Source: Sporocytophaga sp. (lineage in GTDB: Bacteria; Bacteroidota; Bacteroidia; Cytophagales; Cytophagaceae). From it: a stretch of DNA of 64,000 nt. Under the pieces are notes generated by a model, which had not been told where the DNA came from, did no database searches, and saw nothing but the letters and a program-made list of their open reading frames with translations. Within the stretch, counting starts at the first letter, position 1. Each line of letters opens with the position of its first letter. The DNA lies in NCBI RefSeq assembly GCF_017745095.1, contig NZ_JAGHZZ010000004.1, positions 1-64,000 of the forward strand, read 5' to 3'. Both the position numbers and the translations under genes were made by a program. Of this stretch, positions 1 to 64,000 are shown piece by piece.

Positions 1-769
1 ACTTTATATATTGATCATAAATAATCATTGTATCATGAAATTTATCTATCCACTCATCAAAAGACAATGATATTAATTGAGAAGCTGGATCCTTTTTAAT
101 ATAATTATTCAATTGTATATAGCGAGATGATATTGAGTAATTAGAGTGAGCAATTGAATTTCTTACTTGTGTCAAATAAGCATTTTTAAAAGCCAAATAG
201 ATTGATGGTAGATCTTTTTCAATCCTATCTCGAATCTGCAACCTTATTATATCCTGTCTTGTACCTGTTGCACTTGAATCTCTATTACTTTCTGATAACT
301 TAAAATACCAATCATAAGATTCAGATTTTACAAGCCTCACTAATTGATAAAATCTTTTAATAAATGAATCTGCTTCCCATATTTTTAAATATATTAACAT
401 TTCAAGTTGAATGGTTGTACCTTCCATTTTTTGAAATTCAAATATTTGCTGCCTCTTTTCAGGAGAAAAATTTAACATTTCTAAGTATTCAGAATGATTA
501 AATTGTGCCAAATGGGTGGTTCTATATTGATGTATGAACTCATAATGGCAGGATTCAGAATGTCCTTCTTTATGCGGTCCTATAGTATAGGGACTTAGTT
601 TTACTCCTAATGTAGTTGAATTCGCTATTTCTTCGTCATAGCAGCCATTTACCAATACTAAAAGTAAATCCCCAGAATGATGCTGTTTTTGAATTATCAA
701 ATTAAACAACTTGTCAAATTCCGGCTCTAATTGTTTGGCTTTTTTCTCTAAAATGTCTTTAAAAAGCAT
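1..769 (-). CDS. HEPN-like protein, C-terminus cut by window edge
   Basis: The reading frame is open from an ATG at 769 to the window edge, about 256 codons, so the C-terminus lies outside. The protein begins MLFKDILEKKAKQLEPEFDK and is rich in charged helices. Near codon 205 it has RNSIAHSNY, an R-x4-H motif of the kind that forms the active site of HEPN RNases in toxin and abortive-infection proteins. I recognise no other domain. It is the last visible gene of a minus-strand cluster that starts with an XRE regulator at 3906, 36 bases after the Abi-alpha-like gene. The HEPN assignment rests on this motif and the helical context, so it is tentative; a role in defence is inference. Confidence 0.6.
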   Translation of the reverse strand, partial: MLFKDILEKKAKQLEPEFDKLFNLIIQKQHHSGDLLLVLVNGCYDEEIANSTTLGVKLSPYTIGPHKEGHSESCHYEFIHQYRTTHLAQFNHSEYLEMLNFSPEKRQQIFEFQKMEGTTIQLEMLIYLKIWEADSFIKRFYQLVRLVKSESYDWYFKLSESNRDSSATGTRQDIIRLQIRDRIEKDLPSIYLAFKNAYLTQVRNSIAHSNYSISSRYIQLNNYIKKDPASQLISLSFDEWIDKFHDTMIIYDQYIK

Positions 770-804
770 TGTTACAAAAAATATAAGTTACCTAATAAGC
801 AATA

Positions 805-1605
805 TTAAAGATAGTCGTCAGAATCATCTGTTGAAGTCGGATCATAGGCTAATGAAAAAAAGTCTCTGGCCAATCCATTATATCCTTGACATTTTACGTA
901 CAAAATAATTGCTAATGGCGATAATTTTAGTCCAACTTTTAAGCCTTGACTTTTATCTCCATCTTTGAAGAATCCAGATGCCAGTCCGAATCCAGTTTCT
1001 ATAAGTTGGAGTGATTTCAAATGGTTAATTCCTACATTCAATTTCTCAAAGTTATCCGTTCCCACGATTTTAGAGAATTCTTCCGCAGATATAATTAAGC
1101 CTTCCTTAGTTTTAACTATACCTTCTGCTGTGGCTAACTTGGCTGAATTTACTGTAAAATAATTGAGTATTTTGACTTCAGTACTTGTTAGCTGATTTAG
1201 TATAGTGGTATAGATAATATTATCATCGTTCTCACTTTCTTTTTGACATGAAGAAGCAAGTAGTCCAGCCCACATATCCTGCAATTCAGTATTCTCCTGC
1301 CAAGAACCTTTATCTATGATATCCATTACAACTCGTGGGTGAGCTTTTAGCTGTAACTTATTATCTACAAATTCTAATTTACCTTTAGATTTTTCTATAA
1401 TCTTAATGATATTATTCAATCTCCAAACTCTTATGTTGTCTGCAAAGTATAGTCCGAATTCCTCAGCAGCTGGTGAGCAAATTTTGGAGATAAATGAAAA
1501 TGTACCTTTAATTGATTCTTCTGTGACTATTTTGAGTGCTTCTCCATAAGCAGCTGCACCAAAAATGTCACTTATTAAAGGTTTAGAATTATCGTTGTTT
1601 GACAT
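805..1605 (-). CDS. Abi-alpha (DUF4393)-like protein
   Basis: A 266-residue soluble protein. The centre (about residues 80-125) reads KAHPRVVMDIIDKGSWQENTELQDMWAGLLASS, followed by a segment about comparing growth-stage-like helices (TSTEVKILNYF). The pattern of a helical HPR element, then D/E-LQ-x-WA-x-LLA, is what I associate with the Abi-alpha/DUF4393 family, members of which are linked to abortive infection. The N-terminus (ISDIFGAAAYGEALKIVTEESIKG) also fits the family, whose proteins often begin with a short Gly/Ala-rich amphipathic stretch. The C-terminus ends in an acidic tail. It lies between a small unknown gene and the HEPN-like gene on the same strand. Family call moderate; phage-defence function is by association only. 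Confidence 0.6.
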   Translation of the reverse strand: MSNNDNSKPLISDIFGAAAYGEALKIVTEESIKGTFSFISKICSPAAEEFGLYFADNIRVWRLNNIIKIIEKSKGKLEFVDNKLQLKAHPRVVMDIIDKGSWQENTELQDMWAGLLASSCQKESENDDNIIYTTILNQLTSTEVKILNYFTVNSAKLATAEGIVKTKEGLIISAEEFSKIVGTDNFEKLNVGINHLKSLQLIETGFGLASGFFKDGDKSQGLKVGLKLSPLAIILYVKCQGYNGLARDFFSLAYDPTSTDDSDDYL

Positions 1606-1682
1606 ATAATCATTAATAGTTTAAAAGGCATGTAATAAAAAAAATCAATAAGTAGCTTTAATGAATTAATGATATTATTACA

Positions 1683-1994
1683 TTAAACTAATTCATTAGC
1701 GAATCCAGAAATTGCAGAAATGGAATCTCTGATGACATTTCTGATTTCAGCAGAGTCAATTTTATTCTTTCTTTTGTCGATTGCTTCCAAAGTTGTATAT
1801 GCTTTTAAAAAGTTTTCCCTACTGGTATTAAGGAACATGCTATTTCTATCTTCATACGTATCCATAACCTTTTTACATGTATCAAAATGAAAAAGTAAAT
1901 CGCTAAAGGTTTTATCCTTTTCTATCTTTTCTGTTAAGTTAAGTAGAAAATGTTTCTGATAAAAACCTATCTGTGTAAAAAGTGATGCTTGCAT
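1683..1994 (-). CDS. hypothetical protein, 103 aa
   Basis: A small helical, charged protein (MQASLFTQIGFYQKHFLLNL...) with no signal peptide, membrane segment or family I recognise. Its ATG at 1994 comes only two bases after the TAA of the membrane-anchored gene upstream (TAA-TT-ATG), so the two are almost certainly co-transcribed and translationally linked. The content, with ENFLKAYTTLEAIDKRKNK near the middle, suggests a coiled or four-helix shape, but no function can be assigned. Confidence 0.6.
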   Translation of the reverse strand: MQASLFTQIGFYQKHFLLNLTEKIEKDKTFSDLLFHFDTCKKVMDTYEDRNSMFLNTSRENFLKAYTTLEAIDKRKNKIDSAEIRNVIRDSISAISGFANELV

Positions 1995-1996
1995 AA

Positions 1997-2533
1997 TTAT
2001 ACGGATTTGACTGATTTTTTATGGTCGTTATATTTCTTAAGATATTTAGCGTTCAATTCTACCTTTTCATTATCCGAAAGAATTCCATTTGAAGCTTCAC
2101 GTTTCGCACCTTCCCATTCCTGCATTAATAGGTATTGAGTTATGGTAATTAGTTCATCAATTTTATCCTTGGGATTTTTATCAAGTGATATACGAATTTC
2201 ATCAATCAATTGAATGATTTTCGTATCCCAATTACTGTTCTCCGGAGTAAGATGTAGAATGATTAAATATTTTAGCTTATCAGCACTGGCAAGGATTTCA
2301 AACTTCTCTGTAGATAACTCTTTACTATTATCTTCCAGTTTTTTATATCGGTCAAACAGACCACAAAATTCGGCAATATTATTTCGCAAGCTTTGAATAT
2401 ATTGAATACGAGTAGCTGTTACGGAATTAACGTAAGTTGATTTCTTGTAATTTCTTCGATTGTCCCATATACTGAATAAACTTGCAGCTGCTGTAAGAAT
2501 AACACTTATTAAAGTTATGCTTTCAATTGTCAT
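1997..2533 (-). CDS. membrane-anchored hypothetical protein
   Basis: 178 residues from the ATG at 2533. A longer frame uses a TTG at 2548, but the ATG gives a clean N-terminal helix (TIESITLISVILTAAASLFSI) followed by basic residues (WDNRRNYKKS). That is a single N-terminal anchor with the rest cytoplasmic. The remainder is helical and charged, with no motif I can name. It is tightly coupled to the 103-residue gene downstream, and the pair lies inside the XRE/Abi-alpha/HEPN cluster. A small anchored protein next to soluble helical partners is a common layout in membrane-acting defence modules, but nothing in the sequence proves that here. Confidence 0.6.
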   Translation of the reverse strand: MTIESITLISVILTAAASLFSIWDNRRNYKKSTYVNSVTATRIQYIQSLRNNIAEFCGLFDRYKKLEDNSKELSTEKFEILASADKLKYLIILHLTPENSNWDTKIIQLIDEIRISLDKNPKDKIDELITITQYLLMQEWEGAKREASNGILSDNEKVELNAKYLKKYNDHKKSVKSV

Positions 2534-2589
2534 AACGCTTATTATCAAATCGAAAAGTTATTTTAATATTCGTAAACTCTTTGGTTTTG

Positions 2590-3126
2590 TTACTCTTTGA
2601 TATTCAAAACATGATTGATAAAATCTTCAATTCTAAATTCAACCTTTTCATCTTTTTCAAAAACTGTATAACTACCTTCAGGATATTCAGATACCCCTGC
2701 TATGACTTTTTCTTCTCCTTTATCAAAAATAACAATTTCATAAATCCTCTCAATTCCCATTTGTCTATGAGGATCTATGCTTGATAAATTTATATTAGCT
2801 TTTTTGTTCCGATGATTATATTTTACAGAAAATGGAGTTTCTTTCTTCTCTGCTAAGATTTTTTTTAAATAATTAATTGCTGCTTGTGAATTTGCAAAAA
2901 CTTTATCTTCGGATAACCCTGGAAAATAAAGCCAATCGGAATCAGCTACAATAGAGATTTTACCAGTTATATTTATCTCTATTGTAATTTCAACATTCTT
3001 TCTTGTGACGATATCAATAAATGTAGCTTTGGATGAACTATTATTGATTGAATAGTTTTTCCAACTCCTCTTTTGTTCAAGTATAAAATTTGAAACTTCT
3101 CTTAAAGAAGTATTATAATCACTCAT
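2590..3126 (-). CDS. hypothetical protein, 178 aa
   Basis: The start is set at the ATG at 3126 (MSDYNTSLREVSN) because it overlaps the TGA of the upstream gene as ATGA, the usual sign of translational coupling; a longer frame from 3141 would run 5 codons into that gene. The protein is soluble with alternating beta strands (FIDIVTRKNVEITIEINITGKISIVA) and helices, then a C-terminal beta-rich half. It has no signal peptide or catalytic motif that I can recognise. The obligate overlap with the 128-residue gene suggests that the two products act together, for example as effector and partner. Function unknown. Confidence 0.6.
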   Translation of the reverse strand: MSDYNTSLREVSNFILEQKRSWKNYSINNSSSKATFIDIVTRKNVEITIEINITGKISIVADSDWLYFPGLSEDKVFANSQAAINYLKKILAEKKETPFSVKYNHRNKKANINLSSIDPHRQMGIERIYEIVIFDKGEEKVIAGVSEYPEGSYTVFEKDEKVEFRIEDFINHVLNIKE

Positions 3127-3509
3127 TTTTTTTCTAACCATATTTCTCCGGATTTACGGTCTTTTATTCTAAAACTGCCATTCTCTTCGATCTCTATTAC
3201 ATTACCTTTTGTTATTATTATATATCCACCAGATTTTCTCTTTTCGATATTATCATCGAAAGCTTTATACATACGATGACTTTTTATTTGTGCAGGATTA
3301 ATTTCTTTTGGTATACCCGAATAATAATCTTCTACAATTTCAATAGTTTCTTGAATGAATTCCAAAGCTTCATCCCCGTTGGCGAAATTTTCAGCAGATT
3401 TTAATAATTCAAGATATATTTTAAGCCTTATTATTTTGTCATAATGAACAGAACAATCTCTTGGAGGAATTGGTGGAATTTTTATTTTGTTTAAATCTTC
3501 TAATTTCAT
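3123..3509 (-). CDS. hypothetical protein, 128 aa
   Basis: A soluble protein with a Pro-rich N-terminus (KIKIPPIPPRD), a helical middle (LKIYLELLKSAENFANGDEALEFIQETIEI) and a basic beta-rich C-terminus (KSGGYIIITKGNVIEIEENG then GEIWLEKK). No family recognised. It is coupled by ATGA overlap to the 178-residue gene downstream and sits 47 bases after the XRE regulator gene. A regulator followed by two overlapping small genes resembles toxin-antitoxin or effector-immunity layouts; this is inference from arrangement only. Confidence 0.6.
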   Translation of the reverse strand: MKLEDLNKIKIPPIPPRDCSVHYDKIIRLKIYLELLKSAENFANGDEALEFIQETIEIVEDYYSGIPKEINPAQIKSHRMYKAFDDNIEKRKSGGYIIITKGNVIEIEENGSFRIKDRKSGEIWLEKK

Positions 3510-3555
3510 TTAATCAATCATGGAAGGGGCTGAGACGCAAATTTTCAATATTCTA

Positions 3556-3906
3556 TTATTTTTGGTTTAATTGTTCAGTGAGGTATTGAATTTTATCTTC
3601 CAAAAGTTTTATAGTCTTTTCATAAAGCTCACGTTCTTTTTCCGAGACGAATTGATAATTAACAGAGAAGCTTTTATCATGTGCATTTCCATAATTATTA
3701 AAAACATGTTTCTCATCAAAAGACACGACATCTTCGACTTTTAGCCCAAAAACATCAGCAATCTGCTCTAATCTTGAGAATGGTAAATCGACCTCATCAC
3801 GCTCTATTTTACCATACCCCTGAACTGACATATTCAACTGACCCGCCAAAAACTCTTGAGTGAGATTTTTCAACTCTCTGATTTTCTTGATTTTAAACCC
3901 AATCAT
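3556..3906 (-). CDS. XRE-family HTH transcriptional regulator
   Basis: 116 residues. The N-terminal 65 or so residues form a lambda-repressor-like helix-turn-helix: IKKIRELKNLTQEFLAGQLN then MSVQGYGKIERDEVDLPFSRLEQIADVFGL, with the typical LTQEFLA and YGKIER segments of the two recognition helices. The C-terminal 45 residues are charged and coiled-coil-like (EKERELYEKTIKLLEDKIQYLTEQL), likely for dimerisation. It is the first gene of the minus-strand cluster and diverges from the secreted gene at 4042, so it probably autoregulates from the 3907-4041 spacer. DNA-binding role confident; the target genes are inferred from position. Confidence 0.85.
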   Translation of the reverse strand: MIGFKIKKIRELKNLTQEFLAGQLNMSVQGYGKIERDEVDLPFSRLEQIADVFGLKVEDVVSFDEKHVFNNYGNAHDKSFSVNYQFVSEKERELYEKTIKLLEDKIQYLTEQLNQK

Positions 3907-4041
3907 TGCTAAATATTTTGGGTAATTTATACAGAAAAATCCACATAAAAAAGAGCAAAAAACAACTGTCAGTATAGTATGCTTCTACTCGGCTTTAAGA
4001 TTTAGTACTCAATATTGCAAATAACTAAACTTTTAAATCTT

Positions 4042-4626
4042 ATGAAAAAATTACTTACTACATTCTCCTTAGTTTTTATCGCATTGGTCACATATGGACA
4101 AACATTAAACCCTGAGAAATTATCTTTTGGTTATAAGGCAGGTGAATCTAAAACATTCAGTGTGAACACTTGTTCCACTTGTCCATGGGTGGTTGTTTCA
4201 ATACCAGAATGGGTGATCGTGGACAACGATGAACCAGTCATTGGGCCTGGCACAATAACAGTAACAACAATACAGGATAATCCTTCCATATTTGAAGCAA
4301 GACCGTCTTTCGTTATTATTCAATTAACAGCATTTGATGCATACTTGCCTATCGAACAAGCCCCGGCCCCAGAAGATGTATCCAGTATTTCAGATCAACA
4401 ATTGACTAAGAATATTTCGATATTTCCAAATCCATCAAATGGTGTAGTAAACATCCAATCTGATACCGATGAAATATCAGTAAAAGTATTCAATCATTTG
4501 GGACAAATAATCAGAACTTACAAAAGCTCTTTAAACCATTCTTTTGATTTGCCTAAAGGATTCTACTTGATTGAGTCTACAAATAATTTAGGTTACATGT
4601 CAATCAGCAAAATAATTGTAGAATAA
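4042..4626 (+). CDS. T9SS cargo with BACON-like domain
   Basis: The ATG at 4042 is chosen because it gives a normal Sec signal peptide (MKKLLTTFSLVFIALVTYGQ); an upstream in-frame start at 4015 would add 9 residues before it. Residues about 22-115 are a beta-rich domain starting LNPEKLSFGYKAGESKTFSV with a CSTCPW motif and a WVIVDN strand, resembling BACON domains of Bacteroidota carbohydrate-related proteins. The last 70 or so residues are a type A T9SS sorting domain (ISIFPNPSNGVVNIQS ... FYLIESTNNLG). The product should be exported by Sec and then T9SS and either released or bound to the surface. BACON assignment is moderate; the sorting domain is clear. Confidence 0.75.
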   Translation: MKKLLTTFSLVFIALVTYGQTLNPEKLSFGYKAGESKTFSVNTCSTCPWVVVSIPEWVIVDNDEPVIGPGTITVTTIQDNPSIFEARPSFVIIQLTAFDAYLPIEQAPAPEDVSSISDQQLTKNISIFPNPSNGVVNIQSDTDEISVKVFNHLGQIIRTYKSSLNHSFDLPKGFYLIESTNNLGYMSISKIIVE

Positions 4627-4630
4627 AATC

Positions 4631-5212
4631 ATGCATGATAGTGGTAAGGATCTAATACAAGAGATATTGTTGAATGAAGAGTTTGATTGGGGCTTTGCTT
4701 TCATCAATTCTAATACTAAAAGGCCTTCTGGAGAAGTTTTATTTATGGTGTCACAGGATCTAAGGAAGCATACAAGTTCCCGGGCTTTTATATTAAAGTC
4801 CCGGGAAGCCTTCCATATTCTTGGACAAGTCCAGATTGACCGAAATGATGGTAATTATCTCATAGATTTCGAAAATCTCATTGAATACCAACAAACATGT
4901 AATCGAAATGGCATTTTGCGATCAATAGACATAGATAATCCATTCTATAACGTTGAATGGCACTTTACCATTCAACGTTCTTTGTGGTTCTCCATCATGA
5001 ATGAACTGAAAACTATGACCATCCCGGTACTGCCTACTGGATTAGTTTATTCTGGTGAAGTTTCAAGAACAATGTGGGTAAAAAAAGAGCTTGATTACTT
5101 AACGTTCAAATGGACCGGAGATGACGAAAAGTTTGAAAAGGTAACGGACATCATGAACAACATTTTAAATATTGCCTTAAAAAATATTAATACTGCTTAC
5201 TGGATCAATTAA
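4631..5212 (+). CDS. hypothetical protein, 193 aa
   Basis: Starts 4 bases after the T9SS cargo gene, so the two are probably co-transcribed. Soluble, no signal peptide, mixed alpha/beta (GLVYSGEVSRTMWVKKELDY near the C-terminus, and a final helix KVTDIMNNILNIALKNINT). No motif that I recognise. It could be an intracellular partner of the adjacent gene or part of the neighbouring HEPN-type region. Function unknown. Confidence 0.6.
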   Translation: MHDSGKDLIQEILLNEEFDWGFAFINSNTKRPSGEVLFMVSQDLRKHTSSRAFILKSREAFHILGQVQIDRNDGNYLIDFENLIEYQQTCNRNGILRSIDIDNPFYNVEWHFTIQRSLWFSIMNELKTMTIPVLPTGLVYSGEVSRTMWVKKELDYLTFKWTGDDEKFEKVTDIMNNILNIALKNINTAYWIN

Positions 5213-5443
5213 ATAGGGCCATAGTGTCATTTGGAGGGTCTTTAGCTGTTTTAAAAAGTTATTATCAATAATAAATTTCTGAATAATTTGCCTTAAAATT
5301 CCTTCCCTAAGTTAATTTTTAGCTTCCTTAAGTTTATTTTTTTATCACTAATTCCTCAAGTCTTTATGTTCAAGATTTTTTTTTATATTAGATATTATCA
5401 AGAATTATAGATCTCCTGAACTTAAAGGAAAAAGGGACAAGTT

Positions 5444-7294
5444 ATGGAAGAGGAAGAAAATATTAATATAGAGCAATTCAAATCAATTGATGAATTATAC
5501 TCATTTATCGAATCAAATATTACTAATGATGATTGCATTGATTTATGGGTAAAATACAGAGATAAAACGACTATAGAAGATGAGAAGTTAAAAGCCCAAT
5601 GGGAAATTAATTGCTTATGTTTTGATGTAACAAGCGACAATTTGTTTCCAATGACTTATTCATTAGATAATGGCACTGAAAGAGCAAAAAAGTCTTCCGA
5701 TCTGAATGATTTACAAATACAGATTATAGAATATGTAAAAGAGAGAGCGAGTGCTTGTAAACATACATTGCTTAAAGCGAAATTTAACCATATTTTATGG
5801 AAGTGTCCTCCAGGTGTAAAGAATAATAATTATGGCTTGATCGCCATTTCTAATTACATCGACTCAATTAAACTATATTGTGAATTATATAAAACCCATA
5901 AGGATAAAGAAACACCGTTTAAAATCTTAAAACAATATGAATTTTTAGTTAAGCTCAGTGAAGAAATAAGATCGGACAGAACTCCTTTAATGAACCTCAC
6001 CAATTTCCTCCTATTTCAATACGATGAGTTTGAATTTTATGCTCGACATAATATTTTAAATACAATGATTGGCTCAAAACTATTTAAGCCAAAAGACTTT
6101 GAAAACACTTTGACCTTTTTTGATGAATTCCTTTTAACAAAGAAGGGGCCAAGTGATGACTTCCTTCTTACTAATCATTATTTACCCACCGCTCTTAACA
6201 TTGCAATTAGAATTCAAGCAGATGTAAAAAAATGGCACAATGAAAAGGGCCTTGCTTATTTGAGACTGGCAGAAAACGAAATTAAAGAAGATAGATATTG
6301 GATCAAACAAAAGTTTCATCAGAATGCCATAGATTCTTTTAGCCGATCTGGAAATGAAGAATTGAAAAGCAAAGCAGAACAGCTATATGCCGATTTGAAA
6401 CCTAAAGTAAAACTTAATAAGGTTAGAGTTCCGCTTAGTAACACGGATCAAAATTATTTAAAGGAATATCATGACCAGATAAGAAAAATGACGCAAGAAA
6501 TTCTTAAAAAACAACCCAATGAAATATATAACATAATTTCATCGGGATATTTTTTTCCTAAAAAGAAAGACATCTTAAAGACCAAAGAAAATAAAGAAAC
6601 ATCATTTGGGGATTTTGCAACAATAATTAGTTTTGATAAGAATAAAAATATATCTAATAACTTAGGTGAAAAAGATGATATAGAAACTTATAGAATCTTT
6701 AGTTCATATGTTAACATTAGTTTATTACCCTACCTGCATAGTATCATAATTACAGGCATTAAATCTGGCATATTAACTCTTGAGAATTTCCTTCTTTATA
6801 TTACTAAGCATTCTTGGATGGGTAAACCCTATAGCAAATATGATTTGGGTGGAAACGAAGAATGTATTAATTGGGTAGAACTGATAGCCCCTTCAATAGC
6901 AGATTTTTTCCGTCAAATTCAGAACTCAGATAATAATAATTATGAGCCGAATTTTATATTATGTATGGATAGCCTATCGCTTAAAATGGAAGGCCTATTT
7001 AGGGATTTTTGTGATCGAATCAATACACCAACAAGTGTTAGCAGACCCAAAGGAATGCAAGAGGCTTACATTCATGATATTTTGGAGTATGAAATACTAA
7101 AACAGTATTTCAATGAAGACGATCTTTTGTTCTTTAAATATCTATTTTCAAATACGGGAGGGTTAAATTTAAGAAATAATGTGGCTCATTGTTTTTACAA
7201 AAGCAAAGACTATGATATATCTAAAATGCTTTTACTACTTTCTGTTTTGCTCAGGTTAGCTAAATTTGATTATAAGACAGAGATGAAGAAATAA
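5444..7294 (+). CDS. HEPN-type protein, DUF4209-like
   Basis: 616 residues, soluble and mostly helical, with TPR-like amphipathic helices in the middle. The last 75 residues contain GGLNLRNNVAHCFYKSKDYD: the LRN-x-VAH element with R-x4-H is the signature of the DUF4209 group of HEPN-superfamily proteins, in which the Arg and His act in RNA cleavage. The preceding DLLFFKYLFSNTGG segment also fits. The gene stands alone on the plus strand with 230 bases of A/T-rich DNA before it. Two HEPN-type genes within 7 kb make this end of the window look like a defence or stress-response island. Family call fairly good; activity not testable here. Confidence 0.65.
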   Translation: MEEEENINIEQFKSIDELYSFIESNITNDDCIDLWVKYRDKTTIEDEKLKAQWEINCLCFDVTSDNLFPMTYSLDNGTERAKKSSDLNDLQIQIIEYVKERASACKHTLLKAKFNHILWKCPPGVKNNNYGLIAISNYIDSIKLYCELYKTHKDKETPFKILKQYEFLVKLSEEIRSDRTPLMNLTNFLLFQYDEFEFYARHNILNTMIGSKLFKPKDFENTLTFFDEFLLTKKGPSDDFLLTNHYLPTALNIAIRIQADVKKWHNEKGLAYLRLAENEIKEDRYWIKQKFHQNAIDSFSRSGNEELKSKAEQLYADLKPKVKLNKVRVPLSNTDQNYLKEYHDQIRKMTQEILKKQPNEIYNIISSGYFFPKKKDILKTKENKETSFGDFATIISFDKNKNISNNLGEKDDIETYRIFSSYVNISLLPYLHSIIITGIKSGILTLENFLLYITKHSWMGKPYSKYDLGGNEECINWVELIAPSIADFFRQIQNSDNNNYEPNFILCMDSLSLKMEGLFRDFCDRINTPTSVSRPKGMQEAYIHDILEYEILKQYFNEDDLLFFKYLFSNTGGLNLRNNVAHCFYKSKDYDISKMLLLLSVLLRLAKFDYKTEMKK

Positions 7295-7501
7295 CATTTA
7301 AATGTTTAGGCATCTACAATAAATATATTTCATTTAGATGCCTAAAGTGGAGAATTGACTAATATATTATTGTACTTTAATATCCTTAAGCCAAGGGTGA
7401 TTTTTGATATATTGTATAAAAGAAACTATCAGGGTTTATAATAAATTACGTTAAATCGCTTTGATGTCTTAAGCTTCATTCCTGGATTAAGGCATAATTT
7501 T

Positions 7502-8359
7502 ATGATGAAAATAATATTAACAATCTTATTGTTTATTTTTACTCTTCTAGGAGTAAGTGGACAAACACCAGTAACGGACCTATATGGATTCAGCCTTGGC
7601 CAATACAGAGAAACTGCAACTAATGAATTTGGAAAGCCCATAGAACAAGGAAAATTTAAAGATGGTTATGAATACGAAGTTTTTCTTTTAAATCCTGATT
7701 CAAGTTTGTATCTGGTTATTGAATATGCAGCAAACCATACAGATGTCATTTGGTCTATTCAAATCTCTGGAAGTAACGCGACAAAAGATATTGGATTTAA
7801 GGGATTAAGGCTTGGAGCTGATAAGAAGGAAGTTGAACGGGTAATAGGTAAGCCCGAAGCAAAGGAAAATATTGGAGAGTATGGAGAAAATTGGAATTAT
7901 GAAAAAGCTAATTATTCTATAGAGATTTCTAAAAGCGGAAAACTTTCAAGTGCAAAAATTAAGAACAACTTTTTAGATAATAAACCTGACGTAAAGAAAT
8001 TGCCCAAATTTGAAAATATTATATCTATAATGTCTTCATCAAATAATGCTGAAATCGCAAGTATTTTAGCTCCAGGTGTTGAGATCTATTATAAGGATAA
8101 AACGTGGTTTTTGGGCAAATCAATAAAAAATGAAATTAATACTGATTACTCAAAAGTATTTCAAACCATTCGAGAGATTAGTGATGGGTTAAATCAAATC
8201 AATACATCTGATATTAATTCTTATGAAGAGAATATGCGTCTGGCAATGGGACAAAATCCTAAACATGTTGTCAAAATTAAAACAGGGCATAAGATAAAGG
8301 AAATAGTATTTGATTATATAAATGGACAATATCTGATTTGGGAAATCAATGCAAAATAA
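7502..8359 (+). CDS. secreted hypothetical protein with internal repeat
   Basis: Begins with MMKIILTILLFIFTLLGVSGQ, a good Sec signal peptide. The mature part shows two similar segments: FSLGQYRETATNEFGKPIEQG near residue 30 and LRLGADKKEVERVIGKPEAKEN near residue 105, each followed by beta strands. A G-x-x-x-x-EV-x-x-x-GKP pattern of this type recalls the BamE/SmpA-like fold, but I cannot be sure. No sorting domain at the C-terminus and no lipobox, so periplasmic or outer-membrane-associated. Unknown function. Confidence 0.55.
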   Translation: MMKIILTILLFIFTLLGVSGQTPVTDLYGFSLGQYRETATNEFGKPIEQGKFKDGYEYEVFLLNPDSSLYLVIEYAANHTDVIWSIQISGSNATKDIGFKGLRLGADKKEVERVIGKPEAKENIGEYGENWNYEKANYSIEISKSGKLSSAKIKNNFLDNKPDVKKLPKFENIISIMSSSNNAEIASILAPGVEIYYKDKTWFLGKSIKNEINTDYSKVFQTIREISDGLNQINTSDINSYEENMRLAMGQNPKHVVKIKTGHKIKEIVFDYINGQYLIWEINAK

Positions 8360-8683
8360 AAGAATGGTCATAGTGGTGTCCTTTAATGACATATTTCTAT
8401 ATACTTTTACCTTTTCACTGATTTTTCTTACAAACGTGGTAAGTTTAATTTCGGAGGCTGAATTGATAATGTAACTATAGTTTTGGAAGGGGGTAAAACC
8501 AACTAAATTTCTTATTCGAGCAAGGAGCAGGCATGTGAATCCATACATAACGCTACTTTGACAATAAATATATTCTCTGGTGCCTATTTTATGAGCCCAC
8601 TAAGAATTAAGTCTATGGGTGAACAAGATAAGATTTTATTTTCTCGCACGTTTAGTGATAAAATGTCATTAGACTGTTTCTAT
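8360..8683. other. intergenic stretch with no supported gene
   Basis: About 320 bases between two exported-protein genes. The open frames here are short, overlap the coding DNA of the neighbours or lack a sensible product. I see no hairpin, tRNA or known motif. It probably holds the promoter of the small lipoprotein at 8684. Confidence 0.4.
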
Positions 8684-8914
8684 ATGAAAAGTAGGAAAAT
8701 ATTATTTAGCCTTATTGGAATGTTGTTTTTGTTAAATTCATGCACCACAACTACTGTTGTTTTGACAAAGCCAAATGGCAAAGTGCCACCTGGACAAATG
8801 AAAAAGTATACAGGCGCAAAATCAGCTAAAGCATATGCCCCAGGTCAACAGAATAAAGCCGGAGGTCCTCCTACCAATAATTCACATGCTCCCGGGCAGA
8901 AGAAGAAAAAGTAA
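8684..8914 (+). CDS. small conserved lipoprotein, PPGQ/APGQ type
   Basis: 76 residues from the ATG at 8684, chosen because it gives a lipoprotein signal (MKSRKILFSLIGMLFLLNSC, lipobox LNSC); an upstream start at 8558 would place 42 unlikely residues before it. The mature part is short, basic and proline/glycine-rich: PPGQMKKYTGAKSAKAYAPG then HAPGQKKKK. This PPGQ-K-x-x-TG-x-KSAK-x-x-APGQ pattern recurs in small Bacteroidota lipoproteins, which are often mislabelled as quinol oxidase subunit 4. Function unknown; the polycationic tail could bind nucleic acid or cell-wall polymer, which is inference. A strong terminator follows at 8967. Confidence 0.65.
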   Translation: MKSRKILFSLIGMLFLLNSCTTTTVVLTKPNGKVPPGQMKKYTGAKSAKAYAPGQQNKAGGPPTNNSHAPGQKKKK

Positions 8915-8966
8915 GTTCAGTTGATTGCTAATTTAAGCGAAGGTACAGATACACGTTAATTTTTAG

Positions 8967-8997
8967 GTGTGGCGCTTATTCGCCACACTTTTTTATT
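8967..8997 (+). terminator. intrinsic terminator
   Basis: Perfect 8-bp stem GTGTGGCG / CGCCACAC with a 6-base loop, followed directly by a run of T. It ends the small lipoprotein transcript. Confidence 0.85.
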
Positions 8998-9123
8998 TAT
9001 TTTTTTTAGTTCATGCATAATAACTATTTTGGAATGTCATTCATCAAACCCATAACGATTATCCTTCATTCTTTATAGAGGTTTTGAGATAGATAATATT
9101 TATTGAATAATTTTTTTTAACCT

Positions 9124-9498
9124 ATGATTTACAGACAAATTGTTGACGATCTCCTGAATTCTTATAATGAAATCAGATATGTAGCTATCTATGATGATAA
9201 TGAATTGACTTCAAAACAACGCAATTCCATTTTTAACAATTCATCAGCTGATACAGATAGATACGAGGAACTATTAGTAAATCCAGTAATTTTAACTGCT
9301 GCAAGGCAGCGCGGCAATATTGATTGTGGTGGACTTAATTTTATAGTAATAGCATATGGAAATTTCTTCCAGCTGATTAAAGAAACTTCATTCGGACATA
9401 TATCGATCTGTTTGGAAAAACAGACAAACTTAGCTCAGTTGCCCGAAGAAATTTTTGACTTCTTAAAGTCTAAGTATGCTGAATTATTTAAAAATTAA
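9124..9498 (+). CDS. roadblock/LC7-like or DUF6659-like small protein
   Basis: 124 residues, soluble. N-terminus IYRQIVDDLLNSYNEIRYVAI leads to a strand, then a helix ending EELLVNPVILTAARQRGNID and beta strands CGGLNFIVIAYGNFFQLIKE and HISICLEK. This alpha-beta-beta-alpha order with a conserved VNP-x-ILT-x-A-x-QRG element resembles small profilin-fold proteins (roadblock/LC7, DUF6659), usually found as switches near small GTPases or regulators. No such partner lies next to it. The assignment is a guess from fold pattern. Confidence 0.45.
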   Translation: MIYRQIVDDLLNSYNEIRYVAIYDDNELTSKQRNSIFNNSSADTDRYEELLVNPVILTAARQRGNIDCGGLNFIVIAYGNFFQLIKETSFGHISICLEKQTNLAQLPEEIFDFLKSKYAELFKN

Positions 9499-9541
9499 AC
9501 ACTTTCTCTCTGTATTCATCACATTTTTAATTTCAAGAGCA

Positions 9542-9712
9542 ATGATTCAAAAGTTAGTACAAGTGGATAGTCAGGTTACACCATACGGATGACATTTTAA
9601 ATATAAATGGTTTGAACTATTACTGATTGGTATAATTATGGTAATCTTGACTGAATTGATTTTTAGTATTAGAAGGAGAATAATTTTTAAGAGACGAAGT
9701 GAATATAAGTGA
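9542..9712 (+). pseudogene. broken membrane ORF with in-frame TGA
   Basis: From ATG 9542 the frame reads MIQKLVQVDSQVTPYG, hits a TGA at 9590, then continues in the same frame as HFKYKWFELLLIGIIMVILT and a basic tail (RRRIIFKRRSEYK) to TGA at 9710. The part after the stop is one hydrophobic helix plus positive-inside residues, so it looks like real coding DNA that has been interrupted. It is the first of a chain of fragments up to the M23 peptidase gene. Could also be chance; no homologue can be checked here. Confidence 0.3.
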
Positions 9713-9741
9713 GAAACATCGGATTATGATTATGATTATGG

Positions 9742-9876
9742 ATGCATTTTATTACTACTCTCTTTACGTTGCGGCTAAGTTTCTTGGTGATTAATTTGAG
9801 TAACCTCGCGATACTCATCCCCATTCTGTTTTTTGCTATCTTTGAATGGTTAATCAATGCTGTAATTAATGAGTAA
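9742..9876 (+). CDS. possible small membrane protein, 44 aa
   Basis: ATG 9742 to TAA 9874: MHFITTLFTLRLSFLVINLS then a second hydrophobic run (LAILIPILFFAIFEWL). It is two membrane spans in 44 residues. The composition is not random, but it sits in a stretch of broken frames, so it could equally be a relic of a longer membrane protein. Low confidence. Confidence 0.3.
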   Translation: MHFITTLFTLRLSFLVINLSNLAILIPILFFAIFEWLINAVINE

Positions 9877-9890
9877 AATTATGAATGAGA

Positions 9891-10001
9891 GAATTCTGCT
9901 GGGAATTAAATTGATAGCGTCTCATATTCTGTTAGTAATTGGTTTGATTTTAATGTCAAATAACAACAAAGGAGTACTCTTTATATCTTTTATCTATTAG
10001 T
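9891..10001 (+). pseudogene. N-terminal fragment of the M23 membrane peptidase, out of frame
   Basis: ATG 9891 opens MNERILLGIKLIASHILLVI and GLILMSNNNK, a natural start with a first membrane span, then stops at a TAG at 9998-10000. The next frame, open from about 9954, carries on with LLSISQIVLIILFLSGYWEF and runs without a stop into the M23 gene. The simplest reading is a one- or two-base indel near 9965-9995 in a single gene spanning 9891-10814. Confidence 0.5.
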
Positions 10002-10088
10002 CAAATTGTTTTAATTATCCTTTTCCTGTCAGGTTATTGGGAATTTTTTGGAAATAAATTCAAAATAGCATTTGCTGCTTGTTTAGAA

Positions 10089-10814
10089 TTGATAATAATA
10101 CTTTCATTGGTTAGGAGTGAAGACATTTCTCTTGTGGGAACAAACAAGATTGTCTTAATCTTGTTTTTGGTAATACTTTTTTATTTGATTTATCAATTGG
10201 CAAAAATACTTGTCGTAATTTTTGAACAGGCAAGCCATTCAGTTGAAATAGAATTTCCCTTAAAAAATGGATTGTATTTAATCACAGATGGAGGAAATTC
10301 AAAGACTAGCCGTTTAATGAATTATCACTATTTTTCGCCCACACATAAGAGAAACAAGACAAACAGATCAATGCTATATGCGACTGATGTGGTAAAACTT
10401 TCAAAAAATCAGAAGCATTTTCTGCCAAGTCAAAATTCTGATTATCCAATATTCGGTGAAAGTGTATATAGTCCAATGGGCGGTACTGTTTTTAAAGTAG
10501 TAGATGGAGTTTTCGATAATGAACCATATTCAGGTAATTATCCATACAATACTGGCAATACGATTGTTGTACGTCAAAACAATTACTACTTTTTGTTAGG
10601 ACACTTAAAGTTTAACAGTATTAAAGTCAAAGAGGGTGATAAGGTTCATAAAGGTCAGGTAATTGCTGAAATCGGGAATTCAGGTTGGACAGAACGACCT
10701 CATTTGCATATGCAACTTATGGAATCAGATAATGAAAATTATTGGTACGGATTGGGCATTCCAATAAAATTTAACAAAAAGAATTTATATAAGAATCGGT
10801 TGGTAAAGGTTTAA
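10089..10814 (+). CDS. membrane-anchored M23-type peptidase (probably 5'-truncated by a frameshift)
   Basis: The frame has no ATG at its head; the only start is TTG at 10089, and the frame is open upstream to 9954. Residues 1-50 are hydrophobic spans (IVLILFLVILFYLIYQLAKI), then an extracytoplasmic domain. It has the M23/LytM core: YATDVV (equivalent of the HxxxD ligand motif, with Tyr-Ala-Thr-Asp), SPMGGTVFKVVDG, GNTIVVRQNNYYFLLGHLKF, VKEGDKVHKGQVIAEIGNSG and the final PHLHMQ ligand pair. These enzymes cleave peptidoglycan cross-links or related peptides; here the first His position is not obvious, so it may be an altered member. The real gene likely starts at 9891 and is interrupted by an indel. 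Confidence 0.7.
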   Translation: MIIILSLVRSEDISLVGTNKIVLILFLVILFYLIYQLAKILVVIFEQASHSVEIEFPLKNGLYLITDGGNSKTSRLMNYHYFSPTHKRNKTNRSMLYATDVVKLSKNQKHFLPSQNSDYPIFGESVYSPMGGTVFKVVDGVFDNEPYSGNYPYNTGNTIVVRQNNYYFLLGHLKFNSIKVKEGDKVHKGQVIAEIGNSGWTERPHLHMQLMESDNENYWYGLGIPIKFNKKNLYKNRLVKV

Positions 10815-10846
10815 TGTATTAGCAAACCTTTAAGAATTGATTGATT

Positions 10847-11389
10847 ATGTTAATTAGTTTGTCAGCTAGAATAAAGGATAAGAGAGTCGACAAGATTGCA
10901 ATAAAGCAAGGGTATAAGGACTATGAAGTATTTTATAGTCCATTATCAATCTGGCTGTTTTTTACTTTTTATATATTGATGTTAAGTCTTTCCCTTGCAC
11001 TTGCATTTCTTGAATATTGGTGCTATTGGCCAGGTTACTTGGTGCCAGGGTATTTAATTTCCGCGTATCGTAACAATAGCTTTATACTCACCGAAGATGA
11101 ATTGGTAGTGATTAATCCTAATTTTCCATTTAGGAATTTAAGGTGTTATAAAATTGAATGCATACAAAAGGTAAAAATTGACAAGAATAAATGGTTTTAT
11201 TTTTTAATAATGTTCATTGAATTTGAGAATAATTATGTTCAAATAAATTCAGAGGGGAAAAGAAAAACCTATTATTGTAATGGATTAAATATTGATGCCT
11301 ATGATGAGAATTTTACAGGGAAAACTCTTGATGATTTTTCACATAGCTTGACAAAGAAGAATATTCAAGTTGATTTTAATTTTGATTAA
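10847..11389 (+). CDS. membrane protein with PH-like tail
   Basis: 180 residues from ATG 10847 (an in-frame TTG at 10841 is less likely). Basic N-terminus (SARIKDKRVDKIAIKQGYKD), then two hydrophobic spans (SIWLFFTFYILMLSLSLAL and WCYWPGYLVPGYLIS), then a beta-rich cytoplasmic part: FILTEDELVVINPNFPFRN, the strand-turn style of bacterial PH-like (DUF304-type) domains. Starts 32 bases after the M23 gene, perhaps in the same operon. Function unknown. Confidence 0.55.
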   Translation: MLISLSARIKDKRVDKIAIKQGYKDYEVFYSPLSIWLFFTFYILMLSLSLALAFLEYWCYWPGYLVPGYLISAYRNNSFILTEDELVVINPNFPFRNLRCYKIECIQKVKIDKNKWFYFLIMFIEFENNYVQINSEGKRKTYYCNGLNIDAYDENFTGKTLDDFSHSLTKKNIQVDFNFD

Positions 11390-11485
11390 AAAATATTTAT
11401 AAACAAGTACTGGCCGACGTACAATTGCAGGATAAATTGGTACAATAGCAATGTGTTTATTCAGTAGCATTAAAAAACTAACCCA

Positions 11486-11917
11486 ATGACCTACTACCAT
11501 AAAGATTGGAATTTATATGTTGCAAATCTACTGATGAAAGAAACTATAGAAGATTCAAACGGAAGTATTCTAAATGAATCTTTTTTCATCTTAATTGAAT
11601 TGTTTCAGTTTGAAAATCCGGAAGTGGCTTATTTGGAAATAGTCAGGTTGATAGAAAGCAATGTATATTCAGATAGATACCGTGATAAGGGTAATATAGT
11701 TGAACTTAAATGTATTGGACTAAATGAATTAGATTTACTTCAAACAAATATTGATGATATTAAATCCAAGTTACGGGATAAGGACTCTAATGGAATTACT
11801 ATTACTGGTATAGGTATTGATAAATTTAATAGGATGACGAGTCCTTCAATCAAAAGGAAGGAAGAATTGAAGTTGTTTGATAAGTATTACAATTATAGAA
11901 GTGATGGCGAATACTAG
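11486..11917 (+). CDS. hypothetical protein, DUF4288-like
   Basis: 143 residues, soluble. It begins with WNLYVANLLMKETIED and SFFILIELFQFENPEVAYLE, then charged helices, and a region near the centre (NIVELKCIGLNELDLLQTNI) with alternating strands. This resembles the small DUF4288 group (strand, then a helix built from alternating A/E residues, then a strand), but the match is weak. No membrane segment. Function unknown. Confidence 0.4.
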   Translation: MTYYHKDWNLYVANLLMKETIEDSNGSILNESFFILIELFQFENPEVAYLEIVRLIESNVYSDRYRDKGNIVELKCIGLNELDLLQTNIDDIKSKLRDKDSNGITITGIGIDKFNRMTSPSIKRKEELKLFDKYYNYRSDGEY

Positions 11918-11982
11918 TCTACTTTTATCAAAGGCTGAGCTAATTTTACATCTAAGGTGCTTCACTAAAAAGAAATACGGTA

Positions 11983-12537
11983 ATGAAAATAATTTTAGAA
12001 ACGGAAAGATTTATTATAAGAGAAATACTTCTAACAGATGTAGATGGGATGTATGATCTTCACTCGGATCCTGAAGTGCATAAATATTTGGGGAATAGTA
12101 CGATAACAGATAAAAAGAAGATAGTGGATGTGATCAACTATGTCAGGAGACAATACGTTGACACAGGAGTGGGGCGCTGGGCAATCATTGATAAAAACAC
12201 TAATGAATTTGTAGGTTGGACTGGACTTGAATTAGTAACTGAAGAAATGAACAAGCATATCAACTACTACGACCTCGGTTATAGATTAATAAAACGATAT
12301 TGGGGACAAGGCATCGCGACAGAAACTGCTTTTGCTTCATTGGAGTATGCTTTTAATAAACTTAATGCAGACGATGTTTATGCCAGAGTTGATTGCGATA
12401 ATGTTGGTTCAAATAAGGTATTGACAAAGGTGGGGCTTAGGTTTATTGAAGAGTTTGACCTCCATGGAGTTAAGCATAATTGGTATAAAATTGACAAAGG
12501 GGAGTTTAAAAAGACTAGCTCTAATACTTTTATTTAA
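11983..12537 (+). CDS. GNAT-family N-acetyltransferase (RimJ/RimL type)
   Basis: 184 residues: the standard layout of ribosomal-protein-type acetyltransferases. It opens with LETERFIIREILLTDVDGMY and a D-PEVHKYLG segment; motif A is YRLIKRYWGQGIATETA, which binds acetyl-CoA through the Q-x-x-G-x-A loop; motif B follows as VYARVDCDNVGSNKVLTKVG with the N-x-x-S-x-x-V-x-x-K-x-G core. It transfers an acetyl group from acetyl-CoA to an amine acceptor that the sequence does not reveal. Neighbours are unrelated exported proteins. Confident family, unknown substrate. Confidence 0.85.
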   Translation: MKIILETERFIIREILLTDVDGMYDLHSDPEVHKYLGNSTITDKKKIVDVINYVRRQYVDTGVGRWAIIDKNTNEFVGWTGLELVTEEMNKHINYYDLGYRLIKRYWGQGIATETAFASLEYAFNKLNADDVYARVDCDNVGSNKVLTKVGLRFIEEFDLHGVKHNWYKIDKGEFKKTSSNTFI

Positions 12538-12542
12538 AATTC

Positions 12543-13067
12543 ATGAAGACTTTTATTCTAATATTTTTTATAAAATTCTCAGTTACCGCTTTTGGACAAG
12601 GAAATAAGGATTCAACTTCTACTAGAGCTGTGGGAGTGCGATTAAGTTATACTTATTCGAAGTTGCAATTTATTGATGGAGGCATTTGCATAGGTAAAAT
12701 AATTCCCGTCAGAGAAATGATAGGAATTATAGGATATCGTGATGCTTTTGCTAACATTGGATATGGATGGACAAAGAATAATACAGTTATGACTGCAAAA
12801 GTGGGGTACGAATTTATGACTCTTTTGCCAGGTGCTAGAATTAGCTTACTTAATGTAACAGACTTTAAGCGTAATCAGATTGGAGTACTACCAGAAATAG
12901 GATTGTCATATAATAGTATTTTTTATGTTATGTATGGTTATAACTTTAATTTGAGCGGGCATAATATCTTTAATGCTAAAGGACATCAGATTAACCTAGG
13001 ATTGAATTTTCCACTATTCGTTGAAAATGGGTTTATATGGAATAATAAGGGAAAAGGTAAACAATAA
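12543..13067 (+). CDS. secreted or outer-membrane hypothetical protein
   Basis: Starts 5 bases after the acetyltransferase gene; possibly co-transcribed. Signal peptide MKTFILIFFIKFSVTAFGQ. The rest is short alternating aromatic-rich strands (VGVRLSYTYSKLQFIDG, FANIGYGWTKNNTVMTAKVG, ISLLNVTDF, VLPEIGLSYNSIFYVMYG), typical of a small outer-membrane beta-barrel. About 155 mature residues would give a barrel of 6-8 strands. No family name is possible. Confidence 0.5.
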   Translation: MKTFILIFFIKFSVTAFGQGNKDSTSTRAVGVRLSYTYSKLQFIDGGICIGKIIPVREMIGIIGYRDAFANIGYGWTKNNTVMTAKVGYEFMTLLPGARISLLNVTDFKRNQIGVLPEIGLSYNSIFYVMYGYNFNLSGHNIFNAKGHQINLGLNFPLFVENGFIWNNKGKGKQ

Positions 13068-13168
13068 ATAATCTGTGGTTTCTGCCTAGAATATATATAG
13101 TCTCAAGTATAAAGAAACCTACTATTATATATATTAGTCACAATTTGTTCCATTTGAGGTAAAATGTT

Positions 13169-13612
13169 ATGATACAAGAAATGTTAAACCGGCTTCAATA
13201 TTTAATTGGTGTGATTCCGTCAAAGTTGAATGCAGCGAATGATGAAGTATTTAAAACAAAATTAAATCCTGACAAATGGAGCAAGCAAGAAATATTAGGT
13301 CACTTAATTGACAGCGCAACGAATAACCATCAACGGTTTGTTCGAAGTCAATTTGAGAATATTCCTTTAATTTCTTATGATCAGGATGGATGGAACAGAC
13401 ATAGCTATTATAATAAATTTAACAAAGCACAATTAGTCGAATTTTGGAAGGTTTATAATCGCCATATACTGGAACTAATTAAAGTGATCCCAAAAGAAAA
13501 TTTAACCCAAAAGTGTAACACTGGAGGCCCTGAAAACTATACCATAGAATTTTTATTCAATGACTATGTAGAGCATTTGGAATATCATTTAAAACAGATT
13601 GTGGAATATTAA
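13169..13612 (+). CDS. DinB-family protein
   Basis: 147 residues with the DinB four-helix-bundle pattern: W-S-KQEILGHLIDSATNNHQR (first metal-binding His in GHLIDS), a central helix, and C-terminal FNDYVEHLEYHLKQIVE, whose two His complete the three-His metal site of the superfamily. Members are metal-dependent thiol-related enzymes or damage-inducible proteins such as YfiT/BshA-path partners; which role applies is not visible. No operon partner nearby. The N-terminal start follows an A-rich leader. Confidence 0.75.
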   Translation: MIQEMLNRLQYLIGVIPSKLNAANDEVFKTKLNPDKWSKQEILGHLIDSATNNHQRFVRSQFENIPLISYDQDGWNRHSYYNKFNKAQLVEFWKVYNRHILELIKVIPKENLTQKCNTGGPENYTIEFLFNDYVEHLEYHLKQIVEY

Positions 13613-13810
13613 AATAATTATTTGAGGTGAGAAATGAATAGAACAATACCACAATACCATAATACCACATATTAACGTTACTCTAGAATCAGGACACTTA
13701 TGTTTCCATTTGTCCTGGCCATTGTTTCTGAGATAAACTTATATTTTAAGTCAGCCGAATGAATCTAAACTAAACTTTATCGATTTGATTCTAAAGAATA
13801 TACTTTTAGT

Positions 13811-14209
13811 ATGTCTCGAGAACAATTTGAAGATGCTTTAATTCATGCATTTAATTTTAATCCCAAAAGAGGTTTGAAAACTATTCTTAATAAAAAGAAA
13901 AGCCTTTATTCAGGTGATTTGGAGGGTGATAAATTTAAAATAACAAGTAATGATGTATTTAGATTATCTAATGATGCCACTTATTTCTTTTTCACACGAG
14001 TAACAGGAAAGATAATTGATAACAAGGGTTCTGTAAAAGTTATAGTTAATGTAGACCTGAGCAAAAATATTCTATTTGTCATAGTTCCATCACTAATTAT
14101 TTATATAGTAATTAGCATAATTGGAAATATCTATATTGGATTAACATCATTATTGGGAACGGTTGCGATGTATTTATATGGGAAGGTTCAATTATTAAAA
14201 ACAGTTTGA
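13811..14209 (+). CDS. hypothetical membrane protein, 132 aa
   Basis: Soluble, basic N-terminal half (EQFEDALIHAFNFNPKRGLK), a beta-rich centre and two adjacent hydrophobic spans near the C-terminus (LFVIVPSLIIYIVISIIGNI and YIGLTSLLGTVAMYLYG). No motif recognised. About 200 bases of non-coding DNA precede it. Confidence 0.5.
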   Translation: MSREQFEDALIHAFNFNPKRGLKTILNKKKSLYSGDLEGDKFKITSNDVFRLSNDATYFFFTRVTGKIIDNKGSVKVIVNVDLSKNILFVIVPSLIIYIVISIIGNIYIGLTSLLGTVAMYLYGKVQLLKTV

Positions 14210-14390
14210 ACTTGATTTTCGAAGGATGATTATTAACTGTGCTTCAATATTGGATAACAAAGAATAAAGCTTTACAATACGCAAAGATGTTGAAATGATA
14301 CATTAATGTTAAGGGTTTCTACTGCGGGGCACTTTAACTTTTTAGAAAGATAAATTAATAACTAAGCGATATTAAAAAGAGATATTTATC

Positions 14391-16204
14391 ATGTATAAAA
14401 GCATATTTTTATTCCTGTCAATGATCTCTCTTTCTATAAACTCGTTCGCTCAATCTAAAAATGTATTGAAAGATCCAGACTTTGAAAATAATAACAATGA
14501 ATGGACGATTTTAAATGTAGGAGATTATCAGACTGAAGTAGTAAAAAGTGGGTCTGTTGCAATAAAAGTTTCTCAAGTTACACCGAGATTCAGTGGAATT
14601 ACTCAGACAATTGCTTTTCCTGAAAGGATAAACAGAGTGGAAGTATCCGGATGGATGAAAACTGAAAATGTAGTTCGGGGATTTTCACCATATTGGATGG
14701 CTTGTATAGCTGTAGAAATTCAAGATGAATACGGACAATTAGCTAAAGAAGAGGTAAGCCTTGTCGGTCAACAAAAGGGGAGTACAGGATGGACTTTCTA
14801 TAAAAATAGCTATGAGATCTCAAAAGGCGCGAGTCAGATCAAAGTTTTTGGCTTCTTAAGCAACTGCACCGGAACTGTGTGGTTTGATGATTTAAAAGTA
14901 TTCTTTTTTAATGAAGCAGGAGATACACTAGCAGCAGGCTTGAAGTCTATTGAAGGAAATAAGCTTCCTCAGTACTCAAAAAATCAATTGCAAAGTGATT
15001 ATTTGGAAATGATTTCCTATTTAAAAAGTCATCCTGCCTTATATGAATTTACTTCAGAAAAGGAGTTTGAGAAATTGATCAGCCTTCAGTATAATAAAAT
15101 TAAGGATTCTTTGAACCTTACTGAATTCTATTCGATTTGTAGCCCTGTTGTGTCAAAGGCAGGATGCAGTCATACTTTATTAATCGACAGAAGGCTTTCG
15201 ATTTTGCCTGCCTCCTCTTTCTTTCCATTACATGTTTATTTTGAAAATGAAAGGATGTACGTGGTTAAGTCAAATGAAATCATTTCAGAGTTAACACCTG
15301 GGTCAGAAATTATTGAAATGAATGGTAAACCAGTATCTGAAATTTATTCAATGATATATAATAGCATACCTGCGGATGGCTATAATAATAGCGGTAAACT
15401 ATGGTATCTGAATAATTCATTCAGTTATTTTTATGCCTTGTATTATGGAGCGCAAGAAAGATATACTCTGAAGTATAAACCTTATAATAAAGAAGAAGTA
15501 AAACATGTTCCTTAAGTACTGGTGATTATAAGCTGGAAAGTCAGTTGTTCGATAGCGTAAAATGCTATGATGCCAACCTATGTTTTAAAGTATTGGAAGA
15601 TGGAAATACAGCAGTAATAACTATCAAGTCTTTTGTTTATTATGATAGGCTTGAGTATTTCAAAGCCTTTGTTGATGAATGTTTTCAGAAGATTAATGAA
15701 AAGTGTATAACTAATCTGATCTTTGACCACAGAGGAATTGGAGGAGGTGATCCTTATTGTTCTTCCTACTTACTTTCTTATCTCATTAATAAACCTGTTA
15801 AATATTTTGATAAAGCACATCCATACTACGATAAGCTCAAAGTTCTTATGAATCCAGCTGAAAATGCTTTCAAGGGTAAATTATTTATACTCATCGATAA
15901 TGGAGGAGGATCAACATCTGGACACCTTAATGCATTGATTAAGTATCATAAGTTGGGCTTGTTTATAGGCCAGGAGACATGTGCCACTTATACTTGTAAT
16001 GCAGCTTCGAAGAATTTTTTGTTAGGATATACAAAATTGGAGCTAAGCGTTGCTCAAATAACCAATGTTGTTGATGTAAAGCCATTGCCTAAAAATAGAG
16101 GCATTATTCCTGATTTTGAAATAAAACCATCTCTTGAGGATGTTGTTTTTGGAAGGGATGCTGTTATGGATTATGCATTGAGACTGATTAATGGCAAGAA
16201 ATAA
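14391..16204 (+). pseudogene. S41-family peptidase gene split by a frameshift
   Basis: Two frames make one gene. The first (14391-15515) has a signal peptide (MYKSIFLFLSMISLSINSFAQ), a beta-sandwich CBM-like domain (residues about 25-170) and the start of a tail-specific-protease fold; it stops at TAA 15513. The second frame, open before 15545, begins by continuing the same protein (STGDYKLESQLFDS) and holds the catalytic part: NLIFDHRGIGGGDPYCSSYL, then GGGSTSGHLNALIKYHKL in which the Ser after the GGGST stretch is the nucleophile position of S41/CtpA enzymes. A one-base loss between 15503 and 15513 (after CATGTTCC) would fuse them into about 604 residues. Either a recent pseudogene or a sequencing error. 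Confidence 0.8.
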
Positions 16205-16262
16205 TTTTTGTACGAGTTAAGAAACAAATCAGAAAGCACATTAATGGTTGGCATAAAACAAA

Positions 16263-16287
16263 AGAGGCTGCCCATTGAGCAGCCTCT
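16263..16287 (-). terminator. intrinsic terminator of the giant repeat gene
   Basis: A 9-bp stem AGAGGCTGC / GCAGCCTCT with a short loop; reading on the minus strand it is followed by TTTTG then TTT. Shared core with hairpins at 31379 and 34653. Confidence 0.8.
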
Positions 16288-16311
16288 AAATAAATTGTAT
16301 AAAAGATCCTT

Positions 16312-19300
16312 CTATTGAAGAATCAACTTTTTAATCGTTGTTCCGCTTTCATGATCAATCTTCACAAAATACGCTCCGCCCGGTAAGCCTTGCAGACTTA
16401 AGTGAAGATTATTCTCCTCAGAAGTTTTTCTGAAAACAGCCTCTCCAAGGGTATTGGTAATTGTAATGTCAACCTTTCCTTCAAGTGCTGTTTTTATATA
16501 AACGTCACCACTTGTCGGATTAGGATACACTTCAGCCTGAAGCGTAGTGTTAGTACTTTGAGCTGATGTGGTAATCATCACTACGCTCTCTGACTTCGGA
16601 GACAGGATAATCGGAGTGCCATTGGAATTTATTGCCTTGTTAGATGTAAAGCCTATTGATAAATATTGTGCGTTAGGCTTTAATCTCATTTTAAGGTCTG
16701 CGATTTTTCCATAACCGGTCTTTGATGTCTTGTCAAATCTTACAAGTGATCCGTCAATTCGTCCGATAGATTCAAATGCTTTGTATACACCCATTGTTTG
16801 CGATCCAATGGTACCTAGCCAGTTCCCTTTGAATGATAAGGACGCTGAATTAGGCTCCACAGCATCTGCATTAAATTCTAGATTGAAAGCAATTCCATAA
16901 AGGCTATTTACCGGTGCGGAACTCTTACCTGCCCAAATCTCCGCTTCTATGATTTCTCCAGGTACAGGTGGTTGTGTGAAGATAAGGAATAGGTCTGCTT
17001 CTGCAGCTATTCTTAAGTTACTTGACTTAGGATGAGTTAGCCCGTAGTTTTTGATAATCGCTAAGGTATCCTGGAAGTAAACGCTACCATTACCATCGCA
17101 ATCGCTGAACTTCATGTCAAGGCCATTGCTTTGTAATTTATTCCAGTTCAATGCATCGAAAGCTTGCCACTCAGTTGATATGGAGGTTCTAGGTATACCT
17201 GTTTCTCCAAAATTCAAACCAATAGGAAGCATGTCATAAACGTCCGCAACTCCATTATTGTCAACATCACCAGGCCATACATTAGTTGCTGGTGAAATTT
17301 TGAAAATTTCACTGATGTAATAGACTTTTGGGTCTAGTGGATCACTGGCTTTCAGCAAGACATTCGTCGATGTTATTTGTGGTACTTTCCAATAATAGTA
17401 GAATGTGTTATAGTACCTTGTCGCATTCTCTGTGATAAACACCCAAGAGGTTCCATTATTTGTCGAATATTCTAGCTTTACGTAATCTGAGCTGAGATTC
17501 GCTGCTCTTCCTCCAACATAAACTTCAGCAGACTGAGTGAGATCGTCTCCGAGCTTCGGAGCTTCGATTTTAATAGATGGTACAGTTTTGATGTCGAACT
17601 GATTATCACTGACATCGCTTACGCAGCTCTCCGCATCCATGATCTTTAAGACTCCTGATAAGGTTGGGGTGTTGGGAACCTGCCAACTATATGAACCTGA
17701 GTTTGCTATGGATGTGATAAATTCCCAGTCAAGCCCTCCATAGGTCGAGTACATTAAATTGACATTTTTGACTGTACCTGTAGTAGTCCATTTAATTTCA
17801 TGTTCACTATAAGTATCCCAAACTTCTCCTCCATTAGGTGTAGTAAGCTTCAGAGCTGATGTAGTATTTATATTCTGAATCTCAAATACAGCATCACTTA
17901 CATCATATATCAAAGGATCTTTTGAGTCGGCAACCTTAATTAGAACCTTTGTAGAACTTAGTTCCGGCAATGCCCAGTTTTCATATCCGTCTTTATAGGT
18001 TGGAGTTGAATATATTCTTGTCCATGTTAAACCATTATCAGTTGAATAATATAGGTATACAGAGCTTACTCCTTTATTCTCCCAACGAATAACATTATTG
18101 ACGCATGCTGTCAACTTCTCTCTTCCGTTAGGGAACTTAACTGTAATCTCTGGTTTTGAAATAGTAAATGGACTTTCATTCATGCCATAAACCGCCGCAT
18201 TGGAAGCAGAGCTTACTTTGATAAACACTTTTGAAGATGAAATGTATGGTACGGTCCAGGCAAAATAGCTTTCACTTGTAGATCCGAATTTGGTCCAGGT
18301 TTTTGTTGAGTCTGCAGAGTAATACAGATTTACAGCCTGACTTGCAAGGTTTCCAGTTGACCAATATAGATACTGAGTGGTTCCTGCATCCCAGTTCTCA
18401 TTGCCTTCAGGTTTTATTGTATAAATATAAGGCACTGCCTCAATTTTAAATGGATTGCTTTGAGCGAGAGCACAGCTTGCTTTGTCTGATATGCGGAAGA
18501 GTGCATTAACAGAAGGATCATTTGGTACTCTCCATTTATATGGGCCATATGAAAATATATCTTCAATAAGTTTCCAGCTTGTACCTCCATCTGTTGAATA
18601 TTCAAGTAAAGCATTGTAAACATTACCTGTATTTTCCCAACTGATTGTCTTAAGACTACCCGTCTGAGTGTCAGTGAATGTTGTTGTTAACTTTAACGTA
18701 CGTACGGGATTATTAATGCTGAACATTACATCACCAATGCCAAAAGCAGTTTCATCTCCTGCATCTGCAATTTTTACAAAACATTTAGTTGAATTTTCCT
18801 GAGGTACTGTCCATTCATATTGATTTGAGCTTACATTTTTAACGATATTTTTCCATGTAGAACCGCTGTCAGTTGAATAATATATGTTTACTGCACTGCT
18901 TTGGGAGCTCCAGTAAATGTTGGTTCTCATACAAGCACTTAATTCTTTTCCATTACTGAAACTTATATAAGAGAAAGTTGGCTTAACAATCTTGAATATA
19001 TACTGTGATGTCGCGAAGATCGAAGGATTTCCAGCATCAGCGACCCTAATTACACAGTTATCAGTATAAGTATAAGGAACTTTCCAGTAAATTGTGGAAC
19101 CCGTATAGTTTGATTCTATAAGGATCCATGATCTTCCTCCGTCGGTTGAGTAATGAACATTTACTTTTCCATTGGTCAGGTTGCCGCTATTCCACTCTAT
19201 TTCATGGTAAGTTCCTGCAGTCCATTGATGTACATCATCAGGAGTTTTCACTGAAATGAATGGAGTTGCTTTAATTGTGAATGCCGCATCACTTTCATCT

Positions 19301-22300
19301 ATTGCACAGCTTCCTTTATCACTGATTCTTACTTTTGCTGTTCCAGGGTTATTATAAACTGTCCATGTTTTTGATCCTGTATTGGCCACTTGCTCACTGT
19401 AAAAGAGATCTCCGTAAGAACTATTGTTTATAGAAACTTCCAGCTTAACAAACTTAACTTCTTCAGGTGCAATCCAGGTAATGTTATGGTTTTCGCCGGT
19501 TCCCCACGTTTCTCCACCGTTAGGCGAAGTAAGTTTGATAGTTGGCCTTGTATTATTGATTGTAAATGGCGCGTCGCTTATATCAAATTGTGTCGCATCA
19601 TTAGGGTCAACGATTTTTACCAGGCATTTTGAAGAACTGATATCCGGTACCATCCAGCTTGAACTGTAATTTCCTATTAGTCCACCACGGAAGCTTGTCC
19701 AGCTTGTTCCTCCGTCTGTTGAATAATAGAGATTACCTGTACTATTCCCGGCCCAGGTGACAGTAGTAAATGTACATGACTTTAATGTCTCTCCTCCATT
19801 TGGAGAAAGTATGGTAAATGCCGGTCTTATCATGGTGAAGACGGTATCGTTCATGTCATAAATAGCAGGGTTGTTGTAATCGCTGACCTTTACATAACAA
19901 TTTACTGATCCTGAATTTGGTAACGTCCATGAATATGCACCATCATTGGCTTCCTTCTCAGCTATAACTTTCCATGTTCTTGCAGAGTCTATTGAGTATT
20001 CAATCTTTACAAAAGAAGTACCCATATTCGTCGAACCCCAGAAAATCGACTTGACTGTATTGCCGTACCAGCTCTCTCCTCCATTTGGTCTTGATACTCT
20101 TATTTTTGAATATTCAAGGGTAAAAGCAGCGTTGCTTACATCAGAAACCGAAGCATTAGCGGCATCACTGATTCTTATAAGTCCGGATAAAGATTCGGTT
20201 GAAGGAGTTTGCCAGTTGTAGCTTTCTGTGTTTTTTATTGTATCAGAAATAAGTGTCCATGAAGTTCCGGAGTTTAAAGAATATTCAAGTTTTATTTTCC
20301 CGGTTAAAAATGCGGCATCCCAGTTGATTGTAGTCATACTGCCAGCAATTATTTTCTCTCCTCCATTAGGAGAAATTAGACTAACTGAAGCTGTACCTGT
20401 GATATTAAATGAAGCATTACTTATGTCTGAGTTACAGATATTATCTACATCTGATATTTGTACCAAAGTTTTTGAGGAAGGAACCTTGGATGGTAATGTC
20501 CAGTTATAGGATCCGGAATTGTTAACTAATCTAGCAATGTATGTCCAGGTAGTTCCATTATCTGATGAATATTTTATGTTAACTGATTTTACTGAAGCAT
20601 CGCTTGTCCATGTGATTGTTTTCTGGCTTCCGTTAGCCCAGCTTTCTCCGCCATCAGGACTTGTAATCTTAATTGTCGGTACATAATTGTTTGTGATAGT
20701 AAAGGCGCTGTTGCTGATATCAAACATTGTAGTATCAGACTCGGCGGAAATTTTAAAGAGACATTTGTCTGAATTAATTGGAGGGACCGTCCAAGGATAT
20801 GAAATAATACCGCTAAGTCTGTCAAGTGTAGTAACCCTTGACCAGGATTTTCCATTGTCGCTTGAGAAATATAAAACAACAGCATTAAACAATGTATTTG
20901 TCCAGGAGATAGTTGATGTAGCACAGGACGAAAGTATTTCTCCTCCGTTATGAGAAAGTAATCTTAATTCTGCTGGTGCTATGGTAAACGTATTGCTACT
21001 CATTACTGTCAATGATGGATCGGAGGCTGAAGTAACCCTTATCCTGCATTGGCTGGAAGGGGTATTAGGTATCAACCAGAGATATTCCATCATAGAAGGC
21101 TGCTGAGTTGCAATACTTTTCCATGTTAGTCCGTTGTCAGTTGTATAGTCAATATTAACAGACTGCATTGGAGCATTAATCAGATTCCAAACAATATAAG
21201 TTGTAGTTCCGATTCCTAGTATTTGCCCTCCATTTGGACTTGTCAGTGTAATAAGCGGAATGGCTTCAATGGAGAATGCTGCATTGCTTTGATCGGTAGC
21301 ACAACCTGCATTATCACTTACCTGAATCAAAGCTTGTGTAGAAGAGATATTATTGGGTACGGTCCAGTTATAGGAGCCATTGTTAGGCGCACTGTTTGTA
21401 ATAGAAATCCAGGAAGTCCCATTGTTGATGGAATAACTGATTCTTACAGTGCTTACAGTGCCTGTGTTTGTCCAGGTAATATTCTTCTGGCTATTGCCTT
21501 TAAGGGTTTCGCCTCCGTTAGGACTTGTAAGTGTAATAGTTGCGGAATTATTGCTAATTGAGAATGCTTGTTCAGATATATCACTAAGTGATGAATTAGA
21601 ATAATCCTGTACTCTGATCTTATTTTGTGCTGACGCGGTTGACGGCACTTTCCAAGTATAAGTATTATAAGTGTAATTTGTGACTCCACTTGCTATTGTG
21701 CTCCAGCTGACCCCATTATCTGTGGAATGGCTTATAGTTACCTTATTGGATGTCTGTTCGCTTGTCCATTCTATTTTCTGCTCAGAACATGCAGCCCAGT
21801 TTTCTCCTCCATTTGGGGATGTTAAAGTGATATTTGGATTAGATATAGAAAACGCTGCATTGTTGATGTCAAATGTAGCAGGATCACCAGTGTCGTAAAT
21901 TCTGATAAAGCATTTGTCAGATTTTTCATTTGGTACATACCAGTCGAAGGTGCCGCCGAAATTGTATCCTCCTGTAATATTTTTCCAAGTCTTCATGCTG
22001 TCAACAGAGTATTCAAGAGTCAGATTGATAGTCTTAAGATTTCCGCTTGACCAGTATAAAGATTTATAATTTTTAGAATAGATTTTTTCGTATGTATTCA
22101 ATGAATTGATCGTGATAAACGGCATCGGTATTACATTGAATAATGCATCACTCTGATCAGTTACACAACTGTTAGCATTATCTGAAACTCTTACAAGATA
22201 TTTTGATGTCACATCTCCCGGGAGCCTCCAGTCATAGGATCCTGTATTGGTAATTCCACTTGCAAGATTATACCAGGTGTTTCCTGCATCAGATGAATAA

Positions 22301-25300
22301 CTTATGTTAACTTTATCACTAACATTTACTCCCGTCCAGGTAATGAGTTTTTGTTTCCCTGTTCCCCAACTTTCTCCACCATTAGGGCTGGTAATTGTAA
22401 TTGAGGAAGATCCGGAGCTTTCTATTGTGAACTTAGCATTGCTAGCATCTGAAATAGCTTTATTATAATAATCAACAACTTTCAACAGACAATTGGAAGA
22501 AGCATTTCCTACAACTTTCCATGAATAGGTATTATTGCCATTGGTTGTAGGGACAGCGCTAGCTATCAAATTCCATGATGTGCCTCCGTCAATAGAATAG
22601 TAAAGATTAGAATAGCTCGAAATGCCAAGACTGGACCAGGTTATTGTAGCGTTATTGCACCCGCTTAGTTTTTCTCCTCCATTTGGGTAAATTAATGTAA
22701 GAGCCGAGTTGATGTTAAACGCAAAATTGCTTTGGTCGAATACGCATGAATTACTATTGTCATTTATTCTCACAAGTGCATTGTTGCTTGTCGTTGCTGG
22801 AAGTGTCCAGTTGTAGGAGCCGGAGTTCTTAATATTATACGCAATGTTGTTCCAGCTGGTTCCTCCGTCTATTGAATATTTCAGATCCACATTTGAGATG
22901 CTGCCAGTGCTTTCCCACAGAATTGTTTTGGCAGATCCAGTTGGCCAGGTTTCTCCTCCAATAGGACTTAGTACTTCAAATGATTTCAAACCATTATTGA
23001 CTGTAAACGGGGTTGTGTTTTCTGAAGAAATATTTGATACAGTGCTTACAACTTTTATGCGGCAAGACTTAGAAATAGTCGCAGGAATTGTCCATTGATA
23101 AGTGTTCTTGCCGTTTACAGTTGATAAGTCAGAAGCAATTGACTTCCAGGTGGAGCCATTGTCTGTCGAATAAAGTAAATTGACATATCCTGTATTGCCT
23201 TTACTAAACCAGCTGATCGTCTGATAGGTGCATCCCAGCCAACTTTCTCCGCCTGCAGGTGCTGTTAAAGTGAGCACTGGCTTAACAATGCTGAATTTCG
23301 AACTGATACCATAAGCGCTTCCATAACTCGCTCTGATAAAGCAGTTGTGAGAAATAATATCAGGTACTTTATAATTCTCAGAAGGATCAAAATAGGCAGA
23401 TGAAATTCTCTTCCAGGTTCTTAACGAGTCTGTAGAGAGCTCTACAATATAGTTTGGAATATCTGTTGATCTGCTTATAGTTGCTCTGAAAGTGGAATAA
23501 CTATATAATGTATCTCCAGTTTTCGGTGCTGATACAATTAACGTCGGAATGCTTTGTATCGCAAATGATGCCTCACTGATATCTGAAATACATGCATTGG
23601 AAGCATCTGCAACAGAAACTTTGTAAGACGAAGAGGTTAAAGTAGGGAGATACCATGTGTATTTCCCTGTATTTGAGGTACTGTTGGCAATCGCCGTCCA
23701 GGTTGTTCCTCCATCAGACGAATATTTGATGTTGACATAACTTACTGTTCCAGCTGTTGTCCAGAAAATGGTTTTGTCAGTTCCTCCCTTGTAAATTTCG
23801 CCACCATTAGGAGTAACTAATGTTAACCCTGGAGAAGTTGGATTGGTGATTGTAAATTGAGCATCTGAAATGTCAAATAAGTTTGGATCTGATCCACTTG
23901 TTACTTTAATAAGACATTTGGATGAACTTGTTGCAGGTAGTGTCCAGTTATAGGAATTGGCATATACAGAAGAGGCAATGGTATTCCATGTAGCTCCTGC
24001 GTCTAATGAATAAAACAGATTATAATAATAAGGCCCTACATTTGTCCACTTAATCTGATTTACAGTGCATCCACTAAGTGTTTCTCCTCCGTTAGGGGAT
24101 GTTATCGTTATAGTTTGTCTGATGATGGTAAATACACTGTCAGATATTGCCAATTTTGAAGGATTTGAAAAATCTTTAACTCTAACTTTTACTTTAGCAG
24201 ATCCTACATCAGGTATTTTCCAATAATAACTTTCGTTGTTAGGTTCCTTTGCTGAGATGGCTGTCCAGGTTGACCCAGAGTCTAATGAATAATCTAATGT
24301 TACAAACTCTGAGAGTCCAAAAGAACTCCAGTTGATATAACCATTATCGCGTGAATAATATGAATCTCCTGCTCTTGGTGATGTAATACTTATATTGGCA
24401 GTTTCGCTCACACGGAATTTGGCATCACTGACATCGGATACACATCCGGAATTATCGGAAAGCTTTATGAGATAATCAGAGGAGGCTTTGTTTGGTATAG
24501 TCCACTTGAATTTACCGGTATTAGTTATAGAAAAGGAGGTAGCATTGTACCAATTTAGTCCTGCATCGTAAGAGTATGATACATAAACAGAAGGCACACT
24601 ACCTGTTGTTGCCCACTTGACTTCCGACTGGCCTGAAGTGCCAAAGTTTTCTCCTCCGTTTGGAGTCAGAACTTTTAAGGTACCTCCGGTATACTGAATT
24701 GAGAAAGGTGTTGCAGATGTTTCGGAAATTGTTGGGTTGGCTTTACTTACAAGTCTGATCAGACACTGTGTAGAGTTTATTCCTTCGGGGTTCCAATATC
24801 TGGTATTATTTCCTCCATAACTTTTAACACCATCTGCAATTGTTTTCCACGTTGTTCCATTGTCAGAAGAGAAAAGGATATTAAAGTCATTAAGTCCTTT
24901 GCTTGACCAGGCGATTGACCTGGATACACATCCGGGAACAACTTCCCCACCTGCAGGAAAGGTTAAAGTTGTGTGCTTGCTTATGGAGAGAGGAGTGAAG
25001 TTTATTCCAGAGAAAGTTGGATTTCCTGCTTCACTAACTCTGAAGAAGCAGTTTGTTAAATTAACATTGGGAGAAGTGAAACCATATGCACCGTCATTTG
25101 CTTCATTAGTAGCAGCTGTGGTCCAGGTTTTCATCGAGTCTGATGAAAATTCAATATTTACAAGTGCTTTACTGTCAAGTTTGTTGCTATACCATTTTAC
25201 ATTTCTGTTGGATTCATCCCAAGTGACGTTGATAAAAGGATTTTCTTTTATAGTGAAATTTTTGTCACTGTAGTCAACAACACAAGGTTGAGAATAGTCA

Positions 25301-28300
25301 TTAATTGCGATCCTGTAATTATCTGCAGCAGTCGTTGGCAATGTCCAAAGGTATGAACCAGTATTAGGAATTCCTTGTGCAAGACTTGTCCAGTAAATGG
25401 CGTTTGTAGTATAGACCTGCAATGTGACGTTGCTGACAGCTCCTTTAGTCGTCCATGTGATTTTTTTTGCGCCTCCGGTATTAAGAACTTCGTTGTCGGT
25501 TGGACTTGTTATTGTTAATGCATTGCCTGTATAGTTGACTGAAAAGTTAGCGCTGCTATCTTTTAGAAAACCGTTTGTGTCTGTGAGTTTTATTCTGAAT
25601 TGATTTGACTGAATTCCAGGAACAGTCCATTGAAATGAATTTTCCGAAGCCGATGAAGACGCGCTGGTGTTCCCAGGTACCCAGGAGATGCCACCATCTA
25701 TTGAATATTCAATTTTTACATATCCACTGGATGATGGGCCATTCCATTTTATTGTCTGATTAGTACATCCGGTTAACGTTTCTCCACCAACAGGATATGT
25801 TAGTTTAAGGTTAGATTTTAAAATTGTAAATGCAGCATCATTAATATCGAAAATATCCGGGTTAGACACCATGCTTACCTTTATAAATGCTTTGGTCGAT
25901 GACTCTGCCGGGATATTCCAGGAATAATAAGAGCTTTTACCTTTAATAATGTCTATCAACTTCCATGTACGCGCAGAGTCAAGGGAATACTCAACTTTTA
26001 CCAGAGCAGAATCAATATTGTTTGCAGCCCAGTTTATATTGACTTTGTTTCCTGACTTGTATGTTTGTCCGTCCATATAGGAATAGACAGAAAGGGATGG
26101 TACAGTGACTACAGAAAATGGCTTGTCTGTGATGTCAGTAGTGCAGGTATTTGAATAGTCTGTAATGCTTATGAGATAGCCTGTCGATGGAGTATTGGGT
26201 ATTTGCCATTTGTAGCTTCCAGTATTCTGATTATAGGATGTTAATGTTGTCCAAGTGTTACCTGCATCACTAGAATATTTGATATTCACTCCTGCAATTT
26301 TTCCTGAGGTTGTCCAGGTAATATTTGCATTGCTGTTTGTACCTATAACTTCTCCGTTATTGGGATATGTTATTTTTATAAAGGCAGTATCTTTTTTGAT
26401 TATTGAAAATGCCTTATCACATATATCTTCATTAGTAGGATTGGCTGCATCTTTAATTTTTATCAGGCAGTTTTCTATTGCTAAGCCTGGAGCTGTCCAT
26501 TGTGCAGTATTGTTTCCTTCTTTATTCGAGAAAGAGCTTGTTCCGATCTGATTCCAGCTTGTTCCCATATCGGGAGAATAGAAGAGGTTTACATATGATG
26601 AGCTTCCTTTACTTGTCCATGTGATATTGCTCGCAGTGCAACCACTAAAAGATTCGCCTCCTGCTGGAGAGGTGATCGTAAGGGAAGGTTTTCCTATTGT
26701 GAAAAATTCGTCGGAAATGTCTTCGGTATAACCATCACCGCTGCCAGGAGTACTTATTTTTATAAGGCATTTTGTAGAATATATATTAGGAGGGCTCCAA
26801 TTATACATACCATAATTGAATTCAAATGAGCTTATTGAAGTCCAGGTAGAGCCGCCATCGATGGAATAGCTGATGCTAACATAACTCGAAGATATGTTGC
26901 CATTAGTCCATTGTATATACTTGAAATTTGAAGGGAATACCGTGTCTTTGGAGGTATTGGGAAAATCAATCTTGAAGAAAGGAGCAGGGACAACATTGAA
27001 ATAGTTGTCGCTCATGTCTACGATGCACTCATTTTGTGCATCTGTAACTTTAACTAATCCTTTTGATGTGGCAGTTGAAGGAACAGTCCAAAGGTATTTT
27101 CCTGTATTTGGAACAGTGGTGGCAGAAGTCCAGCTTTTACCTTCATCTCCGGAGTAATATATGTTTACCTTGTCAGAAAGTCCTGAGCTGGTCCAGGTAA
27201 GATTAATTCTTTGTCCTGTTTTAAGGCTGTCCCCTCCGTTGGGAGAAGTTAGTTTTATATTAGAAGATGAATTTTTAGTTATAGTGAAGTTATTGCTTGT
27301 AGCAGTAATGGTTGGTGTGTAGACGTCCGATATTTTAACAAGATATTTATTAGAGCTTACTTCAGGAGTTGTCCATTCAAAGGTGTTGTTTCCTATAAAA
27401 TTCAAAACAGAATTTCCTGCTTGATTCCATGTGTTGCCATTGTCTGAAGAGAAATATATATTGACATAAGGAGAAGTTCCCTGACTAATCCATTTGATTG
27501 ATTTTTTACTGCATCCAGAAAGTGTTTCTCCACTAGCCGGCTGGGAAATAGTGATGGAAGGATTGGCAATTGAAAATACAGCATTGCTTATATCAATAGG
27601 AGTGCCGTCCGGGTAACCGGAGACCTTTACAAGACATTTATCAGACACCGTATTCGGAATGATCCAGTCAAAAACTCCATAATTGGATTCAGCTGTAGTA
27701 ATTTTCTTCCATGTGGCCCCTGCATCGGTGGAATAATGCAGTGATACAAAAGCAGGACTGCTGAAGCTGCGTTCCCAGAATATCTTTGCTGTGGAGTTAG
27801 TATAAAAGGTTTCTCCTCCATTGGGTCTTGTTATTGAGTAATTAGCCTGCTCCTGAATAGTAAATGCAGAGTCGCATTCTGAAAATATACAGTTATTGGT
27901 ATAATCGCTTATTCTTACAAGGCAATTAGAGCTTATATTATTATATGGTAATAGCCAACGATAGGTACCTGTGTTTTCGGCAGCTGTGTCAATATTTACC
28001 CAGTTTGCACCTCTGTCAGGTGAATATCTTATTCTGACTTTTGAAATAGAACCTACTTTATTCCATTTAATCAATTGTTCACTTGTTGTACCCCATTTCT
28101 CGCCACCTATCGGACTTAAGAGTTGAAGTGATGAACTGGTTGTACTTGTAATTGAAAAGGGAACGTCACTGATATCAAAATCAGTTGGTGTGAAATAGTC
28201 TTCAATTTTAATAAGACATTTGGTCGAATTCACCTGCGGCAGGTTCCATGAATAGGTTTGAGGATAGTAGTTAACCGACCTTGCGACAGGTTTCCATATT

Positions 28301-28491
28301 TTACCTCCATCAAGAGAGTAGTAAATGTTTATTCTGCTTACTGAGAAGGAGACTGTCCAGGTAATCTCCTGAACGGTACAGCCGAGATACGAACCACCTG
28401 AGTTAGGCGAGGTGACAGTGATTGCCGCTTTTGTATCGATGCTCAAAGACAATAATAAGACACACAACAATGCGTAAAAAACTTTCTTCAT
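16312..28491 (-). CDS. 4059-residue T9SS cargo of Kre9/KNH-like Ig repeats with dockerin- and cohesin-like domains
   Basis: Signal peptide MKKVFYALLCVLLLSLSIDT, then about 39 repeats of 85-100 residues (residues about 23-3736). Each opens with a hydrophobic strand plus a SPNGGE-like turn, then ITW-type strand, NIYYS-x-D-x-G-x-TW, and closes Y-x-W-x-x-P plus a C- or D-rich strand; this is the Kre9/KNH (Ser-Thr-rich membrane-anchored) Ig pattern. The units come in a recurring order of three types, A, B and C. C-terminal tail of about 323 residues: dockerin-like calcium loops (GDVDNNGVADVYD and SDCDGNGSVYFQD, about 3740-3820), a cohesin-like beta domain (about 3828-3975, EIIEAEIWAGK ... FNADAVEP), then a T9SS type A sorting domain (EVYPNPTSGDVYIK, about 3985-4059). 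Likely a surface or secreted adhesin/scaffold. Function unproven. Confidence 0.9.
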   Translation of the reverse strand: MKKVFYALLCVLLLSLSIDTKAAITVTSPNSGGSYLGCTVQEITWTVSFSVSRINIYYSLDGGKIWKPVARSVNYYPQTYSWNLPQVNSTKCLIKIEDYFTPTDFDISDVPFSITSTTSSSLQLLSPIGGEKWGTTSEQLIKWNKVGSISKVRIRYSPDRGANWVNIDTAAENTGTYRWLLPYNNISSNCLVRISDYTNNCIFSECDSAFTIQEQANYSITRPNGGETFYTNSTAKIFWERSFSSPAFVSLHYSTDAGATWKKITTAESNYGVFDWIIPNTVSDKCLVKVSGYPDGTPIDISNAVFSIANPSITISQPASGETLSGCSKKSIKWISQGTSPYVNIYFSSDNGNTWNQAGNSVLNFIGNNTFEWTTPEVSSNKYLVKISDVYTPTITATSNNFTITKNSSSNIKLTSPNGGDSLKTGQRINLTWTSSGLSDKVNIYYSGDEGKSWTSATTVPNTGKYLWTVPSTATSKGLVKVTDAQNECIVDMSDNYFNVVPAPFFKIDFPNTSKDTVFPSNFKYIQWTNGNISSSYVSISYSIDGGSTWTSISSFEFNYGMYNWSPPNIYSTKCLIKISTPGSGDGYTEDISDEFFTIGKPSLTITSPAGGESFSGCTASNITWTSKGSSSYVNLFYSPDMGTSWNQIGTSSFSNKEGNNTAQWTAPGLAIENCLIKIKDAANPTNEDICDKAFSIIKKDTAFIKITYPNNGEVIGTNSNANITWTTSGKIAGVNIKYSSDAGNTWTTLTSYNQNTGSYKWQIPNTPSTGYLISITDYSNTCTTDITDKPFSVVTVPSLSVYSYMDGQTYKSGNKVNINWAANNIDSALVKVEYSLDSARTWKLIDIIKGKSSYYSWNIPAESSTKAFIKVSMVSNPDIFDINDAAFTILKSNLKLTYPVGGETLTGCTNQTIKWNGPSSSGYVKIEYSIDGGISWVPGNTSASSSASENSFQWTVPGIQSNQFRIKLTDTNGFLKDSSANFSVNYTGNALTITSPTDNEVLNTGGAKKITWTTKGAVSNVTLQVYTTNAIYWTSLAQGIPNTGSYLWTLPTTAADNYRIAINDYSQPCVVDYSDKNFTIKENPFINVTWDESNRNVKWYSNKLDSKALVNIEFSSDSMKTWTTAATNEANDGAYGFTSPNVNLTNCFFRVSEAGNPTFSGINFTPLSISKHTTLTFPAGGEVVPGCVSRSIAWSSKGLNDFNILFSSDNGTTWKTIADGVKSYGGNNTRYWNPEGINSTQCLIRLVSKANPTISETSATPFSIQYTGGTLKVLTPNGGENFGTSGQSEVKWATTGSVPSVYVSYSYDAGLNWYNATSFSITNTGKFKWTIPNKASSDYLIKLSDNSGCVSDVSDAKFRVSETANISITSPRAGDSYYSRDNGYINWSSFGLSEFVTLDYSLDSGSTWTAISAKEPNNESYYWKIPDVGSAKVKVRVKDFSNPSKLAISDSVFTIIRQTITITSPNGGETLSGCTVNQIKWTNVGPYYYNLFYSLDAGATWNTIASSVYANSYNWTLPATSSSKCLIKVTSGSDPNLFDISDAQFTITNPTSPGLTLVTPNGGEIYKGGTDKTIFWTTAGTVSYVNIKYSSDGGTTWTAIANSTSNTGKYTWYLPTLTSSSYKVSVADASNACISDISEASFAIQSIPTLIVSAPKTGDTLYSYSTFRATISRSTDIPNYIVELSTDSLRTWKRISSAYFDPSENYKVPDIISHNCFIRASYGSAYGISSKFSIVKPVLTLTAPAGGESWLGCTYQTISWFSKGNTGYVNLLYSTDNGSTWKSIASDLSTVNGKNTYQWTIPATISKSCRIKVVSTVSNISSENTTPFTVNNGLKSFEVLSPIGGETWPTGSAKTILWESTGSISNVDLKYSIDGGTSWNNIAYNIKNSGSYNWTLPATTSNNALVRINDNSNSCVFDQSNFAFNINSALTLIYPNGGEKLSGCNNATITWSSLGISSYSNLYYSIDGGTSWNLIASAVPTTNGNNTYSWKVVGNASSNCLLKVVDYYNKAISDASNAKFTIESSGSSSITITSPNGGESWGTGKQKLITWTGVNVSDKVNISYSSDAGNTWYNLASGITNTGSYDWRLPGDVTSKYLVRVSDNANSCVTDQSDALFNVIPMPFITINSLNTYEKIYSKNYKSLYWSSGNLKTINLTLEYSVDSMKTWKNITGGYNFGGTFDWYVPNEKSDKCFIRIYDTGDPATFDINNAAFSISNPNITLTSPNGGENWAACSEQKIEWTSEQTSNKVTISHSTDNGVSWSTIASGVTNYTYNTYTWKVPSTASAQNKIRVQDYSNSSLSDISEQAFSISNNSATITLTSPNGGETLKGNSQKNITWTNTGTVSTVRISYSINNGTSWISITNSAPNNGSYNWTVPNNISSTQALIQVSDNAGCATDQSNAAFSIEAIPLITLTSPNGGQILGIGTTTYIVWNLINAPMQSVNIDYTTDNGLTWKSIATQQPSMMEYLWLIPNTPSSQCRIRVTSASDPSLTVMSSNTFTIAPAELRLLSHNGGEILSSCATSTISWTNTLFNAVVLYFSSDNGKSWSRVTTLDRLSGIISYPWTVPPINSDKCLFKISAESDTTMFDISNSAFTITNNYVPTIKITSPDGGESWANGSQKTITWTSDASVKSVNIKYSSDNGTTWTYIARLVNNSGSYNWTLPSKVPSSKTLVQISDVDNICNSDISNASFNITGTASVSLISPNGGEKIIAGSMTTINWDAAFLTGKIKLEYSLNSGTSWTLISDTIKNTESYNWQTPSTESLSGLIRISDAANASVSDVSNAAFTLEYSKIRVSRPNGGESWYGNTVKSIFWGSTNMGTSFVKIEYSIDSARTWKVIAEKEANDGAYSWTLPNSGSVNCYVKVSDYNNPAIYDMNDTVFTMIRPAFTILSPNGGETLKSCTFTTVTWAGNSTGNLYYSTDGGTSWTSFRGGLIGNYSSSWMVPDISSSKCLVKIVDPNDATQFDISDAPFTINNTRPTIKLTSPNGGETWGTGENHNITWIAPEEVKFVKLEVSINNSSYGDLFYSEQVANTGSKTWTVYNNPGTAKVRISDKGSCAIDESDAAFTIKATPFISVKTPDDVHQWTAGTYHEIEWNSGNLTNGKVNVHYSTDGGRSWILIESNYTGSTIYWKVPYTYTDNCVIRVADAGNPSIFATSQYIFKIVKPTFSYISFSNGKELSACMRTNIYWSSQSSAVNIYYSTDSGSTWKNIVKNVSSNQYEWTVPQENSTKCFVKIADAGDETAFGIGDVMFSINNPVRTLKLTTTFTDTQTGSLKTISWENTGNVYNALLEYSTDGGTSWKLIEDIFSYGPYKWRVPNDPSVNALFRISDKASCALAQSNPFKIEAVPYIYTIKPEGNENWDAGTTQYLYWSTGNLASQAVNLYYSADSTKTWTKFGSTSESYFAWTVPYISSSKVFIKVSSASNAAVYGMNESPFTISKPEITVKFPNGREKLTACVNNVIRWENKGVSSVYLYYSTDNGLTWTRIYSTPTYKDGYENWALPELSSTKVLIKVADSKDPLIYDVSDAVFEIQNINTTSALKLTTPNGGEVWDTYSEHEIKWTTTGTVKNVNLMYSTYGGLDWEFITSIANSGSYSWQVPNTPTLSGVLKIMDAESCVSDVSDNQFDIKTVPSIKIEAPKLGDDLTQSAEVYVGGRAANLSSDYVKLEYSTNNGTSWVFITENATRYYNTFYYYWKVPQITSTNVLLKASDPLDPKVYYISEIFKISPATNVWPGDVDNNGVADVYDMLPIGLNFGETGIPRTSISTEWQAFDALNWNKLQSNGLDMKFSDCDGNGSVYFQDTLAIIKNYGLTHPKSSNLRIAAEADLFLIFTQPPVPGEIIEAEIWAGKSSAPVNSLYGIAFNLEFNADAVEPNSASLSFKGNWLGTIGSQTMGVYKAFESIGRIDGSLVRFDKTSKTGYGKIADLKMRLKPNAQYLSIGFTSNKAINSNGTPIILSPKSESVVMITTSAQSTNTTLQAEVYPNPTSGDVYIKTALEGKVDITITNTLGEAVFRKTSEENNLHLSLQGLPGGAYFVKIDHESGTTIKKLILQ
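19828..20397 (-). repeat. extra C-type unit (repeats 29 and 30 of the giant protein)
   Basis: Two consecutive units that both lack the A-type leading Cys and the B-type N-x-C-x-x-D-x-SD ending: one begins VSLISPNGGEKIIAGSMTT, the next IRVSRPNGGESWYGNTVK. Everywhere else a single C unit follows each B. This is the place where the three-type order has one unit too many. Confidence 0.6.
22410..22980 (-). repeat. missing C-type unit (junction of repeats 20 and 21)
   Basis: The B unit ending NSCVFDQSN is followed directly by an A unit that begins LTLIYPNGGEKLSGC; no C unit lies between. The boundary is near 22690-22730. The three-type order is short by one unit here, balancing the extra one at 19828-20397, so each type still totals 13. 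Confidence 0.6.
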
Positions 28492-28964
28492 AAAGCTCTT
28501 ATAAGTTTTAATAAAAATTAGTCTTGAAAATTATACCGAATAGATCGGGTCAATAAAATGCTTAATTCCTTGAAAAAGAGTTCCAATTTACCCATAAATA
28601 CGTGATAACAGGAAAATATTTTCTTGGTTTTTGAGAAAAAAGAAGAATTTGTATACCTATTTGTAGTGAATATGGAATACCAATTTTCGGCATTTTGCTA
28701 TTTTAAGGCTATTAATTTTGTTGAAGGAAGGATGAATTAAGTGTTAACGCTATAAGAGTAAAAGGCTTGATAAAATAATTTTTTCATGAAAAAGTGAAAG
28801 TTATTGAGGGATTTGTACCGCCTGGCTTGCCTATGGAATGAATCGGGTTTAAAGGATTGTAGGAATAACAGGGTTAAAGGCTCCAATCTGAGTCAAAACA
28901 CAAATGGAGTAAGGTAAAGTGTGATTCCAAAAAATTGGTTATAATTTTAAAAGTATTTAGTAAA
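28492..28964. other. non-coding stretch upstream of two divergent genes
   Basis: About 470 bases between the divergent giant-repeat gene and the beta-barrel gene. It should hold both promoters. I see no hairpin, no open frame of useful length and no repeat. A/T-rich throughout. Confidence 0.4.
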
Positions 28965-29834
28965 ATGAACCACAGTAAAATATATATCAAAGTTTTCCTT
29001 CTTGTTTTTTGTTTTCAATTATCAAACAATCTGACCGCATATTCTCCTGATAGAAACGAGCACCATTCACATTCTATTCATAGCAGCAAAAGCGATAGTA
29101 CAAAATCTAAACTGCCATTATTAACATTTCACCTTGGATGTGCATTAGCATTGCCAGCTACCAGCATTCGATTTGCTGATAATCCTAATAAAGATCATTC
29201 AATGCATTTACAAAATGATTTTCTACATCCTGGTAGTTTTATTGTGCCTAAATTCAATGTGATGATAGCGTTAAAAAACTCTTATCGTTTCACGTCTGAT
29301 GTTTACTTTATATTGAGCAGGGAATCTTCCATTTTAGGAAAAGACATTCATCACGGAAGGCATTTATTTGAGAGTGGTACAGAAATACATTCAAAATTCA
29401 ATTTCTTTGCGGGTAACCTATCATACATTCAGCCGCTGAGTAAAAATAAAAAATATAATTTAGGAGCATTATTTGGTTTGGCAGGAGCATATGCATTTTT
29501 TCATCTTAATGATGAGGTAAAAAACACTTCTGTAGAAAGGTCATTATGGCTTGTAAATCCAATCGTAGGATTGGATGTATATGGCTATCTGACAAAGAAA
29601 ATATTTTATCGAGCAGCGATAAAGTTTTCAGCATCTCCTTTTAATAAATATACTTATACCTATTTTATTTTTAAACCTTATATAGAATATCATCTTACGA
29701 AAAATGTTGGCTTAGGGCTTAGGATGGATTATATGAACATGTCTGTTAAAGATATTCATCAAAAAAAATTCAAAGGGCAAATGAATATGAATCTTCCGGT
29801 GATTTCTGTCGTGGGGGTGATTAGATTGTTTTAA
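28965..29834 (+). CDS. outer-membrane beta-barrel protein
   Basis: 289 residues from ATG 28965; a longer frame from a TTG at 28935 lacks a sensible leader. Signal peptide MNHSKIYIKVFLLVFCFQLS. After a His-rich linker (HHSHSIHSSKSD) come regular amphipathic strands with aromatic ends (FRFTSDVYFILSRES, NLGALFGLAGAYAFF, ALWLVNPIVGLDVYGY, FRAAIKFSASPF), ending in a final strand ISVVGVIRLF whose terminal Phe is typical of outer-membrane proteins. No family named. It is followed by a terminator shared with the convergent astacin gene. Confidence 0.6.
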   Translation: MNHSKIYIKVFLLVFCFQLSNNLTAYSPDRNEHHSHSIHSSKSDSTKSKLPLLTFHLGCALALPATSIRFADNPNKDHSMHLQNDFLHPGSFIVPKFNVMIALKNSYRFTSDVYFILSRESSILGKDIHHGRHLFESGTEIHSKFNFFAGNLSYIQPLSKNKKYNLGALFGLAGAYAFFHLNDEVKNTSVERSLWLVNPIVGLDVYGYLTKKIFYRAAIKFSASPFNKYTYTYFIFKPYIEYHLTKNVGLGLRMDYMNMSVKDIHQKKFKGQMNMNLPVISVVGVIRLF

Positions 29835-29983
29835 TATACGGTGAGTAGATGTTTCTCCAAAGGTGTCTTAAAACTTCTTATACAGTATTTGTTACTATCA
29901 TAGTTTGGTACGATGAACATCGATCTCTCTGATTTCAAATTGATCATTTTTGTATTGTAAAAGATGGCCGGAAAGGCATTTAT

Positions 29984-30040
29984 AAAAAAGCCAGCTTTAT
30001 TGCCCATACATAGTGAGAGAGCAAAAAAGCTGGGCTTTTT
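29984..30040. terminator. bidirectional terminator
   Basis: Stem AAAAAGCC(bulge)AGCTTT / AAAGCTGGGCTTTTT with T runs on both outer sides, set between the convergent barrel and astacin genes. Confidence 0.75.
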
Positions 30041-30070
30041 AATAATTCCGTTTAAATATTAATTGATTAT

Positions 30071-31216
30071 TTATTGTGCAGTATTGGTCGCCCATTTAGC
30101 ACTTCCATTCTGATAAATTACAGCATTTCCATCATTTTGCAGTAGGAGGAATGCTCCAGGATTGTTCGCTGTATTACTTGCCCAGTAAGAAATATTAGAA
30201 TTATCATCAAGAACAAGATTGCCATTATTTTTCATTAAGCAACGGTTTACAGGCTTGCCCCAGGTGTTTGAGCTCCATAAGGGGCCAAAATTAATTTTAT
30301 TCAATACCAGGTTCCCGTCTTTCTGCATACGAAGAGTAAACCTCGTATCTTTTGAAGTCAGATATTGACCGGGAGATAAATGTTGCCCTTTAAAAAGAAC
30401 TTGTTTATTCGTCTCCGAAAACGGATACATTTGTCCAATAAAATAAATATCAAGATCAGATAAAGTATAATTGATGCCTGTACTGAAACCATTAGTTGTG
30501 AGTGTTGATGATATTGGATACAACATTATTGACTTCATGTCAAATTCGGTGTAATTCGTTTGGGTTGCAGAATATTTATCAAAAATATTCTGATCCACCA
30601 TTGCTTTTGACCAGCCTTGAGTTGAAGTATAGTAATCGTAAACCTTTTGGACATCCCATGGAATGCTTGCGGAAGGGCTTTGATGTTCGTGAATGAGACC
30701 CAATGCATGGCCGACTTCGTGTAAAGTTGTTCTGCTAAATTCGTTATCGGTTGTTGCGCTGTTAAACCATCCGAAATTTATAGTGGGATCGTTAACTGGA
30801 ATGTATTTACAGTCCGTACCAATATAGGACCATGATCCACCATCACCGTTCCATGCAAATGCAATTCGTATATCTGCACTATCATTTGATTCAACCCACT
30901 GAAATTTTAAATTTGCAAAGTTAAGCCAACGATTTGCATAGTACTTAACCTTACTCTGCACAAAATTATCGCCATTCATAAACTTAATTCTAATAGTTTG
31001 CCCTGTACTCCACATTTTATTTTTTTCAATAGCGGCCTCTGTGCGTGCATTTCCGGCATCATTGATAGATAGTTCGGTGCAGATATGCTGAGAACTGTTT
31101 TCGTGAACATGCGTAGCTTCATCTACTGTTTTAGGATCTAATACTTTTTCCTTTTTACAAGACGAAAGCGAAAATGCTCCAAAACAAATTGTTAGAACTA
31201 AGATTTTTTTAATCAT
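30071..31216 (-). CDS. astacin-like (M12A) lipoprotein metalloprotease with bulb-lectin tail
   Basis: 381 residues from ATG 31216, chosen for the lipoprotein signal MIKKILVLTICFGAFSLSSC (lipobox LSSC); an upstream start at 31261 gives a non-lipoprotein head. The zinc motif HEVGHALGLIHEH, with the third His and the Glu typical of astacins, sits at about residue 180, and the segment before it (WSYIGTDCKYIPVNDPTINF) also fits M12A. The last 110 residues are three bulb-type (B_lectin) strands with Q-x-D-x-N-x-V-x-Y repeats: MQKDGNLVLN, MKNNGNLVLD, LQNDGNAVIY. Lipid anchoring puts it on a membrane face, likely the outer surface. An intact catalytic motif with mannose-lectin-like binding is plausible. 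Confidence 0.9.
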   Translation of the reverse strand: MIKKILVLTICFGAFSLSSCKKEKVLDPKTVDEATHVHENSSQHICTELSINDAGNARTEAAIEKNKMWSTGQTIRIKFMNGDNFVQSKVKYYANRWLNFANLKFQWVESNDSADIRIAFAWNGDGGSWSYIGTDCKYIPVNDPTINFGWFNSATTDNEFSRTTLHEVGHALGLIHEHQSPSASIPWDVQKVYDYYTSTQGWSKAMVDQNIFDKYSATQTNYTEFDMKSIMLYPISSTLTTNGFSTGINYTLSDLDIYFIGQMYPFSETNKQVLFKGQHLSPGQYLTSKDTRFTLRMQKDGNLVLNKINFGPLWSSNTWGKPVNRCLMKNNGNLVLDDNSNISYWASNTANNPGAFLLLQNDGNAVIYQNGSAKWATNTAQ

Positions 31217-31298
31217 GATAGTTTGAGTTTTTAAAAGTTTGATAATTAAAAAATTTGGCATTCTTGCCCTCCTAATAGATTCAAAAGTATTTTATATG

Positions 31299-31320
31299 GT
31301 CGCAATTCATTTGCGTTCGG
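31299..31320. promoter_or_regulatory. GTCGCA-CATTTGCG motif, copy 1
   Basis: GTCGCAATTCATTTGCG followed by TTCGG and an A run. The inner part is a near-palindrome (CGCAA / TTGCG). Other copies lie at 42446 and 63849, with a related palindrome at 54615. Position is 83 bases before the astacin start. Role unknown. Confidence 0.5.
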
Positions 31321-31378
31321 AAAAATTAAAAAAAATATTTCTATGAAAAGGCTAAAGATTAGAATCTAAAATAAAAGA

Positions 31379-31405
31379 AAAAGGCTGCCTTTGGGGCAAC
31401 CTCTT
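31379..31405 (-). terminator. intrinsic terminator downstream of the CotH-type gene
   Basis: On the minus strand AGGTTGCC ... GGCAGCCT with one wobble, followed by TTTTTCTTTTATTTT. It has the GGCTGCC core seen in two other hairpins. Confidence 0.7.
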
Positions 31406-31455
31406 TAGTGTTTTATATAATTTTTATTCAGTGCAGAATCAACTTTAGATCATTG

Positions 31456-33135
31456 TTATTTAATCAGGATTAGTTTTTTCCCAATCTTCCCATCATTACC
31501 ATAAATAATCAGACTATAGATTCCAGGTGAACAGCCTTCAATTTCTGATAATGTTAAACGTCTTTCATTTCCTGTTATAGGTTTATCAATTATCAATTGA
31601 CCGATTGATGAATACAACTGTACTGAGTTAATCTTTTCTTCTGCTTCAATCACTAACACGTCATCAGCAGGGTTGGGTAAAACCTGAAAATTATTAAACT
31701 GAGATTTCTGTGCGGTTGAAGTAATGACGCAGGTTCCTGGTAAATTGTTATCCAGAAATTTTAATCTTGCAGTAAACCACTTCTTCAAAGTATCAATTTC
31801 TGCTGCATATGAAGATACGCGATATGCGCTGAACCATAGATCACCACCAGGAAATCCGGGAAATCCACCACCGCCAGAGCCAGAGCCAGTTTGTAAGAGT
31901 TTAGTCCATTTGCTGAAATGTCGGGCCTGTGCTTCATTAAGCGTGTCAGCATAGGCATTGATAAAGGAATGTATATATGCATCGCTCAAAATTCCCTGGC
32001 GAAGCTCCATGTAACGACATTTTAATTCATTGGCAAACTTCGGATCCTGTAGGAGGCGACCCCACATGGCAGGAACAGGAAGGGTTTCACACCCTTTGTG
32101 CACCCAGGCTGTTACCTGATTCCCCTTGCAGAAATTACAGTTCCCGTATGCAAGATTCAAATCCCAGACTGGTCCTGCTTTTAGTTTTCCTTTAGACCCA
32201 TCTTTATCCATTTTCTCTTTGTAGAAGAATGCACTTCTCTTCAGACCATCAGAATTAAGACTCACTTCTGTATGAATAAGGTAGTCCAAAAAGGATTGCA
32301 AGCTGATATACTTTTCATACCCATTTACAGGGTCATTAAAATTAGGAGACTGAATAAGTGTTTCTACTGTGTCAATATACTTTCTGATATATTCTTCCTG
32401 AGCAGGTTGAATATTTTTAGGCTCGGGATAATGGTAAAGCCAGGTTACTGTAGTGGAAGGTGTGCCTCCAAATCCGCCGCTGCCGGAAACAACTCCTGGT
32501 ACAGTAGAATTAAACGTTTTATCTTCATCACTGTTTTTTGCATCAATCTTCATGATGTATCCCCCGGTAAGGTCAATCCCTGAAATGTCTTTGGCTTTTA
32601 AAGATGCAGTTTGTACTCTGTTATCTCCACGTTTTATGCTTTCTGTTAATACATATACTCCCTGGTAATTACCGTTTAATACAACTTCGACCATGCGTGT
32701 TCTTGGCCCCCAATGATCCATTTTGTTCCACAGGTGATAGCCCAGAACGTTGCGAATCATAGAAATATCGTTCCATGGTGCGTATAGAACCCAGTCTTTT
32801 TCCTTCGGCATTCCTAATAATGAAGTGTCTAAGTTATTGCCAACGGCATCACGGGTTTCAAACCCATATTGTTTTTGATCAAAACTTTGAGAGCTGTTTC
32901 CCCTCAATTCTATTCCAATGGATCCCTTATAGTGAAGTTGAGTATCACTAATTTGATTGCGCTTCCCGGGACCATTGTATATGATCTTCATGGTAGCAGT
33001 AATCTTCGGGTCATCCGCAATAGCCTGCCCATTTGTCTCTAGCGTAATGATTGGAAGATTTGAAGATGTAAAATTTACCTGTGCAAAACTGAAAGCACTG
33101 GATAGTAATAGAAGATGAAGGAAAAAATACTTCAT
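31456..33135 (-). CDS. CotH-family secreted protein with T9SS sorting domain
   Basis: 559 residues. Signal peptide MKYFFLHLLLLSSAFSFAQ. Residues about 80-450 have the CotH pattern: ELRGNSSQSFDQKQYGFET, GMPKEKDWVLYAPWNDISMI (the protein-kinase-like core residues W-x-D-x-S), RNVLGYHLWNKM, RVVEVVLNGNYQGVYVLTE, and ADLTGGYIMKIDAKN. A Gly/Pro/Phe-rich linker (GSGSGGGGFPGFPGG) at about 420 precedes the last enzyme part. The T9SS sorting domain follows (NFQVLPNPADDVLVIEA ... GIYSLIIYGNDG). CotH-type proteins phosphorylate or coat; in Bacteroidota they are common secreted proteins of unknown substrate. Confidence 0.85.
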   Translation of the reverse strand: MKYFFLHLLLLSSAFSFAQVNFTSSNLPIITLETNGQAIADDPKITATMKIIYNGPGKRNQISDTQLHYKGSIGIELRGNSSQSFDQKQYGFETRDAVGNNLDTSLLGMPKEKDWVLYAPWNDISMIRNVLGYHLWNKMDHWGPRTRMVEVVLNGNYQGVYVLTESIKRGDNRVQTASLKAKDISGIDLTGGYIMKIDAKNSDEDKTFNSTVPGVVSGSGGFGGTPSTTVTWLYHYPEPKNIQPAQEEYIRKYIDTVETLIQSPNFNDPVNGYEKYISLQSFLDYLIHTEVSLNSDGLKRSAFFYKEKMDKDGSKGKLKAGPVWDLNLAYGNCNFCKGNQVTAWVHKGCETLPVPAMWGRLLQDPKFANELKCRYMELRQGILSDAYIHSFINAYADTLNEAQARHFSKWTKLLQTGSGSGGGGFPGFPGGDLWFSAYRVSSYAAEIDTLKKWFTARLKFLDNNLPGTCVITSTAQKSQFNNFQVLPNPADDVLVIEAEEKINSVQLYSSIGQLIIDKPITGNERRLTLSEIEGCSPGIYSLIIYGNDGKIGKKLILIK

Positions 33136-33265
33136 ATGTTTTTTGTTAAGATTAAGGTATAATTATGCATGTGACTGAAGACTTTATAAATGTCCTTTCA
33201 CGTTGCCTAATTCTTTAAAATTCCTTAACAATTATTTAGCATATGATTAAATTGAGGGGCAAATA

Positions 33266-34201
33266 TTAATTTTTAATCGGACAAAATTTGAATGTCAGAA
33301 TAGTAGGAACATTACCACTTGCTTCATTAGAGATTAGCATTGTTCCGTTAGGTGAAAAAGCAATTCCTTCAGCTTTGGGAAATAAATCAGAATTTAATTT
33401 TGAAATGTATTTGATGTTCCCATTTCTGTCAATCACTATCAATAAATTGTCGGCAGCTGATAATATATAGATATCACTTGTAATAGGATGGACTGCAAGG
33501 TCAGAAGGGCGAAAATTAAATGGTTTTAATTTCCCTTTTTTGGTATATTCTTTTTGCTCAATATTGAAACTTAGGGCGACTTTTTCTAATTCGTTTATAT
33601 TAATCCTGAAGGCCGGTTTCGATTTAAACTCTTTTTTAGTTAGACTATATTCATAAATAAAACGCTCTGATTTATTATTAGCTGGTTTGCTTTTTCCAGC
33701 GATAAGCAGCCGGTTTTGCAGACTGTCGAAGCATAGTCCTTCATTGTTTGCTGTTTCGATTGACGGGCTGGTATGTTGAATTTCCTTACCTCCTGTTTGT
33801 ACATTGAAATTGCCCCACTCTGTTAATCGGCCATCGCTACGCAATATGTACAGCGATTTTCTTGTGTAAGTAACGCCTTCAAAATCTCCATCCTGGTCAA
33901 ACTTATGCTCGTAGACTATTGAATTATTATTTAAATTATAAATGAATGCTGATCCTAATTCATCTTGAATGCAAGCTACATGAGCAGAGTCAATGAATGT
34001 TAATCCAGATACCTCATTAAGAATTTCCGGCAAAGTATAAGTAGCTGTAGGCTTGTTTAAGTCATAGGGGAGGTTGGTAGAAGTTTTCTCTATACCACTG
34101 CTTGTTTTGTCTGAATCTTCACGGATGTCAGTTTTTATATTTTTTGAATTGCAACCGGAGATTAGAATAACAATAAAAAGGGCGTTAAGTATGACTTTCA
34201 T
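33266..34201 (-). CDS. SdiA-regulated-like beta-propeller lipoprotein
   Basis: 311 residues. Lipoprotein signal MKVILNALFIVILISGC (lipobox ISGC). The mature part shows propeller-blade strands: EVSGLTFIDSAHVACIQDEL, FEGVTYTRKSLYILRSDGRL, NNEGLCFDSLQNRLLIAGKS, RPSDLAVHPITSDIYILSA, AEGIAFSPNGTMLISNEASG. The repeated EG-x-x-(F/Y)-x-x-x-x-L-x-I pattern is that of the SdiA-regulated/esterase-like group, often called phytase-like or SdiA-regulated proteins. Likely periplasmic or surface. Function not established. Confidence 0.65.
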   Translation of the reverse strand: MKVILNALFIVILISGCNSKNIKTDIREDSDKTSSGIEKTSTNLPYDLNKPTATYTLPEILNEVSGLTFIDSAHVACIQDELGSAFIYNLNNNSIVYEHKFDQDGDFEGVTYTRKSLYILRSDGRLTEWGNFNVQTGGKEIQHTSPSIETANNEGLCFDSLQNRLLIAGKSKPANNKSERFIYEYSLTKKEFKSKPAFRININELEKVALSFNIEQKEYTKKGKLKPFNFRPSDLAVHPITSDIYILSAADNLLIVIDRNGNIKYISKLNSDLFPKAEGIAFSPNGTMLISNEASGNVPTILTFKFCPIKN

Positions 34202-34271
34202 TATATGTGTAACGAATTAAATTATTGCTTATTCTTTTATTCAAGAGTATAAGCTGCTACAAATTTGTTTA

Positions 34272-34493
34272 TTAGTCTTCCAAAGGATTTCCAATCTCAT
34301 CTGTAAGAATTTTTTGTACTCTTCCTACTTGTCCGTCATCCAGTTTAACCTTTATACCTCTTGAATGGTGCAGTGAACTGGTGAGTATGGCCTTAACAAT
34401 TCCATTAGTGAGCTTTCCGGTGGCTTGATCTTTTTTTAGAACTATCTCTACTTCCATTCCGGGTTTGATGTTCTTACGGTATTGGTTTTGCAT
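34272..34493 (-). CDS. ywbE: YwbE-family small protein (DUF2196)
   Basis: 73 residues, soluble. The sequence YRKNIKPGMEVEIVLKKDQAT then GKLTNGIVKAIL, HHSRGIKVKLDDGQVGRVQ and an acidic end matches the short YwbE/DUF2196 family, in which G-x-V-K-x-I-L and H-x-R-GIKV-x-L-x-x-G-x-VGRV are hallmarks. Function unknown in all members I know. It stands alone between the SdiA-regulated gene and the pectate lyase terminator. Confidence 0.85.
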   Translation of the reverse strand: MQNQYRKNIKPGMEVEIVLKKDQATGKLTNGIVKAILTSSLHHSRGIKVKLDDGQVGRVQKILTDEIGNPLED

Positions 34494-34652
34494 AAAGTAT
34501 CTGAAAATCTTGCTGTATGAGTTAAGATTTGTGGAATGAAAGATATAAAGACTTTGATATTGTTAATATCTCTAATATCCCACAAATCGCAATTTTGACA
34601 ATTATTTCAAAAATGGCAAAAAAAATAGAATGTTACTGAATTGGAGGGTATA

Positions 34653-34690
34653 AAAAGAAACAGGCTGCCCAGAAGCAGCCTGTTTCTTTT
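34653..34690 (-). terminator. strong intrinsic terminator of the pectate lyase gene
   Basis: Perfect 16-bp stem (AAAAGAAACAGGCTGC with its complement) around a 6-base loop, ending in T runs on both strands. Lies just downstream of the pectate lyase. Confidence 0.9.
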
Positions 34691-34741
34691 ACGAAAGCTC
34701 TTGTGATTATCTTGTAAACGAAGCAACAAGAAGTGGACAGC

Positions 34742-37405
34742 TTATTTTTTGATGATTTTTGTTGATATAACTTCGGTTTCGGTTTGTACAATTACAGAAT
34801 AGAAGCCTGGAGCAAGGTTTTCGCCTATTAAAATTTCATTTGAACGTATCCCTGTAACTCTTTCCGCAATTCCTCCAGATGCCGATATGATGGTCACGGA
34901 TACTATTGATCCTTTGTTCTCTAAGCTTATGGTGGTAGTGTTGTCAAATGGCAAAGGAGATACATTGATACCAGACTTGATAGAACCTAATGTTGAGGTT
35001 ACACACTCTGTTTCTGATTTATTACAGCCACAATTTCCTGGAGTTATTTTGTTTGGATCATTTGGACATTCATCGCCAGCAGAAGCTACATAACCCGCAG
35101 GTTGGGTACATGCATCAATGGTGATTCTAATATCTCCTTGACCGTCACCGTCGGCATCCTGATACCATGCAGATGCTGATATTTCTTCAATTTGAGTAAC
35201 TCCTGATGTCGCTTTGCATCCATTTGCATCAGTTATTTCCACACTATATGCACCCGCAGATTTCGCTTCATATAGAGGATTCTCTCCAACCTTGCTGCTG
35301 CCTTTATACCAATTGTAGGTAGATCCTCCTAGACTTGCTGTCAAGGTCACGGATCCACCTGAGCAGAATGAATTAGAAGGTGTAGTGATGCGTGCTATCG
35401 GTAAAGAATTTACAGAGATTTGTTTTACTTCGGAAGTAGCTTTACATCCATTGGTATTAGTCACTTCAACGGTATACGCACCGGCAACTTTAGCGGTATA
35501 GGTAGAGGCTGTTCCAACTTGTGTTGTTCCATTGAACCATTTGTAAGAAGATCCTGAACTAGCTGTAAGTATTGCAGACTCACCTTCGCAGAAACTGCTT
35601 GCAGGTGCTGTGATTGTGGCAGAAGGTAATGCATTTACTCCTATTTGTTTTATAGCAGATGTTGCTTTACAGCCATTAGAGTTTGTAATTTCAACGGTAT
35701 ATGCACCGGCAACTTTTGCGGTATAGGTAGAGGCTGTTCCAACTTGTGTTGTTCCATTGAACCATTTGTAAGAAGATCCTGAACTAGCTGTAAGTATTGC
35801 AGACTCACCTTCGCAGAAACTGCTTGCAGGTGCTGCGATTGTGGCCGAAGGTAAAGGATTTACGGTTATTTGTTTTGCGGCAGAGGTAGCTTTACAACCG
35901 CTTGAGTTGGTAACCTCAACGGTATAAGAGCCAGCAGTTTTAGCTGTATAAGTTGAAGCTGTGCCTACTTGAGAAGTTCCATTCATCCATACATATGAAG
36001 ATCCTGAACTGGATGTCAATACAACAGATTCGCCTTCACATAAACTGGTTGAAGCTGAAGAAATTGTCGCAGTTGGCAATGCAGATACTGTTACACTGAT
36101 TACAGATGACTCACCTGTTGCATTTGCGTTGTCTGTCGCTACTGCTTTAAGAGATAACGTTCCTGCTGCAGTTGGAGTGAAGTCATATGAATAGGGAGAT
36201 GAATTGTCTGAGCCTAATAAGGTTGATCCATTATAAAAATCAACTTTGGAGATATTACCGTCAGTGTCTGTGGCAGTGGCGCTAAGTGTTATTTTGGTTC
36301 CTACGCATGCAGATGATGGAGATGAACTCAATACTGCAGTTGGAGCTTGGTTTACAGGAGTACCACAGCCACACTGTGTTGGTCCGTCAAGAGTGGCGCC
36401 TGCTCCACATGAAGTATTGGTGACAAGGCCTTGAACGTTACTTGCAGCAGCTATTGTCAGAGAATATGGAGGTGTAAAAGAAGTGTTTTTACCTGCAGTA
36501 TTACCGGAAGTGTTTGTGAAGATATTATTTCTGGCAGTAACTGCTGTAAAATCATTTTCATAAAGGTCAATTGGTTTGTTTACCCCAATGAAAACATTGC
36601 TTTCGATTAACAGATCGGCCTTGTATCCTGCTCTTATGCAGCTGTTTGAAACTGTGCTGTTAAAGAGGTTATTTGCAAGATGTATTTTCCCAAAGCGTAC
36701 TCTGGGCATTCTTTCTACACATCCTTGTCCCCACCAGCAGTATTGAAATGTAATTCTAAGCTTTCCATCATCCCCAGTTGCTCCATCAGAACTTCCTATA
36801 AGGTTGGTATATCTATGGTCGTCAGATCCGCCGGGACCTCCAGCTTTTGGTGCTTTAAGATAACTGAATTTACACCATGTAGCTGTTATATAATCTGAAG
36901 CTGTTTTTATATCAAAATTTCCATCCATACCATCTCTGAAATCACAATGGTCTACCCAGAAATTTTGACAGTTTTCAAGTGTAAGGTTGTCATTTCCATC
37001 TGTATCATAGGCACCAGGACCTTCAAATGTCAGGTTACGCATGATAAAGTTTGTACATCTTTTGATGTAAAAAATTCCTGAGCCGTCTGCAGTCATGTCC
37101 ACAGAGACCAATTTTGAACCTGGTAAACCAATGATGGTTTTGCCGCTTTGGTCCTGGATATTGATCCTGCCTGCTGTAGGAAAAGTAATAGTACCTTGTA
37201 CATGTACTACTTTTACTGAAGCAGTTGTAAGTGCAGATTTTAAATCTGAATAAGTACTTACAACTTTCGGTGTTGCAGTGCCTCCTCCGGTAACGCCTCC
37301 GTTCTGAGTGGCCCAGCCTACTACTTTACACTGATCCTGTGAATAGGCTATAGTTGTAGTGAATAAAACAATTGAGGCTAAGAGTAATCGTATACTTCTT
37401 CTCAT
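34742..37405 (-). CDS. PL1-family pectate lyase with Ig-like repeats and T9SS sorting domain
   Basis: 887 residues. Signal peptide, then a PL1 parallel beta-helix (about 25-340): NFIMRNLTFEGPG, WVDHCDFRDGMDGNFDIKT with the calcium-binding Asp cluster, CVERMPRVRFGKIHLANN carrying the R-x-P-x-x-R catalytic pair, and SNSCIRAGYKADLLIESNVF. Next a Big_7-type Ig domain (about 355-445, VDFYNGSTLLGSDNSSPYS), four near-identical Ig repeats of about 75 residues (450-745) with a CEGES element, a short calcium-loop segment (DADGDGQGD, about 750), and the T9SS sorting domain (about 815-887). The enzyme cleaves polygalacturonate by beta-elimination; the repeats likely serve as spacers or binding modules. 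Confidence 0.92.
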   Translation of the reverse strand: MRRSIRLLLASIVLFTTTIAYSQDQCKVVGWATQNGGVTGGGTATPKVVSTYSDLKSALTTASVKVVHVQGTITFPTAGRINIQDQSGKTIIGLPGSKLVSVDMTADGSGIFYIKRCTNFIMRNLTFEGPGAYDTDGNDNLTLENCQNFWVDHCDFRDGMDGNFDIKTASDYITATWCKFSYLKAPKAGGPGGSDDHRYTNLIGSSDGATGDDGKLRITFQYCWWGQGCVERMPRVRFGKIHLANNLFNSTVSNSCIRAGYKADLLIESNVFIGVNKPIDLYENDFTAVTARNNIFTNTSGNTAGKNTSFTPPYSLTIAAASNVQGLVTNTSCGAGATLDGPTQCGCGTPVNQAPTAVLSSSPSSACVGTKITLSATATDTDGNISKVDFYNGSTLLGSDNSSPYSYDFTPTAAGTLSLKAVATDNANATGESSVISVTVSALPTATISSASTSLCEGESVVLTSSSGSSYVWMNGTSQVGTASTYTAKTAGSYTVEVTNSSGCKATSAAKQITVNPLPSATIAAPASSFCEGESAILTASSGSSYKWFNGTTQVGTASTYTAKVAGAYTVEITNSNGCKATSAIKQIGVNALPSATITAPASSFCEGESAILTASSGSSYKWFNGTTQVGTASTYTAKVAGAYTVEVTNTNGCKATSEVKQISVNSLPIARITTPSNSFCSGGSVTLTASLGGSTYNWYKGSSKVGENPLYEAKSAGAYSVEITDANGCKATSGVTQIEEISASAWYQDADGDGQGDIRITIDACTQPAGYVASAGDECPNDPNKITPGNCGCNKSETECVTSTLGSIKSGINVSPLPFDNTTTISLENKGSIVSVTIISASGGIAERVTGIRSNEILIGENLAPGFYSVIVQTETEVISTKIIKK
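35471..35855 (-). repeat. near-identical 225-bp tandem repeat inside the pectate lyase
   Basis: Two adjoining Ig-repeat units (TTQVGTASTYTAKVAGAYTV in both) differ at only a few bases over about 160 bp, period 225 bp (75 residues). The outer two Ig repeats are more diverged. Recent duplication or gene conversion. Confidence 0.7.
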
Positions 37406-37672
37406 GTTATATTGAATTAGTTGTTTTCGTTTAAAGATGTGTTCAATTGTATTGCTAATACCTGAGAATATACCGGAGGTAACGATTTTTGAATTTTTAT
37501 TTAAAAAAATAGTAAGATATCCTGTTTGAGCTATATAGGGTTTTGAATTTCAGGTTTTTAATTCTTACTAGGATGCTTGAATTGCAAGGCTGTATGGTAA
37601 ATCATTTCACAGACAAAAAAATATTTATAGTCCGTTTAAAAAGTAGTAGAATTATATGAATAATCTTTATAA

Positions 37673-38350
37673 TTACTTTATTACTATAATTTGAGTAGGA
37701 GGATTAAATTTCCAAACATGGTTTTTATCTTTTAAAATAAAGTTTCTAATCGTATCATTCAGTGGATTTGAATGATCATACTGAAAGGTTTCCGGGTCAG
37801 CTCCTTCAAAAATTTCATCACCAAAGTATACCTTATTTTTGTCAACAGCGAATCGAAGAGATTCTGATCCATTAATGATTCTAAATGATTGGCCATCACT
37901 ATTTTTTATGACATTTCCGAAATAGAATGCAGAATTTTTATCTGAGGCATATTCATTTCCAAGATACTTAAATGTTTGTGGGTCTGCATTCTTGATTATG
38001 TAATCAGTGCAATAACAAACTCCCCAATTCTTTCCGTCTACACAAGCAATCTGCAAAGGGTAATAGACTCTATTTTTATCTCGGGCATATTCGGAGCCAA
38101 GATATACTTCAAATGATGCAGTGTCAACATTTTTCATTGGATGATCATTGAATTGAACTTCCCCACAGTAGACTTGGTCGCCGTTCCTAAAATATCTTTT
38201 TATTTTTTTATTGTTGCTTAACTTAAACCAGCCTTTAGAAGCAGGTCTGATGGTCTCAATATTTGCATAGTCTTCTTCTGTTTTCTTTTGTGAGCAAGCG
38301 GAAATCAGAATAGTCAAAAGGGTAATTTGGGTCTGCAACTTTAGTCTCAT
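37673..38350 (-). CDS. DKNYY-type lipoprotein
   Basis: 225 residues from ATG 38350 (an upstream frame adds 5 residues). Lipoprotein signal MRLKLQTQITLLTILISAC. The mature part has repeats of the DKNYY kind: ARDKNRVYYPLQIACVDGKN, ASDKNSAFYFGNVIKNSDGQ, AVDKNKVYFGDEIFEGADPE, then KDKNHVWKF. Each D-K-N-x-V-Y-Y-x-G-x-x-I-x-x-A-D-x-x-(S/T)-F repeat is a short solenoid unit. DKNYY proteins are lipid-anchored, commonly near toxin or surface systems; function unknown. Confidence 0.8.
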   Translation of the reverse strand: MRLKLQTQITLLTILISACSQKKTEEDYANIETIRPASKGWFKLSNNKKIKRYFRNGDQVYCGEVQFNDHPMKNVDTASFEVYLGSEYARDKNRVYYPLQIACVDGKNWGVCYCTDYIIKNADPQTFKYLGNEYASDKNSAFYFGNVIKNSDGQSFRIINGSESLRFAVDKNKVYFGDEIFEGADPETFQYDHSNPLNDTIRNFILKDKNHVWKFNPPTQIIVIK

Positions 38351-38365
38351 AGTTAAAAATACCAC

Positions 38366-38706
38366 TTCTATTTATATAAAATTCTCAACAGCAATTTCTT
38401 AAATAATTTAGAAGTAACTGCAGTAGTCTCAATATTTTTTGCTTTAAGTGAATTAAAGCATCTATTGTAATCAATGGATTTTTATGGTTTTCAGGAAAAA
38501 TTTCATTTTTCTCCTGATTTGAGTGTTTACCAAATAACCATTTGTTCATACCATCCATAAGTAGAAGTATCTATTCCTGGATTTTGATTTAAATATTGGA
38601 TTATAAGGGTCTGATTAGTATTGTATTGTTTTCTTAGGAGGACTTCACTTATTATTAAATACCTAATAGAATATCGAGATCTTCAATTAAAAACAACAGA
38701 TAAAAT
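38366..38706 (+). promoter_or_regulatory. promoter region of the GH26 mannanase gene
   Basis: 340 bases without a gene, A/T-rich, between divergent genes. It must hold the mannanase promoter; a clear -7/-33 pair of the Bacteroidota TTTG / TAnnTTTG type cannot be picked out with confidence. No hairpin seen. Confidence 0.3.
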
Positions 38707-40767
38707 ATGATTTTAAAATTTACCAAATCTTTAATTGTGTTTTCAATCCTGTTTTTTGCAGGACAGGCTTACAGTCAGAAGTTTGAGGCCGAAAATGCTA
38801 CACTCGCTCCGGCAACTAGTAATCCTGCAATTGTTCAGGCCTGCGACAGCTGTTCTAACAAAGCCATTGTCTCTACGCGTGAGTCAGGGTTTACCTTACC
38901 TCTTACAGTTGCTAAAGAGGCAAAGTACAATGTTTATATCAAAGTAAGTGCTGCGTATGGTCCAAAGATCAATACAATAAAATTGGATGATCTTTCTACT
39001 TCACTTGATCTGGTTGAAAATACAGCCTTTTTAAGAGTAAAAGTAATGAGCAATCTCAAACTCACAGCTGGCGCTCATACCTTTGTTTTTGAGAAAAGCT
39101 GGGGTTGGGTAAACGTTGATTACATTGAGCTTGAAGAAGTACAACCTCAATTTTCAGCTAAGCTTGAAGCTGAGGATGGTACACTTACTCCTTTAGCTAA
39201 CGGAGCTGAAGTGATCACATGCGCTAGCTGTTCAGGGGGAAAGGTCGTTTCTACAAAAGACAGTGGCTTTAAAATTGATGCTTTAATAAGCAAAGCTTCC
39301 AATTACAATATTTATTTAATGGTAGCCTCTCCCAATGGTAATAAGACTAACACTTTAACTTTAGATCCAGGTACTACAAATGCACTTTCAGTTGATTTCA
39401 GCACCACAGACGCTGGGTATGTGAAAATTAAAGTAGTCTCGAATCAAAAGCTTACAGCTGGGGCTCATGTAATTGAGGTTAGCAAGAATTGGGGATGGAT
39501 CAATGTAGATTATATTGAATTTGAGGAAGTTGTTGGTCCAAGATTTAATCTTACGCAATCTTTGTCAACTCCAAATCCTATTGATGAAGCCTCTTGCCTT
39601 TATAATTATCTGCTTCTGAACTACGGAAAGAAAATCGTTTCTGGTGTTATGACGCTTGAAAGTTTTGATGAAACCAATAAGCTAAAAACACAGACAGGTA
39701 AAGAGCCAGGACTTATGGGGCTCGATTTTATGCATAACAACAGGGGGTATGGCTGGTATGATGAGCAGCTAAACCTTAAAGATGCTAAAACGTGGACTGC
39801 TAAAAATGGTATTGTGGAAATGACGTGGCACTGGAGAGATCCGCTTAGAAAGACTGAAGGGTTTTATAAACCTGATGGAGAGAAGCCAGCGAACGAAGTG
39901 ACGGACTTTGATATTTCAAAAATAAATGATCCTTCTTCTGCTGAATACAAAGCAATGGTGAGCGATATTGATGCAATATCTATAAGGCTTAAAGAATTTG
40001 AGGAAAATAAAATTCCTGTATTATGGAGACCATTACATGAGGCTGCAGGAGGATGGTTCTGGTGGGGAGCTAAATCTGGCGCAGATCTTCAGAAACTATG
40101 GAAGCTTATATATGACAGAATGGTGAATGTTCACGGCTTGAGAAATCTTATCTGGGTATGGACAAACAATGGTAATGATGAGCAATGGTATCCCGGAGAT
40201 GCTTATGTAGATATTGTAGGTATTGATATCTATAGTGAAAATGGAGATCATGGTTCTCAGATATTAACATTTAATTCATTGAATGAAAGATATCAAGGGA
40301 AGAAAATGTTGGCATTGACTGAAGTTGGAACAAGTCCTGACGCTGATCTGCTGGTAAGAGATGAAGCTGCCTGGTCCTGGTATATGCCTTGGTATGGAAA
40401 ATGGGCCAGTGATAATATTGAAAAATATACAAACTGGGATTTGTGGAAGAAAAACTTAGGACATGATTATGTTCTGTCATTGAATGAGATGCCCGCACTC
40501 AAGGAAATATGTGCCATTACAAGTGTTGATGAAAAGAGAACTGCAGAAAAGGCATTTGAAGTTTATCCAACCTTGATTGAAGATCAACTAACTATAAAGG
40601 CTGTAGAAGGTGTTAGATCAGTTGCAATATACAATGCAATGGGAGATTTGATAGGAAAGTTTGAGGGTAACAGAGATAACTTGGTAATGCCTTTTTCTGA
40701 GCACAGACCAGGCTTGTATTTCGTAGTTATAAATGAAACTAAAACCTTCAAGGTTATTAAAAAATAA
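38707..40767 (+). CDS. GH26 beta-mannanase with two CBM35/CBM6-like modules and T9SS sorting domain
   Basis: 686 residues. Signal peptide MILKFTKSLIVFSILFFAGQ. Two CBM-like domains follow (about 24-145 and 150-275), each opening FEAENATL / LEAEDGTL and closing with AGAH-x-(F/I)-x-F-x-K-(S/N)-WGW-(V/I)NVDYIE. The GH26 catalytic core runs to about 600: TWHWRD, VLWRPLHEAAGGWFWWG (acid/base Glu in the LHE element), WVWTNNG, and LALTEVGTS holding the nucleophile Glu. A T9SS sorting domain ends the protein (FEVYPTLIEDQLTIKA ... GLYFVVIN). The enzyme hydrolyses beta-1,4-mannans in the medium; the CBMs target mannan or other hemicellulose. A terminator follows at 40793. Confidence 0.93.
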   Translation: MILKFTKSLIVFSILFFAGQAYSQKFEAENATLAPATSNPAIVQACDSCSNKAIVSTRESGFTLPLTVAKEAKYNVYIKVSAAYGPKINTIKLDDLSTSLDLVENTAFLRVKVMSNLKLTAGAHTFVFEKSWGWVNVDYIELEEVQPQFSAKLEAEDGTLTPLANGAEVITCASCSGGKVVSTKDSGFKIDALISKASNYNIYLMVASPNGNKTNTLTLDPGTTNALSVDFSTTDAGYVKIKVVSNQKLTAGAHVIEVSKNWGWINVDYIEFEEVVGPRFNLTQSLSTPNPIDEASCLYNYLLLNYGKKIVSGVMTLESFDETNKLKTQTGKEPGLMGLDFMHNNRGYGWYDEQLNLKDAKTWTAKNGIVEMTWHWRDPLRKTEGFYKPDGEKPANEVTDFDISKINDPSSAEYKAMVSDIDAISIRLKEFEENKIPVLWRPLHEAAGGWFWWGAKSGADLQKLWKLIYDRMVNVHGLRNLIWVWTNNGNDEQWYPGDAYVDIVGIDIYSENGDHGSQILTFNSLNERYQGKKMLALTEVGTSPDADLLVRDEAAWSWYMPWYGKWASDNIEKYTNWDLWKKNLGHDYVLSLNEMPALKEICAITSVDEKRTAEKAFEVYPTLIEDQLTIKAVEGVRSVAIYNAMGDLIGKFEGNRDNLVMPFSEHRPGLYFVVINETKTFKVIKK

Positions 40768-40792
40768 GTTTTAACAGTTAAAATGGTAATAG

Positions 40793-40821
40793 GGCTGTTG
40801 CATTTTTTGCAACAGCCTTTT
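40793..40821 (+). terminator. intrinsic terminator of the mannanase gene
   Basis: GGCTGTTGC / GCAACAGCC stem of 9 bp, loop of T-rich DNA, then TTTTGCTTTT. Lies 26 bases after the stop codon. Confidence 0.9.
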
Positions 40822-40957
40822 GCTTTTAATTGGTTTGGTCGTTTTACAAAAAGAACTTGTATGATATGTTAATTGGACTTTTGGTTTAGTAAATGGCTGA
40901 AAATCTAGGGAGTTACTTTTTTCTTTAAATTTCACTAAATTGTATGGCTAAATCAGA

Positions 40958-41356
40958 ATGAATTTAATGAAACAACTACTTTTTATAACCGCATTCTTCT
41001 TATTTTCCTTAAGCCTATTCGGGCAATCTTCAGATTTGAGAAAATTCAGAAATGGTAGATTTAAAGTTCATTCAGATAGTGAAGGAGATTATATTATCAT
41101 TCGTAAAGGTTCACGCCAGATTGAGTTTATGGAAAAAATAGGAGTAGAGGCTGAATTCATTGTAAAATGGAAGAGTGATAGTGTTTATACATTAAGACCA
41201 GCAAGAGGCTCTGTCAGACTATTTCCGAAATTTCCTAAAAATGCTGTTTTAACAGTAAGGATACTCAAGGCAAAAGAACACTCTTATATACAGTTGACAA
41301 GCTCTAATTTTGACGATTATAAATATACTTCTGAAATTTTTAAAGTTGAAGACTAG
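40958..41356 (+). CDS. secreted hypothetical protein, 132 aa
   Basis: Signal peptide (MNLMKQLLFITAFFLFSLSL, or MKQLL from 40967). Mature part about 110 residues, basic and beta-rich: KFRNGRFKVHSDSEGDYIII and GSVRLFPKFPKNAVLTVRIL. No sorting domain, lipobox or motif I know. Probably periplasmic. Function unknown. Confidence 0.55.
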   Translation: MNLMKQLLFITAFFLFSLSLFGQSSDLRKFRNGRFKVHSDSEGDYIIIRKGSRQIEFMEKIGVEAEFIVKWKSDSVYTLRPARGSVRLFPKFPKNAVLTVRILKAKEHSYIQLTSSNFDDYKYTSEIFKVED

Positions 41357-41471
41357 AATTTTGAGAGCTACTAAAATACATTTCATTAAGTCGGATTAAA
41401 AAGAAGTATTAATGAGCAGAATATGTTCATAAAGTTAAAAGTTATATTGTTGATGGGATAAGATATAGTGA

Positions 41472-41702
41472 TCAAATGATTACGATAACAAAATGAAATT
41501 CAACGGATGTATTGGAATAAAGCGGCCCACTAAATGTGGGCCGCTTTATTTTGGTATGGCTTTCATATAACTTTTTCAAAGTTAAAATATTAGAAATATA
41601 GAATAGAGCAATTCCTATAGCAGAAGTTTCTTGCTGTTCAATCTGCCGTTGAATTTCTATGTACAATAAGATTATTACTGGAACAATCCCTAGAACAGCC
41701 AA
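41472..41702 (-). pseudogene. membrane-protein fragment that reads through a terminator
   Basis: A frame opening with a TTG (41702) overlaps the last 13 bases of the membrane gene at 41690. It encodes one hydrophobic span (AVLGIVPVIILLYIEI) plus a charged tail, but its last codons run straight through the hairpin at 41521-41545, and no ATG exists. The product LAVLGIVPVIILLYIEIQRQ looks like genuine membrane coding, so a decayed gene or an artefact is more likely than an expressed one. Confidence 0.3.
41521..41545. terminator. GC-rich hairpin between genes
   Basis: Perfect 10-bp stem AGCGGCCCAC / GTGGGCCGCT with a 5-base loop and short T runs on both outer sides. Confidence 0.7.
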
Positions 41703-42199
41703 TGTCCATGTTGCGATAAGTTCATGTTAAGTATGCTCAGTATACAATCTCTTAGGTTATTGAAATGGTATATTAATGCTGCCAAAAGAGCTGCCTGACC
41801 AATAAGTGTTGCTGAAATAATAGCTATAGATGCTTTGCCAACCCTTTGGCTCCATCTTACAGCGATACTTGCAATACAGAAAACAGATTGGGCTATAAGA
41901 ATTGTTGTTATTGTGTTCATATTAAACCTTAAAGACTTATAAGTACTGACGCAAACTGCTGTTGAAGGATTAGAGATAAGGATACAACTAAGGAATTTGT
42001 CAAGTTCTGTTACTGCCGAAAGTATTAATGTTGCTGCAATTGTTGAATTTACTGCTGCCAATATCATTATAACAATAGATCTTCCGGCAGTGAAGAATCC
42101 TGAGTTTGTTATAATAGCTATACCAATGAGTCCTGCTGCTAATGCAATTGCTACTCCTCCGAAAGTAAGCAATGCTAGTACTGAGTTGAAATCGCACAT
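41690..42199 (-). CDS. four-span membrane protein
   Basis: 169 residues with four hydrophobic spans: VLALLTFGGVAIALAAGLIG, IVIMILAAVNSTIAATLILS, TITTILIAQSVFCIASIAVR, and ASIAIISATLIGQAALLAAL. No charged motif, no catalytic residues. Function unknown; possibly a small transporter-like or anchor protein. Downstream coding resumes in another frame, so its natural end may have been altered. Confidence 0.5.
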   Translation of the reverse strand: MCDFNSVLALLTFGGVAIALAAGLIGIAIITNSGFFTAGRSIVIMILAAVNSTIAATLILSAVTELDKFLSCILISNPSTAVCVSTYKSLRFNMNTITTILIAQSVFCIASIAVRWSQRVGKASIAIISATLIGQAALLAALIYHFNNLRDCILSILNMNLSQHGHWLF

Positions 42200-42445
42200 A
42201 TGTTTTTGTTAAGAGTGAAAAATGTTTACTGGAACAAGTTTTAATTGAAAGTGAAAATTCGTTTCGAGCATAAAGACAATTAAGCATTAACAAAAGATGC
42301 ATCTTGATCAGTACCTTTGATCAAATGTATTTTTGTTGATCCACAGCTTTGCTAGAAATAGATTTTTTAAGACAATTATTAATTTCTACTGATTGATTAT
42401 GACGAGAGAACGTCAATTTTTTAGTAGTGTAAACTTAGTAGGCCA

Positions 42446-42471
42446 GGTCGCAAATCATTTGCGTTTGGAAA
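42446..42471. promoter_or_regulatory. GTCGCA-CATTTGCG motif, copy 2
   Basis: GTCGCAAATCATTTGCG followed by TTTGGAAA; the inner part CGCAAAT-C-ATTTGCG is a full palindrome. Closely related to copy 1 at 31299 (both followed by TT-x-GG and an A run). Not adjacent to a start codon. Confidence 0.5.
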
Positions 42472-42519
42472 AAAAGTAATTATCCCTTTGCTAAGAGGGA
42501 AATTAAAAAGTTTGGGTTT

Positions 42520-42537
42520 AAGCCTGACTTCAGGCTT
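42520..42537. terminator. compact hairpin
   Basis: Perfect 8-bp stem AAGCCTGA / TCAGGCTT with a 2-base loop; T run only on the plus-strand side (TTTTTG). A weak terminator of the DUF1287 gene at most. Confidence 0.5.
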
Positions 42538-42589
42538 TTTGTTAATAATAAGAATGTATGATGCAACAATAAAGTCTCAATTGTGATTC

Positions 42590-43174
42590 TTACTTTTTAT
42601 ATCTGTAATGTCCTATGATTTTGTAGCTGAATAAGCAATCTTCCACAACCTGTCCTGCACCGATATTATGTACTAAAAGATATCTCTGACCATCTGCCGA
42701 TTTATTTTTAACCACAATTCCGATATGCGTTACTGCATCGTATAAGTTCCAGCAAACGATATCTCCAGGTTGATAATCTTTTGGATTTTGAGAAATGATT
42801 TTAGCGCTGTTGTGTCTTGAGAAAAACATCATGAGATTGGGCACTCGTCTGTGGTCTATGTTTTTGTCGGGTTTAGTGAGTCCCCATTTGGAGGGGTACT
42901 TGTTGAAGTTGACTTTCATGTCTTCATGCACTTCTTTCTGAAGGTCAATGCCAAGCTTTCTATACGCACGGATTACAACATCTGTGCAAACTCCTTTACC
43001 ATTGGGAGTATCTCCATTCGGATAATTAATTACAAAGTATGTCGGATCATATACGACTTTCTGTTTGGTTAAAACAAGGGCAGAGTCTGCTAATCTTTCA
43101 TAAAAATTTGTTTGAGCAAATGCTGAACTCAAAGTTATCATGAAAAAAAAGATGATTAAAAAACGGATCTTCAT
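42590..43174 (-). CDS. DUF1287-family secreted protein
   Basis: 194 residues from ATG 43174, chosen for the signal peptide MKIRFLIIFFFMITLSSAFA; a longer frame to 43228 adds 18 unlikely residues. The mature protein has the DUF1287 pattern: YDPTYFVINYPNGDTPNGKG, VCTDVVIRAYRKLGIDLQ, then YQPGDIVCWNLYDAVTHIGI and YLLVHNIGAGQVVEDCLF. Cys in GVCTDV and His in VTHIG look like an NlpC/P60-type Cys-His pair, which this family is thought to resemble, suggesting a secreted peptidoglycan-related hydrolase. Function not proven. Confidence 0.85.
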   Translation of the reverse strand: MKIRFLIIFFFMITLSSAFAQTNFYERLADSALVLTKQKVVYDPTYFVINYPNGDTPNGKGVCTDVVIRAYRKLGIDLQKEVHEDMKVNFNKYPSKWGLTKPDKNIDHRRVPNLMMFFSRHNSAKIISQNPKDYQPGDIVCWNLYDAVTHIGIVVKNKSADGQRYLLVHNIGAGQVVEDCLFSYKIIGHYRYKK

Positions 43175-43301
43175 AGTTTGAACGTTTGAAAAAAAAATGA
43201 TATTACATTCGACAAAAAGATCAAACAAATGAAGTGCCAGGTTTGAGGAGTCTCGAATATATGGAGATTAGAATAGGTATGGTGATGAAAAATTATGGGT
43301 G

Positions 43302-43811
43302 CTAACCCAACAAGCCAAGATTTTGACGGGACCATTTCGCGATAAAATTAATCCTTTGGGAATTAAATATAATCTCATTGTCAATTAAATATCTTCTCAA
43401 AGTATTTACAGACTCTTCATTCTGACAATCGAACAATGAAATCTCCTTGTTCTTTATCATTATAAAAAATGATATGTATTTTTCTTCATCTCCTTTCTCT
43501 TTAGAATAAATTTCAAGTGGTCCTTTTAGTTTGTAGATGTAATCATATTTAAATTCAATGAATAGAATGATTGAATACTTCCTGATGATTGAATTTTGAA
43601 CATTGATTTCTATAATGTCTTTTTTTGTGAAGCAGACGACTCCAATCACAAACACCAGGCACAGAAAGATTATTGCAAGTGTTGATAGATCGGATAAAAG
43701 TATTCCAGTTGAGGATAGTAGAAATACAAAGGCGAATTTTGCAATAAGGTCTTTTGTTGTTTTTTTTAATACTAATGTTTTTCCATCAAAGCTGATTTTA
43801 ATTTCACTCAT
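43302..43811 (-). CDS. hypothetical membrane protein, 169 aa
   Basis: Short N-terminus, two adjacent hydrophobic spans (IAKFAFVFLLSSTGILLSDL and TLAIIFLCLVFVIGVVCF), then a beta-rich cytoplasmic part (IEINVQNSIIRKYSIILFIE, YISFFIMIKNKEISLFDCQN) and a helical end. The layout resembles PH-like (DUF304-type) membrane proteins, but the match is weak. Lies 26 bases from the pseudogene at 43837 on the same strand. Confidence 0.5.
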   Translation of the reverse strand: MSEIKISFDGKTLVLKKTTKDLIAKFAFVFLLSSTGILLSDLSTLAIIFLCLVFVIGVVCFTKKDIIEINVQNSIIRKYSIILFIEFKYDYIYKLKGPLEIYSKEKGDEEKYISFFIMIKNKEISLFDCQNEESVNTLRRYLIDNEIIFNSQRINFIAKWSRQNLGLLG

Positions 43812-43836
43812 AAATTTATAATAATTAGTTTGAACG

Positions 43837-44277
43837 TTATATTCCTAATTGTCGCATCCATCCTCTAAGGCTCTTATTTAAATCAGTATCATCGCTTTTA
43901 AATAGAACCCTTAACGTATACTGTTTGCTCACTGTACATCCTTGTCTATATTCAATGATGTCATTTGATTCTTTGGCTTGCTCAATGTTTATTATATCTT
44001 CATTATTCAGGATCATCTTCTTTCTTTTACTCAATTGCTCAGCAACTCTGGTAGATAAATATTTTAAAGAAGGTTGGGTAGAGGTAAAGAGTGACTTTAA
44101 TGAATCATACTTTTCCTGGTGGATTAATTCAGAAATTAATTTTACTGGCGCAGATACAACCGCTGCTTTACCAAATGCAAACCCAATTATGGTATATTGA
44201 GTGGTATCAGAATTGCCTTGACTAAATCCTGGTATACAAGTGGAGAAAAGTGTGCTAAAGATTAATTAGTATTTCAT
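43837..44277 (-). pseudogene. secreted protein gene with an early nonsense codon
   Basis: From ATG 44277 the frame reads MKY, then a TAA (44266-44268), then runs open for 143 codons to 43837: LIFSTLFSTCIPGFSQGNSD is a signal-peptide end with a cleavage site, followed by a secreted-looking domain (YTIIGFAFGKAAVVSAPVKL, LVLFKSDDTDLNKSLRGWMR). One base change at the fourth codon would restore a full 146-residue exported protein. A later start (44034) would give only the C-terminal 65 residues without a signal. It follows the S41 peptidase gene on the same strand. Confidence 0.65.
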
Positions 44278-44314
44278 AGTATGTATATTGAATAAAAGGT
44301 TCTTGAATCAGAAT

Positions 44315-45724
44315 CTACTGTTTTCGATATGTCTCTGTGTATTTTTCGTTGGTTCCTATTCTGATTGAAGACACTTGGTTGTTGTTGTTTCTTATAAAGG
44401 TTATGTATTTAAATCGATTGCAGGCGAAGTTGTCATTACCTTTTGGTAAGAGAACTTCTTTTGGAAAATTATCATAAATCAAAATGAGTTGATTGCCCTT
44501 CTCAAGGATTTTCACTCTTCTGTAGTTACCAATATAGTCTCTTGAATTAGAAATAATTTCATAAACTGGAATTTGTGTCTCGGTTCTTCCTTTGTAATAT
44601 TTTGTTTTATTCTGTTGAGAGTTTTTCCCAGTCCTTTTTAAAGCAGAATGATAAGCTTCGTCAAATGCATTATCTGCATCAACTAACACATCCGGCGTTA
44701 TTCCTTTTGCCTCCCAGGTATAATTATTATTGTCCTTGTCGAATACCTTGTCGATAGGGATAGTGCAAGAATAATATTTTGTTATTTGGTATCCACCATG
44801 TCCATTTGCTCCACCTCCTGTTTGTTCTCCTATAATCCTAACATTAGAGTTTAATTTTTTTAATGCATAGCAGGTAAGTTCGGCTGCTGAAAAGGTAGCA
44901 TTACTTGTAAGTATGTAGATGCTTTTGCCTTTTGCAAACTTAAAGTTGTTTTGTTTAGGAGTGTAAAGATCATTTACAGTAGGCTTCCAATCACTAGGAA
45001 TCGTATCATACCGTAAATTCCTTTCACTGGTAATGATGTATGCTTTCGTTTGGGAGGTGAAAAAGGAAGAAAAATAACTAGCAAGATATTCCATTCCTCC
45101 CGTGTTTTTACGCAAATCTATTATTATAGAATTAGTGTTTTTAAGGAAGGACATTACTGATCTTAAGCTTATTCTATCTTTATTTAACTTTTTATCATAT
45201 GATTCTGAGGTAAAATCATTTATTTCAAGATAACCGATATTTCCTGGAAGGATTTTAATTGGGCCGTAGGTAAATTTATCAGTTTTGCATCTTTTTAAAT
45301 ATCTTTTGTAATCTCTTTTGTATTTAACTCTTTTTAATTTTGTAATAACATATGAGCCTGCTTTGACTTTCCCATTCTTGTTACGAACATATTCAGGATA
45401 TTTATGGATGCTTTCTCTAACAGAATCTGTTTCTTTATGAAAAGCAATGATATTGATATGACCATCATGACTAATTTTCCTAAGATCCATAGTCACTTCA
45501 TAAGTAAACTCATCAATGTTTAATGTTGTATCATATCCTCCTGATTGATGTTTTTGATTAATGAAATCAACCATTTCTTTGGCTTTGTCATAAGAGACAT
45601 AAGAATATAGAAAGTCGTATTTGAGTCCTTCTATAATTTTATGTTTGGTAGAGTCTGTTTGGGCTTTGGCCTGATAACAATAGTAAAAAGTGAGTGCTAA
45701 AGTCAAAATTCTGAATAAATTCAT
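44315..45724 (-). CDS. S41-family peptidase, intact
   Basis: 469 residues. Signal peptide MNLFRILTLALTFYYCYQAK. The mature protein has the tail-specific protease fold: IGYLEINDFTSESYDKKLNK, IIIDLRKNTGGMEYLASYFS (the DLR-x-N-x-GG motif), then IYILTSNATFSAAELTCYAL, with the Ser of TFSAAE as the nucleophile, and IIGEQTGGGANGHGGYQ. Such enzymes cleave peptides or degrade tagged proteins in the periplasm or at the surface. Compare the frameshifted homologue at 14391-16204. Downstream on the same strand is the nonsense-bearing gene at 43837. Confidence 0.85.
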   Translation of the reverse strand: MNLFRILTLALTFYYCYQAKAQTDSTKHKIIEGLKYDFLYSYVSYDKAKEMVDFINQKHQSGGYDTTLNIDEFTYEVTMDLRKISHDGHINIIAFHKETDSVRESIHKYPEYVRNKNGKVKAGSYVITKLKRVKYKRDYKRYLKRCKTDKFTYGPIKILPGNIGYLEINDFTSESYDKKLNKDRISLRSVMSFLKNTNSIIIDLRKNTGGMEYLASYFSSFFTSQTKAYIITSERNLRYDTIPSDWKPTVNDLYTPKQNNFKFAKGKSIYILTSNATFSAAELTCYALKKLNSNVRIIGEQTGGGANGHGGYQITKYYSCTIPIDKVFDKDNNNYTWEAKGITPDVLVDADNAFDEAYHSALKRTGKNSQQNKTKYYKGRTETQIPVYEIISNSRDYIGNYRRVKILEKGNQLILIYDNFPKEVLLPKGNDNFACNRFKYITFIRNNNNQVSSIRIGTNEKYTETYRKQ

Positions 45725-45860
45725 TTTTAAAAATCAATTCCATTAAGTCATGGAAGGCTGAGTGCTCATCCACATGTTTCTTTAATTTAATAAATTTTTC
45801 TGTGTAAAAGAATATTTTAGGTTGGAATTAATTTTGTGGTAAATGATTTATTTACGAAAA

Positions 45861-46862
45861 TTACTCTTCTACTTTAGGAAGATTTGCTCTGATATGCTTT
45901 GAGAAATCAGGTGAATGTTCTGCATCACCCGCTTGAGCAACGCCATTGATTTTCGATAACTTACGAAGTTCTCCAAAAGGCATTTTTGTGTTTATAAATC
46001 CTCTTCCATAAAGATACTGATCGATAAAACCGTTGAGGAAATGATATAAATTAAATCCACCAGTTCTACCTGCTTTGTTTGCATAACGTATAATATTAAT
46101 CGTACAGCTGTTGCTCAGAAGGTGATAAAATTCAGGTTTATCTGCCAGTTCATTTATTCTGGATAAATAAATCAACAGCAGTGTACGTGCGTTTTCCGCT
46201 GAGATTCTTATTGGATAAAGGTATACTTCCTCATGCCTGTGGTTGGTGCGAACACCTACAATGTCTCTTTCATCTCCGACCACATAGATCAACTCAAATT
46301 GTTTAAAAAGTGAGGCTATAGGAGAGAAGCCTTCTCCAACTTCCGGACGAGTCTCTATGGATATACAGAGAGGCAAAGCATTGTCGAAATTAAAACTGAC
46401 AAATGTATGTCCCACAGGACCTACCTGCCAGTATGAGATGAAAAAGTCTACCGAGGTAAGATGGGAAAGCAAATAGTCCCTATCTTCAAAGTGCGCTGTA
46501 AAGTCAGTGTAGGACCTATAGTCGAAGTGCCTGTATCCTTTGATATGAATTGAGTCACCATTGATCGTTACCCTTGGCATTACGGAAACTTCCGGTCGCC
46601 AATTTCTTTTATGCGTAGGTTTAATTGTCATCCACCAAGCAAGCAGAAATGCATAGGTAATAGCGAAAAGATAGATCCATCTGGGGTTTTTGTTAATCCA
46701 GAAAGCCCAGATACCAAATGCCAGGAATATAATTGCAAGAACGATGCGCAAAGCTAGTGCTGGAAGGTTTGAAAAATAGATTGCCAGAGTTCCCCATAAC
46801 AAAAGAAAAAATATCAGAACTGATGTTAATATAGATCCCAAGATTCCTAACAAGTTTTTCAT
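45861..46862 (-). CDS. DUF4105-domain membrane protein
   Basis: 333 residues. Three N-terminal spans (LLGILGSILTSVLIFFLLLW, ALALRIVLAIIFLAFGIWAF, WIYLFAITYAFLLAWWMTI), then an extracytoplasmic domain of about 220 residues with DUF4105 signs: WRPEVSVMPRVTINGD, VGHTFVSFNF, GDERDIVGVRTNHRHEEVYL, HLLSNSCTINIIRYA. The His and Cys/Asn of HTFVSF and SNSCT may form a catalytic pair, as in other DUF4105/NlpC-like proteins, but this is inference. Function unknown. Confidence 0.85.
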   Translation of the reverse strand: MKNLLGILGSILTSVLIFFLLLWGTLAIYFSNLPALALRIVLAIIFLAFGIWAFWINKNPRWIYLFAITYAFLLAWWMTIKPTHKRNWRPEVSVMPRVTINGDSIHIKGYRHFDYRSYTDFTAHFEDRDYLLSHLTSVDFFISYWQVGPVGHTFVSFNFDNALPLCISIETRPEVGEGFSPIASLFKQFELIYVVGDERDIVGVRTNHRHEEVYLYPIRISAENARTLLLIYLSRINELADKPEFYHLLSNSCTINIIRYANKAGRTGGFNLYHFLNGFIDQYLYGRGFINTKMPFGELRKLSKINGVAQAGDAEHSPDFSKHIRANLPKVEE

Positions 46863-47165
46863 ATGCTGCGATCTACAATGTTCTTAATTAAGTATTTCCT
46901 CTTGAACTAGTCCTTATGTTCCAAGTGATAACTTGTATAATGAATGGAAGTTATTTTTATTAATATGGCTCATTCCGGTAAGGAAAATTTTGAAAAAGGC
47001 TCCTACTCATATTTGATTATTCAAGCCTCCATTATTAATTATCCTTATTTTACTCTAAAGGCGTTTAACGTTGTTGTTTGTGTATAATGCTGAAATTCAG
47101 ATTAAGTCCTTGTCGGAGCTATAAAAAAAAGATTTTTCTTTGGAAGTTTTAAACTTTTATAGTTT
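46863..47165. other. non-coding stretch before the Rrf2 unit
   Basis: A divergent promoter region of about 300 bases. Holds nothing I can identify apart from the operator at its right end. Confidence 0.4.
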
Positions 47166-47196
47166 CTTTACTGTAATAATATTGGTTACAGTAAAG
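47166..47196 (+). promoter_or_regulatory. operator of the Rrf2-type regulator
   Basis: A perfect 11-bp inverted repeat CTTTACTGTAA - 9 bases - TTACAGTAAAG, ending 2 bases before the start codon at 47199. The inner part TGTAA-N9-TTACA recurs before the next gene at 47620. Predicted Rrf2 binding site, so autoregulation. Confidence 0.85.
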
Positions 47197-47198
47197 AA

Positions 47199-47606
47199 AT
47201 GAACGGACGTTTTGCCATATCGATGCATATCCTGACCCTTTTGGAGCAATTTAAGGGAGAGGTCCTTTCGTCTGATTTCATTGCTGGTAGTATAAACATT
47301 AATCCTGTGCTGGTTAGGAAGGAAATATCTAATTTGAAGAAACATCATTTGGTGGAAAGCAAAGAAGGGAAGGCGGGAGGATTTACCCTGGCGAAACCAG
47401 CTTCACAGATTATGGTTTCCGATATTTATAAAGCCGTAGGGACAAATTCGGTTTTAGGAAAAAGTGTAAATGATCCCAATCCAGATTGTAAGATCGGAAA
47501 GCAAATTAACAAACAGCTAAATGCATTATATGAAGATGTGGAGAACGCTGTTATAAAGAAGCTGGGAAATATATCCCTGGCCGAATTCCATAAAAACTTT
47601 AGTTGA
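47199..47606 (+). CDS. Rrf2-family transcriptional regulator
   Basis: 135 residues. N-terminal winged helix: RFAISMHILTLLEQFKGE, LSSDFIAGSININPVLVRKE (recognition helix) and HHLVESKEGKAGGFTLAKPA, in which the wing GKAGGF-x-LAKP is the Rrf2 signature. The short C-terminal domain (NPDCKIGKQINKQLNALYED) has one Cys only, so it is not an Fe-S IscR/NsrR type but of the YwnA kind that senses small reactive molecules. It sits directly before an oxidoreductase gene; a repressor of that gene is the natural reading. Confidence 0.88.
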   Translation: MNGRFAISMHILTLLEQFKGEVLSSDFIAGSININPVLVRKEISNLKKHHLVESKEGKAGGFTLAKPASQIMVSDIYKAVGTNSVLGKSVNDPNPDCKIGKQINKQLNALYEDVENAVIKKLGNISLAEFHKNFS

Positions 47607-47619
47607 TTTTTTTTAATCA

Positions 47620-47645
47620 TAACTGTAATTATAATGGTTACAATT
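47620..47645 (+). promoter_or_regulatory. second operator, before the NAD(P)-binding gene
   Basis: TGTAA-N9-TTACA (spacer TTATAATGG) centred at 47633, 24 bases from the start codon at 47667. The 9-base spacer ends in TGG as in the first site. Predicted Rrf2 target. Confidence 0.75.
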
Positions 47646-47666
47646 TAAACCTAAATACATAAACTT

Positions 47667-48320
47667 ATGAAAATTGCATTAATTGGTGCTTCCGGATTTG
47701 TAGGAACAGCTGTTCTTAATGAAGCGGTTTCACGTGGTCACAGCGTAACAGCTATTGCTCGTAATCCTGGAAATATTAAAGTAGCAAGCAATCTTGTTAC
47801 TGTAAAAAAAGCGGATGTATTTGATATTGAAGGGCTGGCCTCCGTATTGAAAGGTCATGATGTAGTGATTAGTGCTTACAATGCAGGATGGGGGAATCCG
47901 AATTTGTACCAGGATTTTGTCAATGGCTCAGAAGCTATTCAAAGCGCAGCAAAAAAGGCTGGTGTGAAACGCTTGCTTGTTGTGGGTGGTGCTGGTAGCC
48001 TTGAAATCGCTCCAGGTGTTCAGCTTGTAGATACTCCACAATTCCCCGCAGAGTATAAAACAGGAGCGACAGCAGCCCGTGATTATTTGAATATCATCAA
48101 AAAAGAAACGGAGCTTGATTGGACTTTCTTAAGTCCTGCAATACTTATGCACCCAGGAATTACAGATGGCCGCACAGGTAAATACAGAACTTCCCTTGAT
48201 ACACCCGTCTTCGATGCAAATAATGAGAGCCGCTTGTCTGTAGAAGATCTGAGTGTAGTTATACTTGACGAAGTGGAACAAGGCCGGTTTATCAAAAAAC
48301 GCTTTACTGCGGCTTATTAA
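47667..48320 (+). CDS. NAD(P)-binding Rossmann protein (YwnB/NmrA type)
   Basis: 217 residues. It begins with MKIALIGASGFVGTAVLNEA: the GASGFVG nucleotide-binding motif of short-chain dehydrogenase-like proteins. Then VTAIARNPGNIKVASNL, and GHDVVISAYNAGWGNPNLYQ, a segment typical of NAD(P)H-dependent oxidoreductases of the NmrA/YwnB group. The end, LEVDFTFLSPAILMHPGITD-type, fits the same group. It binds a nucleotide and may reduce or isomerise a small substrate. Expression is predicted to be released when the Rrf2 regulator senses its signal. Confidence 0.85.
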   Translation: MKIALIGASGFVGTAVLNEAVSRGHSVTAIARNPGNIKVASNLVTVKKADVFDIEGLASVLKGHDVVISAYNAGWGNPNLYQDFVNGSEAIQSAAKKAGVKRLLVVGGAGSLEIAPGVQLVDTPQFPAEYKTGATAARDYLNIIKKETELDWTFLSPAILMHPGITDGRTGKYRTSLDTPVFDANNESRLSVEDLSVVILDEVEQGRFIKKRFTAAY

Positions 48321-48367
48321 TTCAGAATCGATTTTTAATTATTCAATAATCATTAATCAGACAAGTC

Positions 48368-49228
48368 ATGAATACGATTAATTACAAAACCATCAATATT
48401 GAAGGTGTTAATATTTTTTATCGAGAAGCCGGTAATCCAAATCATCCAACGATTTTATTGCTCCATGGATTTCCATCTTCATCACACATGTATCGTGATT
48501 TGATCCGTGATCTTGCCGACCGCTACTATCTTATTGCTCCGGATTATCCAGGTTTCGGAAACAGCGATATGCCAGCTTCAACAGAATATCAATATACGTT
48601 TGATAACATTTCTGTTACAATTGAGAAATTTATTGACACTATTGGCTTGAGAAAATTCAGCCTCTTTATGCAAGACTATGGTGCTCCTGTCGGATATAGA
48701 ATTATCCTTCGCAGACCAGAGCTGTTGCAGGCCTTACTAATTCAAAATGGCAATGCCTATCTCGAAGGACTAGGGCCTGCTACAGAAGATGGTAAACGTT
48801 TCTGGGCAAATAGAAATCCGGAAACTGAAGGTGCTATGAGAAACATGCTTTCGCTGGCTGGCACAAAAATGCAATACGTTGAAGGAGCTGAAGATGTAAC
48901 GAGAATTAGTCCTGATACGTGGCACTATGATCAGCACTTTCTTGATCGTCCTGGCAACAAGGAAATACAACTCGATTTGTTGTATGATTATCAAAATAAT
49001 TTAAAGCAATATCCCGCGTGGCAAAAGTTCTTACGCGATCATCAACCTCCAGCTTTGATTACCTGGGGGAAGAATGACTCTTTATTTACTGGTAATGGTG
49101 CTGTAGCGTACAAACAAGATCTCCCTAATGCCCAACTTCATTTATTGAATAGCGGACATTTTGCATTGGAGGAATTTCATAGTGAAGTCGCGGTATTGAT
49201 TGATGATTTTTTGAAAAATTTGAAATAA
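48368..49228 (+). CDS. alpha/beta hydrolase, haloalkane dehalogenase-like
   Basis: 286 residues. Oxyanion motif LLHGFPSSSHMYRDLI near residue 30; the nucleophile element is MQDYGAPVGYRI, so an Asp at the elbow rather than Ser, as in haloalkane dehalogenases and some epoxide hydrolases; the acid and the base His lie near the end (ALITWGKNDSLF, LLNSGHFALEEFH). It follows the Rossmann gene by 47 bases. With the Rrf2 regulator this forms a likely detoxification unit. Exact substrate not visible. Confidence 0.85.
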   Translation: MNTINYKTINIEGVNIFYREAGNPNHPTILLLHGFPSSSHMYRDLIRDLADRYYLIAPDYPGFGNSDMPASTEYQYTFDNISVTIEKFIDTIGLRKFSLFMQDYGAPVGYRIILRRPELLQALLIQNGNAYLEGLGPATEDGKRFWANRNPETEGAMRNMLSLAGTKMQYVEGAEDVTRISPDTWHYDQHFLDRPGNKEIQLDLLYDYQNNLKQYPAWQKFLRDHQPPALITWGKNDSLFTGNGAVAYKQDLPNAQLHLLNSGHFALEEFHSEVAVLIDDFLKNLK

Positions 49229-49242
49229 ACAGTAATAGTGTT

Positions 49243-49282
49243 ATATCTAAAAGTCCAGTATAGTTAACGGGCTTTTAGATAT
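49243..49282 (+). terminator. hairpin terminator of the Rrf2 unit
   Basis: A 14-bp stem ATATCTAAAAGTCC / GGGCTTTTAGATAT with one wobble pair; the right arm overlaps the last codons of the convergent barrel gene. Confidence 0.6.
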
Positions 49283-49943
49283 CTTTATTGAGAAAGAAAT
49301 AATAAAGATTAAATGAAATGATACTGTATTTTATATTGAGAGAATCTGAAGCATTTTGCTTAGATCTTGGGAAGTTATGATACCCTCCAATAGAGCATTG
49401 ATATTGCAATCCATATTCAAATCTTCCATACCTTTTGCCTTCATTGCCCATTCTAAACTCTACAAGGTATTTTGAAAGAATCAGATGGTTGTATTGTTGA
49501 TATAAAAACTCAACTTCTAGCATGTCAAGGGAAATACCTGAAGTAATTTTGAAATATTTATATGGATTAGTTGGGTGGCTGAATTTATAAAACAATTGAA
49601 TTGGAATTTGATAGTTAATAACCCCAATGGAAGAGTCTATGCTCATCAAGCTCTTAAAGGAATTTTTTAAATCCTTTCTGGAAAATTGCTGATAACTTAT
49701 GGCTGTTCCACTTTCGATTCCCAGTCTGTCACCCAGAATATATTGCCCTAAAAATCCAAGAGAATAAGATGCATTGCCTCTTAATTCATAGTTTATCCCA
49801 TTTGCACTTTGTCTGATTGCCAACGTGGGGATGCTATATCCCAAGCCTACTTTGGGTCCTGCACTTATGCTATTCTGTGCGTCGACAGATTTCACCAGAA
49901 ATGGGAACAGCGATAAATAAAAAAGAGTAAATAAATACTTCAT
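49275..49943 (-). CDS. outer-membrane beta-barrel (PorT-like)
   Basis: 222 residues with signal peptide MKYLFTLFYLSLFPFLVKSV. The rest has short aromatic-capped strands: AGPKVGLGYSIPTLAIRQSA, ELRGNASYSLGFLGQYILGD, GIESGTAISYQQFSRKDL, IQLFYKFSHPTNPYKYFKIT, FEYGLQYQCSIGGYHNF. This is the pattern of PorT-type outer-membrane proteins of Bacteroidota, which sit in the outer membrane and can take part in T9SS; a direct role here is inference. The 3' end overlaps the neighbouring hairpin. Confidence 0.6.
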   Translation of the reverse strand: MKYLFTLFYLSLFPFLVKSVDAQNSISAGPKVGLGYSIPTLAIRQSANGINYELRGNASYSLGFLGQYILGDRLGIESGTAISYQQFSRKDLKNSFKSLMSIDSSIGVINYQIPIQLFYKFSHPTNPYKYFKITSGISLDMLEVEFLYQQYNHLILSKYLVEFRMGNEGKRYGRFEYGLQYQCSIGGYHNFPRSKQNASDSLNIKYSIISFNLYYFFLNKDI

Positions 49944-50158
49944 AAAAATGTATTTATTCAGTTAACAGTTATGACTTACTTTTTATTGTATACTTTTTAA
50001 ATGGATTCAAGATCTTTGAGGATGTTTTGTCCTGTTGGTATCATTACTACAATAATACAGTGAAATTGTTCCTTTATTAACTCAAAAGATGCATATATAA
50101 ATCCTTCAACAAGCTCTGGAGTGCATGGCATAAATTCGCCGGAAACAAAATAAATCTT

Positions 50159-51565
50159 ATGAGATTACTAAAATTTACTCTAATGAATTTGATGGTTGGA
50201 GCAATGTCCCTTTCAGCCATTTCCCAAATCCACATGATTAACTCTTCTAATGTGCCTTATGCGCATATGGGAGAAAGTGTAGCACAGTATGGAGGTTACT
50301 CTGCATTTGGTGCATACGAAGATGGTATTATAACTCCATCGGGATCCAAAACTTATCATGGAGCTGTTTATCTTTACAACAATGGCGTCCTTGAAAGAAG
50401 TTTCAAACTTACTGCAGATTCTATGCAGGTTGCTAATGTAGGTCGTTCTGTATCCTTGAATAGTAATTTCGTTGCTGCATCTTTTACTGGTTTTGTAATG
50501 TCTTCATCTCCGAGACCTTGTGTAGTTATAGCTGGTAAAACCAATGGTGTTTGGAATAATAACTTTAGCTATAGCATAATTGATTCTGATGTTACTATAT
50601 CTACAACTCTACAGGTTGCATTGGATGGTTATGGAACGCTTGCTATCGGTTCTCCTGATGCGACGGTAAATGGTGTTAAGACCGGAGCTGTTTTTATTTA
50701 TGAGTTTAATGGTTCTACATGGATTAAAAAACAAGTACTTACTCCATCAAATGTGGTTGCTGATGGGCTTTTCGGAAGATCTATAGCCTTTCATAATAAT
50801 TACTTAATGGTTGGTGCTCCCGGAAGTCAAGGAGGTAGAGTATATACCTATTCTAAAAACGGAACCTGGTCTCAACTGAATGTATTTCCTTCTTCTGGAA
50901 CTACTTATGCAGGTGCATTAGGACAGAATGTTGATGTTTCTGATAATACAGCAGTTGTAAGTGCTCCAACCCACAATGGAACAGGAAGTGTCTTCTTTTT
51001 AGACCTTCAAAATAATCAGTGGACAGTTGCTTCTCAGATCTCAAATGTTAGAGCGTCTTCTGTTGCTATTGAAAACGTAAAGGCTGTGGTTGGAGTAGAC
51101 GGAGTATCTGCTCAGTTCTATCTTAAAGATTGGAATGGCTGGGTTCTGAAGAAAACAAGAACAAGCACTGAAGTTGGAGATAGCTTTGGGTATGATGTTG
51201 ATATTGAAGGTAGCAAAGTATTAGTTTCAAGAAAATATGCTGATAAAAACGGCATTCCAAATGTTGGAGCAGGTGTTTCTTATGACTATTGGAGTACTAT
51301 CTATAGCAGCTCAAGAGAAGCTGGTGATTTCGAAGAAGCTGTTGAAGTAAATAATTTATATCCAAATCCAACAACTCTTTCAGAAGTTACATTTAATAGT
51401 AGTGAAGAAATTCTTCAAGTAGAAGCTTATGGTCAGAATGGAAGTTCATCAAAATTAACTTTCTCCGGAAATAAGATCGATGTAAGATCTTTGACTCCTG
51501 GTTTATATACACTACAGATCAGAACTGCTAATGGCATAGAAAGCAGAAAGCTGTCAGTTCTTTAG
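50159..51565 (+). CDS. FG-GAP-like T9SS cargo, paralogue 1
   Basis: 468 residues. Signal peptide MRLLKFTLMNLMVGAMSLSA. Then about seven beta-propeller-blade-like segments (GESVAQYGGYSAFGAYEDG, NVGRSVSLNSNFVAASFTG, GYGTLAIGSPDATVNGVKTG, DGLFGRSIAFHNNYLMVGA, GQNVDVSDNTAVVSAPTHNG, GDSFGYDVDIEGSKVLVSRK). Each G-x-x-(V/I)-x-(F/V)-x-x-x-x-x-x-(V/A)-G-x-x pattern fits FG-GAP/integrin-alpha-type repeats, including SAPTHNGTGSVF. A T9SS type A sorting domain ends the protein (NLYPNPTTLSEVTFNS). Highly similar to the next gene. Surface or secreted; binding role inferred from the fold. Confidence 0.8.
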   Translation: MRLLKFTLMNLMVGAMSLSAISQIHMINSSNVPYAHMGESVAQYGGYSAFGAYEDGIITPSGSKTYHGAVYLYNNGVLERSFKLTADSMQVANVGRSVSLNSNFVAASFTGFVMSSSPRPCVVIAGKTNGVWNNNFSYSIIDSDVTISTTLQVALDGYGTLAIGSPDATVNGVKTGAVFIYEFNGSTWIKKQVLTPSNVVADGLFGRSIAFHNNYLMVGAPGSQGGRVYTYSKNGTWSQLNVFPSSGTTYAGALGQNVDVSDNTAVVSAPTHNGTGSVFFLDLQNNQWTVASQISNVRASSVAIENVKAVVGVDGVSAQFYLKDWNGWVLKKTRTSTEVGDSFGYDVDIEGSKVLVSRKYADKNGIPNVGAGVSYDYWSTIYSSSREAGDFEEAVEVNNLYPNPTTLSEVTFNSSEEILQVEAYGQNGSSSKLTFSGNKIDVRSLTPGLYTLQIRTANGIESRKLSVL

Positions 51566-51588
51566 TTTGGTTTATTTTTTAAAATGAT

Positions 51589-51617
51589 AGGAGTGCATTC
51601 TACAGCACTCCTTTTTT
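51589..51617 (+). terminator. intrinsic terminator of paralogue 1
   Basis: AGGAGTGC / GCACTCCT stem of 8 bp, loop of 8 bases, then TTTTTT. It lies 24 bases after the stop codon. Confidence 0.85.
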
Positions 51618-51906
51618 ATTTATGCTGTGAAAAGTTTTGAACCTGTTTAATCTCTGCTAAAATCCGAACAAATACTTTTATATATTTTAGTAATTCCACT
51701 TTTTAGATAGCTCAATTTTTTGGTTACCATTTTATCAATCTTGTCTAAGATACAAGCCTCAATAAGAATATACGGTGATTCTGTAATAAACAATTATGCA
51801 TTAGTATATCAGGAATAAGCTATTATAAATCCAAAAGAGGCTTATATGAATCAGGTAAAAAAGACAAGAATCCAGCCTATAAATTGACAATAAAAATTTA
51901 ATACTT
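51618..51906. other. non-coding stretch between the tandem paralogues
   Basis: About 290 bases with no useful frame; it should hold the promoter of paralogue 2. Confidence 0.4.
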
Positions 51907-53340
51907 ATGAAATTATTAAAATTTACTCTTATGAATTTGATGGTGGGAGCTATGTCGCTTTCAGCCATTTCACAGACTCACATGCTGAATCCATCTAACA
52001 CTCCTTATGCGCATATGGGAGAAAGTGTGGCACAATTTGGAGGCTACTCTTTGTTCGGTGCTTATGAAGATGGAATATTGCTGGACCAATATGGAAATAA
52101 AACTCTTCCGGGAGCTGTTTATCTTTTTAATAGCAATGGTGTACTTGAAAGAAGTTATATGCTTACAGCAGACTCACTTCGCTATGCAAACGTAGGTCGT
52201 TCTGTTTCCTTGAATAGTAACTTCATTGCAGCAACTGTTACCGGTACTATTATTACTCAAGGGCCAAGACCATGTGTATATATTGCCGGTAAAACGAATG
52301 GCGTATGGAATAACAACTATAGCTATAGCATAACAGACCCGGATGTGGTAATCAACACTGAATTGCAGGTAGCTTTGGATGGGTATGGAACGCTTGCTAT
52401 CGGTTCTCCTCTTTCAACTGTTAATGGTGTTCAGACCGGAGCAGTATTTATTTATGAATTCGTCGGTAATCAGTGGGTTAAAAAACAAGTGCTTGTACCT
52501 TCCAATGCTATTGCTAATTCCAGATTTGGAAAATCTATCGCATTCCATAACAATTATTTAATAGTTGGTGCTCCACAAAGTGAAGGAGGTAGAGTATATA
52601 CCTTCAGTAAAAATGGAACATGGTCACAGCTAAATGTATTCCCTTCAGGAACTACTTATGCAGATGCCAGACTTGGTGAGAGAGTTGACGTATCAGATAA
52701 TACTGCAGTTGTAAGTGCTCCAAATCATAATGGTACAGGAAGTGTTTTCTTCCTAGATCTTCAGAATAATCAGTGGACTGTTTCTTCTCAAATCTCAAAT
52801 CTAAAGGCAACTTCTGTTGCTATTGAAAACGTGAAGGCTGTGGTTGGAGTAGACAATGGGCAATATTCTGTAAATGGAATTGCTGCTCAGTTCTATCTTA
52901 AAGACTGGAATGGCTGGGTTCTGAAGAAAACCAGAACAAGCACAGAATCTGGTGATAATTTCGCATTTGATGTAGATATCGAAGGGAGCAAAGTGTTGGT
53001 TTCAAGAAAGTATGCTGATAAAAATGGAATAGTAAATGTTGGCGCAGGGGTATCTTACGATTATTGGAGCACTATCTACAGCAGCACAAGAGAAGCTGGT
53101 GATTTTGAAGAAGCAGTTGAAGTAAATAATTTATATCCAAATCCAACTACTCTTTCTGAAGTTACATTTAACAGCACTGAAGAAATTGTAGAGGTTGATG
53201 CTTATAGCCAAAACGGTAGCTCATCTAAATTATCTTTCTCTGGAAATAAGATCGATGTGAGATCTTTGCCTCCTGGCTTGTATACTTTACAGATCAGAAC
53301 TGCTAATGGCGTTGAAAGCAGAAAGCTGTCAGTTCTTTAA
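51907..53340 (+). CDS. FG-GAP-like T9SS cargo, paralogue 2
   Basis: 477 residues, with the same order of signal peptide (MKLLKFTLMNLMVGAMSLSA), propeller-blade repeats and T9SS sorting domain as paralogue 1. The main differences are short insertions (GILLDQYGNKTLPGAVYLF, and NGQYSVNGIAAQFYLKDW) and scattered substitutions. Signal and sorting regions are almost the same in both, so the pair arose by tandem duplication. It has its own terminator downstream. Predicted surface or secreted protein. Confidence 0.8.
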   Translation: MKLLKFTLMNLMVGAMSLSAISQTHMLNPSNTPYAHMGESVAQFGGYSLFGAYEDGILLDQYGNKTLPGAVYLFNSNGVLERSYMLTADSLRYANVGRSVSLNSNFIAATVTGTIITQGPRPCVYIAGKTNGVWNNNYSYSITDPDVVINTELQVALDGYGTLAIGSPLSTVNGVQTGAVFIYEFVGNQWVKKQVLVPSNAIANSRFGKSIAFHNNYLIVGAPQSEGGRVYTFSKNGTWSQLNVFPSGTTYADARLGERVDVSDNTAVVSAPNHNGTGSVFFLDLQNNQWTVSSQISNLKATSVAIENVKAVVGVDNGQYSVNGIAAQFYLKDWNGWVLKKTRTSTESGDNFAFDVDIEGSKVLVSRKYADKNGIVNVGAGVSYDYWSTIYSSTREAGDFEEAVEVNNLYPNPTTLSEVTFNSTEEIVEVDAYSQNGSSSKLSFSGNKIDVRSLPPGLYTLQIRTANGVESRKLSVL

Positions 53341-53363
53341 TATAGTTTTTTAAAATAATGAAA

Positions 53364-53396
53364 AGGAGTGCTCATATCCGGGCATTCCTTTTTTGT
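53364..53396 (+). terminator. intrinsic terminator of paralogue 2
   Basis: AAGGAGTGC / GGCATTCCTT with two wobble pairs, followed by TTTTTTG and TTTT. A diverged sister of the terminator at 51589, consistent with duplication of the whole gene block. Confidence 0.75.
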
Positions 53397-53425
53397 TTTA
53401 GGATAAATGAAATGGAAAAGGGAGC

Positions 53426-53604
53426 TTGTAGAGACGCCATGCATGGCGTCTCAAAACGTTCAATCACAGAAACCCTTTCAGTTTTTTATTAACCTTTTTT
53501 ATGATTTTTTTTCTAAGTTTTTTGTGCTATGAATAAAGATGTTTAGAAAGTGAATACTTCTGATATATTGCCTGAAGGAGACGCCATGCATGGCGTCTCT
53601 ACAA
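53426..53604. mobile_element. MITE-like element with palindromic ends
   Basis: Left end TTGTAGAGACGCCATG runs into a self-complementary palindrome (GAGACGCCATG plus its complement, 22 bp, 53431-53452). The same palindrome recurs at 53578-53599, where it ends in TCTACAA; the two ends are thus 27-bp terminal inverted repeats of a 179-bp unit. The inside, 125 bases of A/T-rich DNA, has no frame. This structure, small, non-coding, with inverted ends, is that of a MITE or REP-type element. It could also be two independent palindromes that happen to lie close. Confidence 0.6.
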
Positions 53605-53617
53605 TATCGATTAATTG

Positions 53618-54565
53618 TTACAATAAACTTTTCTCTTTGATCAAACGATAAAATTTCTCAGGTTCTTCTAAATGTGGCATGTGAGCTGAATTTTCAAAAG
53701 TCTCAAAAGTCTTAGGCGTAGCCTGAAGAAATTCAAAGTATTTTACTGAGATCTCAAACGGAGCAACTCCATCATGCAATCCTTGGATGAAATGAACTGG
53801 AACATTGATATTAAATTGTTTTTTGAAAAGATTGAGTGAATCCATTTCCGGTAGCAATGCTTTTTGGCAAAACTCCATTCCCTGCTGTGTTCTGAATATA
53901 TCTGTTAATTTATAGTGCTTGCAGAAAAGTATATTTGTCAGTGTTTCCAATAGTATGTGAACATATCTTTTTTTTATCATGATACCACCCATATTAGAAA
54001 TAATCTTAGCCCGCTCTTGAAATACATCCGACGTTTTAACTGAAGTGTAGTCTGTTTGATTTAAATGCTTCACTAGATTTGTCTTGCCTTTTTCCCTTGC
54101 TTTCTTTTTTGCAAAATCAATTGCGTGTCTATTCGCATAAGGTATATCGATATCTATTCCAACCAAAAAAATATTGCTATATAGCTCTCCAGCTTTTGAC
54201 ACAGCCATAAGAGAAATTGTTGCGCCAATTGAATAGCCAATCAGGATAGCCTTTTTCTTGTTATATTTTTTTAAAAGGTATTGAGTGCAATCAATTAAGT
54301 CTTCCGTAAGTTGTTCCAGTGATATGCTTTTAGGATTTGTTTGCTTGTCGAATGATTTTCCGCAACCCCTTTGGTCCCAGTATGCAACTAAAAAGTCATC
54401 TTCCCATTTCAGAAGTTTATTCATTGAATCTGCTTCCGATATCATAGGGAAGCCTGGGCCAGCCTGAACCTGAATAATAAGAGGAGCTTCAACGTTCTTT
54501 CCCCTTATGAGTACCCATTGTTCGGAGTTATTGATTTTAATTTTTTCGAGAAATTCTGTCTTCAT
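53618..54565 (-). CDS. alpha/beta hydrolase (proline iminopeptidase-like)
   Basis: 315 residues, soluble. Oxyanion element VQAGPGFPMISEAD near residue 35, followed by VAYWDQRGCGKS, which fits the prolyl-peptidase-like group. Nucleophile elbow AILIGYSIGATISLM (G-x-S-x-G with Ser at about residue 113); acid and base His near the end (FIQGLHDGVAPFEIS and ENSAHMPHLEEPEKF). It cleaves an ester or amide bond, substrate unknown. Lies 67 bases after the Crp/Fnr-type gene on the same strand, so likely co-transcribed. Confidence 0.8.
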   Translation of the reverse strand: MKTEFLEKIKINNSEQWVLIRGKNVEAPLIIQVQAGPGFPMISEADSMNKLLKWEDDFLVAYWDQRGCGKSFDKQTNPKSISLEQLTEDLIDCTQYLLKKYNKKKAILIGYSIGATISLMAVSKAGELYSNIFLVGIDIDIPYANRHAIDFAKKKAREKGKTNLVKHLNQTDYTSVKTSDVFQERAKIISNMGGIMIKKRYVHILLETLTNILFCKHYKLTDIFRTQQGMEFCQKALLPEMDSLNLFKKQFNINVPVHFIQGLHDGVAPFEISVKYFEFLQATPKTFETFENSAHMPHLEEPEKFYRLIKEKSLL

Positions 54566-54614
54566 GTTTTCCTTCTTTTGTACTCAAAGAAAAAACATGA
54601 AACTTTAAATCCCG

Positions 54615-54628
54615 TTCGCATTTGCGAA
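54615..54628. repeat. TTCGCATTTGCGAA palindrome
   Basis: A perfect 14-bp palindrome in the spacer between the two minus-strand genes. Related to the GTCGCA-CATTTGCG motif (common CGCA-x-TTTGCG core). Confidence 0.4.
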
Positions 54629-54632
54629 GAAA

Positions 54633-55199
54633 TTATTTTTCTGATTTTAATCTGCTCAAATGCTGATAACTAATGCCCAGATAAGATGCTATGTGGTACT
54701 GTGTTGCTCTTTGTAAAACAAGAGGTTGATTTTTTATAAGGTCATCATATCGCTGCTTTGGAGTTTGCAAAATAAATGAGGTTGTCCTTTTGTAAAACTG
54801 TAAAAAAGTCTGCTCGAGTAATATCCTGTAAATTTTTTCGAAGGAGTGTGATTTATCGCAAAGTTTCAGAAAATCAGAATAGTCAAAAACGAGCAGCGTT
54901 GTAGGAGTCATAGCTATTGTGCTTGAAGTAAGAGGATGTCTCCCTATAACTGAAGGTAGGTCAGCGCAGAAACTGTTTTCAAAGTAAAATGAATCAGTTA
55001 CCTCATTGCCATCTTTGTTATAGAATTTTCTCAGATAACCATTGATTATAAATGCAATTTTATTGCATAAAGTATTTTCCTGTATCCAGCAATCTCCTTT
55101 ATCCAAATTTACTTCGTGGATGATTCCTAAGAAAGCAGCTTTTTCAGTTTTGGAAAGTGGCTTAATAGAATTCAATGCCTCTATAATATTTTCTTTCAT
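54633..55199 (-). CDS. Crp/Fnr-family transcriptional regulator
   Basis: 188 residues. Cyclic-nucleotide-binding beta-roll (about 5-115): LDKGDCWIQENTLCNKIAFI, NGYLRKFYNKDGNEVTDSFY, and FYFENSFCADLPSVIGRHP, then the helix KFFKILLEQTFLQFYKRTTS and the winged helix QRATQYHIASYLGISYQHLS with RLKSEK as the end of the recognition helix. The A-x-YLGIS-x-QHLSRL segment is the common end of Bacteroidota Crp/Fnr-like regulators. It likely controls itself and the hydrolase gene downstream. Ligand unknown. Confidence 0.85.
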   Translation of the reverse strand: MKENIIEALNSIKPLSKTEKAAFLGIIHEVNLDKGDCWIQENTLCNKIAFIINGYLRKFYNKDGNEVTDSFYFENSFCADLPSVIGRHPLTSSTIAMTPTTLLVFDYSDFLKLCDKSHSFEKIYRILLEQTFLQFYKRTTSFILQTPKQRYDDLIKNQPLVLQRATQYHIASYLGISYQHLSRLKSEK

Positions 55200-55259
55200 T
55201 ATTGTGTTTCTAAAATGCCTTTTTAATAACGATCAGACAAGAAACTTATGGTAATGGAA

Positions 55260-56642
55260 TTAATCCTCAGTTTCATAATGTCTTTCCCAATCTGTAAAGA
55301 CAATAGATTGATTGTCGCCTTTTACTAAAACTTCGAAATTTTCTTTGTCTATGCCTTTAATAGAAATAAAAATTTCAACAGGCATATCTTTATTCTCCTT
55401 AGTCAAGCTTTCGATGGTTTTATATAGTTTTTCTTTATCAAAGAATATTGTTGTGCTTTTAAGATTTATATTTCCTGTGTTAGTAAAATTTAAAGTAATA
55501 TTATAAGGAAGAGGTTTGAGGCTTGAAGTATTTAACGTACTGAAGGTGCTGTTATATCCCCAATATCGACGGTCATCAAAATGGATGCTGTTTAAATCTC
55601 CTGGTGCTGAAATATTATAAGACAATTTAAATAGACTTTCCTCTATATCAATCCTCGTTTGCAGTCTTTTAAGATTTTCAATGTTGTGAGTATCTGTGAA
55701 AGTGTTTTGATTTTTGCTGTCTGTGTAAAGATCAAACAATTCAATAAATCTTGTCTTTTCTTTTTCGTTTATCGCCTTTGATTTTACTTGATAAGTATGA
55801 CGTTTCCCCTCCTTTGTGGTGTAGAGATATACCTTGCCTTTTGGAAATATTTCCAATTGAATATTTAATATCATCTGACCATCTGCTTCCGTGCTTGGCT
55901 CAAAATTATTAATTGGAAATTTCAGGACATCGCTGTAATAGGTGCCTTCAACAGGGGAGTACCACGATAAGTATAATTCATTTGAGTTTAGAGGGATAAA
56001 GGTTGTATTAGGTTCTTCGGCCGGATTGCTGCAACGGGTTTTGTCCCATATATTAAGCTGATTAAGAAATTCATCAGAACGATACCGGCTTTGATTTAGA
56101 ATCTGAATTTCAGCCTCCTTGTCGTTGGTTGTATTTTTAATCTTTAATGTTTCAATAAATATGGGAAGTTCATTATAGTGAAAGATCTGGAATTGAGCTC
56201 TTATATAATTTTTGCTATGATCTGATCCTGTCAAGTGGGTTCTTAATGTTTTGATACTAAAAAATAAAACAGGTGCCCCAATACAAATAATTAACCAGGA
56301 GAAAAATACAGGTTTGTTAAGAACTCCTGTTTTATGGTAAGCAATGTAGACGTGCATACCAAAACTATAAACAGCGAAGAGGGCAAGACTAATCAATAAA
56401 GGTGAAGAAAACAATTCAAACTCATGGGAAGGGCCTGTGCCTTTGCTATCACCCATTCCTCTTGCATATGAAAGCAATAGTTGTCTACCAAAGGAAAATA
56501 AAAATGAAAATACTATGGCAAAGATAATCCCTCCCTTCAATCCGAATTTGTATAGGATTCCAAACTGAATTGCAGCGATAATCATAATGCCAATGAAAGC
56601 AAATGTATTGATGTAAAGTCTTTCTAATTGATAACCGTCCAT
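55260..56642 (-). CDS. large membrane protein, no recognised family
   Basis: 460 residues from ATG 56642; a longer frame to 56708 adds 22 residues but breaks the natural start MDGYQLERLY. Four or five N-terminal spans (INTFAFIGIMIIAAIQFGIL, GGIIFAIVFSFLFSFGRQLL, LLISLALFAVYSFGMHVYIA, FFSWLIICIGAPVLFFSIKT), then a large soluble domain of beta strands and charged helices of about 290 residues. I do not recognise it. It is on the same strand as, and 60 bases upstream of, the Crp/Fnr-type gene. Confidence 0.55.
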   Translation of the reverse strand: MDGYQLERLYINTFAFIGIMIIAAIQFGILYKFGLKGGIIFAIVFSFLFSFGRQLLLSYARGMGDSKGTGPSHEFELFSSPLLISLALFAVYSFGMHVYIAYHKTGVLNKPVFFSWLIICIGAPVLFFSIKTLRTHLTGSDHSKNYIRAQFQIFHYNELPIFIETLKIKNTTNDKEAEIQILNQSRYRSDEFLNQLNIWDKTRCSNPAEEPNTTFIPLNSNELYLSWYSPVEGTYYSDVLKFPINNFEPSTEADGQMILNIQLEIFPKGKVYLYTTKEGKRHTYQVKSKAINEKEKTRFIELFDLYTDSKNQNTFTDTHNIENLKRLQTRIDIEESLFKLSYNISAPGDLNSIHFDDRRYWGYNSTFSTLNTSSLKPLPYNITLNFTNTGNINLKSTTIFFDKEKLYKTIESLTKENKDMPVEIFISIKGIDKENFEVLVKGDNQSIVFTDWERHYETED

Positions 56643-56998
56643 TTTGTAATATGTAAATCTGTTGAAGTTGATGAGAATGCAATATCGACAAATTAAGTTT
56701 ATAGCCATAGCTTCTGTCTTTTATAAATGGAGATACAATTGTGAGATGTCTTTATTTTTGCTTTCTGAGATGTAGCTATGCGTTTTTAAATCAGAAATTA
56801 CTTTTCGTTAATTGAAACGATGTGTTTGTCGATTTTCATTCTAATATAGACAGATAAGTTTGTAGATAAGATGAGTAATAATATTATTATTACAATTAAT
56901 AGGAGCTATTTCTAATTGATAGAGATGTGTAAAGGAAATAATTTTTAATATAAATTAGCATTCAAATTTTATTTAATAAGATATTGCTTAGTGTAATT
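56643..56998. other. non-coding stretch between divergent genes
   Basis: About 355 bases, A/T-rich, with no useful frame, hairpin or repeat. It holds the promoters of both neighbours. Confidence 0.4.
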
Positions 56999-57592
56999 AT
57001 GAATAAGCTAAAAGATTTTCTGATGGAATTAGGGAGTTTGTCCTTTGAAGAATGGGAAATGCTGGCAAGCATGGGAGAAAGGCTTCAAATGAAAAAAGCT
57101 CAGACATTTTTATTTTCAATGCAATATACTCTTCATGAAGTTTTTTTGCTAAAGGGAACTGTCAGAGCTTATTTGATTGATGAGACCGGAAATGATAAGA
57201 CTACCGCTTTTTATCAGGAGGGGGCATTCGTGAGTACACATACTTTTAGAACTTTAAATGGAAATTCCATTGCCAATTATGAGACGCTTGAAGATTGTGA
57301 ATTGGTATTTTTCAAATCAACAGATCTTAAATCTTTTTTTGCTCAGTCACCTCTGCTTCAACAATTAGGATATACTTTAAAGGAACTGGAAAAGAAACGC
57401 TTGGCCAGGAGGGACGAGACGCTTTTACCACAAGGCAATATGGAAAAATATAAAAAGTTTCAGGAATATTATCCTAACCTTGAGCATAAGATCTCGCATA
57501 AGTATATCTCCTCCTATCTTGGTATGACTCCGGTCTCTTTAAGCAGGCTTCGGAGAAGTATCAGAATCGCAGATAAAAGTGTTAACAATTGA
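56999..57592 (+). CDS. Crp/Fnr-family transcriptional regulator
   Basis: 197 residues from ATG 56999; an upstream TTG at 56984 is less likely. The N-terminus NKLKDFLMELGSLSFEEWEM leads to a beta-roll (about 25-125): KKAQTFLFSMQYTLHEVFLL, RAYLIDETGNDKTTAFYQEG, FVSTHTFRTLNGNSIANYET and FFKSTDLKSFFAQSPLLQQL. The C-terminal winged helix is LEHKISHKYISSYLGMTPVS then LSRLRRSIR. The ISSYLGMTPVSLSRLRR segment is the group signature. The next gene is a small membrane protein, a possible target. Confidence 0.85.
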   Translation: MNKLKDFLMELGSLSFEEWEMLASMGERLQMKKAQTFLFSMQYTLHEVFLLKGTVRAYLIDETGNDKTTAFYQEGAFVSTHTFRTLNGNSIANYETLEDCELVFFKSTDLKSFFAQSPLLQQLGYTLKELEKKRLARRDETLLPQGNMEKYKKFQEYYPNLEHKISHKYISSYLGMTPVSLSRLRRSIRIADKSVNN

Positions 57593-57651
57593 TAATACTT
57601 TCTCTATTCTGTACGAGTAGCTTTGTCTGAATAAACTTAAATAAACAGACA

Positions 57652-58209
57652 ATGATTTTTAAATTAATTTTCAGGATTTCAAAGTGGTACTATACTTTGT
57701 TATTCTTTCTAGTTTCTTTTGCTATCCAATATTTTTTGGTGGTTAAATTTCTTCCTGATTTTTTAACATATTCATCAGGATTTAAGAACCCAGATCAGTT
57801 GTTCTGGTACTCGCATGAATATTTGTGTCGCTTGTATTCTGTTCTAGGTAATGAAGGACGTGCGATGTATTTTAAGATGTTATCTTTAGACTTTTTTTAT
57901 ATGCTGTTCACTAGTCTTGCTCTGATGAGTTTAATGTATAATTTAACGATAAATAGCAAATGGAAAAGGTTATGTTTCTTGCCAATGATAGCTGCATTTT
58001 TTGATTTCACTGAGAATATATGTCAGATGTTTCTATTAAGATCTTTTCCTGTCAGTAATAGCATGCTTGTACTAATTTCTTCCTCATCATCTTTGATGAA
58101 GATGATGCTGATGATGCTATGTTTGTTCTTGATAATGATTTTGTCAATCAAATTCTTTTATTTAAGAATTATAGGACGTCTCTATAAGAATATGAATGGA
58201 TTGAGGTAA
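57652..58209 (+). CDS. small four-span membrane protein
   Basis: 185 residues, 60 bases after the Crp/Fnr-type gene. Four hydrophobic spans: YYTLLFFLVSFAIQYFLVVK, FFYMLFTSLALMSLMYNL, RLCFLPMIAAFFDFTENICQ (with a charged TEN), and MMLMMLCLFLIMILSIKFFY. The pattern of four spans with a D-F-x-E-N segment near span 3 is seen in small Bacteroidota membrane proteins of unknown role. The position suggests it is a target of the upstream regulator. Confidence 0.65.
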   Translation: MIFKLIFRISKWYYTLLFFLVSFAIQYFLVVKFLPDFLTYSSGFKNPDQLFWYSHEYLCRLYSVLGNEGRAMYFKMLSLDFFYMLFTSLALMSLMYNLTINSKWKRLCFLPMIAAFFDFTENICQMFLLRSFPVSNSMLVLISSSSSLMKMMLMMLCLFLIMILSIKFFYLRIIGRLYKNMNGLR

Positions 58210-58284
58210 TCGATAAACATATATTTGCAATCATTGTTTAAGTGTTGTAGAATACACGCCTTTCTTGCAAATAGGTTTAAGTAA

Positions 58285-59145
58285 ATGAAATGGATCTTTC
58301 TATTTATTTCAGTGATTGCCCTTTCAAGATTAGGTATTGCGCAAACTAATACCTATTCGAGTCCGGAATCTATTCAAAGTACAATACCATCAAAAATTAA
58401 TGCTGAAGCACCAAATCCTTTTAAAGGATTTGGTAGTCCTTGGAAACACTCTTGTGCATTAAACATCGATAATTATTATTCTCCCAAAATTCAAGGAGCC
58501 ACCGAAGTGGGAAATATATTGTTGCTCCGTGGTGTTTTTGCAACTAAGAGGCATATGGTTCGTGCTACTTTGCCATTTGTTTCCATCGCAACCCCTAATG
58601 GCTATAGATCCGGAATTGGAAATTTTAATATTTTCGATATTATTCATTTAACCAATGATAGTTCAAATATACATTTTGGATTGGGACCTTTAGATAGTGC
58701 ACCGAGTGCGACGAGTTCAGTGCTTGGAGTTGATCAGTGGCAATTTGGTGGAAGTGCTCTCATTGCTCATGTTAATCAGTCTGGCATTATTACAGGTGGA
58801 CTAGCTACTTATCGAACTGCCTTATTTGGTATTGATCATGGACTGAATGGTGGTGGGTATCTGACGCTCCAGCCTGCATTGCTATTGAATATGGGAAATG
58901 GATTATATGGAAGGAGTATGGGAGCTACCTGTATCTTTGATTTTAACAATAAGAAAACATTAATTCCAATTGGAATTGGAATCGGACAGTTTTTTAAAGC
59001 TGGAAATGCAATAGTTAATATTTTTATTGAGCCAGGATTTACTGTGTATAGCGAAGGCGAAAATTTACCTGCTTACCAAGTTCTTATTGGCATGTATTTT
59101 TTCTGGTTAAAGGATAAAAAGCAAAGCAATGCAATGCCTGATTAA
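58285..59145 (+). CDS. outer-membrane beta-barrel, phenol-degradation MetA-like
   Basis: 286 residues with signal peptide MKWIFLFISVIALSRLGIAQ. The rest shows strands with aromatic ends (RHMVRATLPFVSIATPNGYR, GIGNFNIFDIIHLTNDS, WQFGGSALIAHVNQSG, YRTALFGIDHGLNGGGYLTL, IPIGIGIGQFFKAGNAIVNI, FIEPGFTVYSEG, QVLIGMYFFWL), fitting a 12- to 14-strand barrel like the MetA-pathway family. The family match is by general pattern only. A putative outer-membrane channel. Confidence 0.55.
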   Translation: MKWIFLFISVIALSRLGIAQTNTYSSPESIQSTIPSKINAEAPNPFKGFGSPWKHSCALNIDNYYSPKIQGATEVGNILLLRGVFATKRHMVRATLPFVSIATPNGYRSGIGNFNIFDIIHLTNDSSNIHFGLGPLDSAPSATSSVLGVDQWQFGGSALIAHVNQSGIITGGLATYRTALFGIDHGLNGGGYLTLQPALLLNMGNGLYGRSMGATCIFDFNNKKTLIPIGIGIGQFFKAGNAIVNIFIEPGFTVYSEGENLPAYQVLIGMYFFWLKDKKQSNAMPD

Positions 59146-59345
59146 AAATACTTTTCCTCCAATGCTGATTAATTTTATTTGTACCTTCTTTTAAAGTTTT
59201 AATAATACTTATCTTAAGATACTGTACTACATTTTAGAAGTATAGCTTAAAGATTTATGCTTAAAGTTTTTGGTTAGTACTTCTTTAAAATTTATAAAAT
59301 AATGTATTTTGCCTTTTTATAAGTGGATATACTAAGACCTGAAAA

Positions 59346-60638
59346 ATGAAATTTTTCTTTACTATTGGTATCTTTAGCATAGTTACCTTTCAAAATTTTT
59401 TATATGGACAAACTTTTAGGCCATTCCCTAATAATCCCGTGATATCCTTTAAGCAGCCTAATCCCGGAGTCTGGAATGATCCTTGTGTATTGAAAGTGAA
59501 TAATGAGTACTGGATGTACCTTACCTCTCCCAATGGAAAGACAGGACCTTTTGATGGTAATGTTTTACCTTATCTGATGGAGTCCCCAGATGGAGTAATC
59601 TGGACGCTTAATGATTCGGTTCCTTTACTTTTAAATAATACAGATCAGGAAGCATGGGATAGTAAAGGTGTTGAGACGCCTTCTGTGATTTATTTCAATT
59701 CTTTATATCACATGTATTATACAGCAGTCCCTGAGAATGGTCAAACGGGGCAAGCAGCTATCGGTCATGCTACCTCTGGTGACGGAAGGTTATGGACAAA
59801 AGATAAAATAATTCTGGAACCTTCAGGAGTTGCAGCCGATTGGAAAAGTTATTCTGTAGCGGAGCCAGGAGCAGTTGTTTATAATGGTATGATTTATCTT
59901 TATTTTACAGGTGTAGGGGCTAGGCAGGACACGACTTATCCTGCAGGGCAATCGGTCATTGGCCTTTGTATTTCAGAGGATGGGTTCTTATTTGGTCCAG
60001 CTAAGAAGGTGCTTACTCAGGGTGGTTTGTTTCCTGCCTCAGAGTCCTATTATGGATATTCAACTCCTGCAGCGCTTATAATTGATGAGGCTGTACATCT
60101 ATATTATGACGTTGTACTTGAAAATCCGCAGTGGCACCAGACAGCGCTGCATCATGCTTATTCAACTAATGGAATAGATTCCTTCATTGAAGATCCTTTA
60201 GATATTTTTGAGAAATCGGATTTTACGTGGACTTCAAGAGAAATAAGATCTCCATCAGTTTTATTAGATAGCTCTGTCATAAAGATGTGGTTTGCAGGAG
60301 ATGATATTTTTAATAGTGGAAAATTCGGTATTGGTTATGCTTCCTCAAATGTTCCTGTCACCGGTATAGGAATGCTTCATGGTTTGAAGAAAGCCAGTCA
60401 TACCATTTGCCCAAATCCAACTGTCAATTTGGCCATTATAGTAGCGTCAGTGAATTTTAATCTAGCCTCCTTTCAATTGTATGATAATTTTGGAAGACTT
60501 GTAAGAGAAGAAAAGAATATTTCTGGTCAGTTATTTGTTCTGCAACGAGACCACCTCCCAAGTGGTATCTATTTGATCCGAGTAGTGGAGGAAGGAAACG
60601 CAATAATTCAAGACAGAATAATATTCAGAGATGAATGA
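59346..60638 (+). CDS. glycosidase-like beta-propeller protein with T9SS sorting domain
   Basis: 430 residues. Signal peptide MKFFFTIGIFSIVTFQNFLY. The core (about 25-345) is a five-bladed propeller: PNPGVWNDPCVLKVNNEYWM (with ND-P, the first catalytic-type Asp), GVETPSVIYFNSLYHMYYTA, EPGAVVYNGMIYLYFTGVGA, GYSTPAALIIDEAVHLYYDV, REIRSPSVLLDSSVIKMWFA. Repeated (E/D)-x-P-x-V-x-x-x-x-(Y/I)-x-(L/M)-(Y/W) blades with ND-P fit GH32/43/130-type glycosidases, but the family number is not settled. A T9SS sorting domain follows (ICPNPTVNLAIIVAS ... GIYLIRVVEEG). Likely a secreted hydrolase or phosphorylase acting on plant oligosaccharides. Confidence 0.8.
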   Translation: MKFFFTIGIFSIVTFQNFLYGQTFRPFPNNPVISFKQPNPGVWNDPCVLKVNNEYWMYLTSPNGKTGPFDGNVLPYLMESPDGVIWTLNDSVPLLLNNTDQEAWDSKGVETPSVIYFNSLYHMYYTAVPENGQTGQAAIGHATSGDGRLWTKDKIILEPSGVAADWKSYSVAEPGAVVYNGMIYLYFTGVGARQDTTYPAGQSVIGLCISEDGFLFGPAKKVLTQGGLFPASESYYGYSTPAALIIDEAVHLYYDVVLENPQWHQTALHHAYSTNGIDSFIEDPLDIFEKSDFTWTSREIRSPSVLLDSSVIKMWFAGDDIFNSGKFGIGYASSNVPVTGIGMLHGLKKASHTICPNPTVNLAIIVASVNFNLASFQLYDNFGRLVREEKNISGQLFVLQRDHLPSGIYLIRVVEEGNAIIQDRIIFRDE

Positions 60639-60645
60639 TATTCTC

Positions 60646-60672
60646 CTGTAGAGACACCATGCATGGCGTCTC
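60646..60672. repeat. third copy of the GAGACGCC palindrome, one base different
   Basis: CTGTAGAGACACCATG followed by CATGGCGTCTCA; it carries one A in place of G in the left arm. It lies 8 bases after the stop codon of the propeller glycosidase. Same unit as the ends of the element at 53426, in the orientation of its left end. Confidence 0.65.
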
Positions 60673-60765
60673 AAATTTTTAATCGCCAACAAAAGAAATT
60701 CCGAATTTGATTTATATCAAATGAAATGTGATCTTTTTAAACCACCATTGTAATAAGATCAGATT

Positions 60766-61179
60766 ATGAGAAAAATAAGTATTCCAATTTGATAGCAAAT
60801 GTCCTCACCGGTTTAGCCTTTATAGCTCATACATTTGTCGGAGATATGGAAATAAGCAGCATTCAGCCTGCTGTTACTATAACAAACTGGAATGAAAAAC
60901 AAGAGATATGGACAATGGCCAGATGTGGATGGCATTGGATTTCTTTTGACTTGCTATGTGCTACAGTTACACTTGCCCTGGTTAACTTCACAAACTTTTT
61001 TAAAAATAAGAAAAACTAATTTACAACTATTGCCTTTCTATTTTTGGGGATATGCCATAGTATGATTGTTTGTTATTATAATCTCAAATTATTTTCCTAA
61101 TAATTTTCTCAAGCTAGGACAATGGATGTTATTATCAGTAATAAGCGGACTTATTTACTATGGACAAAAAGCAAAATAG
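60766..61179 (+). pseudogene. decayed membrane-protein gene
   Basis: ATG 60766 gives MRKISIPI then TGA; the frame open from 60789 carries IANVLTGLAFIAHTFVGDME, SSIQPAVTITNWNEKQEIW and LLCATVTLALVNFTNF (two or three spans) to a stop at 61017; from 61024 a third frame continues QLLPFYFWGYAIV, a TGA at 61063, LFVIIISNYFPNNFLKLGQW and LLSVISGLIYYGQKAK to TAG 61177. All pieces are membrane-like and in one order, so a single gene with at least two frameshifts and one nonsense codon is the best explanation. The intact middle piece (60789-61019) lacks an ATG. Confidence 0.65.
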
Positions 61180-61357
61180 TTAGATAGAGAAGATCAAATA
61201 AAACATAGGAATCATTGCTTTTAAGATTCAAGGCATCATTCTTCAAAGGGTATATTTATTTTTAATTGAATAGTCTTGGTAAACGGAACATTTTAAATTA
61301 CTTACAGTTTCCCTATAGATAAATTCGTCTGAAGATTTGATTTAAAATGAAACTGAA

Positions 61358-62254
61358 ATGAGCTCATCAAACGCTGTCCCTACGCTAATTTTCTTTGTCA
61401 TGCTTATCATTGGCATTTTATTGGGATATATTTCTTTCGGAATGTCTCCTTCATTTATTTCGGTGAGCTTATTTTCATTTATACTTGCTTTAGTTATTTC
61501 GTCCTCTATAAAAATTGCCAATCCCTGGGAAAAGGCTCTTGTGCTGCATCTTGGTAAATTTCGCAGATTAAAAGGTCCAGGGATGTTCTTTATTGTACCC
61601 ATTATTGAAACCATCCCTTATTGGATCGATACCAGAGTAATTGCAACTTCCTTTAAGGCGGAGAAAACACTCACAAAAGATTCTGTTCCTGTTAGTGTAG
61701 ACGCAGTTTTATTCTGGAAAGTTTTAGATCCTGTCAAGGCTTCTTTAGAGGTTTCAGATTATCATAGTGCTATCAATTGGGCATCACAAACAGCCCTGCG
61801 TGATGTTATCGGTAAAACATTGCTTTCGGAGATGCTCGAAGGGAGGGACAAGATCAGTAATGTTTTACAGAATATCATAGATGAACGCACAGAACCCTGG
61901 GGTGTCAGAGTGAATTCAGTAGAAGTGAAGGATGTATTGATTCCGCCGGGATTAGAAGATGCCATGTCAATGCAGGCACAGGCTGAAAGAGAAAGACAGG
62001 CCAGAGTTATTCTTGGAGATTCGGAAAGACAAGTGGCAGAAAAGTTTGGAGAAGCAGCAAAAACTTATGCAAACGATCCTGTTGCATTGCATTTAAGAGC
62101 GATGAATATGCTTTATGAAGGATTAAAAAAGAATTCCACTTTTGTTATTGTGCCAAGTTCTGCAATAGATTCTATGCAGTTAGGGGCAAAGGAAGGAATA
62201 ACAGGATTTTCAAATGGAATAAATAACAAGAATCCCAAAGTACAGGCACAATGA
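61358..62254 (+). CDS. slipin (stomatin/SPFH-family) membrane protein
   Basis: 298 residues. Two N-terminal hydrophobic runs (PTLIFFVMLIIGILLGYISF, ISVSLFSFILALVISSSIKI) as in slipins, then the SPFH/band-7 domain (about 60-220): VLHLGKFRRLKGPGMFFIVP, IPYWIDTRVIATSFKAEKTL, DSVPVSVDAVLFWKVLDPVK, NWASQTALRDVIGKTLLSEM, and ENSVEVKDVLIPPGLEDAMS. The helical part AMSMQAQAERERQARVILGD follows. Slipins form ring-like assemblies in the membrane and scaffold lipid domains or proteases. Usually next to a NfeD-type gene; none is visible here. Confidence 0.9.
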   Translation: MSSSNAVPTLIFFVMLIIGILLGYISFGMSPSFISVSLFSFILALVISSSIKIANPWEKALVLHLGKFRRLKGPGMFFIVPIIETIPYWIDTRVIATSFKAEKTLTKDSVPVSVDAVLFWKVLDPVKASLEVSDYHSAINWASQTALRDVIGKTLLSEMLEGRDKISNVLQNIIDERTEPWGVRVNSVEVKDVLIPPGLEDAMSMQAQAERERQARVILGDSERQVAEKFGEAAKTYANDPVALHLRAMNMLYEGLKKNSTFVIVPSSAIDSMQLGAKEGITGFSNGINNKNPKVQAQ

Positions 62255-62318
62255 GGTTGAACTAAGGCGGCTTCGCATAAAAGTCTTATTGTTCCCTGGG
62301 ATAGAAAAAGAAGAAAAA

Positions 62319-62350
62319 AATGATGCCATCCTTAAATGGATGGCATCATT
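62319..62350 (-). terminator. terminator of the M57 protease gene
   Basis: Perfect 13-bp stem AATGATGCCATCC / GGATGGCATCATT, then on the minus strand TTTTTTTCTTC. Lies 96 bases downstream of the protease stop codon. Confidence 0.85.
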
Positions 62351-62389
62351 AGTACCTTATATACTAGGAAAAATATCAAATTTCCCCAT

Positions 62390-62422
62390 AAAAGTCTGTC
62401 TAATAATTAAGGACAGGCTTTT
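62390..62422. terminator. second hairpin in the same spacer
   Basis: AAAAGTCTGTC / GACAGGCTTTT stem with one wobble, T runs on both sides. It stands between the slipin and the protease genes and could end either. Confidence 0.6.
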
Positions 62423-62445
62423 GTATTAATATACTATAGTTCAAA

Positions 62446-63657
62446 TTATCTTGGGAAAGCATAAAATGCGATTCCTTCGTAATTCCAGTAACTTTGTCCA
62501 TCAAGCCCTCTCGTCGTCATCAAATAGTGGTCAGCTCCTTGTAGACTATAATAACCGTAGACAGGTATAGTGCCCGGAGCCTGGTAATTATATGCATAAA
62601 AAGCCACGCCCTGATTTTCCCAGTAATTAGCGAGATTCATATTTCCATTAGTTGTGTAATAATGGTCTGCTCCCTGATTGCTGTAGTAAACGTAAATGGG
62701 TACAGTTCCAGGAAGCTGGGAATTGTGGGCATAGAATGTAATACCTTCAAAATTCCAATAACTGTTTGTGGTCATACCTCCCATGCCGAAATAGTGATCA
62801 GCACCCTGATTGCTGTAATACACTAACACTGGACGTCTGTCTGAGTTTTTCGGATAAAGAGCATTAAGGCCAAAGACATCGTAAGAGTTGAATGTCCTGT
62901 TTCCGCCAGGTGTGCAAGATAACATGAAAGAATTCGGGTCTGCAACCGCCGGAGTGTTTGGAACTTTAATTGCACCCTCAATAGAAGGTCCTTCGTTGTA
63001 GTATGCACCACCACAGCTATAGCTTCTGTCCATATAATCTGTATGTCTCATTCCGATAGTATGACCAAGTTCATGCTGGATAACGGTAGCTACATAGTCT
63101 ATGTTGGACCCTGTTCCAAACTGATAAGTATTCAGATTTATTAAGTTATATGGATTACCTGATGCTGTAGGAAAACCCGCATATCCCAATATTCCGGATA
63201 CATCATAGAATCCATTAATTGTAATTTCTGCTCCGCTTGTTACCCTCTCAAACCTAAGGCCCAAAAAAATTCCATTATACCTTGAAATTGCTTTATCTGT
63301 TGCCTGAACGAAATTAGATCCTAAAGAAGAAGAAACAGCTATTGTAATTACTCTTGGTAATCCTGTAATGATATTTGTTGTGCGGTATTGATCTGTTTTG
63401 CTTGTTCTGAGAGCTGAAGAATTAGCAATGTCAGCTTCTGTAAGAAAAATATCTCCTTCCACGATGTAGCCATTGTCTCGTTTTATAACAGAGCTGGTAT
63501 TGTAGCCTGCAGATTTTAAAGATGCAATTATTTCATCCGGTACTTGAGATTTTTTCTGATCAGCTTTAGAAAGATCTCCTTCATTTTTTTTGCAAGAGAA
63601 CAAACCTGTTGTTAAGCATAGCATTAACGCTATATAGGTGATTCGTTTTTTTATCAT
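62446..63657 (-). CDS. M57-type zinc metalloprotease lipoprotein with DUF5648-like repeats
   Basis: 403 residues. Lipoprotein signal MIKKRITYIALMLCLTTGLF then SCKK. The zinc motif HELGHTIGMRHTDY (H-E-x-x-H-x-x-G-x-x-H) is at about residue 196 in a Bacteroidota dual-action HEIGH (M57) setting, with IDYVATVIQ before it. The last 130 residues are three repeats of about 42 residues opening (R/I)PV-x-(V/G)-YYS-x-QGADHY and closing W-x-(F/N/Y)-(E/Q)-G-(I/V)-(T/A)-FYA, the DUF5648 unit found on secreted proteins, perhaps for binding. Lipid anchoring puts it on a membrane face. Confidence 0.88.
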   Translation of the reverse strand: MIKKRITYIALMLCLTTGLFSCKKNEGDLSKADQKKSQVPDEIIASLKSAGYNTSSVIKRDNGYIVEGDIFLTEADIANSSALRTSKTDQYRTTNIITGLPRVITIAVSSSLGSNFVQATDKAISRYNGIFLGLRFERVTSGAEITINGFYDVSGILGYAGFPTASGNPYNLINLNTYQFGTGSNIDYVATVIQHELGHTIGMRHTDYMDRSYSCGGAYYNEGPSIEGAIKVPNTPAVADPNSFMLSCTPGGNRTFNSYDVFGLNALYPKNSDRRPVLVYYSNQGADHYFGMGGMTTNSYWNFEGITFYAHNSQLPGTVPIYVYYSNQGADHYYTTNGNMNLANYWENQGVAFYAYNYQAPGTIPVYGYYSLQGADHYLMTTRGLDGQSYWNYEGIAFYAFPR

Positions 63658-64000
63658 AAAAATTTAGTTTGAAAATGTTTATATTAAAATAGAATGAGTG
63701 CTTTAAATCCTCTGATAGGTAATGATAGCTAGTATGGTTTCTATTCTATCATATTTTTCATGATGATTCGAAATCCGATTTTTTCAATTTTACTATTGTG
63801 TCTTAACAGAGGTTATTGTCGATAGGTAACTCAAACTTAAAATCTCACGTCGCAGTCCATTTGCGATATGACAAATAAAATTTTAATCCTTCTTTAGATT
63901 GATAATTGAATGCAAAAGTGAGTAAGTCCTTTGTAGAAAAAAATAGCCAATTTTAGTCATTTTTGGGTAAATGGCTAAGTATTAGAGTATCGCAGGGGAG
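63658..64000. promoter_or_regulatory. upstream region of the M57 protease gene
   Basis: 343 bases to the right edge, no supported gene. It holds the protease promoter and copy 3 of the GTCGCA-CATTTGCG motif at 63849. Confidence 0.4.
63849..63865. promoter_or_regulatory. GTCGCA-CATTTGCG motif, copy 3
   Basis: GTCGCAGTCCATTTGCG followed by ATATG. Same outer parts as copies at 31299 and 42446 but with a different centre. Lies 192 bases before the M57 start, as copy 1 lies before the astacin. Confidence 0.45.

Follow-up and report, generated by a model that had tools for sequence, protein, structure and literature searches.

In secreted proteins of Bacteroidota built from tandem Kre9/KNH-like units, a cysteine (Cys) placed early in one unit is almost always accompanied by a late Cys or a BC-loop Cys in the unit that follows. 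The rule is seen in a giant gene of Sporocytophaga sp., which lies in the stretch of 64,000 nucleotides analysed here (the window), and it is not private to this gene, as it also holds in a paralog from the same genome and in proteins of 16 family codes. Within the window gene, the units belong to three classes, A, B and C, and the invariant element is the A-B pair. As judged from the sequence, the product is probably a long Ig-like stalk exported by the T9SS, in which A-B joints would be stapled by inter-domain disulfides and C units would act as spacers.

The gene occupies positions 16312-28491 on the minus strand of a 6.63-Mb genome assembled in 64 contigs and forms a single open frame of 4059 amino acids (0 N, 0 internal stops). 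Its product starts with a hydrophobic, signal-peptide-like N-terminus (amino acids 1-23, recognized by eye), continues with 39 tandem units (amino acids 24-3734) and a 253-amino-acid non-repeat region, and ends in a T9SS type A tail. The protein as a whole scores 49.8 bits against Kre9_KNH (PF10342; curated cut-off, 24.6), with only two stretches exceeding the cut-off individually, while the type A sorting domain is recognized by both TIGR04183 (45.7 bits against 23, E 4.6e-12) and PF18962 (49.2 bits against 27, E 6.7e-13). An earlier note on this DNA, which had described a giant T9SS protein of about 39 Kre9/KNH-like units, is borne out in these respects. The features of the gene are listed below; units were delimited by a unit profile cut and alignment unless stated otherwise.

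16312..28491, minus strand: gene of the 4059-aa T9SS protein, single open frame (PF10342, PF18962, TIGR04183)
28423..28491, minus strand: signal-peptide-like N-terminus, aa 1-23 (by eye)
27841..28422, minus strand: A-B pair 1 (units 1-2)
27556..27840, minus strand: C unit 3
26977..27555, minus strand: A-B pair 2 (units 4-5)
26683..26976, minus strand: C unit 6
26095..26682, minus strand: A-B pair 3 (units 7-8)
25810..26094, minus strand: C unit 9
25258..25809, minus strand: A-B pair 4 (units 10-11; end of unit 11 uncertain by ~10 aa)
24973..25257, minus strand: C unit 12 (start uncertain by ~10 aa; profile cut)
24394..24972, minus strand: A-B pair 5 (units 13-14)
24112..24393, minus strand: C unit 15
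23542..24111, minus strand: A-B pair 6 (units 16-17)
23275..23541, minus strand: C unit 18 (longest branch; profile cut and tree)
22702..23274, minus strand: A-B pair 7 (units 19-20), without C after it
22117..22701, minus strand: A-B pair 8 (units 21-22)
21832..22116, minus strand: C unit 23
21253..21831, minus strand: A-B pair 9 (units 24-25)
20968..21252, minus strand: C unit 26
20386..20967, minus strand: A-B pair 10 (units 27-28)
20104..20385, minus strand: C unit 29, first of a doubled C
19819..20103, minus strand: C unit 30, second of a doubled C
19258..19818, minus strand: A-B pair 11 (units 31-32)
18976..19257, minus strand: C unit 33
18427..18975, minus strand: A-B pair 12 (units 34-35)
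18148..18426, minus strand: C unit 36
17575..18147, minus strand: A-B pair 13 (units 37-38)
17290..17574, minus strand: C unit 39
16531..17289, minus strand: non-repeat region, aa 3735-3987 (dockerin-/cohesin-like by eye only)
16315..16530, minus strand: T9SS type A sorting domain, aa 3988-4059 (PF18962, TIGR04183)

The region upstream of the sorting tail (aa 3735-3987) resembles, by eye only, a dockerin followed by a cohesin; a Pfam search of this region lent no support, as the matches were the tail itself and two sub-threshold hits over the tail. Neighboring genes in the window encode a CotH protein and a GH26-CBM35 protein, of which the former has a T9SS tail and the latter a sub-threshold one, as well as a pectate lyase that contains Ig-like domains, a setting that would fit a polysaccharide-degrading lifestyle.

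The order of the profile-cut, aligned units is ABC six times, AB, ABC three times, C, and ABC three times, giving 13 units of each class. The early Cys column is occupied in all 13 A units, as the earlier note had stated, and in none of the other 26. The late Cys is likewise present in all 13 B units and in none of the other 26; 12 of the B residues share a single column, and that of unit 35 is displaced by an alignment gap. The motifs that had been ascribed to every B unit were overstated: by eye, a strict N-x-C or G-C is found in nine of 13 (the misfits read QPC, GSC, ASC and ESC), and a strict D-x-S-D in six, or in 11 if relaxed to D-x-[ST]-[DNE]. C units do lack the early and late Cys, but the K-C-x-I Cys that they were said to usually keep is not a C mark, since its column is filled in 9/13 A, one B and 8/13 C units. 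Nor is the period of three fixed, because units 20 and 21 have no C unit between them and units 29 and 30 are both C; only the A-B pair is unbroken, A directly preceding B in 13 of 13 cases. The three-class repeat originally observed is thus confirmed in part.

Similarity peaks at every third unit and not between neighbors: mean identity is 0.340 at lag 3, against 0.290 at lag 1 and 0.299 at lag 2. With Cys columns masked, the mean score at lags 3, 6, 9 and 12 is 132.1, compared with 119.7 (sd 2.8) when the unit order is shuffled (0/5000 shuffles as high), and the within-class score, with all Cys columns masked, exceeds the between-class score by 30.8 (shuffle sd 1.9; 0/2000 as high). For 35 of the 39 units, the nearest neighbor is a unit of the same class. 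Five units, four of which are C, are not placed in their own class by mean score, and class C holds together least, identity among C units (0.287) being no higher than that between A and C (0.286). Linkers also have class-specific lengths, averaging 6.5 aa for A-B, 4.6 for B-C and 3.9 for C-A; across positions 17290-28422, they range over 4-8 residues (A-B), 5 (B-C, where a single 0 is a boundary error) and 3-4 (C-A).

It might be argued that this is an ordinary divergent tandem Ig-like array whose three classes stem only from recent triplet duplication. Such duplication is visible in a second giant of the same genome (L009; G000 C44, 175 kb onward, plus strand), a frame of 4222 codons with four A-B-C triplets, after which come five units poor in Cys and a long run of other repeats (six hits of 40 bits or less in L009 were dropped before counts). 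In its successive triplets, A units (from unit 2) are 61-91% identical, B units (from unit 3) 63-78% and C units (from unit 4) 59-72%; units three apart are thus 59-91% identical, and duplication by triplets, as suggested in the earlier note, has therefore occurred in the family. The window triplets, on the other hand, are old, since mean within-class identity is 29-38% (best pair, 52%) and the array is conserved unit for unit in G002, whose 39 units agree with it in their early and late Cys and in both order breaks; only core and stray Cys differ. Moreover, the A and B classes are common to different genes. A merely ordinary array is thus disfavored and hardly credible as an explanation. The ortholog in the Sporocytophaga MAG (L035:4468-16667) is broken into three overlapping frames at two places, which may reflect an assembly error or be real. 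A third giant (L010:47-12244, 4066 codons) has other repeat domains and, far downstream of them, a KNH-like unit.

When 57 units from the window and L009 are placed in one tree, A units lie on one side of a branch (80/95), as do B units (93/95), whereas C units do not and need two changes; the earlier note had proposed clades as a check on the classes, and in this tree A and B, but not C, are each set off in this way. If Cys and late-motif columns are removed, none of the three is single, the changes numbering 2 for A, 3 for B and 4 for C, against approximately 14.8 with shuffling; thus, the classes are still clustered. In a quick tree of 82 units from nine proteins, built without Cys columns, 26 of 27 C units and two A units lie beyond a supported branch (98), with A and B partly mixed on its other side.

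The Cys rule was assessed by scoring an early Cys in the A'-B turn and, as its partner, a late (F-G) or BC-loop Cys. A first set comprised 17 frames, taken from the window, the paralog and 13 other loci. Among its 239 adjacent pairs, 72 combine an early Cys in unit n with a partner Cys (late or BC-loop) in unit n+1, 167 have neither, and none is discordant, whereas all other lags tried (-3 to 3) gave discordant pairs. Searches with the A-B pair gave matches in 40 of 390 genomes at the level of the order (at 1e-15), in 47 of 395 at that of the class (1e-22) and in 68 of 395 at that of the phylum (1e-22); these tallies record the presence of a match and not copy number, approximately eight candidates per genome being scored (13 in the C-unit search). 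PF10342 itself lacks the sensitivity needed for sampling this family, since it reached only 26 of 247 class genomes at 1e-4. A wider set was obtained by adding 40 hand-picked stretches, giving 1018 units with the first set included; its 938 adjacent pairs divide into 190 joint, 0 early-only, 12 partner-only and 736 neither, or 117, 0, 12 and 558, respectively, without the first set. A later set comprised 20 stretches, to which the model was applied in frozen form; its 149 pairs divide into 34 joint, two early-only, three partner-only and 110 neither. Seventeen of these stretches came from a search with the C unit only, which matched 125 of 395 class genomes at 1e-12; 15 of the 17 and the other three also stand in the class A-B list, so that, with 18 of 20 shared, the later set is not an unbiased sample, and some of its proteins are near earlier ones (G689 with 93% and G692 with 83% mean unit identity). 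In 55 genomes that match the C unit, all of them at 1e-8, and not the A-B pair, the listed matches are scattered single units with no array among them.

When the sets are pooled, 226 early Cys are followed by a further unit, and 224 of them have a partner there, a late Cys in 188 cases and a BC-loop Cys in 36, although these counts are inflated by the shared ancestry of A-B pairs and by sampling that favors pairs with both Cys, nearly all arrays having come via a profile in which both are conserved. The 32 further early Cys that stand at an array end or face a gap lie outside the 226, and units of 25 bits or less, proteins with fewer than three units and neighbors more than 30 aa apart were dropped before counting. 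Shuffling of unit order within proteins (1000 times) yields a mean of 82.7 and a maximum of 104 joint pairs in the wider set, against 190 observed; the corresponding values are 17.3 and 27 against 34 in the later set, and 4.4 and 10 against 13 in the window alone. A core Cys used as a control (model position 68, present in 440 of 1018 units) shows a loose lag-1 clustering with a phi of 0.32, compared with 0.96 and 0.91 for the rule. The A-B pairs of five relatives in alignment A4 were picked for having both Cys, and the invariance of these residues is therefore no test; alignment A3 (overlapping five-unit windows, 792 columns) was misaligned by shared segments and left out of all results.

The two unpartnered early Cys both belong to family f48: that of G456 unit 4 lies nearer the strand, and that of G415b unit 11 stands in a unit that carries a BC-loop Cys itself. 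Conversely, 15 partner-type Cys follow a unit without an early Cys (12 in the wider and three in the later set). Grouped by eye, they comprise two BC-loop Cys (G856, G775) whose preceding unit has a Cys immediately ahead of the F strand, two (G417) whose preceding unit is split by an inserted domain and has the early Cys in its first half, five (G576, G731, G451, G417, G692a) in one kind of unit that has the Cys marks e and b together, and six that are mixed or unexplained. A pairing of b with d within a unit was considered for some of the exceptions and rejected, as G692a unit 7 has b without d. The counts include the G130 frame, whose Cys pattern is irregular, while the first unit of G044, lost to the score cut, does have the early Cys expected from the rule.

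Other arrays vary the arrangement. In units 3-19 of G029 (L025), five of six C units have an early Cys of their own and the next A unit has a BC-loop Cys, which yields C-A-B chains; in the remaining case, the early Cys of unit 18 and the BC-loop Cys of unit 19 are absent together. Longer super-repeats, with chains of putatively stapled units, are found at L052, L053 and L051 (G486, G518, G651), while the arrays at L060 and L061 (G856, G775), of 49 and 44 units, respectively, are poor in Cys. Because the arrays of G1020 (48 units) and G982 (47 units) are without any early Cys, a staple would be an option and not a property of the unit. At array ends (L036-L045 and others), 15 of 20 end or gap early Cys of the wider set directly precede, by eye, a different two-Cys domain, and the staple code may continue into such following Ig-like domains.

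Coupling of this kind could also have been inherited: A and B may each have had its Cys when the pair was founded, with both persisting in the absence of a bond. The grouping of A and B across paralogs agrees with this, as does the nine-protein tree, which sets A and B apart from C. Such co-inheritance is nevertheless unlikely, given that both Cys are kept in 13 of 13 window pairs despite the low identity within classes, that the partner occupies a different site (the BC loop) in 36 of 224 cases, that both Cys are missing together at units 18 and 19 of G029, and that the BC-loop Cys of G856 and G775 are preceded, by eye, by a Cys before the F strand instead.

A predicted model of units 4-6 (A-B-C; 23 alignment rows) has Ig-like strands with a pLDDT of 91.8 and a pTM of 0.68. 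Units 4 and 5 contain one Cys apiece: the early Cys (C15) is located in the turn that connects strands 11-13 and 17-24, and the late Cys (C177) lies between strands 163-172 and 179-181. In an Ig fold, the former turn would be at the lower pole of A and the latter loop at the upper pole of B, where they would face each other across the joint. The Cys at the far pole of A could thus form an inter-domain disulfide with that at the near pole of the next B. The idea that, according to the models, no joint but A-B is rigid was dropped: a B-C-A control model reached a pTM of 0.76, the opposite of what had been expected, so that A-B is not singled out as rigid. A Foldseek search against the PDB returned, among the best 50 rows, tandem Ig/FN3 chains with query-normalized TM-scores of 0.2-0.3, which indicates a fold class at most, and a PDB sequence search with A4 returned 24 sequences, the named ones being mostly sialidases and Reelin matched over short stretches.

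Two facing Cys at a joint could instead be part of a metal or ligand site at the A-B interface. Models of three disulfide catalyst families (VKOR, Thioredoxin_4 and DsbB) found no match in this genome at E 0.001, whereas they match in 3, 9 and 6 of 14 control genomes, respectively, which also favors a site of this kind. Such a pair, however, has just two invariant Cys and no invariant His, and the Asp residues invariant over the 13 window pairs are D172 and D38, the latter in the S-x-D-x-G-x-x-W motif, which we take to be Asp-box-like; a metal or ligand site is thus very improbable. The phylum is able to make disulfides, since they are documented in the gliding apparatus of Flavobacterium, and inter-molecular ones exist in the gliding and T9SS apparatus of Bacteroidota (PMC12635249). 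This precedent would also suit disulfides that link neighboring molecules into a sheet or bundle. The lag of +1 in one chain, with sites at the facing poles of adjacent units, speaks against this, because no fixed lag would be needed between chains, and we likewise attach very little probability to inter-molecular cross-links. Disulfides across neighboring units, as the earlier note had envisaged, therefore have the covariation of Cys in adjacent units in their favor, and the bond itself is what we infer from it. With such bonds, the 39 units would form a long surface or secreted stalk with a putative adhesive or scaffolding role, its conserved building block being the A-B pair and its unstapled spacer a C unit, which is usually single but is missing once and doubled once in this array. 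The other proteins would realize other stapling patterns, with either two of three joints free or stapled joints in chains.

Several known systems share some of these traits. Other Kre9/KNH-like (PF10342) Ig arrays of Bacteroidota have the same unit type, the Asp-box-like motif and a tandem arrangement in a T9SS protein; the array described here differs in its three ordered classes and its inter-unit Cys rule, whereas G1020 and G982 are without early Cys. In Siglecs, an inter-domain disulfide joins the adjacent Ig domains 1 and 2, at one joint of an animal receptor; the window protein would carry a putative code repeated along a bacterial fiber. Titin is likewise a giant Ig/FN3 chain with a higher-order sequence of domain types; the super-repeat here consists of three units with Cys pairs. 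SasG and the Periscope proteins are also long bacterial surface stalks, although SasG is reported to be without covalent cross-links. SprB, the gliding adhesin of Flavobacterium johnsoniae, is also a very long T9SS surface protein (approximately 200 nm), but it is a Type B substrate (PMC12635249), whereas the 4059-aa protein has a type A tail. Among the papers listed by a literature search that covered few subscription titles, none describes a three-class order with inter-unit Cys, which is weak evidence of novelty.

Somewhat more speculatively, a disulfide staple code in Bacteroidota T9SS stalks might set which joints are locked, and hence stiffness, via Cys in units n and n+1; this is a tentative proposal that we hold to be a little less than evenly balanced. 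Such a code would comprise the A-B-spacer, chained C-A-B and longer super-repeat families, and the stalk would measure approximately 100-150 nm by our estimate. In any case, the rule is a simple and testable guide to the architecture of large secreted proteins that have received little study. Should the bonds form, the bacteria would be making covalently stapled extracellular fibers in a genome in which three disulfide catalyst families gave no match, which raises the question of the oxidant. If the staple code is true, stiff joints would be predictable from sequence.
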